Made by a program: the position numbers and the translations under genes. A DNA stretch of 64,000 nt from Clostridia bacterium. Lineage in GTDB: Bacteria > Bacillota > Clostridia > Oscillospirales > Acutalibacteraceae. Below the pieces are notes generated by a model. That model had not been told where the DNA came from and made no database searches. It was given only the letters and a program-made list of their open reading frames with translations. This document shows, piece by piece, positions 1 to 64,000 of this stretch. The DNA lies in contig JAFQCT010000012.1 of the NCBI GenBank assembly GCA_017399405.1, positions 248,001-312,000 of the forward strand, written 5' to 3'. The first letter of the stretch is position 1; every line of letters starts with the position of its first letter.

Positions 1-1084
1 GTTTTGCCTTTTCAGGAGTTAAATCCATCATTGTAGGACGGATTGCTTCGTGACCGTCTTGTGCATTTGCTTTTGTCTTGTAATATCTTGGTTTTTCAGG
101 AAGATACTCTGCACCAAATGTGTTTCTGATAAAGTCATTACCCGCTGCTCGTGCTTCTTCTGAAATGCGAAGAGAGTCAGTTCTCATATAAGTGATAAGA
201 CCAACTGCACCGATGCCCTGAATTTCAACACCTTCGTAAAGTTCCTGTGCAACTTTCATTGTTTTCTTTGCCTGGAAGTTGAGTTTACGAGATGCTTCTT
301 GCTGAAGTGTTGATGTTGTGAAAGGAGGTGCTGGCTGACGATTACGAACACCTTTTTTAACTGAAACTGCTGTGTATTCAGCGTTGTGGAGTCGAGCAAG
401 ATACATATCGCTTTGCTCTTTGTTTGTAATCTTAACTTTGCCTGTTTCGTCACCTACAAATGTTGCGTTAAACGCTTTTCTTGATGATGGGGCTAACATT
501 TTAGCATCAAGAGTCCAATACTCTTCAGGCACAAATGCACAGATTTCATTTTCACGGTCAACAACAAGACGAACTGCAACTGACTGAACTCGTCCTGCAG
601 ATAATCCACGGCGGATTTTCTGTGAAATAAAGGGACTAAGCATATAGCCCACAAGTCTGTCAAGAATTCTTCTTGCTTGCTGAGCGTTTACAAGGTCAAT
701 ATCAATTTTTTCGATATTTTCGATACCTTTTGTAACGCTGTTTTTATTGATTTCGTTAAATTTAACTCTGTTAAAATCATTCAAATCAAGGTCTAAAAGT
801 GTTGCCAAGTGCCATGAAATAGCTTCTCCCTCACGGTCAGGGTCGGCTGCAAGAATAACTGCTTCTGATTTGTCGGCAAGTTCTTTTAACTCTTTTACAA
901 GTTTTTCTTTGCCCTTGATTACCATATATTTTGGAGCAAAATCATTCTTAACATCAACGCTGAGTTTAGCCGCGGGCAAATCGCGTACATGACCTTTTGA
1001 AGAAACAACTTTATAGTCACTTCCAAGGTATTTTTGAATACTTTTTGCTTTTGATGGAGATTCGACAATAACAAGTTTTGACAT
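1..1084 (-). CDS. topA: DNA topoisomerase I, N-terminal part (runs off the window)
   Basis: Type IA topoisomerase, which relaxes negatively supercoiled DNA by transient cleavage of one strand. The visible 361 residues open with the Toprim signature SKLVIVESPSKAKSI, carry the acidic DPDREGEA motif, and reach the catalytic tyrosine region GLITYMRTDS. The C-terminal part and zinc fingers lie beyond position 1. The ATG is at 1084-1082, 32 bases after the dprA stop, so it is probably the last gene of the trmH-dprA-topA group, an arrangement common in Firmicutes. The family call is certain. Only the completeness of the 3' end cannot be judged. Confidence 0.97.
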   Translation of the reverse strand, partial: MSKLVIVESPSKAKSIQKYLGSDYKVVSSKGHVRDLPAAKLSVDVKNDFAPKYMVIKGKEKLVKELKELADKSEAVILAADPDREGEAISWHLATLLDLDLNDFNRVKFNEINKNSVTKGIENIEKIDIDLVNAQQARRILDRLVGYMLSPFISQKIRRGLSAGRVQSVAVRLVVDRENEICAFVPEEYWTLDAKMLAPSSRKAFNATFVGDETGKVKITNKEQSDMYLARLHNAEYTAVSVKKGVRNRQPAPPFTTSTLQQEASRKLNFQAKKTMKVAQELYEGVEIQGIGAVGLITYMRTDSLRISEEARAAGNDFIRNTFGAEYLPEKPRYYKTKANAQDGHEAIRPTMMDLTPEKAK

Positions 1085-1116
1085 ATATCATCATCCTAAA
1101 ATCATAGATTTTTGTT

Positions 1117-2322
1117 TTAATTTATTTTATATCGTCTGCCACTCATCTGAGTAACAAGACCATAAATTTCAAGTTCTGTAATTGCAGATAAGATTTTATC
1201 TGTTGAAAGATTGCAACCCATTGTAATTTCATCTATGTGAACGGGTTCTGCACCTATAAAATCATAAACTTTTAATGCATTCTCGGTTAAATATGACGGT
1301 GCAGGCTTTTTAACAAGTTTTTGAGGCTGTGACTTTTGATTTTCTTCTTTAACCACAGTTTTTTCTGCTTGCTTTTCTTCAAGATATTTTTGTGTACGCC
1401 TTATAATCTCGTCATCAGGGAATCTTTCTTTAATATTCAGTTTATCATAAAACTTATAACAATATTCCTCTAAAATATCGTTAGGAGAAAATACTGCTCT
1501 CGCCCCATTACGAATAAGATTATTTGTGCCTAAAAATGAGGAACTTACCAAGTCACCAGGCACTGCAAAAACATCTCTGCCTTGTTCACTTGCAAGACGG
1601 GCTGTAATAAGTGAGCCACTACGCTCGCCTGCTTCAACCACAACTGTTCCGAGAGTAAGGCCCGAAATAATACGGTTACGAAGTGGAAATGTTGTTCGGC
1701 TTGCAGGTGTGAATGGAGGAAACTCTGTAACCAATGCACCATTTTTTGTAATCTGTTGACGCAAGTCTTCGTTATCCATTAAATACTTTGTACCAAGACC
1801 GCAACCAAGTACACAGATTGTTTTACCCTTTTCATCAAGTGCACCTCTGTGAGCGGCACTATCAATACCCAACGCACCACCTGAAACAATAGTAAAGCCT
1901 ACACTTGCCATTGCAGATGATAAGGCACGGGCAACTGACACACCATAGTCAGATGCTTTTCTTGCCCCTACAACTGAAACTGACAACTCACTTGTAAGTG
2001 TAGTTTCATCACCGTCAACAAACAAAACGAGAGGCAAATCTTGTAATGTAAGCAAGTTAGGTGGGTAATATTCACTTGACGGTGTTACGATTTTCCAACC
2101 ATTTTCTTTTGAAACTCTTAAAATCTCCTCCGCTTTTTCGATGGGGAAGCTTTTAAGCTTTTCAATGCGTTTTTTCGTTAGTACATTAAGTTTGAACAGT
2201 TCATTAAAAGTTGTACCGTAAATCTCATAAGGATTCCATTCGTAATATGAAACCAAATCAAGACAAGATGCACCCGCACCTAAGCCACAGGACAACCAAA
2301 CCCAATATAAGTCGTAGTTCAT
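1117..2322 (-). CDS. dprA: DNA-processing protein DprA/Smf
   Basis: DprA binds incoming single-stranded DNA and loads RecA during natural transformation; it is widespread even in species not known to be competent. The 401-residue protein has an N-terminal SAM-like helical region, a Rossmann-like core with GARKASDYG (about 119-127) and GGALGIDSAAHRG (148-160), then LRNRIISGL and GSLITARLA, and a C-terminal winged-helix domain from about 335. The start chosen is the ATG at 2322, because it forms an ATGA overlap with the trmH stop. An upstream in-frame ATG at 2337 would add five residues inside trmH. Translational coupling to trmH is likely. Confidence 0.95.
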   Translation of the reverse strand: MNYDLYWVWLSCGLGAGASCLDLVSYYEWNPYEIYGTTFNELFKLNVLTKKRIEKLKSFPIEKAEEILRVSKENGWKIVTPSSEYYPPNLLTLQDLPLVLFVDGDETTLTSELSVSVVGARKASDYGVSVARALSSAMASVGFTIVSGGALGIDSAAHRGALDEKGKTICVLGCGLGTKYLMDNEDLRQQITKNGALVTEFPPFTPASRTTFPLRNRIISGLTLGTVVVEAGERSGSLITARLASEQGRDVFAVPGDLVSSSFLGTNNLIRNGARAVFSPNDILEEYCYKFYDKLNIKERFPDDEIIRRTQKYLEEKQAEKTVVKEENQKSQPQKLVKKPAPSYLTENALKVYDFIGAEPVHIDEITMGCNLSTDKILSAITELEIYGLVTQMSGRRYKIN

Positions 2323-3101
2323 TTTACCAATTCCCACATTGTTATTGATGCAGCTGCAGCAGCGTTAAGGGATTCTGCCCTACCCTGCATTTTTATTGTG
2401 ATTTTCTTGTCACAAACATCAATAATTTCCTTTGACACACCATTACCCTCATTACCGATAACACAAAGTGCACCTTTCCCAAAATCCGTTTTTGTAATAT
2501 CTTCGGCATCACGGTCAGGAACGGTTGCAAAACTCATAATACCCACATTTTTACAAAGTGCGATTTCATCTTCAAGATTTTTACACACTTTAACGGGCAA
2601 ACGGAACAACGCCCCCATTGACGCACGAAGTGCTTTTGGATTATAAATATCACATCCACCACAAATAACCATACCGTCAATACCGAATGCTTCAGCAGTA
2701 CGGGAAATTGCACCTAAATTGTCAGGATTCTGAATAGTATCAAGAGCAATATATCTTCTGCCACTCTCATATTCAAAATTGTTTGAACGCATTTTCACAG
2801 CACACACAACGCCTTGCGGGGTTACTGTGTCACTTATACTTTTAAGTACATCTTCACTTACAAAATAAAAATCACTACAAGCATTTTTGAGTTCATTTAT
2901 ACTGTCAGCATACTTTTCAGCACAAGTTTCAGTACAGAAAACAGATGTTATTTCGCACCCGCTTTTTACTGCATCACAACAAAGCCTTACGCCCTCAAGC
3001 ACGAAAAGCCCACTGTTTTTACGGTCTTTTGAAGATGTCAAAAGAGCCTTGATTTCTTTAATTTTCGGGTTATTTTTAGCGGTTATAACAAAATCTTTCA
3101 T
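2319..3101 (-). CDS. TrmH/SpoU-family RNA 2'-O-methyltransferase
   Basis: SPOUT-fold methyltransferase that would use S-adenosylmethionine to methylate a ribose 2'-OH in rRNA or tRNA. The N-terminal about 100 residues form the L30e-like substrate-binding domain. The catalytic domain has motif 1 (LDTIQNPDNLGAISRTAEAFG, 119-140), motif 2 (IGNEGNGVS) and motif 3 (MQGRAESLNAAAAASI, near the C-terminus). Length, 260 residues, fits the family. The exact RNA target is not predictable. It lies 57 bases after rplT, with a terminator in the gap and only a weak Shine-Dalgarno, so expression is probably lower than that of the ribosomal genes. Confidence 0.92.
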   Translation of the reverse strand: MKDFVITAKNNPKIKEIKALLTSSKDRKNSGLFVLEGVRLCCDAVKSGCEITSVFCTETCAEKYADSINELKNACSDFYFVSEDVLKSISDTVTPQGVVCAVKMRSNNFEYESGRRYIALDTIQNPDNLGAISRTAEAFGIDGMVICGGCDIYNPKALRASMGALFRLPVKVCKNLEDEIALCKNVGIMSFATVPDRDAEDITKTDFGKGALCVIGNEGNGVSKEIIDVCDKKITIKMQGRAESLNAAAAASITMWELVK

Positions 3102-3117
3102 AATTCAAAAAACGGAA

Positions 3118-3151
3118 AAACCACGCGCGAGGGAAATCCTCATGCGTGGTT
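3118..3151 (-). terminator. Intrinsic terminator between rplT and trmH
   Basis: On the minus strand a stem AACCACGC/GCGTGGTT encloses a smaller GAGG/CCTC stem and is followed by TTTCCGTTTTTT. It sits between the rplT stop and the trmH start, so it should end most infC-rpmI-rplT transcription. The trmH-dprA-topA part would then depend on read-through or an unseen promoter. Confidence 0.8.
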
Positions 3152-3157
3152 AAATTC

Positions 3158-3514
3158 TTATTTAAGAGCTTCTTTAGCTTTTTCTGTAAGAGCTGTGAAT
3201 GCTGCAGGGTCTGCAATAGCAATTTCTGAAAGCATTTTTCTGTTAAGGTCAATACCAGCTTTTTTAAGGCCATTGATGAATGTTGAGTAGTTCATACCAT
3301 TCATTTTGCAAGCAGCTGAAATTCTTGTAATCCAGAGTTTTCTGAAATCGCGTTTCTTCTGCTTTCTGCCGATGTAAGCATAGTTACCGCTCTTCATAAC
3401 TGCCTGTTTAGCTGTTCTGAAAAGTTTGCTCTTTGAACCATAGTAACCCTTAGCGAGTTTTAATACTTTATTTCTTCTTTTGCGAGTCATCATCGCACCT
3501 TTAACACGTGCCAT
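3158..3514 (-). CDS. rplT: 50S ribosomal protein L20
   Basis: Large-subunit protein needed early in 50S assembly. It also acts as translational repressor of its own operon in several bacteria. The 118 residues begin [24 protein letters not shown], typical of L20 in start and length, with the basic N-terminal extension that threads into 23S rRNA and the conserved [11 protein letters not shown] stretch. It is third in the infC-rpmI-rplT operon and ends just before an intrinsic terminator. The structured leader upstream of infC is a plausible site for L20 feedback. Confidence 0.98.
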
Positions 3515-3571
3515 TTCTCTTTACCTCCGATAGTGTACTTTCGTTTAATCTGCGCTTATGCGCTCTTCTTT

Positions 3572-3769
3572 TTATTTGTAAGGAATAAGACGCTTAATCT
3601 GTGCTGTATTTGTCTTATCAGCAACAGCGTTCTTGCGAAGTCCTCTTTTTCTCTTTGTGCTCTTCTTTGTTAAGATGTGAGACTTGTTAGCGTGTGCTCT
3701 GATTGGCTTGCCGTTCTTTGAAAGCTTAAATCTTTTTTTAGCTCCGCTATGTGTTTTAATCTTTGGCAT
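3572..3769 (-). CDS. rpmI: 50S ribosomal protein L35
   Basis: Small basic large-subunit protein of 65 residues, beginning [21 protein letters not shown] and containing the [16 protein letters not shown] stretch characteristic of L35. It lies 36 bases downstream of infC and 57 bases upstream of rplT, the standard bacterial order. An AGGAGGATATTATT-type Shine-Dalgarno precedes the ATG. Nothing unusual. Confidence 0.98.
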
Positions 3770-3805
3770 AATAATATCCTCCTAATTTGATATAGATTTA
3801 CTACC

Positions 3806-4324
3806 TTATTTTACACCTTTTGGTGACAAGAACATAAGCATTTGACGACCTTCAAGTTTAGCAGGTTTGTCAACATTGCCGAGTTCTTCAACTGCAACTG
3901 CAAAACGCTCCATAATACCGTTACCCAAATGTGCGTGAGCCATTTCACGACCTCTAAAACGGATTGAAACCTTAACTTTGTTGCCTGCCTTTAAGAACTT
4001 AAGGGCATGATTTACCTTTGTATCAAAGTCATGAGTATCAATGTTTACAGAAAGACGAATTTCTTTAGTTTCAATAACTTTCTGATTTTTCTTTGCTTCT
4101 TTTTCTTTCTTTGCCTTGTCAAAACGATACTTACCATAGTCCATAATCTTACAAACTGGTGGTTGAGCGTTAGGGGCAATTTTTACAAGGTCAAGACTGC
4201 GTTTTTCAGCTTCTTTGTAAGCGTCTTTAGCAGACATAATTCCAAGTTGTTCACCGTCATCGGTAATAACTCTGACCTCTTTGTCGCGGATTTCTTCATT
4301 GATTTGCAATTCTTTGGTACTGAT
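3806..4324 (-). CDS. infC: Translation initiation factor IF-3, probable AUC start
   Basis: IF-3 binds the 30S subunit, keeps subunits apart and rejects wrong start codons. From the proposed start the protein is 172 residues: ISTKELQINEEIRDKEVRVI (N-domain), a lysine-rich linker, and a C-domain ending in MLMFLSPKGVK. No ATG, GTG or TTG is suitably placed. The Shine-Dalgarno AAAGAGGTG (4340-4332) lies 7 bases before an in-frame ATC at 4324-4322, and the following residues align with the known Bacillus IF-3 N-terminus. An in-frame ATG at 4399 would add 25 non-homologous residues inside the leader. A non-standard start (AUU elsewhere) is the known basis of IF-3 autoregulation; AUC here is an inference. 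Confidence 0.93.
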   Translation of the reverse strand: MSTKELQINEEIRDKEVRVITDDGEQLGIMSAKDAYKEAEKRSLDLVKIAPNAQPPVCKIMDYGKYRFDKAKKEKEAKKNQKVIETKEIRLSVNIDTHDFDTKVNHALKFLKAGNKVKVSIRFRGREMAHAHLGNGIMERFAVAVEELGNVDKPAKLEGRQMLMFLSPKGVK

Positions 4325-4476
4325 AAATAAACACCTCTTTAAGCCCGTAGGCGAATTAAAAATGCGAACAGAAATTCTGCCCGCACCAATACAAATCAAA
4401 CTTAAAAACTAAGTATTGACCAGCCAACTTAAAGTCAGTCAGGTGAGAACAAAAATCTGTTCTGCTTTATTTTGCT
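4325..4476 (-). promoter_or_regulatory. Structured infC mRNA leader with attenuator-like hairpin (L20-leader candidate)
   Basis: About 150 bases separate the infC promoter from the start. On the minus strand an early hairpin AGAACA..TGTTCT is followed by a 10-bp stem, GCGGGCAGAA pairing with TTCTGTTCGC (two G-T pairs), and then ATTTTTAATT. That is the form of an intrinsic terminator just before the infC Shine-Dalgarno. Known infC-rpmI-rplT leaders in Firmicutes bind L20 and attenuate in this way. The match here rests on position and shape; no covariance search was possible. Confidence 0.6.
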
Positions 4477-4481
4477 CTGTT

Positions 4482-4509
4482 ATTATAACACAAAAATATA
4501 GTTTGTCAA
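4482..4509 (-). promoter_or_regulatory. Consensus promoter of the infC operon
   Basis: On the minus strand TTGACA (4509-4504), a 16-base spacer and TATAAT (4487-4482): perfect matches to both sigma-A boxes. Strength fits a ribosomal-protein operon. Confidence 0.85.
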
Positions 4510-4527
4510 CAATATTTTGAAAAAATT

Positions 4528-4742
4528 ATCCCGACAAATTAGAGTTTGTCGGGATGTTAAAGAATAAAGAATAGTGAATAAAGAATAAAGTCGGAACTGC
4601 GTTGCGATTATAAAATCCCCCCTCAGTCGCTTCGCGACAGCTCCCCCTCAAGGGTGGAGCCCAATATAGCCTTCCCCCTACGAGGGGAAGGTGGCACGAA
4701 CGAAGTGAGTGACGGAAGGGGGGCAAAGATTTCGACAAACTC
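4528..4742. repeat. Composite intergenic element A with inverted ends GAGTTTGTCG
   Basis: The left end is an 11-bp hairpin ATCCCGACAAA/TTTGTCGGGAT containing GAGTTTGTCG (4542-4551). The right end carries its inverse CGACAAACTC (4733-4742). Between them lie short A/T-rich words (AGAATAAAGAATAGTGAATA), a hairpin GTCGC-TTC-GCGAC, and a CCTTCCCC/GGGGAAGG stem (4670-4691) followed by GGTGGCA..GACGGAAGGGG. The ends resemble those of the element at 45.3 kb, and the CCTTCCCC module recurs in altered form at 54.85 kb. It fills the gap between infC and the next gene. An open reading frame across it on the minus strand (4526-4786) is judged spurious. Confidence 0.65.
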
Positions 4743-4761
4743 AAACTTATCAAACAAAATT

Positions 4762-4789
4762 GGGACGCTGTTGGTAATTTCAGCATCCC
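4762..4789 (-). terminator. GGGACGCTG-family hairpin downstream of the 175-residue protein gene
   Basis: Stem GGGACGCTG (4762-4770) pairs with CAGCATCCC (4781-4789) with one G-T pair; on the minus strand it is followed by AATTTTG. It is one of three copies of the same stem in the window (also 54728 and 55449). Confidence 0.65.
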
Positions 4790-4805
4790 TTAAAATCTAA
4801 TATAT

Positions 4806-5333
4806 TTATTTTACTTTTGTAAGAACAAGACCATCTGTTTGAAGATAAAGTTTACCGTCTTCTATTTTATAATCAGTAATAAATTCAGCTGATGTTCCTT
4901 CTTCAATAAATGTGAATTCGCCTCGGTTGATTTGCCAAGTACCTTTTCCGCCCTCTTCTTCGTTGTAATCGTCAACAATGTACTCTAAATCTTCTTCAAG
5001 CCATTGAGTTTTACAATCTTCAAAAGATTTATAACCTGCAGCGATTACATCTTCTTCAGTAACTTCATATTCTTCAAAATACTCGTCATAAGTCTTTAAT
5101 AAAGCTGTTTTTGTTGTTTCGCGGTCCATATACCAACGGTATTCACCTTCAGTAAACTCAAGGAATTCAGTAAGCTCAACATCAACGCCTTCTTCATATT
5201 CAACATCATAAGTATAAGCCCAAGTACCAAGCAATTTCTTTTCAGCGTTTCCGTCAACAATAGCAAGAACTGCTACTACCAAAACAACACCGACAATTGT
5301 TCCTATAAGTCTTTTAACATCAAATTTTTTCAT
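4806..5333 (-). CDS. Hypothetical membrane-anchored protein, acidic ectodomain
   Basis: Not recognised. The 175-residue product has a basic start MKKFDVKRL, one hydrophobic segment (about 9-27, IGTIVGVVLVVAVLAIV), then a strongly acidic extracellular part containing LLGTWAYTYDV and GTWQINRGEFTF. The two GTW..Y/F strands resemble small beta-barrel 'stress' or lipocalin-like domains, but this is only a visual impression. The ATG at 5333 is preceded by AAAGGGG. A longer in-frame start at 5396 would place 21 extra codons inside the promoter. Monocistronic, with its own promoter and terminator. Confidence 0.75.
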   Translation of the reverse strand: MKKFDVKRLIGTIVGVVLVVAVLAIVDGNAEKKLLGTWAYTYDVEYEEGVDVELTEFLEFTEGEYRWYMDRETTKTALLKTYDEYFEEYEVTEEDVIAAGYKSFEDCKTQWLEEDLEYIVDDYNEEEGGKGTWQINRGEFTFIEEGTSAEFITDYKIEDGKLYLQTDGLVLTKVK

Positions 5334-5384
5334 TTTTCCATACCCCTTTTTGTTTCCTATAAAACCTTTTGGTCTTATAGTATC

Positions 5385-5413
5385 AATATAACACAAAAAT
5401 ATTTGTTTTTCAA
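5385..5413 (-). promoter_or_regulatory. Promoter of the 175-residue protein gene
   Basis: Minus strand TTGAAA (5413-5408), 17-base spacer, TATATT (5390-5385). The spacer shares ATATTTTTGTGT with the infC promoter. It supports the shorter start at 5333. Confidence 0.7.
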
Positions 5414-5435
5414 GTATTCATGCTATATTTTAATG

Positions 5436-6158
5436 TTATTTTACGACTACATATCCTGTAATACTTTCTATTTTATAACCTCTAGAATCAAAATTCTTTG
5501 CATGCTTATGCACACAAATACTTGTTGCAGTAACAGTACCATATCCACTACTATCTAATTGGAAATAATCAGATTGAACCTTCATTGTTGTAGAATTATC
5601 AAACACGGTATCGTAATCAAAAGTTATTGATAATTGTATAAAAACATTTTCAAAAACATAGTCTTTATTTCCATGAGTTGTACCGTCAAAAGTAATCGTA
5701 TAATAACCAGGTTCTGGTGTATGTTGATAAATTGTATGACGAACATCAAAATCTAAGTATTCATCATAATTATCTAGCGTTATAGCTATTCGTTCGCCAC
5801 TATTATCATTTTCTGACTCACTACTATTGCTTGAGAAAAGTGGTTTACCTTCTACAGCACTTATCATTAGTATCGCAACCAATATACAGAACAATAATGC
5901 TCCTAAACAAAAGAAGGTGTCCTTTTTACTCCACCCTATAGGACTTTTAATTTCTTTTTCCTTCTGCACATTTTCTTTTTCATTTATTTCAACTTTAAAA
6001 TTTTCTTTTTTACCCATTTTTGTTATATTGGAGTAAACATCTTCCATAAAGCCATCTTTATTTGAAAAAAATTGCTCTACGGGATAGCCACAATGCGGGC
6101 AAGACTTTGCCTTATTTGATATTTCTTTGCCACACTCTTCACACTTGACAAGTGCCAT
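5436..6158 (-). CDS. Zinc-ribbon membrane protein with extracellular domain
   Basis: A 240-residue protein of unknown role. Residues 1-30 hold a zinc ribbon of the form C-x2-C-x10-C-x2-C (CEECGKEISNKAKSCPHC), expected on the cytoplasmic side. A charged stretch is followed by one transmembrane segment (about 80-103, FFCLGALLFCILVAILMI). The extracellular part is beta-rich (YYTITFDGTTHGNKDYVF, YGTVTATSICV), ending YVVVK. Many Firmicutes pair such a zinc-ribbon/TM module with a variable ectodomain. It is divergent from an XRE regulator, and its promoter is bracketed by two copies of a palindrome, so repression by that regulator is likely. Confidence 0.8.
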   Translation of the reverse strand: MALVKCEECGKEISNKAKSCPHCGYPVEQFFSNKDGFMEDVYSNITKMGKKENFKVEINEKENVQKEKEIKSPIGWSKKDTFFCLGALLFCILVAILMISAVEGKPLFSSNSSESENDNSGERIAITLDNYDEYLDFDVRHTIYQHTPEPGYYTITFDGTTHGNKDYVFENVFIQLSITFDYDTVFDNSTTMKVQSDYFQLDSSGYGTVTATSICVHKHAKNFDSRGYKIESITGYVVVK

Positions 6159-6180
6159 AATACCACCTCACACACATTCA

Positions 6181-6252
6181 TAGAACTTATCAGTTCTACA
6201 CAATGAATATATCACAAAATTATGGTAAAGTCAATAGTACTGATAAGTATTA
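6181..6252. promoter_or_regulatory. Divergent control region: promoter flanked by two related operators
   Basis: Operator 1 (6181-6198) is a perfect palindrome TAGAACT-TATC-AGTTCTA. Operator 2 (6235-6252), TAGTACT-GATA-AGTATTA, matches the inverse of operator 1 at 15 of 18 positions. Between them, on the minus strand, lie TTGACT (6234-6229), a 17-base spacer and TATATT (6211-6206). Operator 1 therefore covers the start region of the zinc-ribbon gene. Operator 2 abuts the -35 box and touches the Shine-Dalgarno of the XRE gene. Binding by the XRE protein is inferred. Confidence 0.7.
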
Positions 6253-6265
6253 AGGAGTGAGCGAT

Positions 6266-6481
6266 TTGTATTTTCAAAGATTAAAAGATTTACGCGAAGA
6301 TAAAGATATGAAGCAAGTGCAGATTGCAGAACTTCTCCACATTCAACAAACGGTTTATTCTCGATATGAACGAGGTGTGCAAAATATACCTCTTGAACAT
6401 TTACTTTTTCTCGCAGATTACTATAATGTATCAACAGATTTTATTTTAGGCAGAACAGATAATCCAAAAGTAAATAAATAG
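6266..6481 (+). CDS. XRE-family helix-turn-helix regulator
   Basis: A 71-residue, single-domain Cro/CI-type DNA-binding protein. The helix-turn-helix reads QVQIAELLHIQQTVYSRYERG, followed by the usual PLEHLLFLADYYNVSTDFILGRTD tail. The start is chosen as TTG at 6266, because AAGGAG (6252-6257) lies 8 bases upstream. The GTG at 6257 overlaps that Shine-Dalgarno and is unlikely. It is divergent from the zinc-ribbon gene with two matching palindromes between them, consistent with autoregulation. A terminator follows immediately. Confidence 0.9.
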   Translation: MYFQRLKDLREDKDMKQVQIAELLHIQQTVYSRYERGVQNIPLEHLLFLADYYNVSTDFILGRTDNPKVNK

Positions 6482-6484
6482 ATT

Positions 6485-6510
6485 AACGGGACACAAATTG
6501 TGTCCCGTTT
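6485..6510 (+). terminator. Terminator of the XRE gene
   Basis: AACGGGACACAA pairs with TTGTGTCCCGTT over a minimal loop, followed by TTTCATTTT. It lies 4 bases past the stop codon. The next 40 bases are a decayed short-word repeat (GCACTTTGCATTCTGCATTT...). Confidence 0.8.
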
Positions 6511-6550
6511 CATTTTGCACTTTGCATTCTGCATTTTGAATTCTGCATTA

Positions 6551-6580
6551 AAAAGACGGTCAAAAAATTGACCGTCTTTT
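6551..6580 (-). terminator. Terminator of the alpha/beta-hydrolase gene
   Basis: AAAAGACGGTCAA/TTGACCGTCTTTT with an AAAA loop, just past the stop at 6585. The T-run on both sides suggests it works bidirectionally. Confidence 0.8.
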
Positions 6581-6584
6581 TCTG

Positions 6585-8612
6585 TTATTCTTCTCTTTTC
6601 TTAATTACAACGCCTGCGGTGATTGCTGTGCCGGCAAGAACTGCTAACGCGGTAATTACTGTTGAAATGCTACGATTTGTTTTTGGAATGTCGCCTTCAA
6701 CATTTTCTGTTTTATTTTCACTTTCACCACTTGTTGATTCTGTTGTACTTTCAGTAGTTGATTCTGTTGTTTCTTCGTCAGGTACAGTTGTGCTTTCTGT
6801 TATCACTTCGTCAGGCACAACATCTGCGACCTGTGAAAGATAGCTGAACTGTGTCATTTGCTCATCTGTCATAGGTGTAAAACAGAACACATTTGTTGTA
6901 TATGTAAGCTGAGTATTAAGAAGTGAATATGTAATCTGCACTTCAAATGGAATCTCTGCATTTTCAAAATCGTTATTTGTTGCATTGATATTTACAACTT
7001 TACCTTTAGGGATAGTAAGACCTTGTGAATACTCAAAATCGATATCTGCACCAACTGATTCGATTGACCAGATTACAACATCAGCCTCAACAGACATATT
7101 TTTGATTACAAGTGCAGTATCATTTGTTGAATGATAGCCTGAACTTGTATTGTCAAAACGAGCATAAAGAATTTCGCCATTATTCTGTGACATATTAAAC
7201 TGTGGGTATTCCTTGCTTGAATACACATTCTCAATATCTCCCCACAAGAAATCGTGCACAAGATTTTTTGAGTATTCGTCGTGCATAATCATACCGTGAC
7301 CCTGATTTCTTACATACCAAGTACTGTCAGGTAAAAATCCCGTTGAAGCATCAATATCAAATTCAGGTGAAATATGGTAATGGTCCGGATTATTGCATAC
7401 AGTATTTGCCTGAACATAATCACTTGGGAATTTTTCACCGGCAAGGGCACAATATGAACCTGATGAAAGATATGTATCAATAAGAATATCCGAATTATAT
7501 TTACCGTTTATTGAATCATAACCGCTACCGCAAACATATCCTATTTTCATACCGCTTGATTTAAGGTCTGCAAGCTTGTTTGCAAGGTTTAACTCATCAT
7601 TATTAACATCATTATGGAATTTAACTGTATCGTTATAAAGTTTTCCGTTTGCTTCTTCAGTAAGCCCTACATATTGAAGTGCATCTTCAAAATAATTGTA
7701 AGGAACAAAATCCCATAAAGAAGGAATAAGCACAATACCTTCAAGCAAATCAGTGTTTACTAACGCACTGTTTACAATTTCAACAAGTGCTTCATCAAGC
7801 AAGAGAAGCTGTAATAACCATTCCCAGTCTTGCTCATATTCAAATCCGTGTTCAACAAATCTAATAACATCTTCAAGATTTACATCTACATATTCACCTG
7901 TAAAGAAAGAGCCAACCGCAGATGTGCCCAATGTTGCAGGGTCACCAAAAATTGCTCGTCTTACATCACCTTTATGTCCGTAATAATAAAGATAACTTGT
8001 ACCATACTGACCACCGTGACTTAATCCGTAAAGGTCAACTTGTTCTGCACCTGTAATTGCTTTAACTTCCTGTATGTATGCATCAAGGTCAGCAGCAGAA
8101 TCTACTTGGCTTTGACGCCAGTCCTGAGTAAAGCCGAAAACATTTTCAGCACCCACTTCTTCTATTGCCATATCTGCAACTACTCTTTCAGGAATATATT
8201 CTTCCATACCATTTTCAATAAGAGTTGACGCACGAGTATTAGCCGCACCGCTTGGATAAGGCACAAGATTGTTTTTTGATGTTCCGTTAGGATACATCTC
8301 AAGCGGTTCAAAATACTCTTGCAAAACATCAACAATTGCTTCGCCAAGGTCACTTTGATTAAGAGTTACATCAGCAAGCAACTCTGCTATATCTGCACCA
8401 AGGTTATCAAAATTCAATGGCCATGCAAGTTGAACATTACCATTTTCATCTACAATTGGTTCACCGTTTTCATCTGCATAAGCAAGATTTGGACCTGAAT
8501 AACCTTGCAAGATTACAACGGGTACTTTTTCTTCTGTCTCTGCATAAACCCCCATTGATACTGCAGAGATAGTTATAAGAACTGCGAGAACAACTGATAA
8601 AATCTTTTTCAT
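6585..8612 (-). CDS. Secreted, cell-surface alpha/beta-hydrolase (lipase/esterase-like)
   Basis: 675 residues with signal peptide MKKILSVVLAVLITISAVSMGVYA. The mature part opens KVPVVILQGYSGPNL, the first strand and oxyanion region of lipase-type alpha/beta hydrolases. The nucleophile elbow is GLSHG (196-200, Ser198). HGMIMHDEYSKNLVHDFLWG later probably supplies the catalytic histidine. After a beta-rich domain comes a TTESTTESTTEST linker, then DIPKTNR, a hydrophobic helix and KKREE, which is the layout of a sortase signal or membrane anchor, although IPKTN is not a standard motif. Likely acts outside the cell on lipids or esters; substrate unknown. Flanked by terminators, so probably monocistronic. 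Confidence 0.85.
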   Translation of the reverse strand: MKKILSVVLAVLITISAVSMGVYAETEEKVPVVILQGYSGPNLAYADENGEPIVDENGNVQLAWPLNFDNLGADIAELLADVTLNQSDLGEAIVDVLQEYFEPLEMYPNGTSKNNLVPYPSGAANTRASTLIENGMEEYIPERVVADMAIEEVGAENVFGFTQDWRQSQVDSAADLDAYIQEVKAITGAEQVDLYGLSHGGQYGTSYLYYYGHKGDVRRAIFGDPATLGTSAVGSFFTGEYVDVNLEDVIRFVEHGFEYEQDWEWLLQLLLLDEALVEIVNSALVNTDLLEGIVLIPSLWDFVPYNYFEDALQYVGLTEEANGKLYNDTVKFHNDVNNDELNLANKLADLKSSGMKIGYVCGSGYDSINGKYNSDILIDTYLSSGSYCALAGEKFPSDYVQANTVCNNPDHYHISPEFDIDASTGFLPDSTWYVRNQGHGMIMHDEYSKNLVHDFLWGDIENVYSSKEYPQFNMSQNNGEILYARFDNTSSGYHSTNDTALVIKNMSVEADVVIWSIESVGADIDFEYSQGLTIPKGKVVNINATNNDFENAEIPFEVQITYSLLNTQLTYTTNVFCFTPMTDEQMTQFSYLSQVADVVPDEVITESTTVPDEETTESTTESTTESTSGESENKTENVEGDIPKTNRSISTVITALAVLAGTAITAGVVIKKREE

Positions 8613-8680
8613 AACAATTCCCCTTTAAGAAAAAATCTTATACCAATATTTTACACCCGAAAAAAGTAAAAAGCAACAAA

Positions 8681-8709
8681 ACAGCGACGCTCAAAACGAG
8701 TGTCGCTGT
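8681..8709 (-). terminator. Terminator after the 406-residue lipoprotein gene
   Basis: ACAGCGACaCTC/GAGcGTCGCTGT stem followed on the minus strand by TTTTGTTGCTTTTT. It ends the M28 peptidase-lipoprotein pair. Confidence 0.8.
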
Positions 8710-8753
8710 AAAAATTTTTATGCTATTTTTGTGAAATGTTACAATTATTTAGC

Positions 8754-9974
8754 TTATTCTTTAACTTCCCAACCAAAATTGTATGTAAGTGAAGATGTGC
8801 AAGGGAACTCAACAACTACTGTGCCATATTCAGCTAATGCACCTGTAAATGTTACATTTGCAGTAATAACCATATTCTTTTCATAAGTTGCATAAGTCAT
8901 TTGGTCGTTAACTGCGTTAAAGCCTGCCATAATCTTGCAAGGTGCAAAAGCAATATCAAAAGAATTTACGGTCATATAATCTTTTGCAACATCAAAATGC
9001 TTTAAGATTGCATCTTTTTCACGAATTGAGAATGCTTTTGTAACGCTTGCCTCTTCAGGTTTAACCATAATGCAGATTGTTCTGTAAATTTCTGACGGTA
9101 CGAAAATATATTCGCCATCTTCATCTTCTGCGTTGTTGCCTTTTTCATCAAGGTCGTGAACTAATGTAGGAACAACTGATGTGTAAATAGGGTAAGTAAC
9201 AACACCTGTTTTTGCATCTGTTTCTGTGTAAAGGTCTGTAAGTGCAAGTGTACTTGCAGATTTCTCACCAAGAGGATAAATGATATTTGTTAAATCTTCA
9301 TTGAAATCAGTTGCAACAAGGTCATCCTCGTCGCCTTCTTTAACCTGATATTTTTCTTCGTTTGAAATGTTCATAAGGTAGCCACCAATGTCTTTGAGTG
9401 CCATATCTGCATAAAGACGGAATGCTGCACGAAGTTCCGGTTGATTATCAAGAAGATTGCCTTCAGTATCTCTGAAGAACACTTTTACATTATCATAAGT
9501 AGTTTCTCCATTTTCGTCCTTACCTTCGCTACCGCCGTGGTTAATCCAGAAATTTTCACTATATGAAACTCTTGCGACGCCTGTTGTTTTGATTTCATTG
9601 ATTTTTGTGTTAAAGTAATCGAGAATACCCTGCTGATTACCTGTAAACTGTGCCCATTCTTCGTCTGAAACAAGTGCAAGAATGTCTTTGAAATACTCTT
9701 CTCCGCCAAACTTTGAAACAAGTTCGTAATATGAAATTTTTACAATTTTATCATCAGTTTTTGAGTTTGTATTCTCAAAAAGAGTAGCAAGTTTATCTGC
9801 AGGTAAAACTTTTTTCAGTTCCCCATAAGTAAACTCAAAATTAACATCCTGCAAGTCAGTTTTAACAGTTACAGCAGTTGGTCTTGTAACCTCTGAGCCA
9901 CAACCTGCAAAAGCAGTTACCATCATAACAACCACTAAAGCAAGGCTTAAAATTCTCATAACATTCTTTTTCAT
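8754..9974 (-). CDS. Putative lipoprotein of unknown function
   Basis: 406 residues with a lipoprotein signal: MKKNVMRILSLALVVVMMVTAFAGCGSE, lipobox AFAGC, so the mature protein should be lipid-anchored through Cys25. The rest is soluble and acidic, with no motif I can name. EEWAQFTGNQQGILDYFNTKINEIK suggests a helical segment, and the C-terminus is beta-rich (YEKNMVITANVTFTGALAEYGTVVVEF). It starts 34 bases after the stop of the M28 peptidase gene, so the two are probably co-transcribed and may act together at the membrane. A terminator follows. Confidence 0.8.
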   Translation of the reverse strand: MKKNVMRILSLALVVVMMVTAFAGCGSEVTRPTAVTVKTDLQDVNFEFTYGELKKVLPADKLATLFENTNSKTDDKIVKISYYELVSKFGGEEYFKDILALVSDEEWAQFTGNQQGILDYFNTKINEIKTTGVARVSYSENFWINHGGSEGKDENGETTYDNVKVFFRDTEGNLLDNQPELRAAFRLYADMALKDIGGYLMNISNEEKYQVKEGDEDDLVATDFNEDLTNIIYPLGEKSASTLALTDLYTETDAKTGVVTYPIYTSVVPTLVHDLDEKGNNAEDEDGEYIFVPSEIYRTICIMVKPEEASVTKAFSIREKDAILKHFDVAKDYMTVNSFDIAFAPCKIMAGFNAVNDQMTYATYEKNMVITANVTFTGALAEYGTVVVEFPCTSSLTYNFGWEVKE

Positions 9975-10008
9975 TATATATTTTCCCCTTTCGGTGAATT
10001 ATACATTT

Positions 10009-11277
10009 TTAATATTGGTCTTTAAGACCTTGTTCATCAAACAAGAACACGGTTTCAAGAACAATTTTAAGTACATCTTCAATAGTTTTCATTTCAAGCA
10101 TATTAACCTTATCAAGACGAGTGTGGTAATATCTTGCAGGGGCAGGGTCCATACTTGTAAATGCTACTGATTTAATACCGCCCTGTTGCATTGCTGCTGC
10201 GTCAGTTGAGCCGAGAGGTGTAGTTGTAAACTTAACAATAACGCCTGCATTTTCTGATGCTTTTTTCATCAACGCACAAGCAGATTTATCAAGTTTTACT
10301 GTTGCTGTCATATCTTTTGTAACAATACCCATAAACTCGTAATCGCGAAGTGTATCAAGTGCTACAAAAACAGTTTCAACACCGTCATTTTTATATTCGT
10401 CACCGTGCAACTCTGCAAACGCTTTTGAGCCACGAAGTCCCTCTTCTTCAGCACCCATTGAAACTGCAATAACCTCAGTATTTTCAAAACTGATATTGTT
10501 ATTTTTAAGGTAAAGAAGAACTGCCATTGATGTAAACACGCCTGTTAAGTCGTCATTTGCACCGTCAACTACTAATTTCCAATTGACAAAGAAGATTACT
10601 GATGCCAAGAAGGGCACTACAATCGCCTGTAACACGATTAACACAACATTGGCACTACTGTTGTCTATAAACACACCAACAATGCCTACAACAAGAGTTA
10701 AGAGAAGTCCTAAAACTGCACCGGCAACAACTGTTGTAACCAATTTAGGCCCACCCATATATGTATAACGCCATTCATAAGCAGAGTCAATGTGACCGCC
10801 TATTATAATTCTTCTTTTCACTTCACCTTTTGCCTTGATTTTACAAATTACATTACTTGACTCCTCTTTTTTGAAGAATGGGTCAAGTACTTTTTTATAA
10901 AGCAAGAACTCACCAACAAGGAAGAATATTGAAATTACGCAAAGCACGATTGATGCAATATGAAAAGCATTTGCAAGTTCAGGAACCGCACCTGTAAACG
11001 CTATAATCCCTAAAACTGCTGCGATTAAAGCGAGAACACCGTCAATTGTAACCCAACTCATAAATGCTTTTGGGCTTAATGTGAAGTTTTCTCTTGTAAC
11101 TTCATCAGCAATAGGTGCCATTACTTTTTCAACATAATCCTGAGCCTTTTTTTCACCCTCGAAACCAGCCGGACGAGGGCCAATCTGCTCACAGACTCTT
11201 TTTATTTCACGAACTGCAAAATTTGAACATTCGCGTACTTTTGAAGCGTAATGAGTATGACTTTCATATGCTTTCAA
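10009..11277 (-). CDS. M28-family membrane zinc aminopeptidase
   Basis: 422-residue putative di-zinc exopeptidase. The metal-site motifs are present: GGHIDSAYEW (first His and Asp), VDGANDDLTG (bridging Asp), GAEEEGLRGSKAF (catalytic Glu-Glu), LDTLRD and a late TRLDKVNM region (YYHTRLD). Two hydrophobic blocks interrupt the fold: one at about 70-130 (LALIAAVLGIIAFTG.. and IASIVLCVISIFFLVGEFLLY) and one at about 180-235. The peptidase is thus built around four to five transmembrane helices, as in other Clostridia M28 membrane proteins. A hairpin GGCAAA-ACAC-TTTGCC (11295-11310) lies in its leader. Operonic with the downstream lipoprotein. Confidence 0.88.
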   Translation of the reverse strand: MKAYESHTHYASKVRECSNFAVREIKRVCEQIGPRPAGFEGEKKAQDYVEKVMAPIADEVTRENFTLSPKAFMSWVTIDGVLALIAAVLGIIAFTGAVPELANAFHIASIVLCVISIFFLVGEFLLYKKVLDPFFKKEESSNVICKIKAKGEVKRRIIIGGHIDSAYEWRYTYMGGPKLVTTVVAGAVLGLLLTLVVGIVGVFIDNSSANVVLIVLQAIVVPFLASVIFFVNWKLVVDGANDDLTGVFTSMAVLLYLKNNNISFENTEVIAVSMGAEEEGLRGSKAFAELHGDEYKNDGVETVFVALDTLRDYEFMGIVTKDMTATVKLDKSACALMKKASENAGVIVKFTTTPLGSTDAAAMQQGGIKSVAFTSMDPAPARYYHTRLDKVNMLEMKTIEDVLKIVLETVFLFDEQGLKDQY

Positions 11278-11384
11278 AACTAATTACCTCCGTAAAGGCA
11301 AAACACTTTGCCATAATATAATTACAGTTATTTTAACACACTTTTTTTATTTAGTCACTACTATTTTGAAAAAAATTCAAAATA

Positions 11385-11413
11385 TTGACATAATGGCAAA
11401 AAAAGAATAAACT
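11385..11413 (+). promoter_or_regulatory. Promoter of the VanY-like gene
   Basis: TTGACA (11385-11390), 17-base spacer, TAAACT (11408-11413). A TATAAT at 11416-11421 would need a 25-base spacer and is less likely. Confidence 0.55.
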
Positions 11414-11450
11414 ATATTATAATGAAAAGAAATAGCAAGGATTTTGAAAT

Positions 11451-12275
11451 ATGAAGAAAAGACAGTTGAAAATCAGATTTGCACTTTTAGTTATATTAGT
11501 TGCAATTCTTGGAATATTATTGGTTCTATTCGCGTTATTCTGTCGCGACGGAAACTACAACGAAGTTGAAATCACAACAGAAACCACCACAAAAGAAAGC
11601 ACAACCGAGCCTATAACAGAAGAACCTACCTCAACTCCGGAAGAAAGTACAACTGAGGCTGAAACTACTACAAAACCGCCTGTAAAATGGGATAATTACA
11701 ATCCTATTGATGTGCTTAACAGTGAAAACTGGGCTACTACGCTTATCAGCAAAAAATACCCGTTAGGTAAAGCATATAGTCCTACCCTTGCACCCGTTAT
11801 TGATGGCAGTTCAGTTACAGCAGATACAAGAGTTGCTGATGCTTATAAGTTAATGTATGCAGATGCGCTTAAAGAGGGGTTGGTGTTGACTCCGTATTCG
11901 GCATATTGCAGTTATTCCCGTCAACAAACGAATTATGAAAATAAAGTTCAGGCATTTGTATTACAAGGAATGACAGAAGATGAAGCCAGGGCTAATGCAG
12001 AAAAGCGTATTGAACCTGCCGGCTGTAGCGAAAACGGTGCAGGGTTAAGCGTTGATATTGTAAGTGCAAGTGCAGGATTTTCGTCAACGGACGAATACAA
12101 ATGGCTTGTGAACAACGCTCATAAATATGGTTTTGTTCTTCGTTACCCTGAAGATAAAACTGATATTACAGGAATAATTTATCAGCCATGGCATTGGCGT
12201 TATGTTGGTATTGAAGTTGCCAATGAAATGAAATCAAATAATCTTTGCTTAGAAGAATATTTAGGTGTAATATAA
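11451..12275 (+). CDS. VanY/M15B-like surface protein with degenerate active site
   Basis: 274 residues: basic start, a signal-anchor helix (10-30), a T/E/P-rich linker (about 40-78) and a D-Ala-D-Ala carboxypeptidase (VanY) domain. Active VanY enzymes have SGYRS, SEHxxGLAVD and EPWHxRYVG. Here these read SAYCS (Cys153 for the substrate Arg), SENGAGLSVD (Asn195 for the zinc His) and QPWHWRYVG (Gln245 for the catalytic Glu). Asp202 and His248 remain. With three key positions changed and the fold intact, the product is probably a peptidoglycan-binding pseudoenzyme rather than a peptidase. Monocistronic, with a good promoter and terminator. Confidence 0.85.
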   Translation: MKKRQLKIRFALLVILVAILGILLVLFALFCRDGNYNEVEITTETTTKESTTEPITEEPTSTPEESTTEAETTTKPPVKWDNYNPIDVLNSENWATTLISKKYPLGKAYSPTLAPVIDGSSVTADTRVADAYKLMYADALKEGLVLTPYSAYCSYSRQQTNYENKVQAFVLQGMTEDEARANAEKRIEPAGCSENGAGLSVDIVSASAGFSSTDEYKWLVNNAHKYGFVLRYPEDKTDITGIIYQPWHWRYVGIEVANEMKSNNLCLEEYLGVI

Positions 12276-12278
12276 CTT

Positions 12279-12302
12279 AACGGCGAGAGATTCTCTCGCC
12301 GT
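12279..12302 (+). terminator. Terminator of the VanY-like gene
   Basis: AACGGCGAGA-GATTC-TCTCGCCGTT followed by TTTATTTTG, four bases after the stop. Confidence 0.85.
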
Positions 12303-12330
12303 TTTTATTTTGCAAAACAAAACACATAAA

Positions 12331-12355
12331 AAAGCCACTCGGAGTGAGTGGCTTT
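12331..12355 (-). terminator. Terminator of the surface-protein locus
   Basis: AAAGCCACTC/GAGTGGCTTT stem, followed on the minus strand by TTTTATGTG. It closes the 10-kb minus-strand locus, 19 bases after its last stop codon. Confidence 0.8.
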
Positions 12356-12373
12356 AATTATTTGGTTAAATCT

Positions 12374-13414
12374 TTATTCAACAATAATTTCACGGTCATC
12401 TTCTTCGTCCTTTTTACGCTTAAAGATAAGAAGAATAAAGAAGAACAAACTTAACACCATCATTGAGCCCATTACAAGTGGACTTTCAAAAAACTCAACA
12501 AATGTGTCAGGAATAGGGATAATTGGTGTTGGCTTAACAGGTCCGCCAATTGTAATTATAACACCATCTTTATCTTCATCCTTTGGGTCTGTTTCAGGCT
12601 TTGAATCAGGGTCGTCACCACTTGGTGTATCGTTAGGATTACCATCTGGGTCCTCAAAATCAGGATTATCAGGGTCACCCGGGTCTGTGTCGTCTGGGTC
12701 TATGTCAGGTTTACCATCATTATTGTTATCAAGTATATGGAAATCGAGATATATTTTGTCAGCGTCAGTAGGAACTACTATTACTTGTGTACCGTCAGAT
12801 GCAGTTGTAAGAGTTACCTCATCAACATCTGCTCTTACAATTACAAAAGATGTGTTTGCAAGCACTTCGCCATCTTTTGAAATCTGCACAAGGTGTTTAC
12901 CGTCAGCAATATCTTCAACAGAATATCTGCCGTCTGCGTTAGTTTTTGCTGTTACGCTTCCAAAATCGAAACTTAAAGTTGCGTCTTTAAGTTCTGTATC
13001 TCCAAAATAAACAGTACCCTCAATATCTACCTTGCCACATTTATCATTTGCATCGTCTGAACATTTTTCAAATGCAAATTCAACAAGAATGTCTGTATTG
13101 ATGTCTGTAATTTTAAGATTTCCGTCTGCATACTGTTCTGTTACATCAGTGTTGTTTACTTTAATGGTATCAAGGTGATAACCATTTTTGAAAACTGCAC
13201 CAAGGTCGATTTCACCAAATCTGTTAATCTTAAATTGTGTACCATCAGGGCAAAGTTTACCGTTTACAAGTACATAACCACCCTCGTTATATACAACGGT
13301 TACTGTATGTTCATCAGGAACAACAGTTGAAATAGTAGTGTTACTTGCAAAGGTTGGAATAGCCATAACAAGCACCATAACAAGTGTCATAATGATACTT
13401 ATTGCTTTTTTCAA
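12374..13414 (-). CDS. C-terminally membrane-anchored surface protein
   Basis: 346 residues, last gene of the surface-protein locus. Signal peptide MKKAISIIMTLVMVLVMAIPTFA. Residues about 30-125 resemble a Listeria-Bacteroides-type repeat (HTVTVVYNEGGYVLVNGK). Residues about 128-200 resemble a carboxypeptidase regulatory-like beta domain (VDIEGTVYFGDTELKDATLS..TNADGRYSVEDIADGKH). A long Asp/Pro-rich linker (DPDDTDPGDPDNPD) spans a wall-length distance to a C-terminal helix (VMGSMMVLSLFFFILLIF) and charged tail KRKKDEEDDREIIVE. There is no LPxTG. It could anchor products of the neighbouring array, but that role is inferred only from position. Confidence 0.82.
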   Translation of the reverse strand: MKKAISIIMTLVMVLVMAIPTFASNTTISTVVPDEHTVTVVYNEGGYVLVNGKLCPDGTQFKINRFGEIDLGAVFKNGYHLDTIKVNNTDVTEQYADGNLKITDINTDILVEFAFEKCSDDANDKCGKVDIEGTVYFGDTELKDATLSFDFGSVTAKTNADGRYSVEDIADGKHLVQISKDGEVLANTSFVIVRADVDEVTLTTASDGTQVIVVPTDADKIYLDFHILDNNNDGKPDIDPDDTDPGDPDNPDFEDPDGNPNDTPSGDDPDSKPETDPKDEDKDGVIITIGGPVKPTPIIPIPDTFVEFFESPLVMGSMMVLSLFFFILLIFKRKKDEEDDREIIVE

Positions 13415-13451
13415 TGAAATCCACCTCCTTAATTAGTTTGAAAAGAAATAA

Positions 13452-13964
13452 TTATGGAGTAGTTGTAGGAGCTTCGTAAGAAACTGTATATGTGATAGTG
13501 CCTGTGTATGTTGCAACAGGAGCAGCATCGAAACCTGCAACTGTAATTGTTGCGTCTGTACCACCAACATCAGATGCTTTTGCACCGTTATTTACGCCTG
13601 TAAATACTGTTTCGCCTGCACCTGTAAGTGTGTAAGTTAATTTCTTGTCTGTGCCTTCAGCTTCCATAATACCATTATTTGTATCATCAGTGTCAGTATC
13701 ATAAGCAACGCCAACAGTAACTGAAGCGCCAACGAGAAGCTGTGATGTAACTGTATAGCCTACATTATAAGCTGTTGTTTCATCATCCCAAGCAACTGAA
13801 ATTGTTGCAGGAATTTCAACTGTATATGAAGTATCAGTTGATTCATTGAAAGTTGTTTCAACATTAACCTTGTTCTCGCCAAGAACTGCTGTTTCTGCGA
13901 ATGCAGGAACACAGATTGCCATCATCATAACAAGAGCTAATGCAATAGAAATAATCTTTTTCAT
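13452..13964 (-). CDS. Small secreted protein 1 of tandem IPA-W family
   Basis: 170 residues with signal peptide ending CVPAFA. The core shows the family pattern: SYTVEIPATISVAWDD, YTVTSQLLVGASVTVGV, KLTYTLTG, and a last strand pair ATYTGTITYTVSYEAP. The Trp normally found before the final strands (W..A.I..Y) is replaced here by FDAAPVATY, and the usual TFTAE ending by TYTVSY. This is the most divergent copy, and the only one with a TTTP tail. All-beta fold expected. No anchor, no LPxTG, no cysteine in the mature part. Function unknown. Confidence 0.85.
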   Translation of the reverse strand: MKKIISIALALVMMMAICVPAFAETAVLGENKVNVETTFNESTDTSYTVEIPATISVAWDDETTAYNVGYTVTSQLLVGASVTVGVAYDTDTDDTNNGIMEAEGTDKKLTYTLTGAGETVFTGVNNGAKASDVGGTDATITVAGFDAAPVATYTGTITYTVSYEAPTTTP

Positions 13965-13991
13965 AATTGTTTACTCCTTTGAGTATAAAAA

Positions 13992-14477
13992 TTAAACGAT
14001 TTCTGCTGTGAATGTAAGTGTATCTGTGTAGTTATCAATTGCAGCTGATTTCCAATCATCAAGAGCAACTTTAACTGTTACCTTTGCAGTGTCATCATAA
14101 ACTGCTGATGGTGCTGTAAATGTTGCGTTATCAAGTGTGTAAGCGAGTTCGCCACCATTACTTGTCATTTTGTAAGCTGAGTCAGCGTCAGCAACTGTAA
14201 CTTTAACAGCTTCGCCTGTTTTAAGCTGGCTTGCAACTGTGTATTCAATGTCTTTTGATTCTGTTTCCCATGCAAGTGTCTGAGTTGCAGGAATTGTAAC
14301 TGTGTACCAAGCAACTTCTGTATCACCGATACCGTCGCCATCTGTATCTTTCTTTGTGTCTGTATTGATGATTGTGTCGTTACCTGCGTTTGAGCCACCT
14401 GTAACAGCAGCAAAAGCAGGAACGCAAATTGCCATCATCATAACGAGTGCCATAGCAATTGCTAAAATCTTTTTCAT
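13992..14477 (-). CDS. Small secreted protein 2 of tandem IPA-W family
   Basis: 161 residues. Signal peptide MKKILAIAMALVMMMAICVPAFA. Before the core it has a DTDGDGIGD loop, a calcium-binding pattern like thrombospondin type-3 or dockerin loops. The core is WYTVTIPATQTLAW, YTVASQLKTGEAVKVTV, LAYTLDN and DWKSAAIDNYTDTLTFTAEIV. It is 26 bases from its neighbours on each side, and each copy has its own Shine-Dalgarno. Likely a secreted structural or adhesive subunit; not a recognised pilin (no E-box or sorting signal). Confidence 0.85.
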   Translation of the reverse strand: MKKILAIAMALVMMMAICVPAFAAVTGGSNAGNDTIINTDTKKDTDGDGIGDTEVAWYTVTIPATQTLAWETESKDIEYTVASQLKTGEAVKVTVADADSAYKMTSNGGELAYTLDNATFTAPSAVYDDTAKVTVKVALDDWKSAAIDNYTDTLTFTAEIV

Positions 14478-14503
14478 TTTATTTACCTCTTTTTAATTTG
14501 ATG

Positions 14504-14968
14504 TTAAATATTTGTAAGCTCTGCACTAAATGTTAATGTTCCTACATAATTGTCAATTGAAGCTTTATCCCAATTAGCAGTAGGAATTTGTACCACTACG
14601 CTTGATTTTTCTGCGTTTTCAGAAAGAATAACAGATTTTGTTGTAGTGTACTCTGTTGTACCACTCTTTAATGAATATTCAAGGAATGCAGTGTTTGCAG
14701 CATTTTTCATTTTACCGTCAGCATCAGCATTAACAGTAACTTTTACACCTTTACCTGTTGCCAACTGACTATAAACTGAATATTCAACTGATTTTTCTGT
14801 TTGTCCCCAAGTAATTGTAGCAGTTGCAGGAATTGTAACTGTATATGATGCACCAACTGTTGAGCCGTCTACTCTTACAGGAGTGCTGCCAACATATTCG
14901 GCAAATACGGGAATACAAATTGTGAACATTAACACAAAAGCAAGAACTAATGAAAGTACTTTTTTCAT
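14504..14968 (-). CDS. Small secreted protein 3 of tandem IPA-W family
   Basis: 154 residues. Signal peptide MKKVLSLVLAFVLMFTICIPVFA, then core ASYTVTIPATATITWG, YSVYSQLATGKGVKVTV, LEYSLKSG and NWDKASIDNYVGTLTFSAEL. It lacks the calcium-type loop. The N-terminal segment before the core is the shortest among copies 1-6 (about 20 residues), so the minimal unit of the family is roughly 110 residues. Function unknown; same inferred role as its neighbours. Confidence 0.85.
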   Translation of the reverse strand: MKKVLSLVLAFVLMFTICIPVFAEYVGSTPVRVDGSTVGASYTVTIPATATITWGQTEKSVEYSVYSQLATGKGVKVTVNADADGKMKNAANTAFLEYSLKSGTTEYTTTKSVILSENAEKSSVVVQIPTANWDKASIDNYVGTLTFSAELTNI

Positions 14969-14990
14969 ATTAAGCCCTCATTTCAAACAA

Positions 14991-15458
14991 TTAAGCGTCA
15001 GCAAGTTCTGCTGTAAATGTAATTGTTCCTTCATAAGTTGCGATTGAAGCAGCTGCCCATTCGCTTGCATCAATTGTAAGATTAAAAGTATGAGCTTCGT
15101 TGTTTACAACTGCACTATTTGCGATACCTGTTGTAGCATCTGCAACTGCAAATTCAATTGTTTCATTTGCAGCATTTGTAAGGTCTTTTGCTTTTGCAAG
15201 TGTAACTTTAACGCGTTTATCTGTCTGAACCTGACTTGTAATTTTGTATTCGCCTGCTTTTGTTGTGTCGCCCCAGATAAGGTCAACTGATGCAGGGATT
15301 TCTACTGAATATGTGCCGTCGCCCTTGTCGGTAATACCGTCAACTAAAACTGTTGAGTTACCTGACTGTGTGTTAACATCAAGTGTTGCTGCGAATGCAG
15401 GAACCATTACAGCCATCATCATTACAAGAGCAAGAACTACTGAAATAACTTTTTTCAT
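14991..15458 (-). CDS. Small secreted protein 4 of tandem IPA-W family
   Basis: 155 residues. Signal peptide MKKVISVVLALVMMMAVMVPAFA. Core: TYSVEIPASVDLIWGD, YKITSQVQTDKRVKVTL, and EWAAASIATYEGTITFTAELADA. The residues just after cleavage (LDVNTQSGNSTVLVD) match those of copy 5 (LNATTQSGTATVQTD), so copies 4 and 5 are likely the most recent duplicates. Unknown function. Confidence 0.85.
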   Translation of the reverse strand: MKKVISVVLALVMMMAVMVPAFAATLDVNTQSGNSTVLVDGITDKGDGTYSVEIPASVDLIWGDTTKAGEYKITSQVQTDKRVKVTLAKAKDLTNAANETIEFAVADATTGIANSAVVNNEAHTFNLTIDASEWAAASIATYEGTITFTAELADA

Positions 15459-15483
15459 AATTCGTATCTCCTAACTGTTAAAA

Positions 15484-15960
15484 TTAAGCGTCAACAACTG
15501 TTGATGTAAATGTAAGTGTATCGCTATATGTGTCAATAGCTGCAGCAGCCCAAACTGCTGAATCAACATTGATGCTGTAATTAAATGTAGCGTCTGTAAC
15601 AACAGGACCTGTTGTTTTACCTGTAGTTGTTCCACCAAGAGTGTAAGCAAGAGTAGCGTTTGAAGCGTTTAACATATTAAGTCCGTCACCTGTATCAGCA
15701 ACTACTACCTGAATAGCTTTACCTGTTCTGAGGTTAGAACTAACTTTGTATTCAAAATTTGTTGTTGCTGTACTCCAAACAATATTCATTGTTGCAGGGT
15801 AAGTAACTGTGTAAGTACCGTCACCTGTAATTGCAGATGTATCTGTCTGAACTGTTGCAGTACCTGACTGTGTTGTAGCATTAAGTTCAGCTGCAAATGC
15901 AGGAACCATAATTGCCATCATCATAACAAGTGCCATTACTAAAGAAATAACTTTTTTCAT
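15484..15960 (-). CDS. Small secreted protein 5 of tandem IPA-W family
   Basis: 158 residues. Signal peptide MKKVISLVMALVMMMAIMVPAFA. Core: TYTVTYPATMNIVWST (Tyr for the usual Ile before PA), YKVSSNLRTGKAIQVVV, LAYTLGG and VWAAAAIDTYSDTLTFTSTVVDA. Close to copy 4 in its mature N-terminus. No anchor or sorting motif. Unknown function. Confidence 0.85.
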   Translation of the reverse strand: MKKVISLVMALVMMMAIMVPAFAAELNATTQSGTATVQTDTSAITGDGTYTVTYPATMNIVWSTATTNFEYKVSSNLRTGKAIQVVVADTGDGLNMLNASNATLAYTLGGTTTGKTTGPVVTDATFNYSINVDSAVWAAAAIDTYSDTLTFTSTVVDA

Positions 15961-15993
15961 AATTTATATCTCCTTTAAGAATTATTTATAAAA

Positions 15994-16494
15994 TTATACT
16001 CTTTCGATTTCTGCTGTATATGTGAGAATATCGCTGTATTCTTCAACAACTGCTGAATTCCAATCATCTGCAGAAATTGCAACTGTAACTGCCTTTGTTG
16101 CTGCAGGATAGATTGTAGGAACATCTGCTGTGAAAGCAACACCTTCGCCTGCAAGTGTATAAGGAATTTCATAAACACCATCATCAGTTTTCATAACTCC
16201 AGCACCAGCAACTGTAACCTTAACTTTGCCATCTCTCTTAAGGTGTGATTCAACTGTGTATGAAACATCAGTTTCTTCTGTTCCCCAAGGGATTGTTGTG
16301 TCAGCAGGAATTGTAACTGTATATTCTTCTGCGTCTGTGTCACCGATACCGTCACCGTCAGTATCCTTTAATGTTGATGTGTCAATAACTACATCTGCAC
16401 TGTCAGGATTTGCATTAAGCTCAACTGCAAATGCAGGAACCATTACAGCCATCATCATAACAAGTGCCATTGCGAATGATAAAACTTTTTTCAT
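15994..16494 (-). CDS. Small secreted protein 6 of tandem IPA-W family
   Basis: 166 residues. Signal peptide MKKVLSFAMALVMMMAVMVPAFA. Like copy 2 it has the acidic loop KDTDGDGIGD directly before the core. Core: EYTVTIPADTTIPWG, YTVESHLKRDGKVKVTV, IPYTLAGE and DWNSAVVEEYSDILTYTAEIERV. The shared loop suggests calcium-dependent folding or contacts in two of the seven copies. Unknown function. Confidence 0.85.
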   Translation of the reverse strand: MKKVLSFAMALVMMMAVMVPAFAVELNANPDSADVVIDTSTLKDTDGDGIGDTDAEEYTVTIPADTTIPWGTEETDVSYTVESHLKRDGKVKVTVAGAGVMKTDDGVYEIPYTLAGEGVAFTADVPTIYPAATKAVTVAISADDWNSAVVEEYSDILTYTAEIERV

Positions 16495-16529
16495 AATATA
16501 TTACTCCTTTTCAAGATTAAAATTACTAT

Positions 16530-16979
16530 TTATACTGCGTCGGTATATTCAGCAGTGAATGTTAAAATGTCACTGTGTTTACCGCTTGCAGCATGAAGCC
16601 ATTCATCATCTTCAACCTCTACTGAAAGAGTGAAGCTTTCACCATAATCACCAGGGAAGAAAGAGATGTCGTCACTTAATAAACTATATGCGATAGTTTT
16701 CTCACCATCTTTTTCGTTTACAAGTTTGAACTCATTTTGTGAAGAAACTGAAACCTTAACCATTTTGCCAGGTTCAATAAGCATTTTTGTTGCTGTTACT
16801 TCACCAATGTCCATAGCAGTTGTCTGCCATGGGATTTCAATGTCTGCAGGATAAGTCAACTCGTATTCTGCACGGTCAGCACTTGTGGAAATCTCCATTG
16901 ACTGACTACCTGCGAGCACTGGTGTAATGCAAAGTATAAGCATTACAATTGCTAATCCTACTGAAAAGAATTTTTTCAT
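16530..16979 (-). CDS. Small secreted protein 7 of tandem IPA-W family (first in transcription)
   Basis: 149 residues, nearest the giant gene and the most divergent in its signal peptide (MKKFFSVGLAIVMLILCITPVLA). The core keeps YELTYPADIEIPWQ, MVKVSVSSQNEFKL, IAYSLLSD, a Trp in EVEDDEWLHAASGKHSD, and the ending ILTFTAEYTDAV. YTV..SQL is replaced by GEVTATKMLIEPGK. Its divergence and position between the giant and the closer copies suggest an older member or a capping role. Function unknown. Confidence 0.83.
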   Translation of the reverse strand: MKKFFSVGLAIVMLILCITPVLAGSQSMEISTSADRAEYELTYPADIEIPWQTTAMDIGEVTATKMLIEPGKMVKVSVSSQNEFKLVNEKDGEKTIAYSLLSDDISFFPGDYGESFTLSVEVEDDEWLHAASGKHSDILTFTAEYTDAV

Positions 16980-17000
16980 TTTCTGTCATCTCCTCCCTTA

Positions 17001-20000
17001 TTAACTTGTCACTTCGACTGTATAAGTCAACTGTGTACTGTAATCACCAACAGGAGCATTATCCCAAGCGGTTTGCTCAATCTTAATACTTGGTGCATCT
17101 GTCGGCTTTGTGCCTGCTGCTACATCGTCTGCAAACTCTGTAGCCTTAAAGTTTTCTGTTGTGAATTCAATAGAATGTGTACCTGTTGAATCAAGAAGTT
17201 TTCCTTCTTCAGCACCTGAATCCTCAACACTTACTGAAAGTTTTTTGTTACCAAGTGATGCTTCAACTGAATATGAAACATCAACATTATCAGTTGTGTC
17301 CCAATCCACTTGAACTTTTGCAGGGATTGTAACTGTATAAACTGTAGCAAGTGTACCTGTAAATGTAACAGGCAACTCCAATGTTGCAATCGGAACAAGG
17401 TCTTCACCTGTAAGTCCCGCATCAATATCTGCAGTTTCATAAACATTAAAGGTAATTGAGCCTTCATAAACTGCATCTTTAGGAACAGCACTTGCAATAG
17501 TTGAGTCAACTGCTATCTGAAGCGGAATTCTTGAGAACACCTCATCAGGATATAGGTTATCATAAGTTCCAAATGTCAACGGAGTATCTGCTGTAAGGCC
17601 TTCAACAGTGAATGAATTAAGGTCAGCAAATGTTGTACCCGAAGTTTGTGTAAGTTTTAAGTCTGAAACCGCTTGAAGTGTAACTGTTGTGTCAAGCAAC
17701 GCCGCAATATACGACAAATCAACATAAGCAGTATCTTTCATTGACTCTTCATCGTTATTATTAAGTGTAACCATAGCCAATGAACTACCATCTGTTTCAG
17801 CGTCCATAATTGAAATATCACTTACAGAGAACAATCTAATAATTGCCTGTTCAAGTTCATAAAGTTCTTCAACATTGTAATATGCCGGAAGGAATGCGTT
17901 ATACTCTTCAAGAATATCTTTTACATATTGAAGCTCATCTGCTGAAAAACGGACTCTATTCTCGATATGTTCGCTTGCAATATCATAAACAGTCTGCAAC
18001 TTATCACGGAAAGCAAGAATACCACCGTTGATTGTTTCGCCATCTATTGTGTAAGTTTCAGTATTTTTAAGGAAATAAGTGAAACCACGAGAAGTGTTCT
18101 CAAGCTGTGAATAGATAGAACCATCTTCCATCAAACTCTTTGAATAGAACTGTAATGGTTCATATTTGTTTTGCTTGAAGTCTTCAACAGTATCTCGTCC
18201 CGCAATGCTGATAAAGTTACCAATCTTGTATGGAGTAGAATCTGCAACACTGCTATCTACATCTTCAAGTACGCCATCACCATCATAGTCATACTTTACA
18301 GTATAAAGACCTGTAATTTCGGACAAGAAACCTGGTTTCTCTTCACCTTCACCCACTATTACTTCAGTTCTAATGCTTTCGAGAGTCTGGGTCATTCGCA
18401 TTGCCATATTATAGGCATTTAAGAACTGTGCTTTTACCGTTGGGTCAAGGTCTGTATTTTTTTGAGTTACAGTATATCTACCATAGCTCTCGTTATACTG
18501 TTTAACAATCTCCTCAGCAATTTCCTTAGTAATTCCCAATGTATCGTAATTTATATTACCATTGGTAAATCCAGGATAAGGAATATCTGTTTCACCTGTT
18601 ACAACTGTTGTTTTTATTGCATCAGGAAGTCCTGATACAAAATCTGTAAGCTCTGCAACAGTTTTGTCAGGTTGAGGAATTGTTGAAGTGTCTGTCGCAT
18701 AACCTGCGTAAGAATCAAGAACCTTTTTCGCAACCTTTACTTTAGACTGTTGGAAAAGAGAAAGTGCGTTAAACTGTGCAAGTGCTTCGTTATATTTTGC
18801 AGTGATTGTTGAAACATCATAAGGGTCAATTGCCTTAACTGCATCTTCAAACTGCTTTGCAGGAAGTGATTTTGCATCAAATACTTCAGCATATGAAGAA
18901 TGTGAAACACCTGAATAAATTGACGGGTCATAAGTAAAGCCTACATTATCGATTGTAAATGACTTTCCGTCAAGTGAATCTGCGTTTTTACCACCGATAC
19001 AGAACTGAATTGCATAAATATTGTCAAGCCATATTGAATTACCATCAAGCTTTTGCTCATTTATAATACTATTCTTAACCTTAATGTGATAAAGCGGAAT
19101 CATAATATATCCCTTATATCCATCAAGGCTCAATGGGTCACCCCAACCTGTATTCTGCTCAGATGTAAAGCACCACTGACTTGTTGTATGGTTAGTTTCC
19201 CATTCGCCTGTGACAGGGTTAAGAATAAAATATCTCCAATGCTTTTGCTTATATGCGTCTTCATTTTCAAGACCTTCCGTAATATAACCCAAGGAAGAGC
19301 CCATATTAGGACGAGCTTTTATTGGTGTACCCTCTTCATCCTTTGTGTAAACATTAGTAGTAAAGTAGAAACTTGAAAGTTCTGTAAAGTCAACATATAA
19401 AATAAGTGACAAACCGATTGTCCCTTCGCCTGTTGCGTTCTCTGTTGACAATTTTCCAAGACTGTCTTTACTTGTAATATTATTCTGGAATGAAGCCCAA
19501 TCTGTTGCATCTTCACCATGTCTTGTAAAAGTTACTGTGTGGTATACACCATCCTGATTATCCGTTGTAAACGAACTGTCAATATTCATTGTTGCAGCGT
19601 GAGTATTAAGATAACCATCGTCTGTAATTTCAGCAGTAGCAGCATCATAATGAAGTCTGTTATCCATTACTTCTTGTGAATAATCACTGTCAGTTGGTGA
19701 ATAACCATAGTCACCCTCATTTGTGATGTTTACACTGCCATTTGTTGTGTAAGTTGTAAAGCCCTTTGTATGTCTCCAGCCTTGTGCCATTGTGTAAACT
19801 CCACCACCCGGGTTATGAGTACCGGCAGAAAGACCATTCACACTTGTAAAGCCTGTAGAATATGCATTCTTGTTTTCTGCAATCTGCCAAGCCTCAGTCC
19901 CAAGTGCCATATTTTCGAAATCGTTATATACAATAAACGGATAATTAGCAAGCTGTTGACCAACAACAAATTCGTTGTCGTCTGAGCTGTCAAGATGTGC

Positions 20001-22205
20001 TATATATTTAAGAATTCTCTCCTCTTCAGTCTTACCTAACATTTCAAGCTGACCGAAATTCAAAAGAGCGTATGCTTTCCAGATTTTAATAATCTCTTTA
20101 CGGAGTTCATCGCTTACGATTGTTATATTTTCAGGTGCAGGAAGTTTTTCCATAGCACGAATAATAACCGGGACAAGCTCATCTTTATCGGCGTTAGCAG
20201 TAGTTAATGTTCCCGCTGCTAAGCAAGCTTCATAAGCTTCCCATGCAACAGCCCAAGAGTCTCTGTGAAGCTGTTGTGCTGCCCAAGCAAGACCAACACC
20301 TATTTTACCATCGTCAGCGTCGTTCTTTGACAAATCAAGGAAATCTGTACTCTTGCCTTTTGATTCAAACGCTTGTCTGTAAGCTTCAACCAATGCAAGA
20401 ATGTACTCAATTTCACGATAGTCGGACCAGTCAGGCTCTTCAATATACTTATCAATTTCATCAAAAATAATTCTTGAAATTTCAAGCTCTTCATTATAAT
20501 AAGTTGTGATGTTATTACCTGTGTTAGCAACACCATCAAGAGAGTTTTCTGAGTAAGCTCCACCATCTGTACGATAGAAGAAAATATTATCAATATAAAA
20601 GCTGTTCTGAAGACTATCGTCACTGCAACCCTCAATTGAGAAACCGGCATTATAAATATCTTCAATAGCTTTAAGACCTGCTTCCCTATTCATAACAGTT
20701 GTGCCACTAACATAAGCACGGTCAGTTGAAGCATTACCTGTTGTTACAGAAGTTTTTGCCGATGCGGGGTCCAAAGGCATTGCAAGCATATAACCGATTT
20801 TTGAATAATCAAGATTACCCTCTGATACATCTTCTTCAATATGGGTAATACCATTATCATAATTCCAATAGTAGGTATGCTTTGTTCCCCAGCCAAAAAT
20901 GCCCGAACTTGTTTTGTATGCTCTGCGATGTATAAGTAATGCATCTGATATACTTGTACCTGCATTATCAACAATCACCTTTTGTGAAAAGGTCATTCCA
21001 CCCATCCAAGCATTTGCTTTATCTGCACTAACGCTGTTTCCGTCAAGTATACTTGTCTCCTGACCAAAATCCTGGTTACTAATATCAACATAAGTTGCTG
21101 TTTCAGAACACATAAATTCTAACGGAATACGAACATAACCTTTGAAGTTTCCAAGGTCAACAGTACCATTGTCGTTGAGCATTACCTTATCCCAGCCACC
21201 GTCTTCACGCTGAACATAAACATAAGGGTCTGCACCAGTATATGTTGGAGCTGCTGTACCTTTTGTTGAATAAACAATAGGACTTACTCGCTGATATGTA
21301 TTAATCGTTCCATCCTTCCATTCAACCCACATCTTCTCGTTTGTACGAAGTCTGAATGAAACACCTTTAAGTTCAACATCAGAAAGGTCCATCCAGTACC
21401 ACATTTCTGTAGCACCCTTAAAGTCCCATGTCTGACGAGAAAATGATGTATCGAAAGTTTGTGTACCTGTTGGCTTATCGTTCATAATAAAACGAAGTGC
21501 TGATGTGTCACCAATATTATCTGTAAGGTCATCTGTACCTGTTTCAGCCGCAGCACCCATATAAAGAAGCTGACCACCTGTAGCAACACCATCATCAGTA
21601 CCTTTTTCAAAAGTCATAATTTCACGAACAGCTGTATCACTTGTTGAAAGATAATGGAATTTTTCAGAATCAAACTTAACTGTAGGTACATTTGTAACTG
21701 TTGTGTAAATTGATTGTGAAAACCAGTTTTCACTATCAACCGCAGTAATTGTAATACTATATCTGTATTTCTCAAAATTGAGCTTACCAATATCACTTGC
21801 ATTAAAGGTTGCAGATGTTCCCGTTACTTTGATAGTATCAATAACAGTTTCGCTATGCACCTTATCCTTCTCGCCCAAATTAATGAGTTCAAGAATATAG
21901 AAAGCAATAGGGACGTCATCTCTTGCAGCTTTTTCAGCATCTGTAATCACACCATCTGCAATTTCAGCCTTGTACTCATCATAAGAAGCACCCAACGAAG
22001 CCGCAGGGAATGTAACTTGAATATTCCCATCATCGTCAACCCACGCGTCTGCACCGCTATTAACAGCACTTTCATCAAAATATGGTGCAGGGTCATACTC
22101 ACTTGATGTAACTGCCGACATCATCATAAATGGTATCGATGTGATTATCATTACCATAGCGAGTACAATTGCTATGCACTTTTTGGAAGATAATTTTTTC
22201 TTCAT
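17001..22205 (-). CDS. Giant secreted multidomain protein (1734 aa) ending in an IPA-W domain
   Basis: Signal peptide MKKKLSSKKCIAIVLAMVMIITSIPFMMMSAV. Residues about 40-175 are Fn3-like (YSITITAVDSENWFS). Two large similar modules, about 175-550 and 765-1130, each contain KGYvrIPL and end in IDNIFFY or IDNVGFTYD, the pattern of jelly-roll carbohydrate-binding domains. Helical stretches follow each (about 560-760 and 1140-1510). The last about 115 residues (VYTVTIPAKVQVDW..VEASLGNKKLSVSV..AWDNAPVGDYSTQLTYTVEV) are the same domain as the seven small proteins downstream. No catalytic motif or anchor is visible. A secreted scaffold or adhesin whose final domain could assemble with the small subunits is the simplest reading, but is inference. 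Confidence 0.85.
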   Translation of the reverse strand: MKKKLSSKKCIAIVLAMVMIITSIPFMMMSAVTSSEYDPAPYFDESAVNSGADAWVDDDGNIQVTFPAASLGASYDEYKAEIADGVITDAEKAARDDVPIAFYILELINLGEKDKVHSETVIDTIKVTGTSATFNASDIGKLNFEKYRYSITITAVDSENWFSQSIYTTVTNVPTVKFDSEKFHYLSTSDTAVREIMTFEKGTDDGVATGGQLLYMGAAAETGTDDLTDNIGDTSALRFIMNDKPTGTQTFDTSFSRQTWDFKGATEMWYWMDLSDVELKGVSFRLRTNEKMWVEWKDGTINTYQRVSPIVYSTKGTAAPTYTGADPYVYVQREDGGWDKVMLNDNGTVDLGNFKGYVRIPLEFMCSETATYVDISNQDFGQETSILDGNSVSADKANAWMGGMTFSQKVIVDNAGTSISDALLIHRRAYKTSSGIFGWGTKHTYYWNYDNGITHIEEDVSEGNLDYSKIGYMLAMPLDPASAKTSVTTGNASTDRAYVSGTTVMNREAGLKAIEDIYNAGFSIEGCSDDSLQNSFYIDNIFFYRTDGGAYSENSLDGVANTGNNITTYYNEELEISRIIFDEIDKYIEEPDWSDYREIEYILALVEAYRQAFESKGKSTDFLDLSKNDADDGKIGVGLAWAAQQLHRDSWAVAWEAYEACLAAGTLTTANADKDELVPVIIRAMEKLPAPENITIVSDELRKEIIKIWKAYALLNFGQLEMLGKTEEERILKYIAHLDSSDDNEFVVGQQLANYPFIVYNDFENMALGTEAWQIAENKNAYSTGFTSVNGLSAGTHNPGGGVYTMAQGWRHTKGFTTYTTNGSVNITNEGDYGYSPTDSDYSQEVMDNRLHYDAATAEITDDGYLNTHAATMNIDSSFTTDNQDGVYHTVTFTRHGEDATDWASFQNNITSKDSLGKLSTENATGEGTIGLSLILYVDFTELSSFYFTTNVYTKDEEGTPIKARPNMGSSLGYITEGLENEDAYKQKHWRYFILNPVTGEWETNHTTSQWCFTSEQNTGWGDPLSLDGYKGYIMIPLYHIKVKNSIINEQKLDGNSIWLDNIYAIQFCIGGKNADSLDGKSFTIDNVGFTYDPSIYSGVSHSSYAEVFDAKSLPAKQFEDAVKAIDPYDVSTITAKYNEALAQFNALSLFQQSKVKVAKKVLDSYAGYATDTSTIPQPDKTVAELTDFVSGLPDAIKTTVVTGETDIPYPGFTNGNINYDTLGITKEIAEEIVKQYNESYGRYTVTQKNTDLDPTVKAQFLNAYNMAMRMTQTLESIRTEVIVGEGEEKPGFLSEITGLYTVKYDYDGDGVLEDVDSSVADSTPYKIGNFISIAGRDTVEDFKQNKYEPLQFYSKSLMEDGSIYSQLENTSRGFTYFLKNTETYTIDGETINGGILAFRDKLQTVYDIASEHIENRVRFSADELQYVKDILEEYNAFLPAYYNVEELYELEQAIIRLFSVSDISIMDAETDGSSLAMVTLNNNDEESMKDTAYVDLSYIAALLDTTVTLQAVSDLKLTQTSGTTFADLNSFTVEGLTADTPLTFGTYDNLYPDEVFSRIPLQIAVDSTIASAVPKDAVYEGSITFNVYETADIDAGLTGEDLVPIATLELPVTFTGTLATVYTVTIPAKVQVDWDTTDNVDVSYSVEASLGNKKLSVSVEDSGAEEGKLLDSTGTHSIEFTTENFKATEFADDVAAGTKPTDAPSIKIEQTAWDNAPVGDYSTQLTYTVEVTS

Positions 22206-22243
22206 ACTCTTCTTCCTTTCTGTTTCTAATCTATATAAAGTAA

Positions 22244-23062
22244 TTATTTTACAATCAAATCTGTTTTAACAACAAAGTTGTTGAGAGGTGTTCTTGCCTG
22301 GTCAAATGAATATGGCTGTTGATGAACAATTGCCTTATATTCACCTGCTGGGAGTGAACGGGAAATGTTAAATCTTGAAACTGAATAACCCGGCTGAACA
22401 AGTCCTGACTGATAAAGTGTTTCGTCACTTTCATCAATAATACCGTTTTCGTTATTGTCAAGATAAATTGTGAATACTACAAAACAAATATCTTTATTCT
22501 TTTCTGAATTTGAGAGAATGAAGTTCTGCTCAACCTGATTTGCTTTGAAGTTAATTTGGGCAATACCATTCATAGTAACATTCTTTGAACCCATATCTTC
22601 AACTTTTTCAGGTAAATCAAGTTCACCCAAGCCCTGTTGCTGATTAACATCAAGAAGATTTGGTGCTGTTGTGGTAGGCTCTTCATCACCGCCACCAATC
22701 AACATTCCAAGTCCTGCAATAAGACCAACAAGAGCAACAAGCCCTAATACTACCAAAACTATTATTGCTAAAAGATTATCTTTTTTAACTGCAATAAATG
22801 AACCCGATTCAAGTTCAATATAACCAATTGTTTTATATCTTGCAGAAGATGTTGGCTTATAAACGATTTCTTCAATATCGTTTGAAACGATTGTGCCGAT
22901 TTCGTCTTTACCACAAGCCAATTGACCAACAACACGAATACCGCCATCGGGGTAAAGAGCTTTCATTTCTTTTACAGTATAGCAACCTATTTCAAAGCCC
23001 GTATCCTTGTTGTAATATGACTCTAAATAATCGTTGCCTTGTTTAATATTAAATACTGCCAA
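22244..23062 (-). CDS. Membrane protein with cytoplasmic and extracellular domains, first gene of the surface locus
   Basis: 272 residues from a TTG start at 23062 (Shine-Dalgarno TAGGAGGG, 7 bases upstream). Residues 1-97 are soluble and would be cytoplasmic. One transmembrane helix (about 98-123, LLAIIVLVVLGLVALVGLIAGLGML) and a GGGDEEPTTTAPN linker lead to an extracellular beta domain ending DDETLYQSGLVQPGYSVSRF..LPAGEYKAIVHQQPYS..NFVVKTDLIVK. DNNENGIIDES in it is a possible calcium loop. The 'LYqSgLv.PG..i......L..GeY' pattern is one I have seen in other Clostridia surface proteins without a named function. Leads the operon with the giant protein. Confidence 0.8.
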   Translation of the reverse strand: MAVFNIKQGNDYLESYYNKDTGFEIGCYTVKEMKALYPDGGIRVVGQLACGKDEIGTIVSNDIEEIVYKPTSSARYKTIGYIELESGSFIAVKKDNLLAIIVLVVLGLVALVGLIAGLGMLIGGGDEEPTTTAPNLLDVNQQQGLGELDLPEKVEDMGSKNVTMNGIAQINFKANQVEQNFILSNSEKNKDICFVVFTIYLDNNENGIIDESDETLYQSGLVQPGYSVSRFNISRSLPAGEYKAIVHQQPYSFDQARTPLNNFVVKTDLIVK

Positions 23063-23121
23063 AACAGTACCCTCCTAAAAATGAATATAGTTATAGATAA
23101 TAATCCTATTATAGATATTAT

Positions 23122-23151
23122 ATTTTACCTTAACACAGCACTACTTGTCAA
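23122..23151 (-). promoter_or_regulatory. Promoter of the surface-protein locus
   Basis: Minus strand TTGACA (23151-23146), 18-base spacer, TAAAAT (23127-23122). It is the only strong promoter seen upstream of the ten genes; intergenic gaps inside the locus are 20-40 bases. Confidence 0.7.
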
Positions 23152-23176
23152 GCATATTTGAACAAAATATGAACAG

Positions 23177-23212
23177 AAAAACCCACGCAAAATAGACATT
23201 CTGCGTGGGTTT
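23177..23212 (-). terminator. Terminator of the SPFH operon
   Basis: AAAACCCACGCA pairs with TGCGTGGGTTTT across a 12-base loop, 41 bases after the SPFH stop. T-runs on both sides. Confidence 0.8.
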
Positions 23213-23252
23213 TATTAGTTATTCGTCACATTTAGACAATGTGTTTTATTTT

Positions 23253-24146
23253 TTATTTTTTCACAAGTTCTGTAAGAGATGTTGCAAGACCTGCGAGCCC
23301 CTGAATTTCTGATGGAATAATAATTTTTGTAGCCTGACCATCAGCTGCTTTTTCAAATGACTCAAGTGCTTTGATACTGATAAACTCTTTACTTGGATTT
23401 ACCTTGTTAATCATATCAATACCCGCTGCAGTTGCTTCCTGAATTTTAAGGATTGCTGCTGCCTCACCTTCTGCTTCACGGATTTTTGACTCTTTAATAG
23501 CGTCAGCACGAAGAATAGCAGATTCTTTTTCACCTTCTGCAACAAGGATTGCTGCTTTCTTTTCACCTTCTGCCTGCAAAATCTTTTCACGGCGTTCGCG
23601 TTCAGCTTTCATCTGTTTTTCCATTGAATCCTGAATTTCTTTTGGAGGCATAATGTTTTTAAGTTCAACACGGTTAATCTTGATACCCCAAGCGTCCGTT
23701 GCTTCGTCAAGAACTGTTGTGATTTTTGAATTGATTACATCTCTTGAGGTAAGAGTTGCATCAAGTTCCATATCACCAATAATGTTACGAAGTGTTGTAG
23801 CTGTAAGGTTTTCAATAGCCATCATTGGTCTTTCAACGCCATAAGTGAAAAGTTTTGGGTCGATAATTCTATAGAAAACAACTGTATCAATTGACATTGT
23901 AACATTATCTTTTGTAATAACAGGCTGTGGTGGGAAATCCACAACTGCTTCTTTAAGGCTTACTCTTTTTGCTACTCTGTCAATAATAGGGATTTTTACA
24001 TGAATACCTGTTTCCCAAGTGGTGTGATATGCACCAAGTCTTTCAATAACATAAGCATTTGCCTGTGGTACGATAATTACATTTTTGATGATAATTGCAA
24101 TTACAAGTACTGCGATGATAATAAAAGGTGTAATAATAAATTCCAT
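23253..24146 (-). CDS. SPFH/Band-7 (stomatin-like) membrane protein
   Basis: 297 residues. A short N-terminal membrane segment (FIITPFIIIAVLVIAIIIKNVIIV) is followed by the band-7 domain (QANAYVIERLGAYHTTWETGIHVKIPIIDRV..FPPQPVITKDNVTMSID) and an Ala/Glu-rich coiled coil (AERERREKILQAEGEKKAAIL). Stomatin/QmcA-type proteins oligomerise as membrane-domain scaffolds and usually partner an NfeD protein. Here the NfeD gene lies 23 bases upstream in the same operon. Probable role: organising membrane microdomains or regulating membrane proteases. Confidence 0.94.
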   Translation of the reverse strand: MEFIITPFIIIAVLVIAIIIKNVIIVPQANAYVIERLGAYHTTWETGIHVKIPIIDRVAKRVSLKEAVVDFPPQPVITKDNVTMSIDTVVFYRIIDPKLFTYGVERPMMAIENLTATTLRNIIGDMELDATLTSRDVINSKITTVLDEATDAWGIKINRVELKNIMPPKEIQDSMEKQMKAERERREKILQAEGEKKAAILVAEGEKESAILRADAIKESKIREAEGEAAAILKIQEATAAGIDMINKVNPSKEFISIKALESFEKAADGQATKIIIPSEIQGLAGLATSLTELVKK

Positions 24147-24169
24147 AATTTTTCTCCTTTAATAAATAA

Positions 24170-24607
24170 TTATTTAGTTATAACGAGCGTTGTTCCCTCA
24201 ACGCTTATTATTTTAACTGATTGGTCTTTTTCTATTTTTTCGCCATTCTGGGTTTTGGCTTTCCAATAAATGTCGCCTACAAGCACTTTTCCGTTAAGTT
24301 CATCTGTATCTTCAGTAGTTTTACCGTATTTCCCGATAAGTTTACTGTCTGCACTTACTTCGTCTTTTTCTTTTTTTATGTATTTCTTGTAAACCTTACG
24401 AGAAATAAACATAGCAATTATACTGAGTATCACAAAAACGAGTGCTTGAACAAGAAAACTGTCAATCACCAAAGACACAAGACAAGTAAGAAGTGCCGCA
24501 GGTACAAACCATATTGACACAAGTGCCGCTGTTGAAAGTTCAATTATAAGGGCTACAACGCCCACAGCGACCCACAATGCCCACAAATTTTCAAATAAAA
24601 ACTCCAA
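24170..24607 (-). CDS. NfeD-family membrane protein
   Basis: 145 residues: transmembrane helices in the first about 75 (LWALWVAVGVVALIIELS.., FLVQALVFVILSIIAMFI) and a C-terminal OB-fold domain (LIGKYGKTTEDTDELNGKVLVGDIYWKAK). NfeD proteins work with SPFH proteins, matching its neighbour. The start is taken as TTG at 24607, 8 bases after AGGAG. The in-frame TTG at 24628 would overlap the preceding gene and sit ahead of the Shine-Dalgarno. Short NfeD1b type, without the ClpP-like protease domain. Confidence 0.9.
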   Translation of the reverse strand: MEFLFENLWALWVAVGVVALIIELSTAALVSIWFVPAALLTCLVSLVIDSFLVQALVFVILSIIAMFISRKVYKKYIKKEKDEVSADSKLIGKYGKTTEDTDELNGKVLVGDIYWKAKTQNGEKIEKDQSVKIISVEGTTLVITK

Positions 24608-24620
24608 CTCTTTCACTCCT

Positions 24621-24956
24621 TTACTCAATTACATATTTGTAAAGTGCGTCCATAACAGTATCTTCAAAACTGCCTGATGCACCCCAGTCAAACCTTAAAA
24701 GGCCCTGACCGCCACCACCACTTATTACATGGATATGCGTCTTTCCGCGAAGGTTATCTGCAACAACTGTCAATGTAAGGCGATTACCTGCACGGTAATA
24801 ATGCTTTTCATAAACTGAAACTGTAAGTTTTGTGCCGTTACCCATATCGCTTACATATTCATCAATTTTTTGACCTGTAATTGACCCGTTTATAACCGCT
24901 TTATCAATAAGGTCAATAGCCTCATCAGGTGAAACTGATACATTAAAATCCGTCAT
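24621..24956 (-). CDS. DUF6054-like small protein
   Basis: 111 residues, soluble, alpha-beta: NVSVSPDEAIDLIDKAVINGSI, then LTVSVYEKHYYRAGNRLTLTVVADN and a glycine-rich turn ISGGGGQGLLRFDWGASGSFEDTV. The pattern fits what I recall of the DUF6054 family in Clostridia, whose role is unknown; this assignment is from memory. It sits between DUF1836 and NfeD in one operon, 13 bases from each, suggesting a membrane-stress or envelope link. Confidence 0.7.
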   Translation of the reverse strand: MTDFNVSVSPDEAIDLIDKAVINGSITGQKIDEYVSDMGNGTKLTVSVYEKHYYRAGNRLTLTVVADNLRGKTHIHVISGGGGQGLLRFDWGASGSFEDTVMDALYKYVIE

Positions 24957-24969
24957 ATAAACCCCCTCC

Positions 24970-25530
24970 TTAAATTAAATGAATAAATGCCTTTTGTGCA
25001 AGTTCTTTCATTTGTGTTGCAAGAATTGCAAGCACCATAGCTCTGAGTGCAGTTCTCAATTTTTTCCGAGAAACACCGTCGCTGATTTTTGCGTGTTCAA
25101 GACGATTATCAATGACACGGTCAAGATATTCTGTATCTGCAACAGCATTCTGTTGGCACGTATAAATTATACTACACAGAATATTGAATAATTCCCTGTC
25201 AGGTAAAATGTCGTCTGAACGGTCTTCAACTGACCCGTTGATATAACTCATCAGAAATGCGATTTGTTCAAGTTGCATTGAGCCACGCATCATATTTATA
25301 AGAATGATACGCATTACCTGTTCTTCACCGTAGCGTTTACCTTCGGGATTTTTAACCCAACCACGCTTTACCCAATTCTGAATTGTTGAGGCTTCAAGCC
25401 CCGTAAGTTCTCTGACCTGTGCCAAGGTTAACCCTTTTGTAACTGTTAACAGCGGAGCAATGACAGAATAACAATTATCTGCCGCAACGCTATTAAAGTT
25501 CAGCACTGTGCCTGGTATCAATTCCAACAT
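24970..25530 (-). CDS. DUF1836 putative transcriptional regulator
   Basis: 186 residues. The N-terminal half contains a MerR-like helix-turn-helix, LTLAQVRELTGLEASTIQNWVKRGWV, then EQVMRIILINMMRGSMQLEQIAFLMSYINGS, which are hallmark stretches of DUF1836. First gene of the DUF1836-DUF6054-like-NfeD-SPFH operon. Its promoter region carries a perfect 20-base palindrome and a direct repeat, so it probably regulates its own operon. Start ATG at 25530 with Shine-Dalgarno AAGGAGGTGG. Confidence 0.88.
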   Translation of the reverse strand: MLELIPGTVLNFNSVAADNCYSVIAPLLTVTKGLTLAQVRELTGLEASTIQNWVKRGWVKNPEGKRYGEEQVMRIILINMMRGSMQLEQIAFLMSYINGSVEDRSDDILPDRELFNILCSIIYTCQQNAVADTEYLDRVIDNRLEHAKISDGVSRKKLRTALRAMVLAILATQMKELAQKAFIHLI

Positions 25531-25541
25531 ACTCCACCTCC

Positions 25542-25602
25542 TTAAGTTGTCATCAACTTAATGTTGTGGTTTGATTATATCACAGGTTCAAGTGAACTTC
25601 AA
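25542..25602 (-). promoter_or_regulatory. Promoter and operators of the DUF1836 operon
   Basis: Minus strand TTGAAG (25602-25597), 17-base spacer, TATAAT (25579-25574). Direct repeats ACTTGAA-GTTC-ACTTGAA overlap the -35 and spacer. A perfect palindrome TTAAGTTG-TCAT-CAACTTAA (25542-25561) lies between -10 and the Shine-Dalgarno. Binding by the DUF1836 protein is inferred. Confidence 0.65.
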
Positions 25603-25724
25603 GTGTGTTTTTGTGACTTTTTAATATATTTTTTTGACAATTTCATTCTACACAAATAATTTTTCTTGTTTTTTCAAACATTTTCTTTATTTTTCATATA
25701 TTTTTCTCGTTTTTTGTAAAAAAC

Positions 25725-25750
25725 AAGGGCAGTTTTTCAACTACCCTTTA
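25725..25750 (-). terminator. Terminator of the MATE transporter gene
   Basis: AAGGGtAGTT/AACTgCCCTT stem, followed on the minus strand by GTTTTTTACAAAAAA. It touches the stop region at 25754. The remaining bases up to 25574 are A/T-rich without a gene. Confidence 0.7.
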
Positions 25751-25753
25751 ATT

Positions 25754-27118
25754 TTATGCAATTAAATCTTTCATTCGTTCTTTTGCATGTTTTAATGTTT
25801 TCTTCAAGAATATTGCACTGAGTATAAGCGACACACTTTCGGCAATAGGGAATGCAAACCACACAAGTTCAAGACGACCGGTTCGTGAAAGTAACCACGC
25901 AACAGGAAGTAAAACTACCAACTGACGACAAACAGAAACAAGCAAGCTGTGATTTGGGTTGCCGATTGCCTGACATACTGAACCGGCAATAATACAGAAC
26001 CCTGCAAAAAGAAGATGTATACCGATAATTCTTAATGCGGGCACACCAATTTCAAGCATGCTTTCAGAAGCATTGAAGAATCCGAGAAGAATGTGTGGGA
26101 TAAATTCAAATGCCAACAAACCAATAAACATAATCGAAATTGCTGTAATAATGGTAATTACAATTGTTTTCTTAACTCTGTCATATCTCTTTGCACCATA
26201 GTTGTAAGCAATAATAGGCACCATACCGTTATTAAGTCCGAAAATCGGCATAAATATAAAACTCTGCAATTTGAAATATGCTCCAAAAACCGCAGTTGCA
26301 GTAGTTGTAAATGCAATAAGAATTTTATTAAGACAGAATGTCATAACTGAGCCGATTGACTGCATTACGATTGAGGGAAGACCGATTTTATAGATTTCTT
26401 TTACAATCTCTTTGTTGAAACGGATTAACTTGAAACTGATATGAACATCTTTATTGAATTTAAGATTAAAAATGATTGCAGCAAGTCCCGCCATAATCTG
26501 TCCTGCAACAGTTGCTATTGCCGCACCTGCAACTTCAAGTTTTGGAAAACCGAATAAGCCAAAAATCAAAATAGGGTCAAGAACAATATTGACGATTGTA
26601 CCAATAAGATGTGTAATCATTGTGCAGAATGTTCTGCCTGTTGCCTGAAGCATTTTTTCAAAACAGAACTGTGCAAAAATACCAAATGAACAACACATAC
26701 AGATTGATGCATAATCTGTTCCGTAATTTACAATTTCTTCTACATCTGTCTGTGCTAAAAAGAATGGTTTTGAAAAGAAGAAGCCAATCAACGCAAACGC
26801 GATGTAACTGCAAATAAACAAGAAAATGCCTGTATTTGCAATTTTGTTTGCTTTTTCAAATTGCTTTGCACCCAACGCCCTTGACAAAAGTGCGTTCATA
26901 CCTACTGCAGTACCGCCACAAACTGCAATCATAAGTTGTTGCAACGGGAAAGCAAGTGAAACTGCATTCAACGCATTTTCGCTTAATTGAGCAACAAATA
27001 TGCTATCTACAATGTTATAGCACGCTTGAATAACCATTGAAAGCATCATTGGTGCAGACATTGAAAACAGAAGTTTTCCTATGGGCATTACTCCCATTTT
27101 ATTCTCTTTAACACTCAT
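25754..27118 (-). CDS. MATE-family multidrug/sodium antiporter
   Basis: 454-residue polytopic inner-membrane protein with the expected two sets of six helices. Typical MATE stretches are present: GKLLFSMSAPMMLSMVIQACYNIVDSIFV at the start, LSRALGA after helix 2, and NYGAKRYDRVKK at the second-repeat counterpart. MATE pumps export organic cations or drugs in exchange for Na+ or H+. The BY-kinase terminator precedes it and its own follows, so it is probably transcribed alone. Substrate cannot be predicted. Confidence 0.93.
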   Translation of the reverse strand: MSVKENKMGVMPIGKLLFSMSAPMMLSMVIQACYNIVDSIFVAQLSENALNAVSLAFPLQQLMIAVCGGTAVGMNALLSRALGAKQFEKANKIANTGIFLFICSYIAFALIGFFFSKPFFLAQTDVEEIVNYGTDYASICMCCSFGIFAQFCFEKMLQATGRTFCTMITHLIGTIVNIVLDPILIFGLFGFPKLEVAGAAIATVAGQIMAGLAAIIFNLKFNKDVHISFKLIRFNKEIVKEIYKIGLPSIVMQSIGSVMTFCLNKILIAFTTTATAVFGAYFKLQSFIFMPIFGLNNGMVPIIAYNYGAKRYDRVKKTIVITIITAISIMFIGLLAFEFIPHILLGFFNASESMLEIGVPALRIIGIHLLFAGFCIIAGSVCQAIGNPNHSLLVSVCRQLVVLLPVAWLLSRTGRLELVWFAFPIAESVSLILSAIFLKKTLKHAKERMKDLIA

Positions 27119-27143
27119 ATTTCTACATCCTTAAACACAAAAA

Positions 27144-27168
27144 CAAACCGTACATTAAGTACGGTTTG
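27144..27168 (-). terminator. Terminator of the BY-kinase gene
   Basis: CAAACCGTAC-TTAAT-GTACGGTTTG followed on the minus strand by TTTTTGTG, 15 bases after the stop. Confidence 0.85.
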
Positions 27169-27183
27169 CAAATTGATTTTTAA

Positions 27184-28704
27184 TTATTTCTTACTCTTCT
27201 TTTCTTTTTCAGAGCCATAGCCATAACCGTATCCGTAACCATATCCATAGCCATAACCGTAGCCATACCCATAACCTTTTCTGTGTCTTCTTGAAGTTCT
27301 GATAAACTTGTTAGCAACACCTGTTTCAGTACCGTTATAGATACAACCGATAACTTCTTTACCTGATGCACCCATATCTTCAATTGTTTTCTTGATACGA
27401 CGGATTGGTGAATGGTCGTTACGAACAACAAGCATACAAGCGTCTGCATACTGTGTTACGATTGCTGCGTCAGCAACAAGACCTGCAGGAGGAGTATCGA
27501 TAATAACATAGTCGAACTCATTTTTAACTGCTTCAATAATTTCTTGTGCTTCGTCAGATGCAAGAAGTTCAGCTGAATCGCTAACTGGCTGACTTGAAAT
27601 GAGAAGGAATAAGTTGAACTTTTCAAAATACTTAATTGATTCGCTAAGTGACTTTTCACCACGGATAACGCCTGCAAGACCTGTTTCGTTAGCCGCAGAA
27701 ACACCTAAAGTCTTATAAACTGATGGTTTACGAAGGTCAGCGTCAATAAGCAATACTGATTTACCATTCTGTGCAAGTGCCAAAGCAGTATTTGTTGAAA
27801 TTGTTGTTTTACCTTCATCTTCAGATGCACTTGTTAATGTGAATACTTTATAATTCTGGCGTTTAGCAACATTTTCAATTTTAGTACGAATCAGCTTAAA
27901 CGCCTCAATGAACATAAAGCCTGTTTTTCTGTCAGTAATAAGAATATTCTGTTTTTCCGCATCTTTGCCGGACTTTTTAACGCTGATAATTGAGCCGAGA
28001 ATTTTGCTACCGAGTTTCTTTGTAATATCATCAGATGCTTTAACTGTATCTTTAATGAAGATAATAAGGCAGATTGCAAGAACAACTACACCTGCACCGA
28101 ATACAAAACCTAACAATGTGTAAAGAAGTGTTGTGTTGTTACCGTTAGGAGCTGTTGGCTTTACAGGTGGGTCATAGTTTTTAGCATAAGTACTTGGGTA
28201 TGCTTCTTCAGTAATTGTTCTAAAATTATTTACATAACTTGTAGCAACTGCGTAAGAAACATCAGGGTCAGAAGATGTAATTGAAATAGCAATAATTGAT
28301 GTGTCTTCAACAAGTGTTGAACTTACCATTCTCTTAACATCTGCACCTGTAAGGGCTTTACCGTTTACTTTGTAACCGCTGTTTTCAGCAACAAGGTCCA
28401 TAAGACTGCTTGACTCTGTCATAATATACAAGTAGTTTCTTGCAAGCTGGCTACTTGCACTGATGTCAGATGCTGACTGACCTGCTGTAACTGTATTTTC
28501 GTTTTTGTTATCAACAGTAAAACGCATTGTGCAAGTGTATGATGGCACATAGTTAAGTTTTGCTACGCCAAAACCAATAGCCGCACATACTACTGCAGCA
28601 ATCAAAATTAACCACCATTTCTGAATAACGCGAACAGCATATTGAGTTATAGTCTGAAGGTCAATACCCTCATCAACATTGTTCATTTTTGAATTGTATT
28701 CCAT
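27184..28704 (-). CDS. Wzz/BY-kinase fusion (CpsC-CpsD type) with (GY)10 tail
   Basis: 506 residues. The chain-length-determinant part (1-225) has transmembrane helices at about 31-47 and 193-217. The cytoplasmic kinase part has Walker A SASEDEGKTT (292-301), Walker A' LLIDADLRKPS (318-328) and Walker B VIIDTPP. Bacterial tyrosine kinases autophosphorylate a C-terminal tyrosine cluster; here it is ten uninterrupted Gly-Tyr pairs (477-496) followed by a lysine-rich end. Such proteins control export and length of capsule or exopolysaccharide. No glycosyltransferase or phosphatase is adjacent, which is unusual for this family. It has its own promoter and terminator. Confidence 0.93.
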   Translation of the reverse strand: MEYNSKMNNVDEGIDLQTITQYAVRVIQKWWLILIAAVVCAAIGFGVAKLNYVPSYTCTMRFTVDNKNENTVTAGQSASDISASSQLARNYLYIMTESSSLMDLVAENSGYKVNGKALTGADVKRMVSSTLVEDTSIIAISITSSDPDVSYAVATSYVNNFRTITEEAYPSTYAKNYDPPVKPTAPNGNNTTLLYTLLGFVFGAGVVVLAICLIIFIKDTVKASDDITKKLGSKILGSIISVKKSGKDAEKQNILITDRKTGFMFIEAFKLIRTKIENVAKRQNYKVFTLTSASEDEGKTTISTNTALALAQNGKSVLLIDADLRKPSVYKTLGVSAANETGLAGVIRGEKSLSESIKYFEKFNLFLLISSQPVSDSAELLASDEAQEIIEAVKNEFDYVIIDTPPAGLVADAAIVTQYADACMLVVRNDHSPIRRIKKTIEDMGASGKEVIGCIYNGTETGVANKFIRTSRRHRKGYGYGYGYGYGYGYGYGYGYGSEKEKKSKK

Positions 28705-28750
28705 ATTAACACTCCTTCACAAATTCTCGTGTTGTGTTTTAATCCAATCT

Positions 28751-28779
28751 ATTATATCAAAGCCGATTACTTTATGCAA
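28751..28779 (-). promoter_or_regulatory. Promoter of the BY-kinase gene
   Basis: Minus strand TTGCAT (28779-28774), 17-base spacer, TATAAT (28756-28751). It separates the kinase from the upstream ABC transporter. Confidence 0.7.
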
Positions 28780-28797
28780 TCTTTTTTTACAAAATCT

Positions 28798-30441
28798 TTA
28801 ACTTTCTGAAATTTTGCCATTAGATACTTCTATTTCACGGTCACAACAATCGAGGACCGACTGACGATGTGTAATGAACAGTATTGTTAAATCGTCACGG
28901 TTTTTAAGATTGTTAAGCAATCTTCTTTCACTTTCATCATCAAGTGCACTTGTTGACTCGTCCATAAGAAGAATCTTGCCATTACCTAACAAAGCCCTTA
29001 CAATTGCAAGCCTTTGAGCCTGACCTTCTGAAATGCCGCCACCGTCTTCGCTAAGCACAAAATCAAGACCGTTTTCAAGGTCATAAACGAACTCTGCACA
29101 AGCATCAGTAATTGCATTTTTAATTTCATTATCAGTAGCATCAGGATTAAGCAAAGTAATGTTTTCACGGACCGTACCGCTGAAAAGCATATTGCCCTGA
29201 GGCACGACAGAGAAAAGATGTCTTGTTGCACGACAAAAATGAACACCTTTGTTGGTTTCAACATATATACTTCCGTCATTTGTTTCATAAAGACCTGTAA
29301 TCAACTTGAAAATTGTTGATTTACCCGCACCTGACGGACCTTTGATACCTATAAATTCGCCTTTTTCTACTGAAAAATCTGCATCTGTAATAACAGTTTC
29401 ACCGCTGTAACCGAATGTTACATTTTCTGCTTTTATGCGAATAAAATCGTCATAGGTAATACTTGTGTCACTTTCTGCATTATCCTTTGATATTTCAGAG
29501 ATTTCCATAAGTCGCTGTGCTGATGCCAACATTCCGTAAAATGATGGTAACACGCTTGTAACACCTACGACTGGTGACTGCAACTGATTGACAAGCTGAA
29601 CAATTGCAACAACTGTACCAAAAGTCATTGTGCCTTTAAGAATACCATAAGACCCGTAAGACACTGCTGCTAAAAATCCTGCCGCAAAAGCAAGTGAAAA
29701 ACTTATTGTTGCAAGAATTGAAAAACTCTTTTTTCTTACTTTTTCGCGATAAAATTTCTTTTGTTGTTTATATGAACGGTTTATAATCTTCTCTTCAATA
29801 CCAAAAACCTTTACTGCAAAAAGATTTTCAAGCATTTCCTGCATAAAAGAACGAACTCTTGAATCTCTTTTTTGCACTTTAAGGTGTAAATTTTTAAGAG
29901 TTTTTCTGAAAATTACCGCTATACCAACAACCACTATACCGCAAATAATAAATACGACTGCGAATCGTTTGTCAAGAGCAAGCAACGCTACCGCCGCACT
30001 TGATATTCTTACAACATATCCCACTAAAGCAGGGAATATATGCACATAATTATCACTTACATAAACAACATCGGCAGTAAGTCTTGACATAAGGTCACCA
30101 CTATGACGCTCACTCACATTTGCATATTCACCATAAATTACATTTTTGAATACGCTTGTTTTGAGTTTTATTTCTGCATTACCCTGACTTACAGCCTCAA
30201 TAAATGACGCACAGATTCTTGCCACAATCTGTGACACAATAAGAAGCAACAAAAAAATGGCATTTTTGAACATTTCGTCAGCATTACCGCTTTGAGCATA
30301 GTCCATTACAGTTTTTGAAAGCATTGCAAACAGAGTAACGCACACGGCAGACCAGGCGTTAAGCACTGTGAGCGCTACACCCTCTGCTATGCGTTTACCG
30401 CAATTATTATAAATCCATTTCAAAACTGTTGAATCTTTCAT
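28798..30441 (-). CDS. ABC transporter, fused permease and ATPase
   Basis: 547-residue half-transporter: an N-terminal six-helix exporter domain (to about 300) and an ATPase domain with Walker A GPSGAGKST, signature ISEGQAQRLAIVRALL, Walker B ILLMDESTSALDD and the H-loop FITHRQS. There is no N-terminal C39 peptidase domain. It starts 9 bases after the PqqD-like gene and follows an HprK-like kinase. In lasso-peptide and related RiPP clusters this combination exports the modified peptide; here no precursor is visible. Likely acts as a homodimer. Confidence 0.9.
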   Translation of the reverse strand: MKDSTVLKWIYNNCGKRIAEGVALTVLNAWSAVCVTLFAMLSKTVMDYAQSGNADEMFKNAIFLLLLIVSQIVARICASFIEAVSQGNAEIKLKTSVFKNVIYGEYANVSERHSGDLMSRLTADVVYVSDNYVHIFPALVGYVVRISSAAVALLALDKRFAVVFIICGIVVVGIAVIFRKTLKNLHLKVQKRDSRVRSFMQEMLENLFAVKVFGIEEKIINRSYKQQKKFYREKVRKKSFSILATISFSLAFAAGFLAAVSYGSYGILKGTMTFGTVVAIVQLVNQLQSPVVGVTSVLPSFYGMLASAQRLMEISEISKDNAESDTSITYDDFIRIKAENVTFGYSGETVITDADFSVEKGEFIGIKGPSGAGKSTIFKLITGLYETNDGSIYVETNKGVHFCRATRHLFSVVPQGNMLFSGTVRENITLLNPDATDNEIKNAITDACAEFVYDLENGLDFVLSEDGGGISEGQAQRLAIVRALLGNGKILLMDESTSALDDESERRLLNNLKNRDDLTILFITHRQSVLDCCDREIEVSNGKISES

Positions 30442-30450
30442 TTGCTCGCC

Positions 30451-30717
30451 TTATTCTTCTATGAGATTATGCTCTCTCATTTTATTTATAAGATTTTCCA
30501 CATCTGTTTTTACTCTTTCAAAAGGTACATTGTAATCTTCTGCAATCTTTTTTGCAATATCGTCAACTGTGTTTGTACCGTCAAGCATATTAAAAACATC
30601 TGCACCAACGCTGTTAAAAGTCATAACACCGTTGAAATTCATTTTTTGTGCACCTGTTGCAATAACAATTTTTGCACCTGCAACATCTTTAAGAATGTAT
30701 CCTTCTTTGATTTTCAT
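30451..30717 (-). CDS. PqqD-family peptide-binding protein
   Basis: 88 residues with the PqqD/RRE pattern: an N-terminal three-strand sheet (EGYILKDVAGAKIVIATGAQ, MNFNGVMTFNSVGADVFNMLDG) and helices (TVDDIAKKIAEDYNVPFERVKTDVENLINKM). RRE proteins bind leader peptides of ribosomally made natural products. The ATG overlaps the HprK-like stop (ATGA), so the two are translationally coupled. No radical SAM, cyclase or precursor gene is nearby. Confidence 0.88.
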   Translation of the reverse strand: MKIKEGYILKDVAGAKIVIATGAQKMNFNGVMTFNSVGADVFNMLDGTNTVDDIAKKIAEDYNVPFERVKTDVENLINKMREHNLIEE

Positions 30718-31427
30718 TCCTTTATCAGCCTTTCTATTTCGTTATAGGCAACTACTGCCGCATCGTCTTGGAGATTACAACCTAATGAGAATACAGGCAC
30801 TTCTCTTAATAAGAGGTCTGCTAACTCAAGCATATTTTCTGCAAGACTTCTGTCAGCAGGTTTAATAGTCTGTTCTATAAGCAAACTTACCGCTTGAAAC
30901 GGTGGTATTTTTTTTACTGTGTTTTTTTCACTTCTGTGTAAAAATGTAATTGCTCTTACGGGGATTTTAACATCAATGTTTTCGTCTGTTTTTCCCGAAA
31001 ACGGTGTACCACAAGCATACCATTTGCCATTATCATAAATAAGGGCAGGTTTATCATCATTGATAATTCTTGTGCCCTCAAGATTTTTAAGCCACAAGTG
31101 AGTGTGTGTTGATTTGCCCGTGCCACTGCGTGCCGAAAAAAGATATGCAAACCCGTCTTTTTCAACGCAAGAAGAATGAAGCATCATACCGTTATGTCGC
31201 AAAAGTTCGTTGTAAAACGCTTCACAAGTCCACATATACTCATGCTCATCAAGAGAAAGATATGGTATTTCTTCTTTTTTCATTTTAATGAAATCTTCTT
31301 TTATGTTAAGTTTTATTTCTGTTTCGCTATCGTCAAAATCTGCTTTGTAAGACTTTGAACGCTCACGAAGAAATTCACCACGCACATTGTATTCAGTTTT
31401 AAGTCCTGCAATTACAAATTTTTCCAT
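30714..31427 (-). CDS. HPr-kinase-like / PEPCK-like ATP-binding protein
   Basis: 237 residues. P-loop SARSGTGKSTHTHLW (about 97-111) followed by INDDKPAL and CGTPFSGK, the arrangement seen in HprK-related proteins of RiPP clusters (for example lasso-peptide kinases) and in PEPCK-like folds. It lacks the N-terminal domain of true HprK, so it is not the carbon-catabolite regulator. It probably phosphorylates a peptide or another small substrate. It lies 19 bases from the M23 hydrolase gene upstream and overlaps the PqqD-like gene by 4 bases. Confidence 0.85.
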   Translation of the reverse strand: MEKFVIAGLKTEYNVRGEFLRERSKSYKADFDDSETEIKLNIKEDFIKMKKEEIPYLSLDEHEYMWTCEAFYNELLRHNGMMLHSSCVEKDGFAYLFSARSGTGKSTHTHLWLKNLEGTRIINDDKPALIYDNGKWYACGTPFSGKTDENIDVKIPVRAITFLHRSEKNTVKKIPPFQAVSLLIEQTIKPADRSLAENMLELADLLLREVPVFSLGCNLQDDAAVVAYNEIERLIKE

Positions 31428-31446
31428 AATAAATCCTATAAAATAG

Positions 31447-33165
31447 TTATCGTTTCAAATAGTTCATTGGGTTAACATTTCTACCGTTAACCTTAACTTC
31501 ATAGTGGAGATGGGCACCCGTAACATAACCTGTTGCACCAATCTGACCAATAGCCTGTCCACGCACAACTTTTTGTCCCGTATAAACTCGTAACGAGCCA
31601 TTTTTCATATGACAATACATTGTTGAAAGTCCGCCGGAGTGTTTGATAATTACCGTGTTACCGCCTGAGCCATACCAACCTGCAAAAGTTACTGTACCCG
31701 CTTCAGATGCAACAACAGTACAACCTGAACTTCCGCCAGGACGCACAATATCAATACCTGCGTGCCAACCGTCACCAAAACTACGACGACCGTAACCTGA
31801 TGAAATTGAATATGCACCAACAGTAGGCCACAAAAGTCTGCCACCACCGGAGACTACTGCACCTGATGAATATGAGTTTTTCTTTGTACCTACTTGTACT
31901 TTTTTATCAACAGGCTCACTTATTGTTGTTCGTGAAACCTCTTTTGTTGAAACTCTTACACCATCAACATAGGTAACAAGTTCTGTCACTTCAACAACAC
32001 CATTAACACCATTAGTGATTGTCTTTTTATCGCCTACATAAAGTTTGTCTGTCTTAACCTCAATAGTTTCATAAGGTACTTCAACTTTTCTTGTTTCAGT
32101 TTTCGTAATCTGAACGCGAAGGAAATTAACCTCATTTGACAACAAGATTTTTTGTCCGATATAAATATTTTCTTTAAGTTCAGGGTTAAGATTGAAAATC
32201 TGTGAAGATTTCATACCGAATTTTTGAGCAATCTGCGAAACAGTATCCCCTGCCTGAACAGTATAATAACGGGCTTCGCTCTTTTTAGAATTAAGTTTAT
32301 CACTTAAATAAGACGCATCTTTAACTGTGCTTTCGTTGTCAGGATACAATCCTTGAACATATTTAATATCTTCAACAAAACTTACAACTGCGTTTTCTTC
32401 GCCTGTTTCGTGCTCTGCAAGAATACTATCAAAAACGCTTAAAGCGTCAGTTTCATTCTTAACTGCACAAACAAAACTGTTGTCAATATAAATACCACAA
32501 GCGTTTGTGATTTTGCTGTCAGAGTTTTCAATAAGTTTATCGCAAATTTCAGATGCGTTGTTAATCTGACTAAGTTTTACCGGTTTGATTTTGTAATCTG
32601 CGTCGCCTATAAGTTCAGCCTCTTCACCCTCGTCTGTTACAACAGATGATGTTGCCGAAACATCAAGACGGTCATAGGCTAATTCTCTGGCCTCTTTATA
32701 AACTGACTCACTCTGCACATAACCGATAGTTTTATCATTGTAATTTACTTCAAGTGCAAATGTGGTATCTGACCAGACAGTTGCAACATTGATAAGAAAA
32801 ATAAGCGACACCACAGGTAACGCAATATTAAGCACATACAAAAACGCTTTTCTGTAACGAAAATATGCTTTTTTTACATATCCTGCAATCTTCTTAAAAA
32901 ACTTGCCTTTGCCCTCAGTTTTTGCCTCTGCAATTTTATCAGAAACACCTTGCGCATCAGTAATGAGTTTTTTGAACTCTGTAACGCTTTCGTGGAATGT
33001 TTTAAGGGCAAATTTGTCAATAAGAATAAGCACGGTAAAAATAAGCGTACCAATCATTCTTATAGGTTTAAGAATCAACGCCCATAACCATTTGAAAAAG
33101 CGTTTGCTGTATCGCATTGTCTGAATACCAATGTAATATATTTGATTGTAAATGTTTTCAAACAT
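31447..33165 (-). CDS. Membrane-anchored LysM-G5-M23 peptidoglycan endopeptidase
   Basis: 572 residues. Membrane segments at about 35-50 and 108-130, then an extracellular region, LysM (300-342, YYTVQAGDTVSQIAQKFGM), G5 (352-430) and a LytM/M23 metallopeptidase (445-570) with zinc ligands His468 and Asp472 (HAGID) and the HLHYEV motif. All key residues are present, so it should be an active peptidoglycan endopeptidase held at the membrane. The domain order is common in Clostridia. First gene of the transcription unit that continues into the HprK-like/PqqD/ABC trio. Confidence 0.94.
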   Translation of the reverse strand: MFENIYNQIYYIGIQTMRYSKRFFKWLWALILKPIRMIGTLIFTVLILIDKFALKTFHESVTEFKKLITDAQGVSDKIAEAKTEGKGKFFKKIAGYVKKAYFRYRKAFLYVLNIALPVVSLIFLINVATVWSDTTFALEVNYNDKTIGYVQSESVYKEARELAYDRLDVSATSSVVTDEGEEAELIGDADYKIKPVKLSQINNASEICDKLIENSDSKITNACGIYIDNSFVCAVKNETDALSVFDSILAEHETGEENAVVSFVEDIKYVQGLYPDNESTVKDASYLSDKLNSKKSEARYYTVQAGDTVSQIAQKFGMKSSQIFNLNPELKENIYIGQKILLSNEVNFLRVQITKTETRKVEVPYETIEVKTDKLYVGDKKTITNGVNGVVEVTELVTYVDGVRVSTKEVSRTTISEPVDKKVQVGTKKNSYSSGAVVSGGGRLLWPTVGAYSISSGYGRRSFGDGWHAGIDIVRPGGSSGCTVVASEAGTVTFAGWYGSGGNTVIIKHSGGLSTMYCHMKNGSLRVYTGQKVVRGQAIGQIGATGYVTGAHLHYEVKVNGRNVNPMNYLKR

Positions 33166-33221
33166 AACAATTCCTCATTTTTACTTCTGTTTTTAGACGC
33201 AAAATTCCAATATATATCTGA

Positions 33222-33250
33222 ATTGTACCACAAAAGAATAAAAAAGGCAA
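33222..33250 (-). promoter_or_regulatory. Promoter of the M23-HprK-PqqD-ABC unit
   Basis: Minus strand TTGCCT (33250-33245), 17-base spacer, TACAAT (33227-33222). Confidence 0.6.
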
Positions 33251-33310
33251 GTTACAGTTATTGGCTTAAAAATTATACCATAATAAACACATATTTTTTC
33301 TAAATATTCA

Positions 33311-33339
33311 TTTACTTTTTTTATTCGTTGTTGTATAAT
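33311..33339 (+). promoter_or_regulatory. Promoter of the GDPD-gltX-glnS unit
   Basis: TTTACT (33311-33316), 17-base spacer, TATAAT (33334-33339), about 45 bases ahead of the GDPD start. The -35 box is weak. Confidence 0.6.
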
Positions 33340-33384
33340 GACTATAATTGTATAAATATGCACAAAAATTAAGGGGCGAATGAA

Positions 33385-34236
33385 ATGAAAAAAGGAACAA
33401 AAAGATTTTTAGGTTTTGCAATTCCAACAACTGCACTTGCTATTCTTGCAAGAAAAAAGTATGTTGATATCCGTTACGGTGCAAAAAATGCAAAGGATAC
33501 TCTTAAATTCAGCGAGTCAGTTGAAAACGATACTCCTGAAATTCATCTTACAGCACACAGAGGACTTTCTTCTGTTTGTCCTGAAAACACAATTGAGGCT
33601 TTCAAAGAGGCTGCAAAATACAACTATTATGCTCTTGAATGTGATGTTCACTGCACAACTGACGGTAAATGGGTAATTATTCACGACTATATGCTTCAGT
33701 CAATGTGTGAAGAAAAGGGCGATGTTAAGACAATGTCTTACGACGAAAAACTTTCAAAAATCAGATATACAAACGGTGCAAATATCAAAGATTATCCTGA
33801 TGCTCGTCCTTGCCTTGTTGAAGAATTTATTGAAATCTGCAAAGAGGCAAACATAAGACCTATGATTGAAGTTAAAGACAAGAGAGTTGACAAAGTAGAA
33901 TCTCTTTACAAAATCATTTGTGATTATGGTATTGAAGACAGCGTTATTCTTATTTCATTCCACGCACCTGTACTTCGCGAATTCAGAAAACTTTCACCGG
34001 ATATGGATATGTGGCTTCTTGTTCACACTATTACTGACGAGAAAATCCTTGAATGTATTGAAAACGGTAACGGTGTTGCTTTTGAGGCAAAACGCAGTAG
34101 CCCTGAAACAATCCAAAAAATTCACGATGCTAATCTTACAGCTGCTTGTTGGACAGTTGATACAAAAGAAATGCTTAACGAAATGATTAAAAATGGTGTT
34201 AAGTATATTACAACAAACGCAATACTTCCTGAATAA
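33385..34236 (+). CDS. Glycerophosphodiester phosphodiesterase family protein
   Basis: 283 residues of the GDPD TIM-barrel family, which hydrolyses glycerophosphodiesters to glycerol-3-phosphate and an alcohol. Catalytic elements visible: HRG in HLTAHRGLSSVCPENT, ECD in YALECDVHCTTDGKWVIIHD (metal-binding Glu/Asp and second His), and IEVKD. The N-terminus (KKGTKRFLGFAIPTTALAILARKK) is moderately hydrophobic and may be a short anchor. It lies 13 bases upstream of gltX on the same strand. Confidence 0.93.
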   Translation: MKKGTKRFLGFAIPTTALAILARKKYVDIRYGAKNAKDTLKFSESVENDTPEIHLTAHRGLSSVCPENTIEAFKEAAKYNYYALECDVHCTTDGKWVIIHDYMLQSMCEEKGDVKTMSYDEKLSKIRYTNGANIKDYPDARPCLVEEFIEICKEANIRPMIEVKDKRVDKVESLYKIICDYGIEDSVILISFHAPVLREFRKLSPDMDMWLLVHTITDEKILECIENGNGVAFEAKRSSPETIQKIHDANLTAACWTVDTKEMLNEMIKNGVKYITTNAILPE

Positions 34237-34249
34237 GAGGTTTATATAA

Positions 34250-35905
34250 ATGACAGATTGCAAAAAAATTGCTGAACTTATTTTCAGCGATGTGGACAAG
34301 TCCACAGACTATTATGAAGAACTTTACCCTGCAAGAGATTTACCCGAGGGTGCAAGAGTAACAAGATTTGCCCCAAGTCCAACAGGTTACTTGCATTTTG
34401 GCGGACTTTATGCAGGTTTCGCATCAAAACTTACTGCTGGGACAACGAACGGTGTGTTTATGCTCCGTATTGAAGATACTGACAAAAAGCGTGAGGTAGA
34501 AGACGGTGTTACAGGCATTGTAACAGGTCTTAAAGCATTTGGTGTATCACCTGACGAAGGTGTTACAGGTTTCAGTACAGAGCATGGCAAATATGGTCCT
34601 TACACTCAAAGTCATCGTCGCGAGATTTACCGCACATTCGCAAAAAAGCTTATGGAAGAAGGCAAGGCTTATCCTTGTTTCTGTACTCCTGAAGATTTAG
34701 ACGAAATCCGTGCAAAACAAGAAAATGAAGATATTAAAGGTTACTACGGTGCTTATGCTAAATGCCGTGACCTTACCGATGATGAAATAGTTGAAAAAAT
34801 CAACGCAGGTGTTCCTTTTACTGTTCGTCTTCGCTCAACCGGTGATATTTCAAGAAAAATCAAGTTTGACGATATGATTAAGGGCAAAATTGAAATGAGC
34901 GAAAATGTGAACGATGTGGTTATCTTAAAGGCTGACGGTATTCCTACTTACCATTTTGCTCACGCAGTTGATGACCACTTAATGCACACAACTCATGTTG
35001 TACGCGGTGACGAGTGGATTGCATCAGTGCCACTTCACATTGAACTTTTCAGAGCTTGCGGTTTTAAGCCTGTTAAATACGCTCACATTGCCCCTATTAT
35101 GAAAGAAGAAAACGGTGGCAAGCGTAAACTTTCAAAAAGAAAAGACCCTGAAGCAAATGTTTCATACTACATTGAAAAGGGTTATCCTGAAGCATCTGTT
35201 AAAGAATATATGCTTACCATTCTTAACTCAAACTTTGAGGAATGGAGAAAAGCTAACAAAACGGAAGATATTTCTAAATTCCCATTTAACCTTAAAAAGA
35301 TGAGCGTTTCAGGTGCACTTTTTGATATGGTTAAATTCAATGATGTATCAAAAAATGTTATTTCTGTTATGACAGCTAAAGAGGTTTACAAACTTGTAAC
35401 TGACTGGGCTATGGATTACAACGAAGTGCTTTATGCTCTTTTCGTTGATGACAAAGAAAAAGCAACTGCTATTCTTAACATTGACCGTGATAATCCAAAA
35501 CCAAGAAAAGATATTGCTTGTTGGGAAGAAGTAGAAAATTATGTTTCATTCTTCTATAACGAACTTTATGACGCAGATTACACTCTTCCTGAACACATAA
35601 ACAAAGAAGATGCAGTTGAAATCCTTACAAAGTATAAGGAAATCTATTCTGCAAACGATACAAAGGAAGAATGGTTTAATAAAATCAAAGAACTTTGTTC
35701 TGCTTGTGGATTTACTCCTAATGTTAAGGAATACAAACAAAATCCCGACGCATTCAAAGGCCATGTTGGCGATGTTTCAACAGTTATTCGTGTTGCAGTT
35801 ACTTCCCGCACAAACACACCTGATTTGTATTACATTATGCAAATTCTTGGTACAGACGAAGTGATGAACAGAATTGACAACGCGATAAATTCATATAAAG
35901 CATAA
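34250..35905 (+). CDS. gltX: Glutamyl-tRNA synthetase
   Basis: Class I synthetase of 551 residues that charges tRNA-Glu. The HIGH signature is PSPTGYLHFGG, and the KMSKS loop is KRKLSKRKD. The catalytic domain also shows RIEDTD and DDHLMHTTHVVRGDEW. The C-terminal helical anticodon-binding region is present. At about 550 residues it is longer than the usual bacterial enzyme (about 480), a form seen in some Clostridia. Followed after 12 bases by glnS. Confidence 0.95.
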   Translation: MTDCKKIAELIFSDVDKSTDYYEELYPARDLPEGARVTRFAPSPTGYLHFGGLYAGFASKLTAGTTNGVFMLRIEDTDKKREVEDGVTGIVTGLKAFGVSPDEGVTGFSTEHGKYGPYTQSHRREIYRTFAKKLMEEGKAYPCFCTPEDLDEIRAKQENEDIKGYYGAYAKCRDLTDDEIVEKINAGVPFTVRLRSTGDISRKIKFDDMIKGKIEMSENVNDVVILKADGIPTYHFAHAVDDHLMHTTHVVRGDEWIASVPLHIELFRACGFKPVKYAHIAPIMKEENGGKRKLSKRKDPEANVSYYIEKGYPEASVKEYMLTILNSNFEEWRKANKTEDISKFPFNLKKMSVSGALFDMVKFNDVSKNVISVMTAKEVYKLVTDWAMDYNEVLYALFVDDKEKATAILNIDRDNPKPRKDIACWEEVENYVSFFYNELYDADYTLPEHINKEDAVEILTKYKEIYSANDTKEEWFNKIKELCSACGFTPNVKEYKQNPDAFKGHVGDVSTVIRVAVTSRTNTPDLYYIMQILGTDEVMNRIDNAINSYKA

Positions 35906-35917
35906 AGAGGCAAAACT

Positions 35918-37582
35918 ATGGACGAAATTATTACAACTACTTCAAACTTTATACACGATTTCATTGATGAAGACCTTGAAAACGGTGTATATAACAAAGT
36001 GCAGACTCGTTTTCCGCCGGAGCCTAATGGATATCTCCACATAGGTCACGCAAAGGCAATCTGCATTAACTTCAGCACATCAAATAAATACAAGGGTGAA
36101 TGTAATCTTCGACTTGATGATACTAACCCACAAAAAGAAGATACAGAATATATTGACGCTATTAAAGAAGATATTGAATGGCTTGGTTTCAAGTGGAATA
36201 AATGTCTTTTTGCATCAAGCTATTTTGACTATATCTATGAATGTGCAGTAAAACTTATTGAAAAAGGCTTGGCTTATGTTGACGACCTTTCTGCTGACGA
36301 AATCAAAGAATACCGTGGAACTCTTACAGAGCCCGGTAAAAACAGCCCTTACCGTGACAGAAGCATTGAAGAAAATCTTGATTTATTTAAGAGAATGACT
36401 GACGGCGAATTCCCTAACGGTGCAAGAGTGCTTCGTGCAAAAATTGATATGGCTGCATCTAATATAAATATGCGTGACCCTGTTATTTACAGAATTGCTC
36501 ATGTGTCACATCATCAGACAGGTGACAAGTGGTGTGTTTACCCAATGTATGACTTTGCACATCCATTGTCAGATGCAAAAGAAGGTGTTACACATTCTCT
36601 TTGCTCACTTGAATTTGAAAACCACCGACCACTTTATGATTGGTTCTTACAGGCACTTGACATAGAAATGCCACCAAGACAGATTGAATTTGCCCGTCTT
36701 AACCTTAATTACTGCCTTACAAGTAAAAGAAAATGTCTTGCTCTTGTAAACGAGGGAATTGTTGACGGTTGGAACGACCCACGAATGGCAACTCTCAGCG
36801 GTATGAGAAGACGCGGTTATACACCACAAGCAATCCGTAATTTCTGTGAAAAAATCGGCGTTTCAAAAGCATATTCAGTAGTTGACTACGGTCTTTTGGA
36901 ATCTTGTGTCCGTGACGACCTTAACGCTAATGCACCAAGGGCTATGGCAGTTCTTCGTCCACTTAAAGTTGTTATTGATAACTACCCTGAAGGACAAACT
37001 GAAACACTTGAGGTTGAAATTCATCCTGAACACCCAGAAATGGGCACTCGCAAAGTCACTTTTGGTAAGACTTTGTATGTTGAACAAGAAGACTTTATGA
37101 TTGAGCCTGTTAAAAAGTATTTCAGACTTTTCCCGGGTAACGAAGTTCGTCTTAAGAGTGCTTATTTTGTTAAGTGTGTTGGTTATGATACTGACGAAAA
37201 CGGTAATGTTACTTGCGTTCACTGTACTTATGACCCTGAAAGTCGTGGTGGTAACTCACCTGACGGAAGAAAGGTTAAGGGTACACTTCATTGGGTTAGT
37301 GAAGCAGACAGTTTCAAAGCAGAAGTTCGTCTTTATGACAGACTTTTCAACAAAGAAAACCCATCTGACGAATCTGCAGGAGCATTCACAGAAAACCTTA
37401 ATCCTGATTCTCTTGTTGTTCTTAAGGATTGCCTTATCGAAGGCGGACTTAAAGACGGTCTTAAAGCAGGTGACACATTCCAGTTTATGCGTCAGGGATA
37501 TTTCTGCGTAGATATTACATCAACTGAAGATAAAGTTGTATTTAACCGTACAGTACAACTTAACTCTTCTTGGGGGAAATAA
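35918..37582 (+). CDS. glnS: Glutaminyl-tRNA synthetase
   Basis: 554 residues. HIGH motif [20 protein letters not shown], class-specific [17 protein letters not shown] motif LTSKRKC, then [27 protein letters not shown] and two C-terminal beta-barrels for the anticodon. Charges tRNA-Gln directly. Most Firmicutes make Gln-tRNA through GatCAB; those with GlnRS are thought to have gained it by transfer. Forms an operon with gltX upstream and a membrane-protein gene 3 bases downstream. Confidence 0.96.
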
Positions 37583-37585
37583 ATT

Positions 37586-38287
37586 ATGAGTAAAACAAAT
37601 AAAATCAAACAAAAAACAACCGGTTTTGATATTCTTCACAGAGTAGTAACTGCAATTGCGTGTTTGGCAATTTATCCTGTTTTTTACTTTGCAGATTTAG
37701 TTCACATTTTAATTACTCATAAAGAGATTTCAGACTTGTTAGACAAACTCAATAACGAAGGCAATCTTCATGCAACAGAAGAATCTATTTCACTTTCAGA
37801 ACTTTCACAATGGATTGATATGTTCTCAAGTTTCACAAATAGTGAATTTGATTTTCAAAAGAGTATTCTTCAAAATGAGCTTTACAGACCTCTTGTTGTA
37901 GCCGCTGTTTTCATTATAATAGCCCTTGTTCTTGGACTTGTAATTCTTGGTTTTGCAATCTTCTCAAACAAAATAAAAGTGATTATTGGTCTTTCAGGTG
38001 CAGGATTTTTAAGCACAATCGCCGCTTATATTGCATTCGGATTTTTTGCAAATCCGCTTGTAGCTGGTGAAACAACTCTTTCACAAATTCTTAATATGGA
38101 TGGCATAATCGCATCAGCTATTATCGGATTTTTAGGTGAAGTTGCATCCTTTACCCTTGACGGTGCTTTCTGGGGACTTATGTTCATAATGCTTGGCATT
38201 TGTGCGTGGTCAGTTTCAGTTTTTCTTGTTAATAAGAGTGACGAAAAAGAAAAGGCTATGAAAGAAGCCGCAAGAAAAAACAGATAA
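37586..38287 (+). CDS. Hypothetical multi-pass membrane protein
   Basis: 233 residues, unknown. Hydrophobic helices at about 11-36 (ILHRVVTAIACLAIYPVFYFADLVHIL), 103-126, 131-153 and 188-213. There is a soluble extracellular loop between the first two (about 40-100) and a basic C-terminus KSDEKEKAMKEAARKNR. The start follows the glnS stop by 3 bases with GGGGGAAATAAATT as Shine-Dalgarno, so it is co-translated with glnS. A terminator follows. Confidence 0.8.
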   Translation: MSKTNKIKQKTTGFDILHRVVTAIACLAIYPVFYFADLVHILITHKEISDLLDKLNNEGNLHATEESISLSELSQWIDMFSSFTNSEFDFQKSILQNELYRPLVVAAVFIIIALVLGLVILGFAIFSNKIKVIIGLSGAGFLSTIAAYIAFGFFANPLVAGETTLSQILNMDGIIASAIIGFLGEVASFTLDGAFWGLMFIMLGICAWSVSVFLVNKSDEKEKAMKEAARKNR

Positions 38288-38300
38288 AATAACACATAAC

Positions 38301-38330
38301 AAAAAGGCTCGGTTTTACCGGGCCTTTTTT
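38301..38330 (+). terminator. Bidirectional terminator between the membrane-protein gene and prfB
   Basis: AAAAAGGCtCGGT-TTT-ACCGgGCCTTTTTT; T-run on both strands. It serves convergent genes ending at 38287 and 38338. Confidence 0.85.
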
Positions 38331-38337
38331 ATTGGGT

Positions 38338-39459
38338 TTAGTTATTCTCTAAATTCTTTTGTGACTGCATTTTAAGGTATGCATTTATGAATCCGTCAAG
38401 GTCACCGTCCATAACAGCGTTGATATTACCGTTTTCAAAAGATGTTCTGTGGTCTTTTGCAAGTGTGTATGGCATAAACACATAAGAACGAATCTGGCTA
38501 CCCCACGCAATTTCTTTATGGTCGCCTTTAATATCTTCAATCTTTGCAAGGTGTTCACGCTCTTTAATCTCAATAAGTTTTGATTTAAGCATTGTCATAG
38601 CAACTTCACGGTTCTGGTGTTGGCTTCGTTCAACCTGACAAGAAACTACAATACCTGTTGGCTTATGTGTAAGACGAACTGCAGATGATGTTTTATTAAC
38701 TTTCTGTCCACCCGCACCACTTGCACGGTAAACTGCCATTTCAATATCGTCAGGGTTAATGTCAACATTTGTGTCTTCATCAATTTCAGGCATAACTTCT
38801 AAAGAGGCAAAAGATGTGTGTCTTCTACCTGATGAGTCAAAAGGTGAAACACGGACAAGACGGTGAATCCCTGCCTCGCTCTTCATAAATCCGTAAGCGT
38901 TTTCGCCCTCAATAAGAATACAAGCAGATTTAAGTCCCGCTTCATCACCATCAAGGTAGTCAAGAGTTGACACTTTGAAGCCGTGACGCTCACCCCAACG
39001 GTTATACATTCTGAAAAGCATCTGTGCCCAGTCCTGAGCCTCTGTACCACCTGCACCAGCGTGGAATGTAAGAATTGCATTTTTAGAGTCATACTCACCT
39101 GTAAGAAGTGTTGCAAGAGTTTGTGCATCAAGGTCTTTTTCGAAATTTTCAACACCCTGTGTGCATTCGTCAACAAGGCTTTCGTCCTCTTCTTCGTCAG
39201 CAAGTTCTATCATAACAAGTGCATCTTCGTAATCTGCCTTTAATCTTTCATAAGCAGAAACCTTGTTTTTCAATACGCTTGTTCGCTGTAAAACTTTCTG
39301 TGAGTTCTGAATATCATCCCAGAATCCTTCAACTGCCTGCTGTTCTTCAAGATTGGCAATTTCACTTTTCATTTTTTCAAGACCTAAAGCCTCTGCCAAA
39401 TTAGAAAGTTCTTCTTCGTGTGCAATAAGTCGGAGTTTTAATTCTTCAAATTGAAGCAT
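38338..39459 (-). CDS. prfB: Peptide chain release factor 2
   Basis: 373-residue class I release factor, reading UAA and UGA. The codon-recognition motif SPF is present ([17 protein letters not shown]), as is the catalytic GGQ in [20 protein letters not shown]. The gene is continuous: the programmed +1 frameshift found in many bacteria (CUU UGA C near codon 25) is absent, the region reading [11 protein letters not shown] without interruption. It therefore lacks that autoregulation. A structured 95-base element lies upstream. Confidence 0.97.
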
Positions 39460-39504
39460 AAATGTACCTCGCTAAAATATAATTGTTTTAATATTTTGTC
39501 ACTT

Positions 39505-39599
39505 GTCCGTCAAAAATACATAGGATATATTAAGACAACCGTTATATAAGTATATGGTAAGCACTTGCTTTTCAAAAAAGCCTTATACTACCGACGGAC
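39505..39599 (-). ncRNA. Candidate structured RNA/leader element upstream of prfB
   Basis: Outer stem GTCCGTC (39599-39593 on the minus strand) with GACGGAC (39511-39505). An inner stem AGTATAAGG/CCATATACT (39589-39581 with 39557-39549, one mismatch) encloses a small hairpin GCTTTT-TTG-AAAAGC. Between inner and outer stems lies TTATATAACGGTTGTCTTAATATATCC split over the strand. It fills the 151-base gap between the T/S/E-rich protein gene and prfB. It does not match a riboswitch class I know; an intergenic repeat is the alternative. Confidence 0.4.
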
Positions 39600-39610
39600 T
39601 GATATATTTT

Positions 39611-40423
39611 CTACGCCGCAGTTGATGATTCAGCGTCAGTTGAACTTTCATCTGCGGTTGTTGTTGATTCTTTTGCAACTACATCTGCTTGGTCAATAAG
39701 TTCTTTGCTTTCAGTAGTTGATTCTGTAGTCTGCTCTGTTGTTGCAACTTCAGGTGTAGTTGTACTCTGAATTGCAGAAATATAAAGATTTTCGTCTTTT
39801 TCGCGAAGTGTAATCTTAATATATTTATCAGGTGTAGGTGCAATCATATCACCATTTTCACCTTGTTCCCACGCGTCACCTGCAAGGCAAGCAACTGTAA
39901 GCACTACTGTATCTGATGATGTTGATTTATCAACAACTTTTGGTGTGTATATAGGTGTAACACCTGTAAGCGGAACAGTATATGTCTCAGTTTTTGCATC
40001 ATAAGGGAATTCAAGACCATAACCGTCAATTGTTGCGTGAACAGGTGTAATTTCTGTACCAAAAAGTTCTATAAACTGTTCTTCAACTGCCGATTTTGGA
40101 ATTGAAAGTCCGTTTTCTGTGCTTTCAAAAGTATCAGGGTTAATATCACTTTTAAGGAGTGACCAAATTGAAATTTCAAGAAGCTGACTCATATCTGCTT
40201 TTGTAATATCGTCAAAAGTATCAGGGTCAATAAGCACAACGGGTGTGAGGATTTTTTCATATTCCTCATAATGCTTTGACTTATCGATTGCAGTATCAAT
40301 ACCATTTACTGCGGAAATTACAACAGTTACAAGACCAATTGCAGCAAGCAATATGATAATACAACCAATAGGGAATGCAAGTTTGTGAGTGCCTTTATGC
40401 TTTTTGTTTGTTGTTTCTGCCAT
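39611..40423 (-). CDS. Membrane-anchored exported protein with T/S/E-rich tail
   Basis: 270 residues, unknown function. A cytoplasmic N-terminus (MAETTNKKHKGTHK), one signal-anchor helix (about 16-43, AFPIGCIIILLAAIGLVTVVISAV), an extracellular alpha-beta domain containing DPDTFDDITKADMSQLLEISIWSLL and TETYTVPLTGVTPIYTP, and a disordered tail TTEQTTESTTES..ESTTTADESSTDAESSTAA. The start is ATG at 40423 with AAGGTG upstream, 5 bases after the proA stop; the in-frame GTG at 40432 lies inside proA. Co-transcribed with proBA, although no link to proline synthesis is evident. Confidence 0.8.
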   Translation of the reverse strand: MAETTNKKHKGTHKLAFPIGCIIILLAAIGLVTVVISAVNGIDTAIDKSKHYEEYEKILTPVVLIDPDTFDDITKADMSQLLEISIWSLLKSDINPDTFESTENGLSIPKSAVEEQFIELFGTEITPVHATIDGYGLEFPYDAKTETYTVPLTGVTPIYTPKVVDKSTSSDTVVLTVACLAGDAWEQGENGDMIAPTPDKYIKITLREKDENLYISAIQSTTTPEVATTEQTTESTTESKELIDQADVVAKESTTTADESSTDAESSTAA

Positions 40424-40428
40424 AAAAA

Positions 40429-41667
40429 TCACCTTACCTGACCGTTACCGTAAATTTTATATTTGAATGAGTTAAGTTGCGGAAGTCCCAAAGGACCGCG
40501 AGCGTGAAGTTTTTGTGTTGAAATACCGATTTCTGCACCAAAGCCGAACTCGCCACCGTCAGTAAAACGGGTGCTTGCGTTATGGTAAACTGCAGAAGAA
40601 TCCACAGTATTCATAAACTTTTCTGCATTCTCAATATTTTCAGTAATAATACTCTCACTATGACCTGTTGAGTATTTTCTTATATGTTCAGTTGCCTCTT
40701 CTAATGAAGAAACAATTTTAACTGACATTTTGTAGTCAAGATATTCAGTTGCCCAATCTTCTTCTGTTGCTTTTTCTATATCAGGACAGATTGCACAGGC
40801 TACCTGGTCACCATAAAGAATAACATTTTTTTCGTCTAACTTTGCCTTAATTGCAATAAGTGCAAACTCGGCAATATTTTTATGTATAAGCAAACTTTCA
40901 GCAGTATTGCAAACTGATATTCTTTGAGTTTTTGCATTGAACACAATTTCTGCCGCCATATCAATATCGGCAAATTCGTCAACATAAATATGGCAGTTAC
41001 CCGCACCCGTTTCAATTACAGGCACAGTTGAGTTTTGCACAACAGCGTTAATAAGTTTCGCACTACCGCGAGGAATAAGCACATCAACAAATTCGTTCAT
41101 ACGCATAAGTGCAGTTGAACTTTCTCTTGAAGTATCACGGACAAGTTCAATAATATCAGGGTTAAATCCTGACTTTTCAACTGCGTTACGCATAATATCC
41201 ATAATAGCAGAATTTGAATTAAAAGCCTCTTTACCCCCACGAAGAATTGCAGTATTACCCGATTTTATTGCAAGAGCCGCTGCGTCACTTGTAACATTAG
41301 GACGAGCCTCATAAATAATACCGATTACACCAAGTGGTGAGCTGACTCTTTGAATTTTAAGACCATTTGGTCGCTCTGTTTCCCAAAGCACTCTACCCAC
41401 AGGGTCAGGAAGAGAAATTACACCCTCAATACCCTGTGCCATACCCTCAACTCTGTCTTCATTTAACATAAGACGGTCAAGAAGTGCCTCTGACATACCG
41501 TTGTTTCTGCCATTTTGGAGGTCAATAGCATTTGCTTTTAAGATTTCGTCACAATTCTCGCGAAGTGCTGTGGCAATTGCCTTTAATATTCTATTTTTAT
41601 CGTCAGTAGATGTAGTTGCAATTTCCACTGACGCATTTTTTACTCTTTTACCGATTTCAGTAAGCAT
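40429..41667 (-). CDS. proA: Glutamate-5-semialdehyde dehydrogenase (gamma-glutamyl phosphate reductase)
   Basis: 412 residues. Reduces glutamyl-5-phosphate to glutamate semialdehyde with NADPH, the second step of proline synthesis. Recognised by PLGVIGIIYEARPNVTSDAAALAIKSGN, LIPRGSAKLINAV and the catalytic cysteine in NAKTQRISVCNTAESLLIH. The C-terminus keeps ARGPLGLPQLNSFKY. Lies 2 bases after proB; the operon order proB-proA is standard. proC is not in the window. Confidence 0.97.
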   Translation of the reverse strand: MLTEIGKRVKNASVEIATTSTDDKNRILKAIATALRENCDEILKANAIDLQNGRNNGMSEALLDRLMLNEDRVEGMAQGIEGVISLPDPVGRVLWETERPNGLKIQRVSSPLGVIGIIYEARPNVTSDAAALAIKSGNTAILRGGKEAFNSNSAIMDIMRNAVEKSGFNPDIIELVRDTSRESSTALMRMNEFVDVLIPRGSAKLINAVVQNSTVPVIETGAGNCHIYVDEFADIDMAAEIVFNAKTQRISVCNTAESLLIHKNIAEFALIAIKAKLDEKNVILYGDQVACAICPDIEKATEEDWATEYLDYKMSVKIVSSLEEATEHIRKYSTGHSESIITENIENAEKFMNTVDSSAVYHNASTRFTDGGEFGFGAEIGISTQKLHARGPLGLPQLNSFKYKIYGNGQVR

Positions 41668-41669
41668 AA

Positions 41670-42455
41670 TTATTTCCCCTTAAAGAAAGTACCTACTTGT
41701 TTTCCATCAAGTGCTTTGTAAATTTCAGTTGGATTTTCACCATTCATAACTATTGTGTCAATTCCCGCACCCATTGTAATTTCTGCTGCGTGGAGTTTTG
41801 TCACCATTCCGCCTGTACCAAGAGTTGAACCGCGACCACCTGCGATAGCATACAAATCTTCGTTGATTTCTGTAACAACAGGAATAAGTTTTGCATCTTC
41901 ATTCTCGTTAGGATTTGCATCATAAAGACCATCAATATCTGTAAGAATAATAAGTGCATCTGCATTTACAAGTTTTGCAACAATTGCAGAAAGCGAGTCG
42001 TTATCACCATAAACGATTTCTTCAACTGCTACGCTGTCATTTTCATTGATAACGGGGATTGCACCAAACTCAAACAACTTATTAAATGTATTTACAAGAT
42101 TAGTTCTTCTTTCATCATTTTCAACATCGCTTTTTGTAATGAGCAACTGACCGACTGTATGACCGTATTCACCGAAAAGTTTGTCATACATAAACATAAG
42201 TTCACATTGACCGATTGTTGCTGCCGCCTGTTTGCCTGCAGTATCAGCAGGTTTTTCTTTAAGGCCCAATTTACCTACTCCAACACCAATAGCACCACTT
42301 GTAACAAGGGCTACCTCAATACCAGAGTTTACAATGTCAGAAAGTACGCTGACTAATTTGTGCATTCTTCTGATATTTGTTTTGCCTGTACTGTATGTAA
42401 GAGTTGATGTACCAACCTTTACGACTATTCTTTTTACATCTTTTAATACTGCCAT
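41670..42455 (-). CDS. proB: Glutamate 5-kinase, short form
   Basis: 261 residues. Phosphorylates glutamate as the first step of proline synthesis and is usually feedback-inhibited by proline. Amino-acid kinase fold: VVKVGTSTLTY, ALVTSGAIGVGVGKLGL, VINENDSVAVEEIVYGDNDSLSAIVA and GGRGSTLGTGGMVTKLHAA. The C-terminal PUA domain of the about 370-residue enzyme is missing; short ProB proteins are common in Clostridia and are active. First gene of proB-proA. Confidence 0.96.
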   Translation of the reverse strand: MAVLKDVKRIVVKVGTSTLTYSTGKTNIRRMHKLVSVLSDIVNSGIEVALVTSGAIGVGVGKLGLKEKPADTAGKQAAATIGQCELMFMYDKLFGEYGHTVGQLLITKSDVENDERRTNLVNTFNKLFEFGAIPVINENDSVAVEEIVYGDNDSLSAIVAKLVNADALIILTDIDGLYDANPNENEDAKLIPVVTEINEDLYAIAGGRGSTLGTGGMVTKLHAAEITMGAGIDTIVMNGENPTEIYKALDGKQVGTFFKGK

Positions 42456-42493
42456 AGTTACGCCTTCTCACCGTAGAAAAGTTTAATCAGTAT

Positions 42494-42522
42494 ATTTTAA
42501 CATATATTTTTACGATAAACAA
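42494..42522 (-). promoter_or_regulatory. Promoter of proBA
   Basis: Minus strand TTGTTT (42522-42517), 17-base spacer, TAAAAT (42499-42494), about 40 bases ahead of proB. Moderate match. Confidence 0.55.
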
Positions 42523-42612
42523 CCATTTTATTGTATTTATATTTGTAACAAAAGATTTTTATATTCATACAATGGTACTGTCAGTTGACAATATTTTTTA
42601 GGAGGAATACTG

Positions 42613-43443
42613 ATGTCAGAAAACAAAAACTGTAATGTACCGTCAAAAATAAAAGAAGCTGTCTGCATTGACACCAACAGAGTTTACGACTCTTGTGCTG
42701 ACAAGGATTGCCTTGAAGATTTAAGAGTATATTTTACAGACTCTGCTCAATGCGTAATTGACCGTGCAACTAATGTCCGTTGTCGCGGTGCCGAAGTACT
42801 TAATGCCTTTATTGAAGTTGAAAGAGTGCCTTTTAACAGAGGTTTTTACTCTGTTGACATTACCTATTATTTCAAAGTGTGTCTTGATGTTTTCTGCGGT
42901 CACACAAACGCACCTACAATGGTTGAAGGCCTTGCGACATTCTCGAAGAAATGTATTCTTTATGGTTCAGAGGGTAATGTGAAAGTATTCTCATCAGAGT
43001 TTGCTTGCGGTGATATTGACCAGCAACTTGATATGGTAAGCACAAACCCAAGAGCAAAAGTACAAACTGTTGACCCGATTTGCCTTGATGCAAAACTTTG
43101 CAGAGTTTGCGACTGTTGCCATATTGACCCTTGTTGCAAGCCATCACGCATTCCAAAATGTGTATGTCGTTGCTTTGACGGAGACTTTGAATCTTACGAA
43201 AAAGATGCAGAAAAAGCAGTTACCGTTACTCTTGGTATTTTCACAATCGTTCAACTTGAACGCGATGTGCAAATGCTTATTCCTGCATACGATTTCTGCA
43301 TTCCAAGTAAAGAATGTAACTGTGAAACAGATAATCCTTGCGATGCATTCCGCAAAATTCAATTCCCCGTTGACGAATTCTTCCCACCAAAAGAGGGTTG
43401 CTTAAAAGACAGTTACAGACCAACCTGTGCTTGTGGTGACTAA
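42613..43443 (+). CDS. Cysteine-rich protein of unknown function
   Basis: 276 residues with 27 cysteines (about 10%) and no signal peptide or membrane helix. The cysteines cluster at about 165-200 (CRVCDCCHIDPCCKPSRIPKC) and near the C-terminus. Between them lie two beta-rich segments (EVLNAFIEVERVPFNRGFYSVDITYYFKV and AVTVTLGIFTIVQLERDVQMLIP) that recall SPOCS/DUF3794 domains of spore-associated proteins. A disulfide-linked spore-coat role would fit but no sporulation gene is nearby. Strong Shine-Dalgarno (TAGGAGGAA) and its own terminator. Confidence 0.8.
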   Translation: MSENKNCNVPSKIKEAVCIDTNRVYDSCADKDCLEDLRVYFTDSAQCVIDRATNVRCRGAEVLNAFIEVERVPFNRGFYSVDITYYFKVCLDVFCGHTNAPTMVEGLATFSKKCILYGSEGNVKVFSSEFACGDIDQQLDMVSTNPRAKVQTVDPICLDAKLCRVCDCCHIDPCCKPSRIPKCVCRCFDGDFESYEKDAEKAVTVTLGIFTIVQLERDVQMLIPAYDFCIPSKECNCETDNPCDAFRKIQFPVDEFFPPKEGCLKDSYRPTCACGD

Positions 43444-43465
43444 CTCTCCCGTTTTACACCTTTGT

Positions 43466-43490
43466 GCCCTTGTGAAAACAAGGGCTTTTT
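43466..43490 (+). terminator. Terminator of the cysteine-rich protein gene
   Basis: GCCCTTG-TGAAAA-CAAGGGC followed by TTTTTCTTC. Confidence 0.85.
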
Positions 43491-43503
43491 CTTCTTCCCA
43501 TAA

Positions 43504-43532
43504 TTGCATTTTGTCGAAAAGCGTTATATAAT
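43504..43532 (+). promoter_or_regulatory. Promoter of the amidase gene
   Basis: TTGCAT (43504-43509), 17-base spacer, TATAAT (43527-43532), 29 bases ahead of the ATG. Confidence 0.7.
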
Positions 43533-43561
43533 GTATATAAAGCTAAAAGGCGGGTGTATTT

Positions 43562-45289
43562 ATGAAAAGATTTCTTTCAATTTTTATGGCAATACTTATG
43601 GTTTTTGCGTCACTTTTTACTGCATCTGCAGAAGAAGTTGTTACTGACAAAAATGCGGTTTTATCCGCTCTTTACGAAGCGGATATTTCTACAATTCGTG
43701 AGGCAATCGACTTAAAAATTGTAAGTTGTGAAGAATTAACCGCATACTACCTTGAAAGAATTGAAAAATACAACACCCCATACAACTGTTTTATTACTCT
43801 TTGTGATGATGCCCTTGAAAGTGCAAAGCAGAGAGATGAGGCTCTTTCAAAAGGTGAAAATGACGGACTTCTTTTTGGTATTCCTGTTGTTGTTAAAGAT
43901 AATATCGACATTAAAGGGCTTTATACCACTAACGGTCATACTCTTGATAAATCAAAAATTGCCGACAGTAACGCTACGGTTATAAACTACCTTTTAGAGC
44001 AAGGTGCGGTAATCATTGGCAAAACAAATATGAGTACAGACGCACAAGATGCCCGAATTTCATACAGCGAAATTAAAGGCCAGACCAAAAACGCATATAA
44101 CACATTGCTTGCGGCGGGTGGCTCGTCAGGTGGTACCGCAGTTGCTGTTTCACTTAACTTTGCAGTTGCAGGACTTGGCACAGACACAAACTCATCTTTA
44201 AGAATCCCCGCTGTGCTTAACGGTTGCGTATCTTTACGCCCTACCTTTGACCTTGTTGACCGTACAGGTTGTACTACCCTTAACAGCACGCGAGATGTTG
44301 CCGGTGCGATTACAAGAAGTGTTTATGACCAAGCAATTATGATGGATGTGCTTACAAACGGTCAGTATAAATACACCGAAAATCTTGACAAAAACGCTCT
44401 TAATGGTTTGAAAATTGGTATTCTTAAAGAACTTTCCTACGCGACTACATCTGCCACAATTACAGGTACAGACGAAGAACGAAACGCTATTGCTACAAAG
44501 TTTGATGTTTCTGCAAGAACGGACAAGCATATTGATAACGAAGTTGCAACTGCTTTCAACAACGCTATAAAGGAACTTGAAAGTTGTGGTGCAGAAGTTA
44601 TTACTGTTTCAATGCCAAAACTCTGGAATTTATCATATAACACATTTGTAAGCGGACACAAATCCAACAAGCAAGCGCTTTATGACGAGTTTGAGAGAAT
44701 TGTCGACGAAAACGGTCTTGATGCGGTGATTTTCCCATCATACCTTTCAACTCCATTGAAATCCGGCACAGATTCAAACGGAAAGTATTGGAATGCGTGG
44801 AGTCAAGTATTCTTAAATAACTGTCGTGCATTGTCACCATCTGCATCACTTCCTGAAATATCACTCCCAATTGGATACCATTCATCAGGTGCAGGAATAG
44901 GACTTGAAATTGCAGGGCTTAGAAACAGCGAACAATTGCTTTTAGATATTGCATACTCTTATACAGAAAAATATAACCACCGAGCAGTACCAACAGGTGC
45001 ACCCGATTTGTATGCTGACTATAGTGCCGACTCACTTGAAGCAATTATCGGTGCTGTTATTGCACAAGCAAACGCAAAACCTGAAAAATCAACTACTGAA
45101 AAGCACAATGAACCAACAGATAAAACTAATAACAATAAATCCATTTCAGACTTTATTCCAATGTTTATTGGTATCGGATTTATCGGCGTGGGAATAGTTC
45201 TTACCGCTATTTCAAAGAAAAAACGCCCTAAAAAGAAAAAAGAGCCCGAACCCGAGCCACAGTATGATGTAAATATGCAGAATAGATAA
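43562..45289 (+). CDS. Secreted amidase-signature hydrolase with C-terminal anchor
   Basis: 575 residues. Signal peptide MKRFLSIFMAILMVFASLFTASA, then an amidase-signature domain with the Ser-cisSer-Lys triad: Lys112 in VVVKDN, cis-Ser in GGSSGG (186-191), and nucleophile Ser212 in GTDTNSSLRIPA. Hydrolyses an amide bond; substrate unknown. After a charged linker a C-terminal helix (MFIGIGFIGVGIVLTAISKK) and a basic, Pro/Glu-rich tail anchor it in the membrane. Most amidases of this family are cytosolic, so the extracellular anchored form is of interest. Monocistronic. Confidence 0.9.
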   Translation: MKRFLSIFMAILMVFASLFTASAEEVVTDKNAVLSALYEADISTIREAIDLKIVSCEELTAYYLERIEKYNTPYNCFITLCDDALESAKQRDEALSKGENDGLLFGIPVVVKDNIDIKGLYTTNGHTLDKSKIADSNATVINYLLEQGAVIIGKTNMSTDAQDARISYSEIKGQTKNAYNTLLAAGGSSGGTAVAVSLNFAVAGLGTDTNSSLRIPAVLNGCVSLRPTFDLVDRTGCTTLNSTRDVAGAITRSVYDQAIMMDVLTNGQYKYTENLDKNALNGLKIGILKELSYATTSATITGTDEERNAIATKFDVSARTDKHIDNEVATAFNNAIKELESCGAEVITVSMPKLWNLSYNTFVSGHKSNKQALYDEFERIVDENGLDAVIFPSYLSTPLKSGTDSNGKYWNAWSQVFLNNCRALSPSASLPEISLPIGYHSSGAGIGLEIAGLRNSEQLLLDIAYSYTEKYNHRAVPTGAPDLYADYSADSLEAIIGAVIAQANAKPEKSTTEKHNEPTDKTNNNKSISDFIPMFIGIGFIGVGIVLTAISKKKRPKKKKEPEPEPQYDVNMQNR

Positions 45290-45294
45290 CCACA

Positions 45295-45529
45295 TCGACA
45301 AATTGGAGTTTGTAGGGATGTTAATCATCTGCCAAAGGCAGATTTCATCCGAGTAGAACGAGGATTTCATCACGAAGTGATTTCATCTGTCGAAGACAGA
45401 TTTCATTTAATAATTGTGTTTATAAATAAAATCATCCTACGGATGATGAAATCGAATAAATTCGATGAAATCTTTTAATCAATTAAAAGATGAAATCCAA
45501 TCTTGCGATTGGATGAGTTCGACAAACTC
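45295..45529. repeat. Composite intergenic element B: eight-hairpin array with TTC and GAA linkers
   Basis: The left end (45295-45319) has ATCGACAAATTGGAGTTTGTAGGGAT; the right end is CGACAAACTC (45520-45529), both as in element A. Inside are hairpins of the form ATCn..nGAT. Those at 45327-45343, 45347-45365 (weak), 45369-45381 and 45385-45401 are joined by TTC. After an A/T-rich centre, those at 45431-45447, 45451-45466, 45470-45491 and 45495-45514 are joined by GAA. Arms differ between hairpins, so this is not a simple tandem repeat. No gene is seen here. Confidence 0.7.
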
Positions 45530-45545
45530 AAATTTGCACAAAAAT

Positions 45546-45573
45546 AAGGCTATCGCAAATTGCGATAGCCTTT
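45546..45573 (-). terminator. Bidirectional terminator of pnp
   Basis: AAGGCTATCGCAA/TTGCGATAGCCTT with a minimal loop; followed by TTATTTTTG on the minus strand and TTGATTTTT on the plus strand. Confidence 0.85.
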
Positions 45574-45589
45574 GATTTTTACTTATTTA

Positions 45590-47785
45590 TTAGTCGTTGT
45601 TTCTTCTTCTGTTGAAACGGCGGTTGTTTTCACGCTTTTTTGGCTCTTCATCGATATCATTTTCAGGAACAAGTCCTTTAACTTCGATAAGAGCATCACG
45701 GCGAGAAAGATTAAGTCTGCCTTGGTCGTCAATTTCAAGTACTTTTACAAGTACTGTGTCACCAACATTAACAACATCTTCAACCTTTTCTGTGCGTTTA
45801 ACATCAAGACGACTGATGTGAACAAGACCTTCTTTACCAGGAGCGATTTCAACGAATGCACCGAAACTCATAAGACGAGTTACAACACCGTTGTAGATTG
45901 CACCGATTTCAGGGTCTTTTGCAATAAGTTCAACAATTGTTAATGCGCGTTTTGCATTGTCAATGTCAATACCTGAAATAAATACGCGACCATCTTCTTC
46001 AATGTCAATCTTAACTTCGCAGTCTGCCTGAATCTTCTGGATAACCTTACCCTGTTTACCGATAACATCACCGATTTTTTCAGGGTCAATCTTTGTTGAA
46101 AGCATTTTTGGAGCATATTTTGAAAGTTCTGCTCGAGGCTCACTGATACAAGGAAGCATAATTTCGTCAAGAATATAATTTCTTGCTTTGTGTGTTTTTG
46201 CAAATGCTTCTTTAATGATTTCAGGTGTAAGACCGTGTACTTTAAGGTCCATCTGAATTGCTGTGATACCGTTCTTTGTACCTGCAACTTTGAAGTCCAT
46301 ATCGCCATAGAAATCTTCAAGGCCCTGAATGTCAACCATTGTCATAAAGTCGCCATAAACGCCTTCGTCACCTGTGATAAGACCACAAGAAATACCTGCA
46401 ACAGGAGCTTTAATTGGAACACCTGCTGCCATAAGAGCAAGAGTTGAACCACAAATTGAGCCCTGTGATGTTGAACCGTTTGAAGAAAGAACTTCTGATA
46501 CAACACGGATTGCATAAGGGAATTCATCAACTGATGGAAGAACAGGAACAAGAGCCTTTTCTGCAAGTGCACCATGACCGATTTCACGACGACCAGGACC
46601 ACGAGATGGCTTTGTTTCACCAACTGAATATGATGGGAAGTTGTAGTGGTGAATGTATCTCTTTTCTGTCTGTTCATCAAGACCGTCAAGAAGTTGTGCA
46701 TCACCCATAGGGCCTAAAGTTGCAATTGAAAGAACCTGAGTCTGACCACGAGTGAACATACCTGAACCGTGAGCACGAGTGATAAGGTCAACTTCTGCAT
46801 TAAGAGGACGGATATCATCGATACCACGACCGTCAACACGCTTGTGTTCGTCTTTAAGCCAAGCACGAACAACATGTTTTTGAACAAGATACATAATCTC
46901 GTCAAGCTTGCCTTCGTTACCTTCAAAACGCTCGTCAAACTTTTCGTGAACTGCTTCATAGATTGGAAGAAGTGCTTCGTCACGAACAAGTTTGTCGTCA
47001 GTATCAAGTGCTTTTTTAACATCTTCAATGCAGAATTCTTCGATTTCTGCCATAATTTCAGGGTCTGGGTCAGAAGATTCGTAAGCAAATTTTGGCTTAC
47101 CAACTTCGTCTACAATACCCTGAATGAATTTAACGATTTTCTGATTTTCTGCGTGACCTGCCATAATAGCGTCAAACATTGTATCGTCATCGATTTCGTT
47201 TGCACCTGCTTCAATCATAGCAACAAGGTCAGCAGTAGAAGCAACTGTCAAAACTAAGTCTGACTTTGCTCTTTCCTCAAGATTTGGGTTGATTACGATT
47301 TTACCGTCAACAAGGCCAACATTTACGCCTGAAATTGGGCCATCCCAAGGGATATCAGAAATAGCAATTGCAGCTGAAACACCAATCATAGCTGTGATTT
47401 CAGGTGAGCAGTCAAGGTCAACTGACATAACAGTTGCCACAACTGAGCAGTCATTTCTAAGGTCTTTTGGGAAAAGTGGACGAATAGGTCTGTCAATGCA
47501 ACGAGAAGTGAGAATTGCTTTTTCACTTGCTCTGCCTTCTCTTCTCTGGAATGAACCAGGAATACGACCTACTGAGTACATTTTTTCTTCATAATCAACT
47601 GAAAGTGGGAAGAAATCCACACCTTCTCTTGGTTTTGCAGAAGCTGTAACTGTACAAAGAACTTCTGTTTCACCATAACGAGCAAGAATAGCAGCATTTG
47701 CAAGGCCTGCCATTTTGCCTGTTTCAAGAGTTAATTTTCTGCCTGCAAGTTCGGTTTCCCAAACTTTGAAATTCTTGAAAAACAT
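45590..47785 (-). CDS. pnp: Polyribonucleotide nucleotidyltransferase (PNPase)
   Basis: 731 residues. Phosphorolytic 3'-5' exoribonuclease of mRNA decay; forms a trimer. Two RNase PH domains (ETGKMAGLANAAILARYGETEVLCT at the start; GSGMFTRGQTQVLSIATLG and GSTSQGSICGSTLALM in the second), then a KH domain (IGDVIGKQGKVIQKI) and an S1 domain (GVVTRLMSFGAFVEIAPGKEGLVHIS) with a basic tail. All family parts are present. Located downstream of rpsO, the classic arrangement, but separated from it by a terminator and a 150-base leader. Confidence 0.98.
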   Translation of the reverse strand: MFFKNFKVWETELAGRKLTLETGKMAGLANAAILARYGETEVLCTVTASAKPREGVDFFPLSVDYEEKMYSVGRIPGSFQRREGRASEKAILTSRCIDRPIRPLFPKDLRNDCSVVATVMSVDLDCSPEITAMIGVSAAIAISDIPWDGPISGVNVGLVDGKIVINPNLEERAKSDLVLTVASTADLVAMIEAGANEIDDDTMFDAIMAGHAENQKIVKFIQGIVDEVGKPKFAYESSDPDPEIMAEIEEFCIEDVKKALDTDDKLVRDEALLPIYEAVHEKFDERFEGNEGKLDEIMYLVQKHVVRAWLKDEHKRVDGRGIDDIRPLNAEVDLITRAHGSGMFTRGQTQVLSIATLGPMGDAQLLDGLDEQTEKRYIHHYNFPSYSVGETKPSRGPGRREIGHGALAEKALVPVLPSVDEFPYAIRVVSEVLSSNGSTSQGSICGSTLALMAAGVPIKAPVAGISCGLITGDEGVYGDFMTMVDIQGLEDFYGDMDFKVAGTKNGITAIQMDLKVHGLTPEIIKEAFAKTHKARNYILDEIMLPCISEPRAELSKYAPKMLSTKIDPEKIGDVIGKQGKVIQKIQADCEVKIDIEEDGRVFISGIDIDNAKRALTIVELIAKDPEIGAIYNGVVTRLMSFGAFVEIAPGKEGLVHISRLDVKRTEKVEDVVNVGDTVLVKVLEIDDQGRLNLSRRDALIEVKGLVPENDIDEEPKKRENNRRFNRRRNND

Positions 47786-47826
47786 AATTTTTACCTCTTT
47801 TCTTTTACATAAAATTTGTATTTCTT

Positions 47827-47911
47827 CGGGGCAAAAATCTGTTTAACAATAAATACAATCTTCAATTTCTTGAAAACTCTATTTATCACTAAAGCTTGGG
47901 ATTTCGCCCCG
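47827..47911 (-). promoter_or_regulatory. Stem in the pnp mRNA leader
   Basis: On the minus strand CGGGGC (47911-47906) with neighbouring AAAT can pair with ATTT and GCCCCG (47832-47827), closing a 73-base A/T-rich loop just before the pnp Shine-Dalgarno. In other bacteria a long leader stem cut by RNase III underlies pnp autoregulation. The functional analogy is an inference. Confidence 0.4.
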
Positions 47912-47945
47912 TTTTTAACGCTTTTATAACTACCATTAAAAGCAT

Positions 47946-47983
47946 TTTAAGGCAGACCGAGTAAATTCTCTGTCTGCCTTAAA
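47946..47983 (-). terminator. Terminator of rpsO
   Basis: TTTAAGGCAGAC/GTCTGCCTTAAA stem with a 14-base loop, then ATGCTTTTA. The weak T-run suggests partial read-through into pnp. Confidence 0.7.
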
Positions 47984-47992
47984 CGATTTTGA

Positions 47993-48262
47993 TTACTTAC
48001 GAAGACCAAGTTTTGCAACGATTGCACGGTATCTTTCGATATCTTTCTTCTGAAGGTATGCGAGAAGATTTCTTCTACGACCAACCATCTTAAGAAGACC
48101 GCGACGAGAGTGGTGGTCCTTCTTGTTAACCTTAAGATGCTCTGTAAGGTCATTGATTCTCTTTGTGAGAACTGCAATCTGAACTTCAGGAGAACCTGTG
48201 TCGCCTTCGTGTGCAGCGTATTCAGCCATGATAGCCTGTTTTTCTGCCTGTGTCATTGTCAT
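47993..48262 (-). CDS. rpsO: 30S ribosomal protein S15
   Basis: 89 residues. Binds the central domain of 16S rRNA early in 30S assembly. Signature [28 protein letters not shown] is complete. Start ATG at 48262 gives the same length as other Firmicutes S15; the ATG at 48256 has better spacing from GAGGTG and remains possible. S15 commonly represses its own mRNA, and the leader here is structured. Confidence 0.98.
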
Positions 48263-48310
48263 TTCACCTCATTATAAAATATTTATGCTCAAATGCCCCA
48301 GATGAAAGTA

Positions 48311-48396
48311 GGTGAATCACCCGTTTGGGTTTTCTCAATCACCCGAGAACACAGAGATAGCCTTGATAGTATATCACAAGAATTTTCAAAAATCAA
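48311..48396 (-). promoter_or_regulatory. rpsO promoter and structured leader
   Basis: Promoter on the minus strand: TTGATT (48396-48391), 17-base spacer, TATACT (48373-48368). The leader has a 9-base direct repeat CGGGTGATT (48345-48337 and 48323-48315). It also has a hairpin TTCTC/GAGAA around the first copy, and two mutually exclusive hairpins at the second (ACCC-AAAC-GGGT or GGTGA-T-TCACC). Alternative folds fit an S15-controlled switch. Confidence 0.55.
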
Positions 48397-48409
48397 GTGT
48401 TTTTTACAT

Positions 48410-50515
48410 TTAATTAAGTATATTGCCACTCTGCTGTGAATTAGTTATTTCCGAATTTCTGCTGAAATATGCGTCATAAACCTCTTTTGCATAGTTTGGA
48501 AGACCTGCTGATTTAACATTTTCAACTGCGATTACAACTGCAATTTGTGGATTATCGGCAGGTGCGTAAGAAACAAAGAAACCGTTTGTATATGCAACTG
48601 TTACACCGTTTACCCGTTTCTTTGCATCAGCAGTACCTGTTTTTGCAGCAACCTGATAATCAGCCTCACGAAGTGATGCATAGGTATTCGCCATTGAAAT
48701 CATACCTTTTTTAACAGCCTCATAAGAAGATTTTGAGCCACCTACTTCGCCTAAAATTTCAGGCTCGGCCTGATAAAGCGTCTCGGAGTAATCTGCTGAT
48801 TTTATACTTTCAACAAAATGTGCTTTATATCTTGTACCACCATTTGCAAGAGTTGATACATAAGAACAAAGTTGAATTGGTGTGTAAAGATGGTCACTTT
48901 GACCAATAGCAGCCTGAACAGTATCACCCGGGTACCAAGTACCACCTAAAGATTGACGGTGCTCAATGCTTGGAACAACGCCTACTGCTTCTGTAAGTTC
49001 TATTCCCGTATCACTGCCAAGACCGAACTTTTTAAAATATTCGTTTAGTTTATTGATGCCAAGTTGTCTGCCCACATCATAGAAATAAATATTGCAAGAA
49101 TATTTAAGGGCTGACTCAAGAGTCATTTCGCTACCAGAATGATTGCTTACATTAAAGCAATAGAATTTCATATCCTTGAAAAAGTTATACACTCTTGTGC
49201 ACAGGATTTTTGTATCGGCTTTTATAATGCCTTCTTCAAGTCCTGCAAAGCCTACAATAGGCTTCATTGTTGAGCCGGGAGCATAAGTGCTTCTTAACGC
49301 TCTGTTCCAGAGTGGTGCAGATTTATCAGAATTGAGTTGGGTATAATCTTTTTTGTAAGTGGATAAATCGTAAGACGGATATGTTGCACAAGCAAGAATT
49401 GAAAAATCGTTTACATCCATAACCACAATACTACCTGCAGTATCAATATTCTGTATTTCTTTTGTGCTATTGATTTTTGACGCAAGAATATTCTGTACTT
49501 TCTTTTGGAAATCTGCATCAATTGTAAGAATTACATTGTTTCCGTTTACCGGTGCAGTTGTAACAGTTGTGTTTTTTGTGCCATCTGCATTAGTTACTGT
49601 TGTAGCAACACCACGAGTACCGCGAAGTTCATTTTCAAGTGCACTTTCAATACCGAATTTACCGATTTTATCAGTCATTTTATATGAACGAAGTCCTAAA
49701 GTTTCAATTTCTTCTTCAGTAAGATTTTCGTCTTTAAGTGACTCTTTATATTTTTCGGTTACAGATGCATATTCTTCTGCGTTAAGATAATCGTAATAGC
49801 CGATAATATGTGGTGCAATTGTACCGTCATAGTATGCTCTTTCGGTATCAATTCGGGTTTCAACACCTCTATAAAATCTGCTTTGCTCTTTGATTATCAA
49901 AATTACCTCGTCAGGCACATTTTCGGCAATAGTAAATGGATTGTTTTTTGAAAAATCCGCCTTAACCATTGCAAAATGCACAGATGCTACTTTAATCGCA
50001 TCTGCAACTGACATATTGTGAAGTGAATAATACTCACACAACGCGTCAAATACATTTTGTGGAGTTGCATAACGGTTTAAGTTGAGATAATCTTTTGCAA
50101 AAAGTTTGTTTTTATCATTTTTATTATTTTCAGTAAAAACAATATTCGTGCCGACAAGTTCAATAGGCAATGTTGAATTATACTCAACACCTTTTTGGTC
50201 AAAAAGCGTAATTAACGATAAAATAATTTCATTTCGTTCTTCAATTTTTGATGCTTTCGGGAAATATGACGCGTCAATATATACCGTGTTTGAACTTTCG
50301 TTATAAACGAGAGGAGTACCGTTTGTATCAAGAATTTCGCCACGCAAAGCGTCAATTTTTGTTGATGCAGATGAAAGATAAATGTTTTTTGACGCGTATT
50401 CGTCTGCATTTATAACCTGAATTCTAAAAAGGTCGGCAATAAAGATTGAGACAACAAGCAATATTGCAACTACAAACGCAGTTGCACGAATTTTATAACT
50501 GTATGTGTTTCTCAT
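48410..50515 (-). CDS. mrdA: Penicillin-binding protein 2, class B transpeptidase
   Basis: 701 residues, elongation-specific DD-transpeptidase that cross-links peptidoglycan. One N-terminal transmembrane helix (about 10-30), a dimerisation/pedestal region (LRGEILDTNGTPLVYN), and the transpeptidase domain with all three motifs: STMK (YAPGSTMKPIVG), SCN (KYSCNIYFYDVG) and KTGTA. Follows mreD in the mreB-mreC-mreD-mrdA rod-shape cluster, so it is the Rod-complex PBP2 rather than the division enzyme FtsI. Confidence 0.94.
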   Translation of the reverse strand: MRNTYSYKIRATAFVVAILLVVSIFIADLFRIQVINADEYASKNIYLSSASTKIDALRGEILDTNGTPLVYNESSNTVYIDASYFPKASKIEERNEIILSLITLFDQKGVEYNSTLPIELVGTNIVFTENNKNDKNKLFAKDYLNLNRYATPQNVFDALCEYYSLHNMSVADAIKVASVHFAMVKADFSKNNPFTIAENVPDEVILIIKEQSRFYRGVETRIDTERAYYDGTIAPHIIGYYDYLNAEEYASVTEKYKESLKDENLTEEEIETLGLRSYKMTDKIGKFGIESALENELRGTRGVATTVTNADGTKNTTVTTAPVNGNNVILTIDADFQKKVQNILASKINSTKEIQNIDTAGSIVVMDVNDFSILACATYPSYDLSTYKKDYTQLNSDKSAPLWNRALRSTYAPGSTMKPIVGFAGLEEGIIKADTKILCTRVYNFFKDMKFYCFNVSNHSGSEMTLESALKYSCNIYFYDVGRQLGINKLNEYFKKFGLGSDTGIELTEAVGVVPSIEHRQSLGGTWYPGDTVQAAIGQSDHLYTPIQLCSYVSTLANGGTRYKAHFVESIKSADYSETLYQAEPEILGEVGGSKSSYEAVKKGMISMANTYASLREADYQVAAKTGTADAKKRVNGVTVAYTNGFFVSYAPADNPQIAVVIAVENVKSAGLPNYAKEVYDAYFSRNSEITNSQQSGNILN

Positions 50516-50550
50516 TCTTTTTCACCGTCCTTTTCTTTTATTTTTTAATC

Positions 50551-51078
50551 TTAATATTCTGTATAGTTATATGAGAATTTTCTGTTTACTGCACGGATAA
50601 TCACATACCAAAACGGAGTAAGCACAAGGGAATATATGCCCATTGGTAAATAATATCTCAACAACATTTCTGCACCACCATCAACACCGCGTGCAGTAAT
50701 GAAAAACAGTACATAACTTAAAAAGTAAAGCATTGTAAAACCTGTGTTCATCATTATATATGTGATAATGTTGTTACGCATAAAAATTCGAAGCAACACA
50801 CCGCACACAGCACAAACAACCATAAGATAAAGTGCGTTATAACCATCAGCAGTAACAGTAAGAGTATCCCACAACGCTCCTGACAGAAGTCCCGCAACTG
50901 CTCCTACCACTTCGCCCTCAAACATAGCAATACATAGTGCAACGGAAATAAGCAAAACAGGACGGACCGACGCAATCTGTGGGAAGATTGTCAGTATATT
51001 CTGAAAAATATGTGCTAAAAGAATTATAACGCCATATACGGCATATCTTTTAAGCTTTGTTTTGGTCTGAACTCTCAT
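50551..51078 (-). CDS. mreD: Rod shape-determining protein MreD
   Basis: 175-residue polytopic protein of the elongasome with about five transmembrane helices, containing VVGAVAGLLSGALWDTLTV, the conserved 'G...G...D' stretch of MreD. Sequence similarity in this family is low; the assignment relies on this motif, size and place between mreC and the PBP2 gene. Links MreC to the synthetic enzymes in the membrane. Confidence 0.92.
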   Translation of the reverse strand: MRVQTKTKLKRYAVYGVIILLAHIFQNILTIFPQIASVRPVLLISVALCIAMFEGEVVGAVAGLLSGALWDTLTVTADGYNALYLMVVCAVCGVLLRIFMRNNIITYIMMNTGFTMLYFLSYVLFFITARGVDGGAEMLLRYYLPMGIYSLVLTPFWYVIIRAVNRKFSYNYTEY

Positions 51079-51141
51079 TTTTATTTCCTTTACTGCCCTG
51101 AACGAAAAATAGTACTGTGGGCAAAAATACTCAAACTGCCT

Positions 51142-51978
51142 TTATTCTTCAGTAAAGTCTGTAATTACAAAACAATCGTGAATGTCTTTTGTATTGATTG
51201 GTGGTTCAACTACTGCATAAGACGAAAGGTCTGTTTCACTCTGTTTAACCTGTGAAACTGTGCCAATAATAAGGTCTTTTGGGAAAATACCGCCTGTACC
51301 TGAAGTTGCTACAATTCCACCCTTTGAGATTGCAGTATTACGGTCAAGAGATGCAAGTGTGCAAGTACCATTTACCGCCATATCATAAGTTGCATTTGTA
51401 TAACCTAACTCGCCTGTTCTAATTTCATAAGCCGCCACATGAATTGACGGGTCAAAAACTGAACGGACAACCGCTGATGTTGGATTTACTTCAGTTACAA
51501 CACCTATAAGATATTCGCTGTAAATAACTGCGTCATTTACTTTGATACCGTCATTTGAGCCTTTGTTGATTGTGAATGAACCGAACATATCGGCAGAATC
51601 ACGACCAATAACTGTTGAATAAACCCAAGTGTAGTCGGGATTTTTTTCACGGACATCAAGGAATTCTTCATAAGACTCAAGTTGTTTTTTAGTTTTTTCA
51701 TAATCAACAAGTTGTGCCTGATAATCAGCCACCTGTTGTTCAAGCTCTGCCACACGGTCACGATAAGCGTCGGACGAAATAAATCCACCTGTAACACCGT
51801 CTAATTTTTCTGAAAAATATGATGCCACATTCTGTAATGGTGCGGTTATAAAGTCAACGACATTTGTAAGTGGTGAAGTTTTTCCGCCCACAACTGTAGC
51901 AAGAACAGTTGCGCACACAAGCACAATTGCAACTGCAAGCAGAACTTTGAATGTTGTACTTTTGAAAAAATTGTTCAT
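51142..51978 (-). CDS. mreC: Rod shape-determining protein MreC
   Basis: 278 residues: N-terminal membrane helix (FKVLLAVAIVLVCATVLATVV), a coiled coil (about 70-110, RDRVAELEQQVADYQAQLVDYEKTKKQLESYEEFL), and the extracellular beta domain with VIGRDSADMFGSFTINKGSNDGI and GIVATSGTGGIFPKDLIIGTV, both typical of MreC. Scaffold that activates PBP2. Lies 194 bases downstream of mreB, a larger gap than usual, with hairpins. Confidence 0.95.
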   Translation of the reverse strand: MNNFFKSTTFKVLLAVAIVLVCATVLATVVGGKTSPLTNVVDFITAPLQNVASYFSEKLDGVTGGFISSDAYRDRVAELEQQVADYQAQLVDYEKTKKQLESYEEFLDVREKNPDYTWVYSTVIGRDSADMFGSFTINKGSNDGIKVNDAVIYSEYLIGVVTEVNPTSAVVRSVFDPSIHVAAYEIRTGELGYTNATYDMAVNGTCTLASLDRNTAISKGGIVATSGTGGIFPKDLIIGTVSQVKQSETDLSSYAVVEPPINTKDIHDCFVITDFTEE

Positions 51979-52081
51979 TTTTATAATTCTCCAATTTAAT
52001 TGAGAGTAATGTAAACGCTAATAAAATCGTGGTGTATGATTTAACGAGGAAAAATTTTAGACATTTTGTTTCAAAACCACA

Positions 52082-52102
52082 GGTAATACTTTGTGTATTA
52101 CC
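52082..52102 (-). other. Hairpins in the mreB-mreC spacer
   Basis: GGTAATAC-ACAAA-GTATTACC is a perfect 8-bp stem without a T-run. Nearer mreB lie AGGC-GTAT-GCCT and a GGCGAAATGGC stretch. The 194-base spacer holds no open reading frame. It could be a processing site or a weak attenuator that lowers mreC relative to mreB. Confidence 0.4.
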
Positions 52103-52172
52103 GAGGATTTTGGGGCGAAATGGCAGAATTTTAACCGTTAAGGCATACGCCTAAGATTGCAATTAGTGTTTA

Positions 52173-53162
52173 CTAAATATTTCCTTTTTCGAGGCAAATT
52201 CCCATACCTGCAGCAACACAATCCATTGGGTCAACTGCAACATGAGCAGGGATTTTTGTCTCTTGTGAAATAAGTGTATCAATTCCGCGAAGTAATGCAC
52301 CGCCACCTGTAAGCATAATTCCGTTATCAACAATATCTGCAAGAAGTTCAGGTGGAGTTTTTTCAAGAGTTGAACGGATTGTTTCAAGAATCTGTGCAAC
52401 AGGCTCGGCTAAAGCTTCACGCACATCTTCTGATGTAATTTCAACATTCTTCGGAAGTCCGTCAACAAGATTTCTACCACGAACATCCATAGCGCCTTCG
52501 CCGTCATAACTCATAGCAGAGCCGATTTTAATCTTAATTTCTTCTGCTGTACGCTCACCTATGAGAACATTGTGCTTTTTGCGTATGTATTCAATAATTG
52601 CCTCGTCAAAATCGTCACCTGCAATTCGGCTTGACTTTGCAGTAACAATATCACGGTATGAAACAACTGCAACTTCAGTTGTACCGCCACCAATATCAAC
52701 AATCATACTGCCTACTGCCTCAGTTACAGGAAGTCCTACACCCATTGCGGCAGCAAGCGGTTTGTGAATAAGAGATGCATATTTTGCACCTGCATCACGA
52801 GCAGCATCGTGAACTGCCTTTCTTTCAACTTCTGTAATGCCTGATGGCACACAAATAAGCACTCTTGCTCGGCTGAAAGGCGAACGCTTGATTACCTTTT
52901 TAATGAATTCTTTAAGCATATCTGATGTGATTTCAGAATTGACAATAACGCCATCTTTTAATGGCTTAACTGCAGTAATTGAGCCCGGTGTTCTACCAAT
53001 CATATCTTTAGCCTCGTTACCAACAGCCACAACTGATGGTGGGTCGGTTTTTTCGTTTACAGCCACAACTGACGGCTCACGAAGAACAATACCCTTTCCC
53101 TTAAGATATACAATTGTGTTGGCAGTACCCAAGTCGATACCGATGTCTTGTGCAAAAAGCAT
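52173..53162 (-). CDS. mreB: Rod shape-determining protein MreB (actin homologue)
   Basis: 329 residues. Filament-forming ATPase that orients lateral wall synthesis. Actin-fold motifs: phosphate 1 DIGIDLGTANTIVYLKGKGIV, phosphate 2 MIVDIGGGTTEVAVVS, adenosine motif ILTGGGALLRGID (as IMLTGGGALLRG). Start ATG at 53162 follows GGGAG by 9 bases; an in-frame start at 53204 would add 14 unconserved residues. First gene of the mreBCD-mrdA cluster. Confidence 0.97.
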   Translation of the reverse strand: MLFAQDIGIDLGTANTIVYLKGKGIVLREPSVVAVNEKTDPPSVVAVGNEAKDMIGRTPGSITAVKPLKDGVIVNSEITSDMLKEFIKKVIKRSPFSRARVLICVPSGITEVERKAVHDAARDAGAKYASLIHKPLAAAMGVGLPVTEAVGSMIVDIGGGTTEVAVVSYRDIVTAKSSRIAGDDFDEAIIEYIRKKHNVLIGERTAEEIKIKIGSAMSYDGEGAMDVRGRNLVDGLPKNVEITSEDVREALAEPVAQILETIRSTLEKTPPELLADIVDNGIMLTGGGALLRGIDTLISQETKIPAHVAVDPMDCVAAGMGICLEKGNI

Positions 53163-53234
53163 TTCTACATCTCCCATTTTCAAATATTTATATAATGTGT
53201 TCAATACATAGTTAATCTATTATAGTATAACAAA

Positions 53235-53262
53235 ATCGCAGATATTATACAATACCTGCGAT
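53235..53262 (-). terminator. Terminator of the MerR-type regulator gene
   Basis: ATCGCAGgTATT-GTAT-AATAtCTGCGAT followed on the minus strand by TTTGTTATAC; it lies immediately upstream of the mreB promoter region. Confidence 0.75.
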
Positions 53263-53292
53263 AAAAAATTCATATTTAATTTTTAATTTATA

Positions 53293-54600
53293 TTAAAATG
53301 CGTCTAATAAACTTCTCGACTCGCCTTTGGTGTTTTTTGCCGAAATCTTCACCAACTCATATTGTTGCAGAGCCAAATCTGTAAATTCTTCTTCACCAAT
53401 CTTGACCATTTTGTCAAAATCTCTTAAAACAATTGAAAAGTACGAGATTTCATCAAAAATTCTAATTTCATAATAATTTTCGTATTGATGAATAAGATAT
53501 TCCATGCCATTCTTTGTTTTGGTAACGCCTTCAGGATATGCTATAGAATCTTCACCATAAATAACAGGAGCTCCCTTTTGCAAAGAATACTGGTTTAACA
53601 ACAAATTATCCTTCGTTTCAAAATACTCTACATCATAAAGCATATCATCTTCGTACCACGAAAAGTTTTGAATGTGAATATGCACCGCATCAGGTATTTC
53701 ACATCTTGAATAAGTATAGTTAAATTCTGTTCCTACATATTCATGCAAAGCATCATAAAACGGAAAATACACCTTATACTCATTATCTATTTTTATTGCT
53801 TCTTCGTCAGAAAGAGTTATATCAGCATAACATTCATCAAAAATTGCAGTTTCATAAGATATACATATTGTCAAACCAACGGAAACAACAGCCATCAAAA
53901 TCCCTGATGCAAACAATGTCCAGTATTTTTTGCCATTGACAACACCATTTTTATGAACCATTATAAGGGCAACTACGAATACAACTGTTAAAGCAAGACA
54001 AATAGGTGTCAATGCCTGAATTACTGGAAGATGGTGTAACTCTGAAAAGCCAAGCATATTGCCATAGTCAGCTAAAACTAATCCAAACCTCGAAAACCCT
54101 ACAATTATTGTAAAAATCAATAAAGCTGTGCTTGTAATTCCTAAAACAATTTTATATTTTGTATCACTCGGTCTTTTCTCAAAAGAACTGACGTCTATGC
54201 CTGTAAAATTATAAAACTCTTCGCCTGTGCTCTCCATTCTGTCGATTTCGTTCCAATAAAAATCTTCATCAAAACTTGAATTTTCAACACCTTGACTTTT
54301 AATATCACGACAAAGTTTTGCTGAAACTGCCAGTTCTGTAAGTTCACTGTTTATTGTGCCCATACTATCATTTATTGCATCACTCAAAGTAAGCGTTCCA
54401 TTAAAAATGTCTTTAATGTTTGGAATAGAAATTCCGAGTTTTCTATAAACGATTATCTTTTTCAAAATTGCAATTTCGTTTTCTTCATACTCACGATAAC
54501 CGTTATCATTTCTTTCAGGGTTTAACAGACCCTCTTTTTCATAAAAACGAATATTGGCACGACTTATATTAAGCATTTTTTCAAGCTCGTTTATTTTCAT
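53293..54600 (-). CDS. Membrane-tethered MerR-family regulator
   Basis: 435 residues. The N-terminal MerR DNA-binding domain (MKINELEKMLNISRANIRFYEKEGLLNPERNDNGYREY, then ILKKIIVYRKLGISI) is joined to at least three transmembrane helices between about 150 and 275 (YKIVLGITSTALLIFTIIVGF, VIQALTPICLALTVVFVVALIMVH, LFASGILMAVVSVGLTICISY). A 150-residue C-terminal domain, probably outside the cell, follows. MerR proteins are normally soluble; fusion to a membrane sensor suggests one-component envelope sensing. Its own promoter has the MerR-type 19-base spacer with a palindrome inside, indicating autoregulation. Confidence 0.88.
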   Translation of the reverse strand: MKINELEKMLNISRANIRFYEKEGLLNPERNDNGYREYEENEIAILKKIIVYRKLGISIPNIKDIFNGTLTLSDAINDSMGTINSELTELAVSAKLCRDIKSQGVENSSFDEDFYWNEIDRMESTGEEFYNFTGIDVSSFEKRPSDTKYKIVLGITSTALLIFTIIVGFSRFGLVLADYGNMLGFSELHHLPVIQALTPICLALTVVFVVALIMVHKNGVVNGKKYWTLFASGILMAVVSVGLTICISYETAIFDECYADITLSDEEAIKIDNEYKVYFPFYDALHEYVGTEFNYTYSRCEIPDAVHIHIQNFSWYEDDMLYDVEYFETKDNLLLNQYSLQKGAPVIYGEDSIAYPEGVTKTKNGMEYLIHQYENYYEIRIFDEISYFSIVLRDFDKMVKIGEEEFTDLALQQYELVKISAKNTKGESRSLLDAF

Positions 54601-54629
54601 AATATCACCTCTTTGTATTCGTTGTTTTA

Positions 54630-54660
54630 AATATAAACTATAAAGTCACTTTACAGTCAA
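54630..54660 (-). promoter_or_regulatory. MerR-type promoter with 19-base spacer and internal operator
   Basis: Minus strand TTGACT (54660-54655), a 19-base spacer, TATATT (54635-54630). The palindrome CTGTAAAG-TGA-CTTTATAG (54656-54638, 7 of 8 pairs) sits between the boxes, the geometry of promoters activated by DNA distortion by MerR-family proteins. Confidence 0.75.
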
Positions 54661-54727
54661 GTATTTTTTCAAATATTTTTATAATAATATCATAATTTTT
54701 ATTAACTTGCAAAAACGACACAAAAAC

Positions 54728-54749
54728 GGGACGCTGTGGTCAGCGTCCC
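54728..54749 (-). terminator. GGGACGCTG-family terminator after the YcxB-like gene
   Basis: GGGACGCTG-ACCA-CAGCGTCCC on the minus strand followed by GTTTTTGTG. Nearly identical to 55449-55470, and related to 4762-4789. Confidence 0.7.
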
Positions 54750-54851
54750 CTACCTTTTTTGGTTGATTTTAGTTTTTGATTTTTTGTCGATATGCAATCT
54801 TGCGATAAAAATTCATATTTTATTTTTAATTTTATAGGTATAGATATAAAA

Positions 54852-54903
54852 GCCTCCCTCTGACGAGGGAGGTGGCAAAATCTTTGATTTTGACGGAGGG
54901 AGA
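54852..54903. repeat. Intergenic repeat C (CCTCCCTC module)
   Basis: CCTCCCTC-TGAC-GAGGGAGG stem (54853-54872), then TGGCA, a small hairpin AAAATC-TTT-GATTTT, and GACGGAGGGAG. It has the same layout as 4670-4715 in element A, with the second hairpin exchanged. The 170 bases between MerR and YcxB genes hold this and the terminator, no gene. Confidence 0.6.
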
Positions 54904-54918
54904 GAAAAGATAAAACCA

Positions 54919-55380
54919 TCAATTCACTTTTATTATTTTACCTTCGAATAGAGTTTCAAAATCCTCTATTGTTCCCTTTGCTAATAAATCTTTTTGACAA
55001 ACAAAATGTGGTGTATATTGTCCATTAGTAAACATAAAAGAATAAAAATCGCCATAATCGTGAATTTCTTTAATATCTTCTAAAAATATACTTTCTAATT
55101 GACCACCTATATCACAAGATATAGTTTCTCCGTCAATGCAAATTTTTTCTGGCATAGCCCCTTTAACAAATTTGATAACACATGGTGCAAAATAGCACAA
55201 AAAAGCAACCATGCAACTTATATAAAATAATATTGATATATGTTTTACAATAGAGAAAATTGCAAGTGGAACAGGCACGATTAATGCACCTAACAAAGTG
55301 AACTTTCTCCAAAATTTAATATTCCTTTTCATGTAATACTTTTTTGCGTTTCCTGTCAAAATTCCATTAAATTCTATCAC
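54919..55380 (-). CDS. YcxB-like two-helix membrane protein
   Basis: 153 residues from a GTG start at 55380 (GGAGGG upstream). Two transmembrane helices (about 28-48, TLLGALIVPVPLAIFSIVKH, and 51-70) follow a basic segment, then a C-terminal beta-rich domain ICIDGETISCDIGGQLESIFLEDIKEIHDYGDFYSFMF resembling the PH-like YcxB domain. Function unknown in the family. Monocistronic; weak similarity, so the name is tentative. Confidence 0.72.
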   Translation of the reverse strand: MIEFNGILTGNAKKYYMKRNIKFWRKFTLLGALIVPVPLAIFSIVKHISILFYISCMVAFLCYFAPCVIKFVKGAMPEKICIDGETISCDIGGQLESIFLEDIKEIHDYGDFYSFMFTNGQYTPHFVCQKDLLAKGTIEDFETLFEGKIIKVN

Positions 55381-55448
55381 GCCTAACCCTCCTACTAAAA
55401 TTTCTCAATTCAAATATATCATTTCAAACTTAAATTGTCAATAAAAAC

Positions 55449-55470
55449 GGGACGCTGCAGTCAGCGTCCC
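55449..55470 (-). terminator. GGGACGCTG-family terminator after argS
   Basis: GGGACGCTG-ACTG-CAGCGTCCC on the minus strand followed by GTTTTTATTG. It ends the ddl-DUF1934-argS operon. Between it and argS lies a decayed word repeat (TTTGCGCTTTGCGTTTTGC). Confidence 0.75.
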
Positions 55471-55526
55471 CTACATTGTTTTATATTTGAAAACTCATTT
55501 TGCGCTTTGCGTTTTGCTTTTTGCAC

Positions 55527-57272
55527 TTACATTGAAGTTGGTGTTGAAATACGGAACATTGTAAGTATGTTTGTAATTACACTCATTACACAATTACAGA
55601 GAGACAAACGAGCCTGCATAAGTGATTCGTCCTCTACTGTTACACGACAAGCATTGTAGAACTTATGGAACAATGTTGCAAGGTCAATACAGTAACGAGT
55701 AATCTTTGCAGGGTCATAGTTCTTTGCAGAGTTTACAATTTCGTCAGTAAGTGATGCAAGATGACGGATAAGTTCAATTTCTTCAGGAGCTGTAAGGAGT
55801 TTAAGTTCGTCCTTTGTACAATCACGAACTGTTACACCGTCCGCTTCAACTTTACGCAAAATACTATGAATACGAGCGTTTGCATACTGACAATAATAAA
55901 CAGGGTTCTGGCTTGACTGCTCAACCGCTAAATCAAGGTCAAAATCCATTTGTGAGCCAGGCTCACGCATATTAAATAAGAAACGAACTGCGTCAACAGG
56001 AATATCTTCAAGCAAATCAACAAGTGTAATTGCTTTACCTGTACGCTTACTCATTCTTACAACTTCACCATCGCGAGTAAGACGAACTAACTGCATTAAG
56101 ATAACATCAAGACGGTCAGCATCAAGGTCAAGTGCTTCAAGAACGCCTTTCATACGAGCCACATGACCGTGGTGGTCTGCACCCCAAACATCAATTGCCT
56201 TGTCAAACCCACGAGTAACAAGTTTGTTTTTATGATAAGCAATATCAGCAGCAAAATATGTTGGGTTACCATTCTGACGAATAAGAACATCGTCTTTAAG
56301 GTCTAATTTTTCAATATCTTCTTGAGATTTGCCCTGACGAGTGAGCATTTCTGTTTGCACTTTAATGTTGTTATACCAAACTGCACCGTCTTTTTCGTAA
56401 GTAAGACCTTTATTTGTAAGGTAGTCAATAACCTCTTTAACAGCACCGCTGTCGTGAAGTTGACTTTCCTTAAACCAAGTGTCATATTCAATACGATATT
56501 TTGCCATATTGGCTTTCATATTATCGATATTTTTAGGAAGAGCAAACTCTACAAGTGCTTTTCTTCTCTCGTCTTCACTCTTGTTTATATATTCGTCACC
56601 GTAAACATCGGCAAACTGCTGTGCTCTTTCTTTAATATCTTCACCGTGGTAACTGTCTTCGGGAAGTTCCACCGCATCTTCACCTTTGAAAATCTGCTGA
56701 TAGCGAATATCAAGTGAAAGACCAAATTTTTCAATCTGATTACCTGCGTCGTTAATATAGAATTCGCGCTCTACCTCATAGCCCGCCATATCAAGCACTG
56801 CTGCAAGGCAATCACCTAACGCACCGCCACGAGCATTGCCCATATGCATTGGTCCGGTTGGGTTAGCAGAAACGAACTCAACATTGATTTTTTTGCCATT
56901 ACCATAGTCGCTTCTACCGTAATCTTTGCCGAGCGTTTTAACATCACAAAGAATGTCTGCATAAAAATCCTTTGAAAGTGTAAAGTTTACAAACCCTGCA
57001 CCTGCCACTGAACAATCCGCAAAATATGTTCCGTCAAGTTCAATGTATTTTGCAACTAAATCTGCAATCTTTCTTGGTGCACAGCGAAAAACCTTTGCAC
57101 AAACAAACGCGATATTTGATGAATAGTCACCGTTATCACGATTTGCAGGAACTTCAATATTAAATGCAGGAATAGGCTCAGAAGATATTTCACCCTCTGC
57201 CACCGCTTTGCCTAATGCGTCAACAATAAGTGTATGAAGTTGGTCTGTTGCCTGTTTTACAAGTTTAGACAT
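55527..57272 (-). CDS. argS: Arginyl-tRNA synthetase
   Basis: 581-residue class I synthetase. N-terminal Add1 domain, HIGH motif as ANPTGPMHMGNARGGALGD, KMSKS region as RMSKRTGKAITL, and the C-terminal DALR anticodon domain ending in LSLCNCVMSVITNILTMFRISTP. Charges tRNA-Arg. Third in the operon ddl-DUF1934-argS; the gap to DUF1934 is 3 bases. The DUF1934-argS pairing matches ywiB-argS in Bacillus. Confidence 0.97.
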   Translation of the reverse strand: MSKLVKQATDQLHTLIVDALGKAVAEGEISSEPIPAFNIEVPANRDNGDYSSNIAFVCAKVFRCAPRKIADLVAKYIELDGTYFADCSVAGAGFVNFTLSKDFYADILCDVKTLGKDYGRSDYGNGKKINVEFVSANPTGPMHMGNARGGALGDCLAAVLDMAGYEVEREFYINDAGNQIEKFGLSLDIRYQQIFKGEDAVELPEDSYHGEDIKERAQQFADVYGDEYINKSEDERRKALVEFALPKNIDNMKANMAKYRIEYDTWFKESQLHDSGAVKEVIDYLTNKGLTYEKDGAVWYNNIKVQTEMLTRQGKSQEDIEKLDLKDDVLIRQNGNPTYFAADIAYHKNKLVTRGFDKAIDVWGADHHGHVARMKGVLEALDLDADRLDVILMQLVRLTRDGEVVRMSKRTGKAITLVDLLEDIPVDAVRFLFNMREPGSQMDFDLDLAVEQSSQNPVYYCQYANARIHSILRKVEADGVTVRDCTKDELKLLTAPEEIELIRHLASLTDEIVNSAKNYDPAKITRYCIDLATLFHKFYNACRVTVEDESLMQARLSLCNCVMSVITNILTMFRISTPTSM

Positions 57273-57275
57273 CCG

Positions 57276-57695
57276 TTATTTCTCCTCAATATATATTTTC
57301 ATAGTATTTTCTGATACAAATCCGTTATTGAAATCAAGCGAGTATTTCATTTTAAGAACTCCGCCCTTGTCGTCTTTTGACCACTCGACCTGATTTCCGT
57401 AAATACCCATTGTAATTTCACCGTAAGGTGTACTGTAAAATGTATGATGGCGAACACTTTTTTCAACCATCATTTCACTACTGAACTGACCTTTACGCAC
57501 AATGCTTACAGTATTGTTATCAAAAACTGTAATAGTTGTTTCTTCCGGGCCTGTTTCTTCGTTATTTTCTATATATTCAATTACTGCTTTGTCATTTTCA
57601 CAAGTAAGAGTACCTGTAACTGTCATTTCACCTGCGTTATCACCATTTTCGGTGCGTTGCATACTGACAATTTTTATAACTGCGTCTTTTTTCAT
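57276..57695 (-). CDS. DUF1934 (YwiB-like) beta-barrel protein
   Basis: 139 residues, small calycin-like barrel: DAVIKIVSMQRTENGDNAGEMTVTGTL, TITVFDNNTVSIVRKG, HHTFYSTPYGEITMGIYGNQVEW, LKMKYSLDFNNGFVSENTMKIYI. Function unknown; consistently next to argS in Firmicutes. The ATG at 57695 overlaps the ddl stop (TAATG) with GGGAG seven bases before, so it is preferred over the in-frame ATG at 57707 inside ddl. Confidence 0.9.
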   Translation of the reverse strand: MKKDAVIKIVSMQRTENGDNAGEMTVTGTLTCENDKAVIEYIENNEETGPEETTITVFDNNTVSIVRKGQFSSEMMVEKSVRHHTFYSTPYGEITMGIYGNQVEWSKDDKGGVLKMKYSLDFNNGFVSENTMKIYIEEK

Positions 57696-58762
57696 TATTT
57701 CTCCCATTTTTCAATAGCATAGCAGAAAAGTTTATCAATAAGCTCGTCAGCCGGAATTCCAACCGCTTTCATAAGCATTGGATACATACTGATTGATGTA
57801 AATCCCGGTAATGTGTTAGGCTCATTAAGAAGCACAGCACCGTCAGAATGTCTTACAAAGAAATCAACACGGGCAAGACCTGAGCAACCCCAAGCCTTAT
57901 ATGCTTTAACTGCTTTTTCCTGAATTTCTTTGATCTTGTCTTCGCCTATTCTTGCAGGAATGTGAAGTCCGCTATCTGACTCATATTTTGCATCAAAATC
58001 GTAAAACTCATTACAAGGCTCAATTTCGCCAACTGCACCTGCAAATGGTTCGTCATTACCCATAACTGCACATTCTACCTCGGCACCGTCAATGCCCTCT
58101 TCAACAACAACTCTGTCATCAAACTGGAAAGCATATTCAAGTGCTGAATAAATTTCATCAACGCTTTTGGCTTTGCGAACACCAACTGATGAGCCTGCGT
58201 TTGCAGGTTTAATGAACACGGGAAGTCCTAAATATTCTTCACACTCTTTTGAAAATTCTTTTCCGTTTGTACCGAAATCATATTTTGTTATGTATTTCCA
58301 CTTTGCTTGTGGAATATTATTAACATCACAAATTGCATTTGTCATTGCTTTATCCATACAAACTGCTGACGCCATTGTGTTACAACCAACATAAGGAATA
58401 CCCGCAATTGTAAGAAGTCCTTGCATTGTTCCGTCCTCACCGTTTTTACCGTGAAGAACAGGGTAGCAAACATCAATTTTTATAAGTTCATATTTACCAT
58501 TATCAAGAACTAAAATTCCATGGTCACTATGATTTGTAGAAATTGTCGCTTTTTTAAGGTTTGCTTTGTTGTTAAGCCAAATATCATTTGCAAGGTTTTC
58601 TACATCGCCTGTATAAAGGTACATTTCGCCATCTTTTGTAATGCCTAACATTACTACATTGTATTTGTCTTTTGGTGTGTTTTTGATTACTGAAGTTGCT
58701 GAAAGCAGAGAAACATTATGTTCTGATGAAACTCCGCCGAAAATGATAAGTGCGTTTTTCAT
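57695..58762 (-). CDS. ddl: D-alanine-D-alanine ligase
   Basis: 355 residues, ATP-grasp enzyme that makes the D-Ala-D-Ala dipeptide of peptidoglycan. N-terminal IIFGGVSSEHNVSLLSA, ATP-binding FIKPANAGSSVGVRKA, and metal/substrate site LLNEPNTLPGFTSISMYPML. Family members with Tyr or Phe at the omega-loop discriminate D-Ala from D-Lac; I did not assign that residue. Start ATG at 58762 after AGGTGA; a GTG at 58771 lies in the Shine-Dalgarno. Confidence 0.96.
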   Translation of the reverse strand: MKNALIIFGGVSSEHNVSLLSATSVIKNTPKDKYNVVMLGITKDGEMYLYTGDVENLANDIWLNNKANLKKATISTNHSDHGILVLDNGKYELIKIDVCYPVLHGKNGEDGTMQGLLTIAGIPYVGCNTMASAVCMDKAMTNAICDVNNIPQAKWKYITKYDFGTNGKEFSKECEEYLGLPVFIKPANAGSSVGVRKAKSVDEIYSALEYAFQFDDRVVVEEGIDGAEVECAVMGNDEPFAGAVGEIEPCNEFYDFDAKYESDSGLHIPARIGEDKIKEIQEKAVKAYKAWGCSGLARVDFFVRHSDGAVLLNEPNTLPGFTSISMYPMLMKAVGIPADELIDKLFCYAIEKWEK

Positions 58763-58779
58763 TTTTGTCACCTACAAAA

Positions 58780-58842
58780 TGTCATAATGACACATTTTAA
58801 TATTAACTATATTATTCTACCACAATATATTTAAGTAATCAA
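58780..58842 (-). promoter_or_regulatory. ddl operon promoter with leader palindrome
   Basis: Minus strand TTGATT (58842-58837), 17-base spacer, TAGAAT (58819-58814). Downstream, TGTCAT-T-ATGACA (58792-58780) is a perfect 13-base palindrome just before the Shine-Dalgarno, a possible operator. Confidence 0.5.
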
Positions 58843-58864
58843 TTATAATATTCACAAATTTTTA

Positions 58865-58893
58865 ATGACAAATGAAAATAATTGTGTTATACT
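58865..58893 (+). promoter_or_regulatory. Promoter of the 283-residue protein gene
   Basis: ATGACA (58865-58870), 17-base spacer, TATACT (58888-58893). Confidence 0.6.
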
Positions 58894-58931
58894 TTATAAG
58901 ATATATAAATTTTTGATTAGAGGTATTACAA

Positions 58932-59783
58932 ATGCTTGAAAGAAAAGATGCCCTTAACCTTATCTTAAAGGGCTGTAACGAAAAATTTGCAGATAACGGT
59001 TTTGAACTTTTAACTCCCGTTACTGAAGAAAACGAAACTGCTTTTGCAGACTTTAAGAAAGGTGACCTTACACTTCGTCTTTTGAGCCATGACAATCTTC
59101 TTGATGTTATGGAAAAAGTTGAAGATGGCGAATTCGCAAAAACAGAGTCAAATCTTCTTGACCTTGACTCTTTTGAAGAGCGTGATATTAAGTCACTTTG
59201 CAATGAGATTGTTGACACAGTTGCAACTTCTCACGGTAAAAAGGCAAAGCAGGCTACAAAAAAAGCACCGCAGACAATTTCAAAATCTGCTGCTAAAAAC
59301 GGTGCCTCTTATGACGCTAACACTCTTGCAAACAGAATAGCAACTCTTTACCCTGAACTTAAAGATGCTTACAAAGAAAACTTCCAAAAATATGACGAAT
59401 TTCTTGGTGAAGATTTCTTTGTAAATCACGCAAATGCTTATATTATGCGTACAATCCGTTCACACGACTCACAACAACTTAAAAAACTTTTTAAGATTTT
59501 AAGTGACATTTACGAAAACGGTTCAAATGATGTTCAGGACCTTGTTGTTGTTACAATTTTAGGTGAAATTGATAATGATAAAGAGCTTCTTGAAAAATGT
59601 CGCGAATACATTTCAGACGATGATTTCTACGAAACTCTTGTTGCAGTTAACAAGTACCTTGTATCACCTGCAGGTAAAAAAGCAAGAAAACTTCTTGAAA
59701 ATCCACCTGCATACAAACCGCCTAAAAAGAAAAAGGGCGGAATGATGTCATCTCTTATGCAGGGCGGTATGCCACAACAATAA
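58932..59783 (+). CDS. Hypothetical soluble helical protein
   Basis: 283 residues, no signal peptide or membrane helix; not recognised. An N-terminal alpha-beta domain (about 1-95, RKDALNLILKGCNEKFADNGFELL..KGDLTLRLLSHDNLL) is joined by a K/A/S/T-rich linker (KKAKQATKKAPQTISKSAAK) to a helical domain (about 130-260) and a basic, Met/Gly/Gln-rich tail (PPKKKKGGMMSSLMQGGMPQQ). The tail resembles those of nucleic-acid- or chaperone-binding proteins, a visual impression only. Monocistronic. Confidence 0.8.
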   Translation: MLERKDALNLILKGCNEKFADNGFELLTPVTEENETAFADFKKGDLTLRLLSHDNLLDVMEKVEDGEFAKTESNLLDLDSFEERDIKSLCNEIVDTVATSHGKKAKQATKKAPQTISKSAAKNGASYDANTLANRIATLYPELKDAYKENFQKYDEFLGEDFFVNHANAYIMRTIRSHDSQQLKKLFKILSDIYENGSNDVQDLVVVTILGEIDNDKELLEKCREYISDDDFYETLVAVNKYLVSPAGKKARKLLENPPAYKPPKKKKGGMMSSLMQGGMPQQ

Positions 59784-59794
59784 TCAAATAATTA

Positions 59795-59819
59795 AAGCCA
59801 CTTCAATACGAAGTGGCTT
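59795..59819. terminator. Bidirectional terminator between convergent genes
   Basis: AAGCCACTTC-AATAC-GAAGTGGCTT, followed by AATTTTTTG on the plus strand and AATTATTTG on the minus strand. Confidence 0.8.
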
Positions 59820-59831
59820 AATTTTTTGTTT

Positions 59832-61007
59832 TTAATAAATTTCTCCAAGATAACTTACACAGTTTTTACCATGTTTTTTTGCATTGTAAAGCTGTTTGTC
59901 TGCTCGTTCAACAAGTCTTTCAATCGGTGTGTCTTTGTCTTCTTCAGTTGCAACATAAAGTCCGGCACTGACAGATACTGATTCAAAAGTATTTTCAAAC
60001 TCAATGTCATTGACAAGCTCAAGTGTATCTTCAAGATGTTCAACTAATTTCTCAACATCTCGCTGTGCAGTAAGAACAAGAAACTCCTCGCCACCATAAC
60101 GGACACACAAGTCAGTAGGTCTTGAAAAGTTTTCTTTTATACAAGCAGCTACCGCTTTAAGACAAATATCGCCCTCAAGATGACCGTATCTGTCGTTATA
60201 TGACTTGAAATTATCAATATCCATCATAATCATACAGAAATTGTACCCGTTATTCTTACAAAAACTACGAAGTGGCGGTGCAGCTTTTTCAAATCCGCGT
60301 CTGTTCATAAAACTTGTAAGCAAGTCACCATTAGCAGAAAACTCCAATTTTTTATTGGCAATACTTACTGACAGATAATGGTTGAAATGGACAACAGAAT
60401 AACCCATACCAAGCACAGTAATAAGGAAACACAACATTAAATCTGTTGGTGTTGCCATTGCAAAAAGCAACGCACAAGCCTCAACATAAAGTGCTACAAT
60501 AAGCATAAGGTTTTTTGTAAAAGGAGTAATTACAGGAATAACAGAAATAAGAATCACAAAAATAAGATAGTTGTTTGTGGTTTGTCTGTCCATTGCCTCC
60601 ATTACAGAGAACGACAACGCTTCAATTGTATATAAAACCCAATATGAAGTATAAATAATTTTCATTTGGTGGTTTGAGGTTTTCTTATATTTAAGCAAAA
60701 ACTCAATAGCAATAATGAAACATGCCGAAACAAAAGCAAAAACACAGCAGGAAATCAGAAAACCTTTGCCGTAGTCAAACTTTACATCTGACCACAATGC
60801 CCAAAGCATACCACAGATTTCAACAATCAAAAGTGCTATTGAAGCGGGAATAATTCTAATGAAATTTGTATGTATTCTGTCTGCTTCAACTTCGCGATAA
60901 ATAGGATTATCACTGTTTTTTGCCTTTTTTGCCTCATAGGCTTCAGTTATTTTGCTTTGCTCAATGTTCTTGATTTTTGTAATCTCTGCAATAATGTTAG
61001 TGAACAT
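59832..61007 (-). CDS. Membrane diguanylate cyclase (GGDEF)
   Basis: 391 residues. The N-terminal half has about six transmembrane helices (IIPASIALLIVEICGMLWALW, GFLISCCVFAFVSACFIIAIEFL, and others to about 220). The C-terminal GGDEF domain carries MMDIDNFKSYNDRYGHLEGD and the active site RYGGEEFLVL. With the intact GGEEF loop it should synthesise cyclic di-GMP. No RxxD inhibitory site is evident just upstream of the active site (CVRYGGEEF), and no EAL domain is attached. The signal sensed by the membrane part is unknown. Confidence 0.92.
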   Translation of the reverse strand: MFTNIIAEITKIKNIEQSKITEAYEAKKAKNSDNPIYREVEADRIHTNFIRIIPASIALLIVEICGMLWALWSDVKFDYGKGFLISCCVFAFVSACFIIAIEFLLKYKKTSNHQMKIIYTSYWVLYTIEALSFSVMEAMDRQTTNNYLIFVILISVIPVITPFTKNLMLIVALYVEACALLFAMATPTDLMLCFLITVLGMGYSVVHFNHYLSVSIANKKLEFSANGDLLTSFMNRRGFEKAAPPLRSFCKNNGYNFCMIMMDIDNFKSYNDRYGHLEGDICLKAVAACIKENFSRPTDLCVRYGGEEFLVLTAQRDVEKLVEHLEDTLELVNDIEFENTFESVSVSAGLYVATEEDKDTPIERLVERADKQLYNAKKHGKNCVSYLGEIY

Positions 61008-61086
61008 TCCGATTTCCTCCTCTCTTTTATTCTATTATGATTTTACCATAATCCCTCAAGTTGTGCAATATATAAATTAGTCACTC

Positions 61087-61115
61087 TTGAAATGATTTAT
61101 ATGTTGTGATAAAAT
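61087..61115 (+). promoter_or_regulatory. Promoter of the aminotransferase-rsmA-TSCPD-cca unit
   Basis: TTGAAA (61087-61092), 17-base spacer, TAAAAT (61110-61115), 30 bases before the start. Confidence 0.65.
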
Positions 61116-61144
61116 TACTTATATCTTTTTTGAAGGTGACACAA

Positions 61145-62332
61145 ATGGACTACTATTTTTCTAAAAGAATATCAGAATTGCAACCATCTGCAATCCGTGA
61201 AATCTTAAAAGCAACACAAGACCCAAGTATTATTCCTTTTGCAGCGGGTAATCCTGACGAAAGTGCTTTCCCAATTGATGAGGTTAAGCGTATTTCGGCA
61301 GAAATTTTTGAAAACTCCCCCGTTACTGCTTTGCAGTATGGGGTTACAGAGGGGTACAAACCTCTCATAGAAACTCTTACTACTTTTGTAAAAGAAAAAT
61401 ATAATATCGGAAAAGAAACTGACTCTCTTATTATCACTTCAGGTGCACAACAGGTTATGGATTTAGCCACAAAAGCCCTTTGCGATTTTGGTGACACTAT
61501 AATTTGTGAATGCCCATCGTTTATCGGCTCACTTAACTGTTTCCGTTCTTACGGTTGCAAACTTCAAGGCGTACCTGTTGAAGCAGACGGAATGAATATA
61601 GAAAAGCTTGAAGATGCAATCAAAAATGCTCATAATCCAAGATTTATCTATACAATTCCTAATTTTCAAAATCCGTCAGGTGCTACAATGAGCCTTGAAA
61701 AACGCAAGGCAGTTTATGACCTTGCAAAAAAATACGGACTTCTTATTTTAGAAGACAATCCTTACGGAGATTTACGAGTTTCAGGTGAAGAAGTACCGTC
61801 TATCAAGAGTTTTGATGAAGATGGAATTGTCATTTATGCAGGTTCATTCTCAAAACTTCTTGCCCCCGGTATTCGTGTTGGCTACATTGTTGCACCATCA
61901 CCAATTATTGCAAAAATGACAGTTGGCAAGCAGGCTGCTGATGTGCATACTCCTGTATTCTCACAAATGCTTGTACATAAATGGATGACAGAAAACAATG
62001 TTGATAATCATATTGAGAAAATCCGCAATATCTATCGTGAAAAGTTAAATCTTATGTGCGATTTAATCGATATTGAACTTGGCGATTTTGTTAAATATGT
62101 GCGTCCCGAAGGCGGGCTTTTCGTGTGGTGTGAACTCCCCGAAAATGTAGATATGCTTGACTTTGTTAAAGAATGTATTGCAAACAAGGTTGCAGTTGTC
62201 CCCGGTACAGCATTTATGATAAATGACGAAAAAACAAATTGTTTCAGAATGAACTTCTCAACACCATCAAAAGAAAAAATCCAAGAGGGTATGAAAATAC
62301 TTGGTAAGGTAAAGGATAAATATGTCAGATAA
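61145..62332 (+). CDS. PLP-dependent class I/II aminotransferase
   Basis: 395 residues of the 2-aminoadipate/aromatic transaminase group (MocR-like fold without the regulator domain). PLP-binding lysine in YAGSFSKLLAPGIRVGYI, cofactor-contacting LILEDNPYGDLR, PNFQNPSGATMSLEKR and the substrate-binding FRMNFS near the end. Transfers amino groups between amino and 2-oxo acids; substrate not certain. Start ATG at 61145 after GAAGGTGA; an upstream in-frame ATG at 61106 lies in the promoter. Overlaps rsmA by 11 bases. Confidence 0.92.
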   Translation: MDYYFSKRISELQPSAIREILKATQDPSIIPFAAGNPDESAFPIDEVKRISAEIFENSPVTALQYGVTEGYKPLIETLTTFVKEKYNIGKETDSLIITSGAQQVMDLATKALCDFGDTIICECPSFIGSLNCFRSYGCKLQGVPVEADGMNIEKLEDAIKNAHNPRFIYTIPNFQNPSGATMSLEKRKAVYDLAKKYGLLILEDNPYGDLRVSGEEVPSIKSFDEDGIVIYAGSFSKLLAPGIRVGYIVAPSPIIAKMTVGKQAADVHTPVFSQMLVHKWMTENNVDNHIEKIRNIYREKLNLMCDLIDIELGDFVKYVRPEGGLFVWCELPENVDMLDFVKECIANKVAVVPGTAFMINDEKTNCFRMNFSTPSKEKIQEGMKILGKVKDKYVR

Positions 62333-63203
62333 GAAAAATTACACGCTCACAGACCTTTCAGTCATAAAAAAGGTTATGGGTGAACATTCAGTTACATTTT
62401 CAAAAGGGTTAGGGCAAAACTTTCTTGTAAACCCTACCGTTTGTCCCAGAATGGCAGATGCAGTAAGAGAAAGCACAAACAAACCTATTGGTGTGCTTGA
62501 AATTGGTGCAGGCGTTGGTGTTCTTACAAAAGAACTTCTTGAACGCTGTGAAAAAGTTGTTTGCGTTGAGCTTGATACAAGACTTTTTCCTGTGCTTGAA
62601 GACACACTTTCGGGGTATGATAATCTTACACTTATAAACGGTGACATTCTTAAAATCGACTTGCAACAAGTCATAAAAGAACATTTTGAGGGTATGGAAA
62701 TTTTCGTGTGTGCAAACTTACCATACTACATTACAAGCCCTGTTATTATGCGACTTTTAGAAGAAAAATTGCCATTTAACAAGATTATTGTTATGGTACA
62801 GAAAGAGGCAGGCGACCGTCTTTGTGCGAAAGTTGGTTCAAGGGAGAGCGGTGCGGTAACAGTTGCGGTTAACTATTATGCAGAAGCCAAAAAACTTTTT
62901 GATGTTTCTCGTGGCTCATTCTTCCCAAGTCCTAAAGTTGACAGTTGCGTTATTGGGCTTGATTTGACTAAAAAAGGTAATTATGATGTAAAAGACGAAT
63001 CACTTTTCTTCAAAATGATTAAATCTGCGTTTGCACAGAGAAGAAAGACAATTCTCAACTCCGTTTCAAGCGGAATGAATATTCCAAAAGACAAACTTTC
63101 ACTTGCAATAGAAAAGGCAGGTCTTTCCCCGACTGCCCGTGCAGAAGCACTTACAATGGAGCAGTTAGTTACACTTGCAAATAAAATTTATGAGGTAAAA
63201 TAA
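62322..63203 (+). CDS. rsmA: 16S rRNA dimethyladenosine transferase
   Basis: 293 residues. Dimethylates two adjacent adenines in the 3'-terminal helix of 16S rRNA (KsgA). Motifs: GQNFLVNP at the start, SAM-binding VLEIGAGVGVLTKELL, catalytic NLPYYITSPVIM, FFPSPKVDS and RRKTILNS in the C-terminal domain. Starts 11 bases inside the preceding gene, so it is translationally coupled. Loss of the enzyme gives kasugamycin resistance in model species. Confidence 0.97.
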   Translation: MSDKKNYTLTDLSVIKKVMGEHSVTFSKGLGQNFLVNPTVCPRMADAVRESTNKPIGVLEIGAGVGVLTKELLERCEKVVCVELDTRLFPVLEDTLSGYDNLTLINGDILKIDLQQVIKEHFEGMEIFVCANLPYYITSPVIMRLLEEKLPFNKIIVMVQKEAGDRLCAKVGSRESGAVTVAVNYYAEAKKLFDVSRGSFFPSPKVDSCVIGLDLTKKGNYDVKDESLFFKMIKSAFAQRRKTILNSVSSGMNIPKDKLSLAIEKAGLSPTARAEALTMEQLVTLANKIYEVK

Positions 63204-63204
63204 T

Positions 63205-63462
63205 ATGACACATTCATATAAAACCCGTGGCACTTGCTCACGACAAATTGATTTTGAAATCGAAAACGGAATAGTAAAAAATGTTTCATTCTTTGGGGGC
63301 TGTAACGGTAACCTTAAAGGCATTGGTGCTCTTGTTGAGGGCAGACCTGCCGAAGAAGTTATTGCACTTCTTAAAGGAATGAAATGCGGATTCAAAAATA
63401 CATCTTGCCCTGACCAGTTGGCACAGGCATTAGAAAAGGCATTAAATGACGAAAGCAAATAA
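63205..63462 (+). CDS. TSCPD-domain protein (TIGR03905 type)
   Basis: 85 residues with the defining sequence NTSCPDQLAQAL near the C-terminus and two further conserved cysteines (RGTCSRQIDFEIE and FFGGCNGNLKGI). TSCPD domains occur alone or at the end of vitamin B12-dependent ribonucleotide reductases, where they bind metal; the stand-alone role is unknown. It starts one base after the rsmA stop and overlaps the next gene. Confidence 0.93.
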   Translation: MTHSYKTRGTCSRQIDFEIENGIVKNVSFFGGCNGNLKGIGALVEGRPAEEVIALLKGMKCGFKNTSCPDQLAQALEKALNDESK

Positions 63463-64000
63463 ATTCAAACCTGAATCAAAAACTGCCATTGAAATTCTTA
63501 AATCAAAAGGTTTTGAGGCGTTTTTAATCGGTGGTAGTGTGCGTGATTTTGTTATGGGATTGCCCATTGGTGATGTTGACATTACAACAAATGCTACACC
63601 CGATGAGGTTAAACAGGTTTTTGCAGATTTTCGTGTTATTGAAACGGGCATTAAGCATGGTACGGTTACGGTGCTTATAAATGACGAGCCACTTGAGATA
63701 ACCACATACAGAAGTGAGGGCGCTTACTCTGACAACCGCCACCCTGACAGCGTAGTTTTTTCTAACTCGTTGGCAGATGATGTTGTACGCCGTGATTTCA
63801 CAATGAATGGTATTGCCTACGATTTTGATAGCGGTTTTTGTGACCTTGTAGGCGGACTTAAAGACATTGAAAATCAAATCATTCGTTGTATCGGTAATGC
63901 AGAAACCCGCTTTCGTGAAGATGCTTTGCGTATTCTTCGTGCTATGCGATTTTCAGCAGTATTAGGTTTTGAAATTGAAACCGAAACAAAAAAAGCAATC
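63446..64000 (+). CDS. cca: CCA tRNA nucleotidyltransferase, N-terminal part (runs off the window)
   Basis: Adds or repairs the 3'-CCA end of tRNAs. The visible 185 residues contain the class II polymerase head: FLIGGSVRDFVMGLPIGDVDITTNATPDEV (metal-binding DVD), the RRDFTMNGIAYD motif, LVGGLKDIENQIIRCIGNAETRFREDALRILRAMRFSAVLGF. The ATG at 63446 overlaps the TSCPD gene by 17 bases and follows AAAAGG. Gene end not in the window. Confidence 0.96.
   Translation, partial: MTKANKFKPESKTAIEILKSKGFEAFLIGGSVRDFVMGLPIGDVDITTNATPDEVKQVFADFRVIETGIKHGTVTVLINDEPLEITTYRSEGAYSDNRHPDSVVFSNSLADDVVRRDFTMNGIAYDFDSGFCDLVGGLKDIENQIIRCIGNAETRFREDALRILRAMRFSAVLGFEIETETKKAI

Follow-up and report, generated by a model that had tools for sequence, protein, structure and literature searches.

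Ten minus-strand open reading frames, running from position 23062 down to 12374 of the window (the whole 64-kb stretch of DNA analysed), form a real, conserved apparatus with position-specific subunits, most probably a donor-strand pilus made by a monoderm. With a probability that we put at roughly 70%, the genes specify an adhesive, non-covalent pilus in a Clostridium with a single membrane, held together by donor-strand complementation without an usher or an outer membrane. This reading builds on gene order, conservation, position-specific subunit types, and predicted folds with their nearest solved relatives.

The ORF list confirms the composition described in an earlier note on this DNA: a membrane protein of 272 amino acids comes first (22244..23062), followed by a giant protein of 1734 aa (17001..22205), seven secreted paralogues of 149, 166, 158, 155, 154, 161 and 170 aa, and finally an anchored protein of 346 aa (12374..13414). 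The nine intergenic gaps within the cluster span 21–38 nt, and most starts are preceded by purines resembling a ribosome-binding site. A promoter-like site (23122..23151, minus strand; 11 of 12 matches to the -35/-10 consensus, singled out by position) lies 5' of the membrane protein gene; 3' of the last gene is a hairpin followed by a run of T, terminator-like in sequence pattern (12331..12355, minus strand). The note's claim of one promoter and one terminator rests on position and the short gaps, since overall the numbers of promoter-like sites (57 against 51 expected) and of terminator-like ones (12 against 8.5 expected) are little above chance. The locus is present once in its genome (1.96 Mb, 97.5% complete). 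Directly upstream, window positions 23253-24628 hold genes resembling those of SPFH/band-7 and NfeD proteins, neighbors which are retained in one relative (L040) and replaced by different ones in other genomes. Positions 27184-28704 encode a capsule regulator that resembles BY-kinases and has a long tail of GY repeats.

In gene order, and all on the minus strand, the paralogues are encoded by 16530..16979 (149 aa, termed “first” type), 15994..16494 (166 aa, “second” type, the one for which a structure was predicted), 15484..15960 (158 aa), 14991..15458 (155 aa), 14504..14968 (154 aa), 13992..14477 (161 aa) and 13452..13964 (170 aa, “last” type). As the earlier note had recognized, they share a core with the C-terminus of the giant; in the alignment, Y, PA, W, V, A and T are invariant, with identities of 21–39% to the last-placed paralogue. 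A profile search of the own genome recovered all eight copies (E 8.6e-60 to 6.9e-44) along with four further matches at E 0.016 to 0.1, two of which cover the signal peptide only. By eye, the C-termini of the paralogues and of the giant stop at the last strand, with neither a sorting signal nor a C-terminal helix. Two paralogues (15994-16494 and 13992-14477) carry a DxDGDG loop right before the first core strand, which resembles calcium-binding loops and might make the connection from donor strand to domain more rigid.

Searches by sequence gave little. None of the ten window proteins exceeded a Pfam or NCBIfam cut-off, the nearest family for the anchored protein being CarboxypepD_reg with 21.1 of 32.3 bits, and five giants had no Pfam match. 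Cohesin and dockerin, the cellulosome domains, were not matched in Pfam by the ten window proteins or the five giants, and SLH, CWB2 and WxL domains were absent from the Pfam and NCBIfam matches of the ten window proteins. Against the PDB, alignment A1 matched weakly (best E 0.018) and A2 gave nothing better than E 0.59. Alignment A4 comprises 96 of the 98 paralogues of the named loci, without the 226-aa copy in L054 and a truncated copy in L061; its PDB matches fell mostly on the signal peptides of antibody constructs and were rejected.

At the level of fold, the statement of the earlier note that the locus cannot be matched to pili does not hold. The nearest solved structures to the predicted model of the 166-aa paralogue are the chaperone-usher pilins CsuE and CsuA/B; pilins head the fold list of this model, in a register that excludes its N-terminal segment. 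The family PF05229 (Spore coat protein U or archaic pilin, SCPU) was not reached over the Pfam cut-off by any window protein and was matched by 3 of 103 genus members at E 2.9e-4 at best, in a scan of these relatives for which 25 of 67 matched families were listed; one distant, class-level relative just passes the cut-off (22.7 versus 22.4 bits). Clostridia of the host's order are single-membraned. No match to the outer-membrane usher (PF00577), the PapD-like periplasmic chaperone (PF00345) or the outer-membrane marker Omp85 (PF01103) was found in 20 genomes including the own one, while the controls for usher and chaperone were found in E. coli and that for Omp85 in 7 of 14.

The giant, judged by its reading frame, neighborhood and models, is a putative tip adhesin. 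Its two carbohydrate-binding-like modules, which the earlier note had pointed out, are mutually related over 86 columns (hhalign 96.6%). The first (about residues 176-580; 20466..21680, minus strand), itself without a model, is assigned from its sequence relation to the second (about residues 745-1100; 18906..19973, minus strand), which models as a CBM11-like jelly roll; the relation comes from a comparison of cut profiles, as alignment A6 contains the first module of the relatives and the module therefore hit only itself there. CBM11-like modules suggest a beta-glucan or a similar glycan as the ligand. The earlier note placed one copy of the paralogue domain at the C-terminus. The last domain (17004..17342, minus strand), which by alignment, model and hhalign has no further strand after it, does show sequence homology to the paralogues (hhalign 99.7%), but the protein ends in two pilin-like domains, not one. 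The penultimate domain (about residues 1458-1616; 17358..17834, minus strand), delimited in an AlphaFold model, resembles the paralogues in fold only (hhalign 8.5%). In the secondary structure of the model, a strand at residues 1607-1616 (17358..17387, minus strand) sits where the donor strand of the last domain would, and the aligned range of pilins extends to model residue 879; we read this strand as completing the penultimate domain. CsuE, CfaE and FimH match across both C-terminal domains of the predicted model, in which the giant thus appears to have the architecture of a tip adhesin, with a receptor-binding domain and a C-terminal pilin domain. Portions of the model resemble portions of SbsC and SbsB. 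As a single-sequence query against the genome contigs, the giant did not retrieve relatives.

The identity of a paralogue tends to follow its gene position. A tree was built from 113 paralogues belonging to 18 loci, including the window and leaving out L033, L049 and L050 with their split or partial arrays. On it, labels assigned by gene position (first, second, middle, last) required 15 changes, compared to 49 after shuffling, and none of 200 shuffles came as low. The first type, a single clade in 18 of 18 loci, is set off from the rest by a branch with support 99; the second type required 6 changes and the last type 8, compared to 16.9 in shuffles. Based as it is on few columns, the tree has many weak forks (37 of 110 open), and the sequences suggest a strict relation of type to position for the first type only. 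Subunit types which follow position are expected of an ordered fiber, and not of interchangeable copies.

Ahead of the first core strand, the mature paralogues have a stretch of alternating small-hydrophobic and threonine residues, a candidate donor strand. When sought in the first 30 residues of the mature proteins, the pattern [VILMATQ]x[VIL]x[TS]x[TSV] occurs in 72 of the 119 paralogues (shuffled sequences, 12%), in 17 of 23 anchored proteins (shuffled, 15%) and in none of 10 giants (shuffled, 2%), the latter being those of 19 whose reading frames begin with M, among them L039, which is cut at a contig end. The pattern was devised after viewing the paralogues, which makes the anchored proteins the fairer test; in a similar test, 39% of 103 sequences reached a high score, compared to 6% in shuffles. 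Model and pattern place the putative donor strand of the 166-aa paralogue at 16366..16404, and the pattern places a similar N-terminus of the anchored protein at 13316..13342 (both minus strand). A comparison of the profiles of paralogue and anchored-protein N-termini gave a weak relation, with a probability of 13.8%. The model of a single subunit shows the N-terminal segment with confidence, yet not as a strand. This confidence in the absence of a partner, together with an Ig-like fold of a kind that often acts singly, could also mean that the paralogues are complete single-domain secreted binders of glycans or proteins, kept near the membrane by the anchored protein, that the giant is a separate adhesin, and that there is no fiber. 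We regard this as unlikely, because neither position-specific subunit types, nor an N-terminal motif common to pilins and anchors and absent from the N-termini of the giants, nor a fold list headed by pilins in a register omitting the N-terminal segment would be expected of such binders.

For the donor-strand pilus, we propose the following mode of assembly, in which strand exchange between the subunits, the direction of the fiber, the role of the membrane protein and the ligand are what we infer. Each small secreted protein would be a pilin, that is, a beta-sandwich lacking its last strand, whose N-terminal strand fills the gap of the neighbor nearer the tip. The giant would form the tip, with the carbohydrate-binding modules in front and an open C-terminal pilin domain accepting the strand of the first pilin; the groove of the first pilin would accept the strand of the second, and so onward in gene order, giving a fiber of fixed first and second types, a variable middle and the last type. 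The last pilin would accept the donor-like N-terminus of the anchored protein, whose membrane or wall anchor ends the fiber at the cell. The membrane protein, with one helix and a conserved outer domain, would most likely hold or order the subunits leaving the Sec pathway. The fiber with the giant as tip that the earlier note envisaged is thus favored by the position-specific types, the pilin fold, the two-domain tip architecture and the conserved neighborhood, though as an interpretation it is borne out in part.

Conservation of the locus was surveyed in 37 genomes of the genus including the own one, of which 19 have a strong array (best E < 1e-30) and one has a fragment (G014); the remaining 17, among them the near-complete genomes G021, G023 and G034, gave weak matches or none. 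Twenty stretches were fetched for comparison of the neighborhoods. Of the 18 other loci of the genus, 13 hold the complete set of membrane protein, giant, paralogues and anchor on one stretch; among the incomplete ones, L039, L043 and L046 are cut by contig ends, and L033 with L049 is split over two contigs. In L041, the anchor gene is absent from the stretch and a different gene takes its place 3' of a 10-paralogue array, coding for a 327-aa protein (L041:15238-16221, genome G017) which we take to be a glycoside hydrolase. The 17 unsplit arrays comprise 5–10 paralogues each. Since the flanking genes vary among groups of genomes, the cassette appears to be kept, but not its place. A search with the membrane-protein alignment yielded 22 named loci, assigned to uncultured Clostridia, Eubacteriales, Oscillospiraceae, Ruminococcus or “bacterium” and in some cases originating from the cecum of yak or water deer. 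In 20 of these loci the membrane protein gene is followed by the giant, and in 18 by paralogues. The two without a giant are L063, which ends 0.1 kb past the membrane protein gene, and L060, where none was seen in the 1.2 kb up to the contig end; in L061, L065 and L067 the giant starts 0.7–1.1 kb downstream. The sequence 3' of the membrane protein gene in L060 (10760-11975, up to the contig end) is repeated and looks non-coding.

In the survey of the order, at least 104 of 394 genomes match at E ≤ 1e-5, many of them over the signal peptide only. The pilin profile applied to the 22 named loci, to the stretches from other genera and in the class survey contains the signal peptide, which favors weak matches. 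Counting as real outside the genus a match at E ≤ 1e-9 over at least 90 of 162 positions, at least 14 genomes qualify among the matches listed (G054, G067, G084, G131 with an internal stop codon, G164, G172, G184, G217, G284, G297, G313, G314, G368 and G378); G355 was dropped, as the profile covered only its first 65 residues. Outside the genus, L098 and L100 likewise combine a longer tip-like protein with several pilins and an anchor. The tip-like protein of L098 (5863-9954, 1363 aa), from another genus, seems by eye to have other repeated units in place of the CBM modules and a pilin-like end, which the pilin profile did not call; tips might be swapped with the end domain kept. The earlier note held that genes scattered singly in relatives, with no conserved neighborhood, would speak against an apparatus. 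Within the genus the neighborhood is conserved; outside it, a single pilin-like gene beside the membrane protein gene is common.

The 272-aa membrane protein consists of an N-terminal domain, a single hydrophobic helix and a conserved outer domain, which shows no sequence relation to the pilins or to the penultimate domain of the giant. The one-helix family (L120-L133, L098-L115) shares the outer-domain motif PG..I..I.L...L..G.Y, and those members that were tested had no Pfam match. Of 18 stretches chosen for a pilin domain in other genera of the order, 15 carry a gene of this family in the same locus. In a survey of the class, the family was found in 12 of 291 genomes, at 14 places in 7 families; a pilin-like gene or domain adjoins it in 10 places besides the window's own, weakly in L133, and was not seen beside it in L126 and L131. 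Since this adjacency recurs across lineages, the membrane protein and one pilin-like gene look, from sequence, like a minimal two-gene unit in several Clostridia families, and the association outside the genus makes a role of the putative factor in assembly likely. The prevalence of such pairs outside the genus would also suit a donor-strand filament of the TasA/TapA type, published for a Gram-positive (excerpts of PMC9674648 and PMC10151520), in which each paralogue forms a matrix homopolymer and the membrane protein acts as a TapA-like starter, instead of one ordered pilus. This is quite unlikely, given that the Pfam matches of the ten window proteins include no camelysin family, that first, second and last types tend to hold their places, and that the giant has a two-domain tip architecture.

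The anchored protein, a putative base subunit by its reading frame and neighborhood, ends by eye in a hydrophobic helix and charged tail with a degenerate, sorting-signal-like IPDTF (12377..12514, minus strand). Its counterparts in other lineages (L098, L099, L100, L106) have, also by eye, clearer TG ends resembling sorting signals, e.g. SPQTGD and TPQTGD. Sortase matches number two in the own genome, which makes wall attachment of the base possible, and a sortase match above the cut-off occurs in 33 of the 37 genomes searched. Both the TG ends of these anchors and the sortases would be in keeping with a covalent, sortase-built pilus or a sortase-displayed layer, but the paralogues and the giant have neither sorting signal nor C-terminal helix, and no sortase gene was seen among the reading frames of the locus, leaving such a structure very improbable. 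In the donor-strand pilus, a sortase could attach the base of the fiber.

Pili in which donor strands join several ordered subunits and a tip adhesin are textbook features of pathogenic Gram-negatives, whose usher and chaperone are believed to determine the order. The same parts without an usher in hardly cultured gut Clostridia would reveal another way to order and anchor a fiber, and with such a pilus these cells would probably be able to hold on to glycans of plants or of the host. Going further, the locus might be a single-membrane counterpart of chaperone-usher systems, ordered, non-covalent and carbohydrate-binding, with pilins of SCPU/Csu ancestry, a membrane-tethered assembly factor and a dedicated base, elaborated from the pair of membrane factor plus pilin in several Clostridia families; we give this tentative proposal slightly less than even odds. 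If it is true, donor-strand pili require neither usher nor outer membrane and may predate both, and the origin of the chaperone-usher pilins would become a testable question. Should the membrane protein prove to replace usher and chaperone, the pili would constitute a new class.

Sortase-built pili have tip, shaft and base proteins in one operon. The locus resembles them in this layout and in a base with a sorting-signal-like end, and differs in that its shaft subunits lack sorting signals and a pilin sortase is absent from the locus. The F-ENA endospore appendages, known also from Clostridia, are Gram-positive fibers with N-terminal hook peptides (excerpts of PMC11952670); they share fiber, N-terminal peptide and class with the proposed pilus but consist of DUF4183 trimers on spores, and DUF4183 is not among the Pfam matches of the window proteins. 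No system like the locus is named in the available portions of that paper and of a review of adhesive appendages (PMC7616799), and among the open-access papers listed by our literature searches none describes, by title or start of abstract, a Gram-positive pilus of such make-up. TasA/TapA of Bacillus subtilis is the published Gram-positive donor-strand fiber, assembled with the aid of a partner protein (PMC9674648 and PMC10151520, in excerpt), two features it has in common with the proposed pilus; in contrast, the locus lacks a camelysin match and combines many different subunits, a tip adhesin and a base in one operon. The closest architecture is probably that of the archaic Csu pili, with a CsuA/B rod, the adaptors CsuA and CsuB and the two-domain tip CsuE (PMC9452303, in excerpt). 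By analogy, these have in common with the locus the predicted pilin fold, an N-terminal segment ahead of the domain, adaptor-like position-specific subunits and a two-domain tip adhesin, which in the locus is predicted at the C-terminus of the giant. In contrast, the hosts of the locus are Clostridia, and usher, PapD chaperone and Omp85 were found in 0 of 20 genomes; the putative tip includes helical parts and CBM11-like modules, and the locus adds a base protein of its own as well as a partner tethered to the membrane. By its defining parts, the locus is not a chaperone-usher system, though it may work like one.
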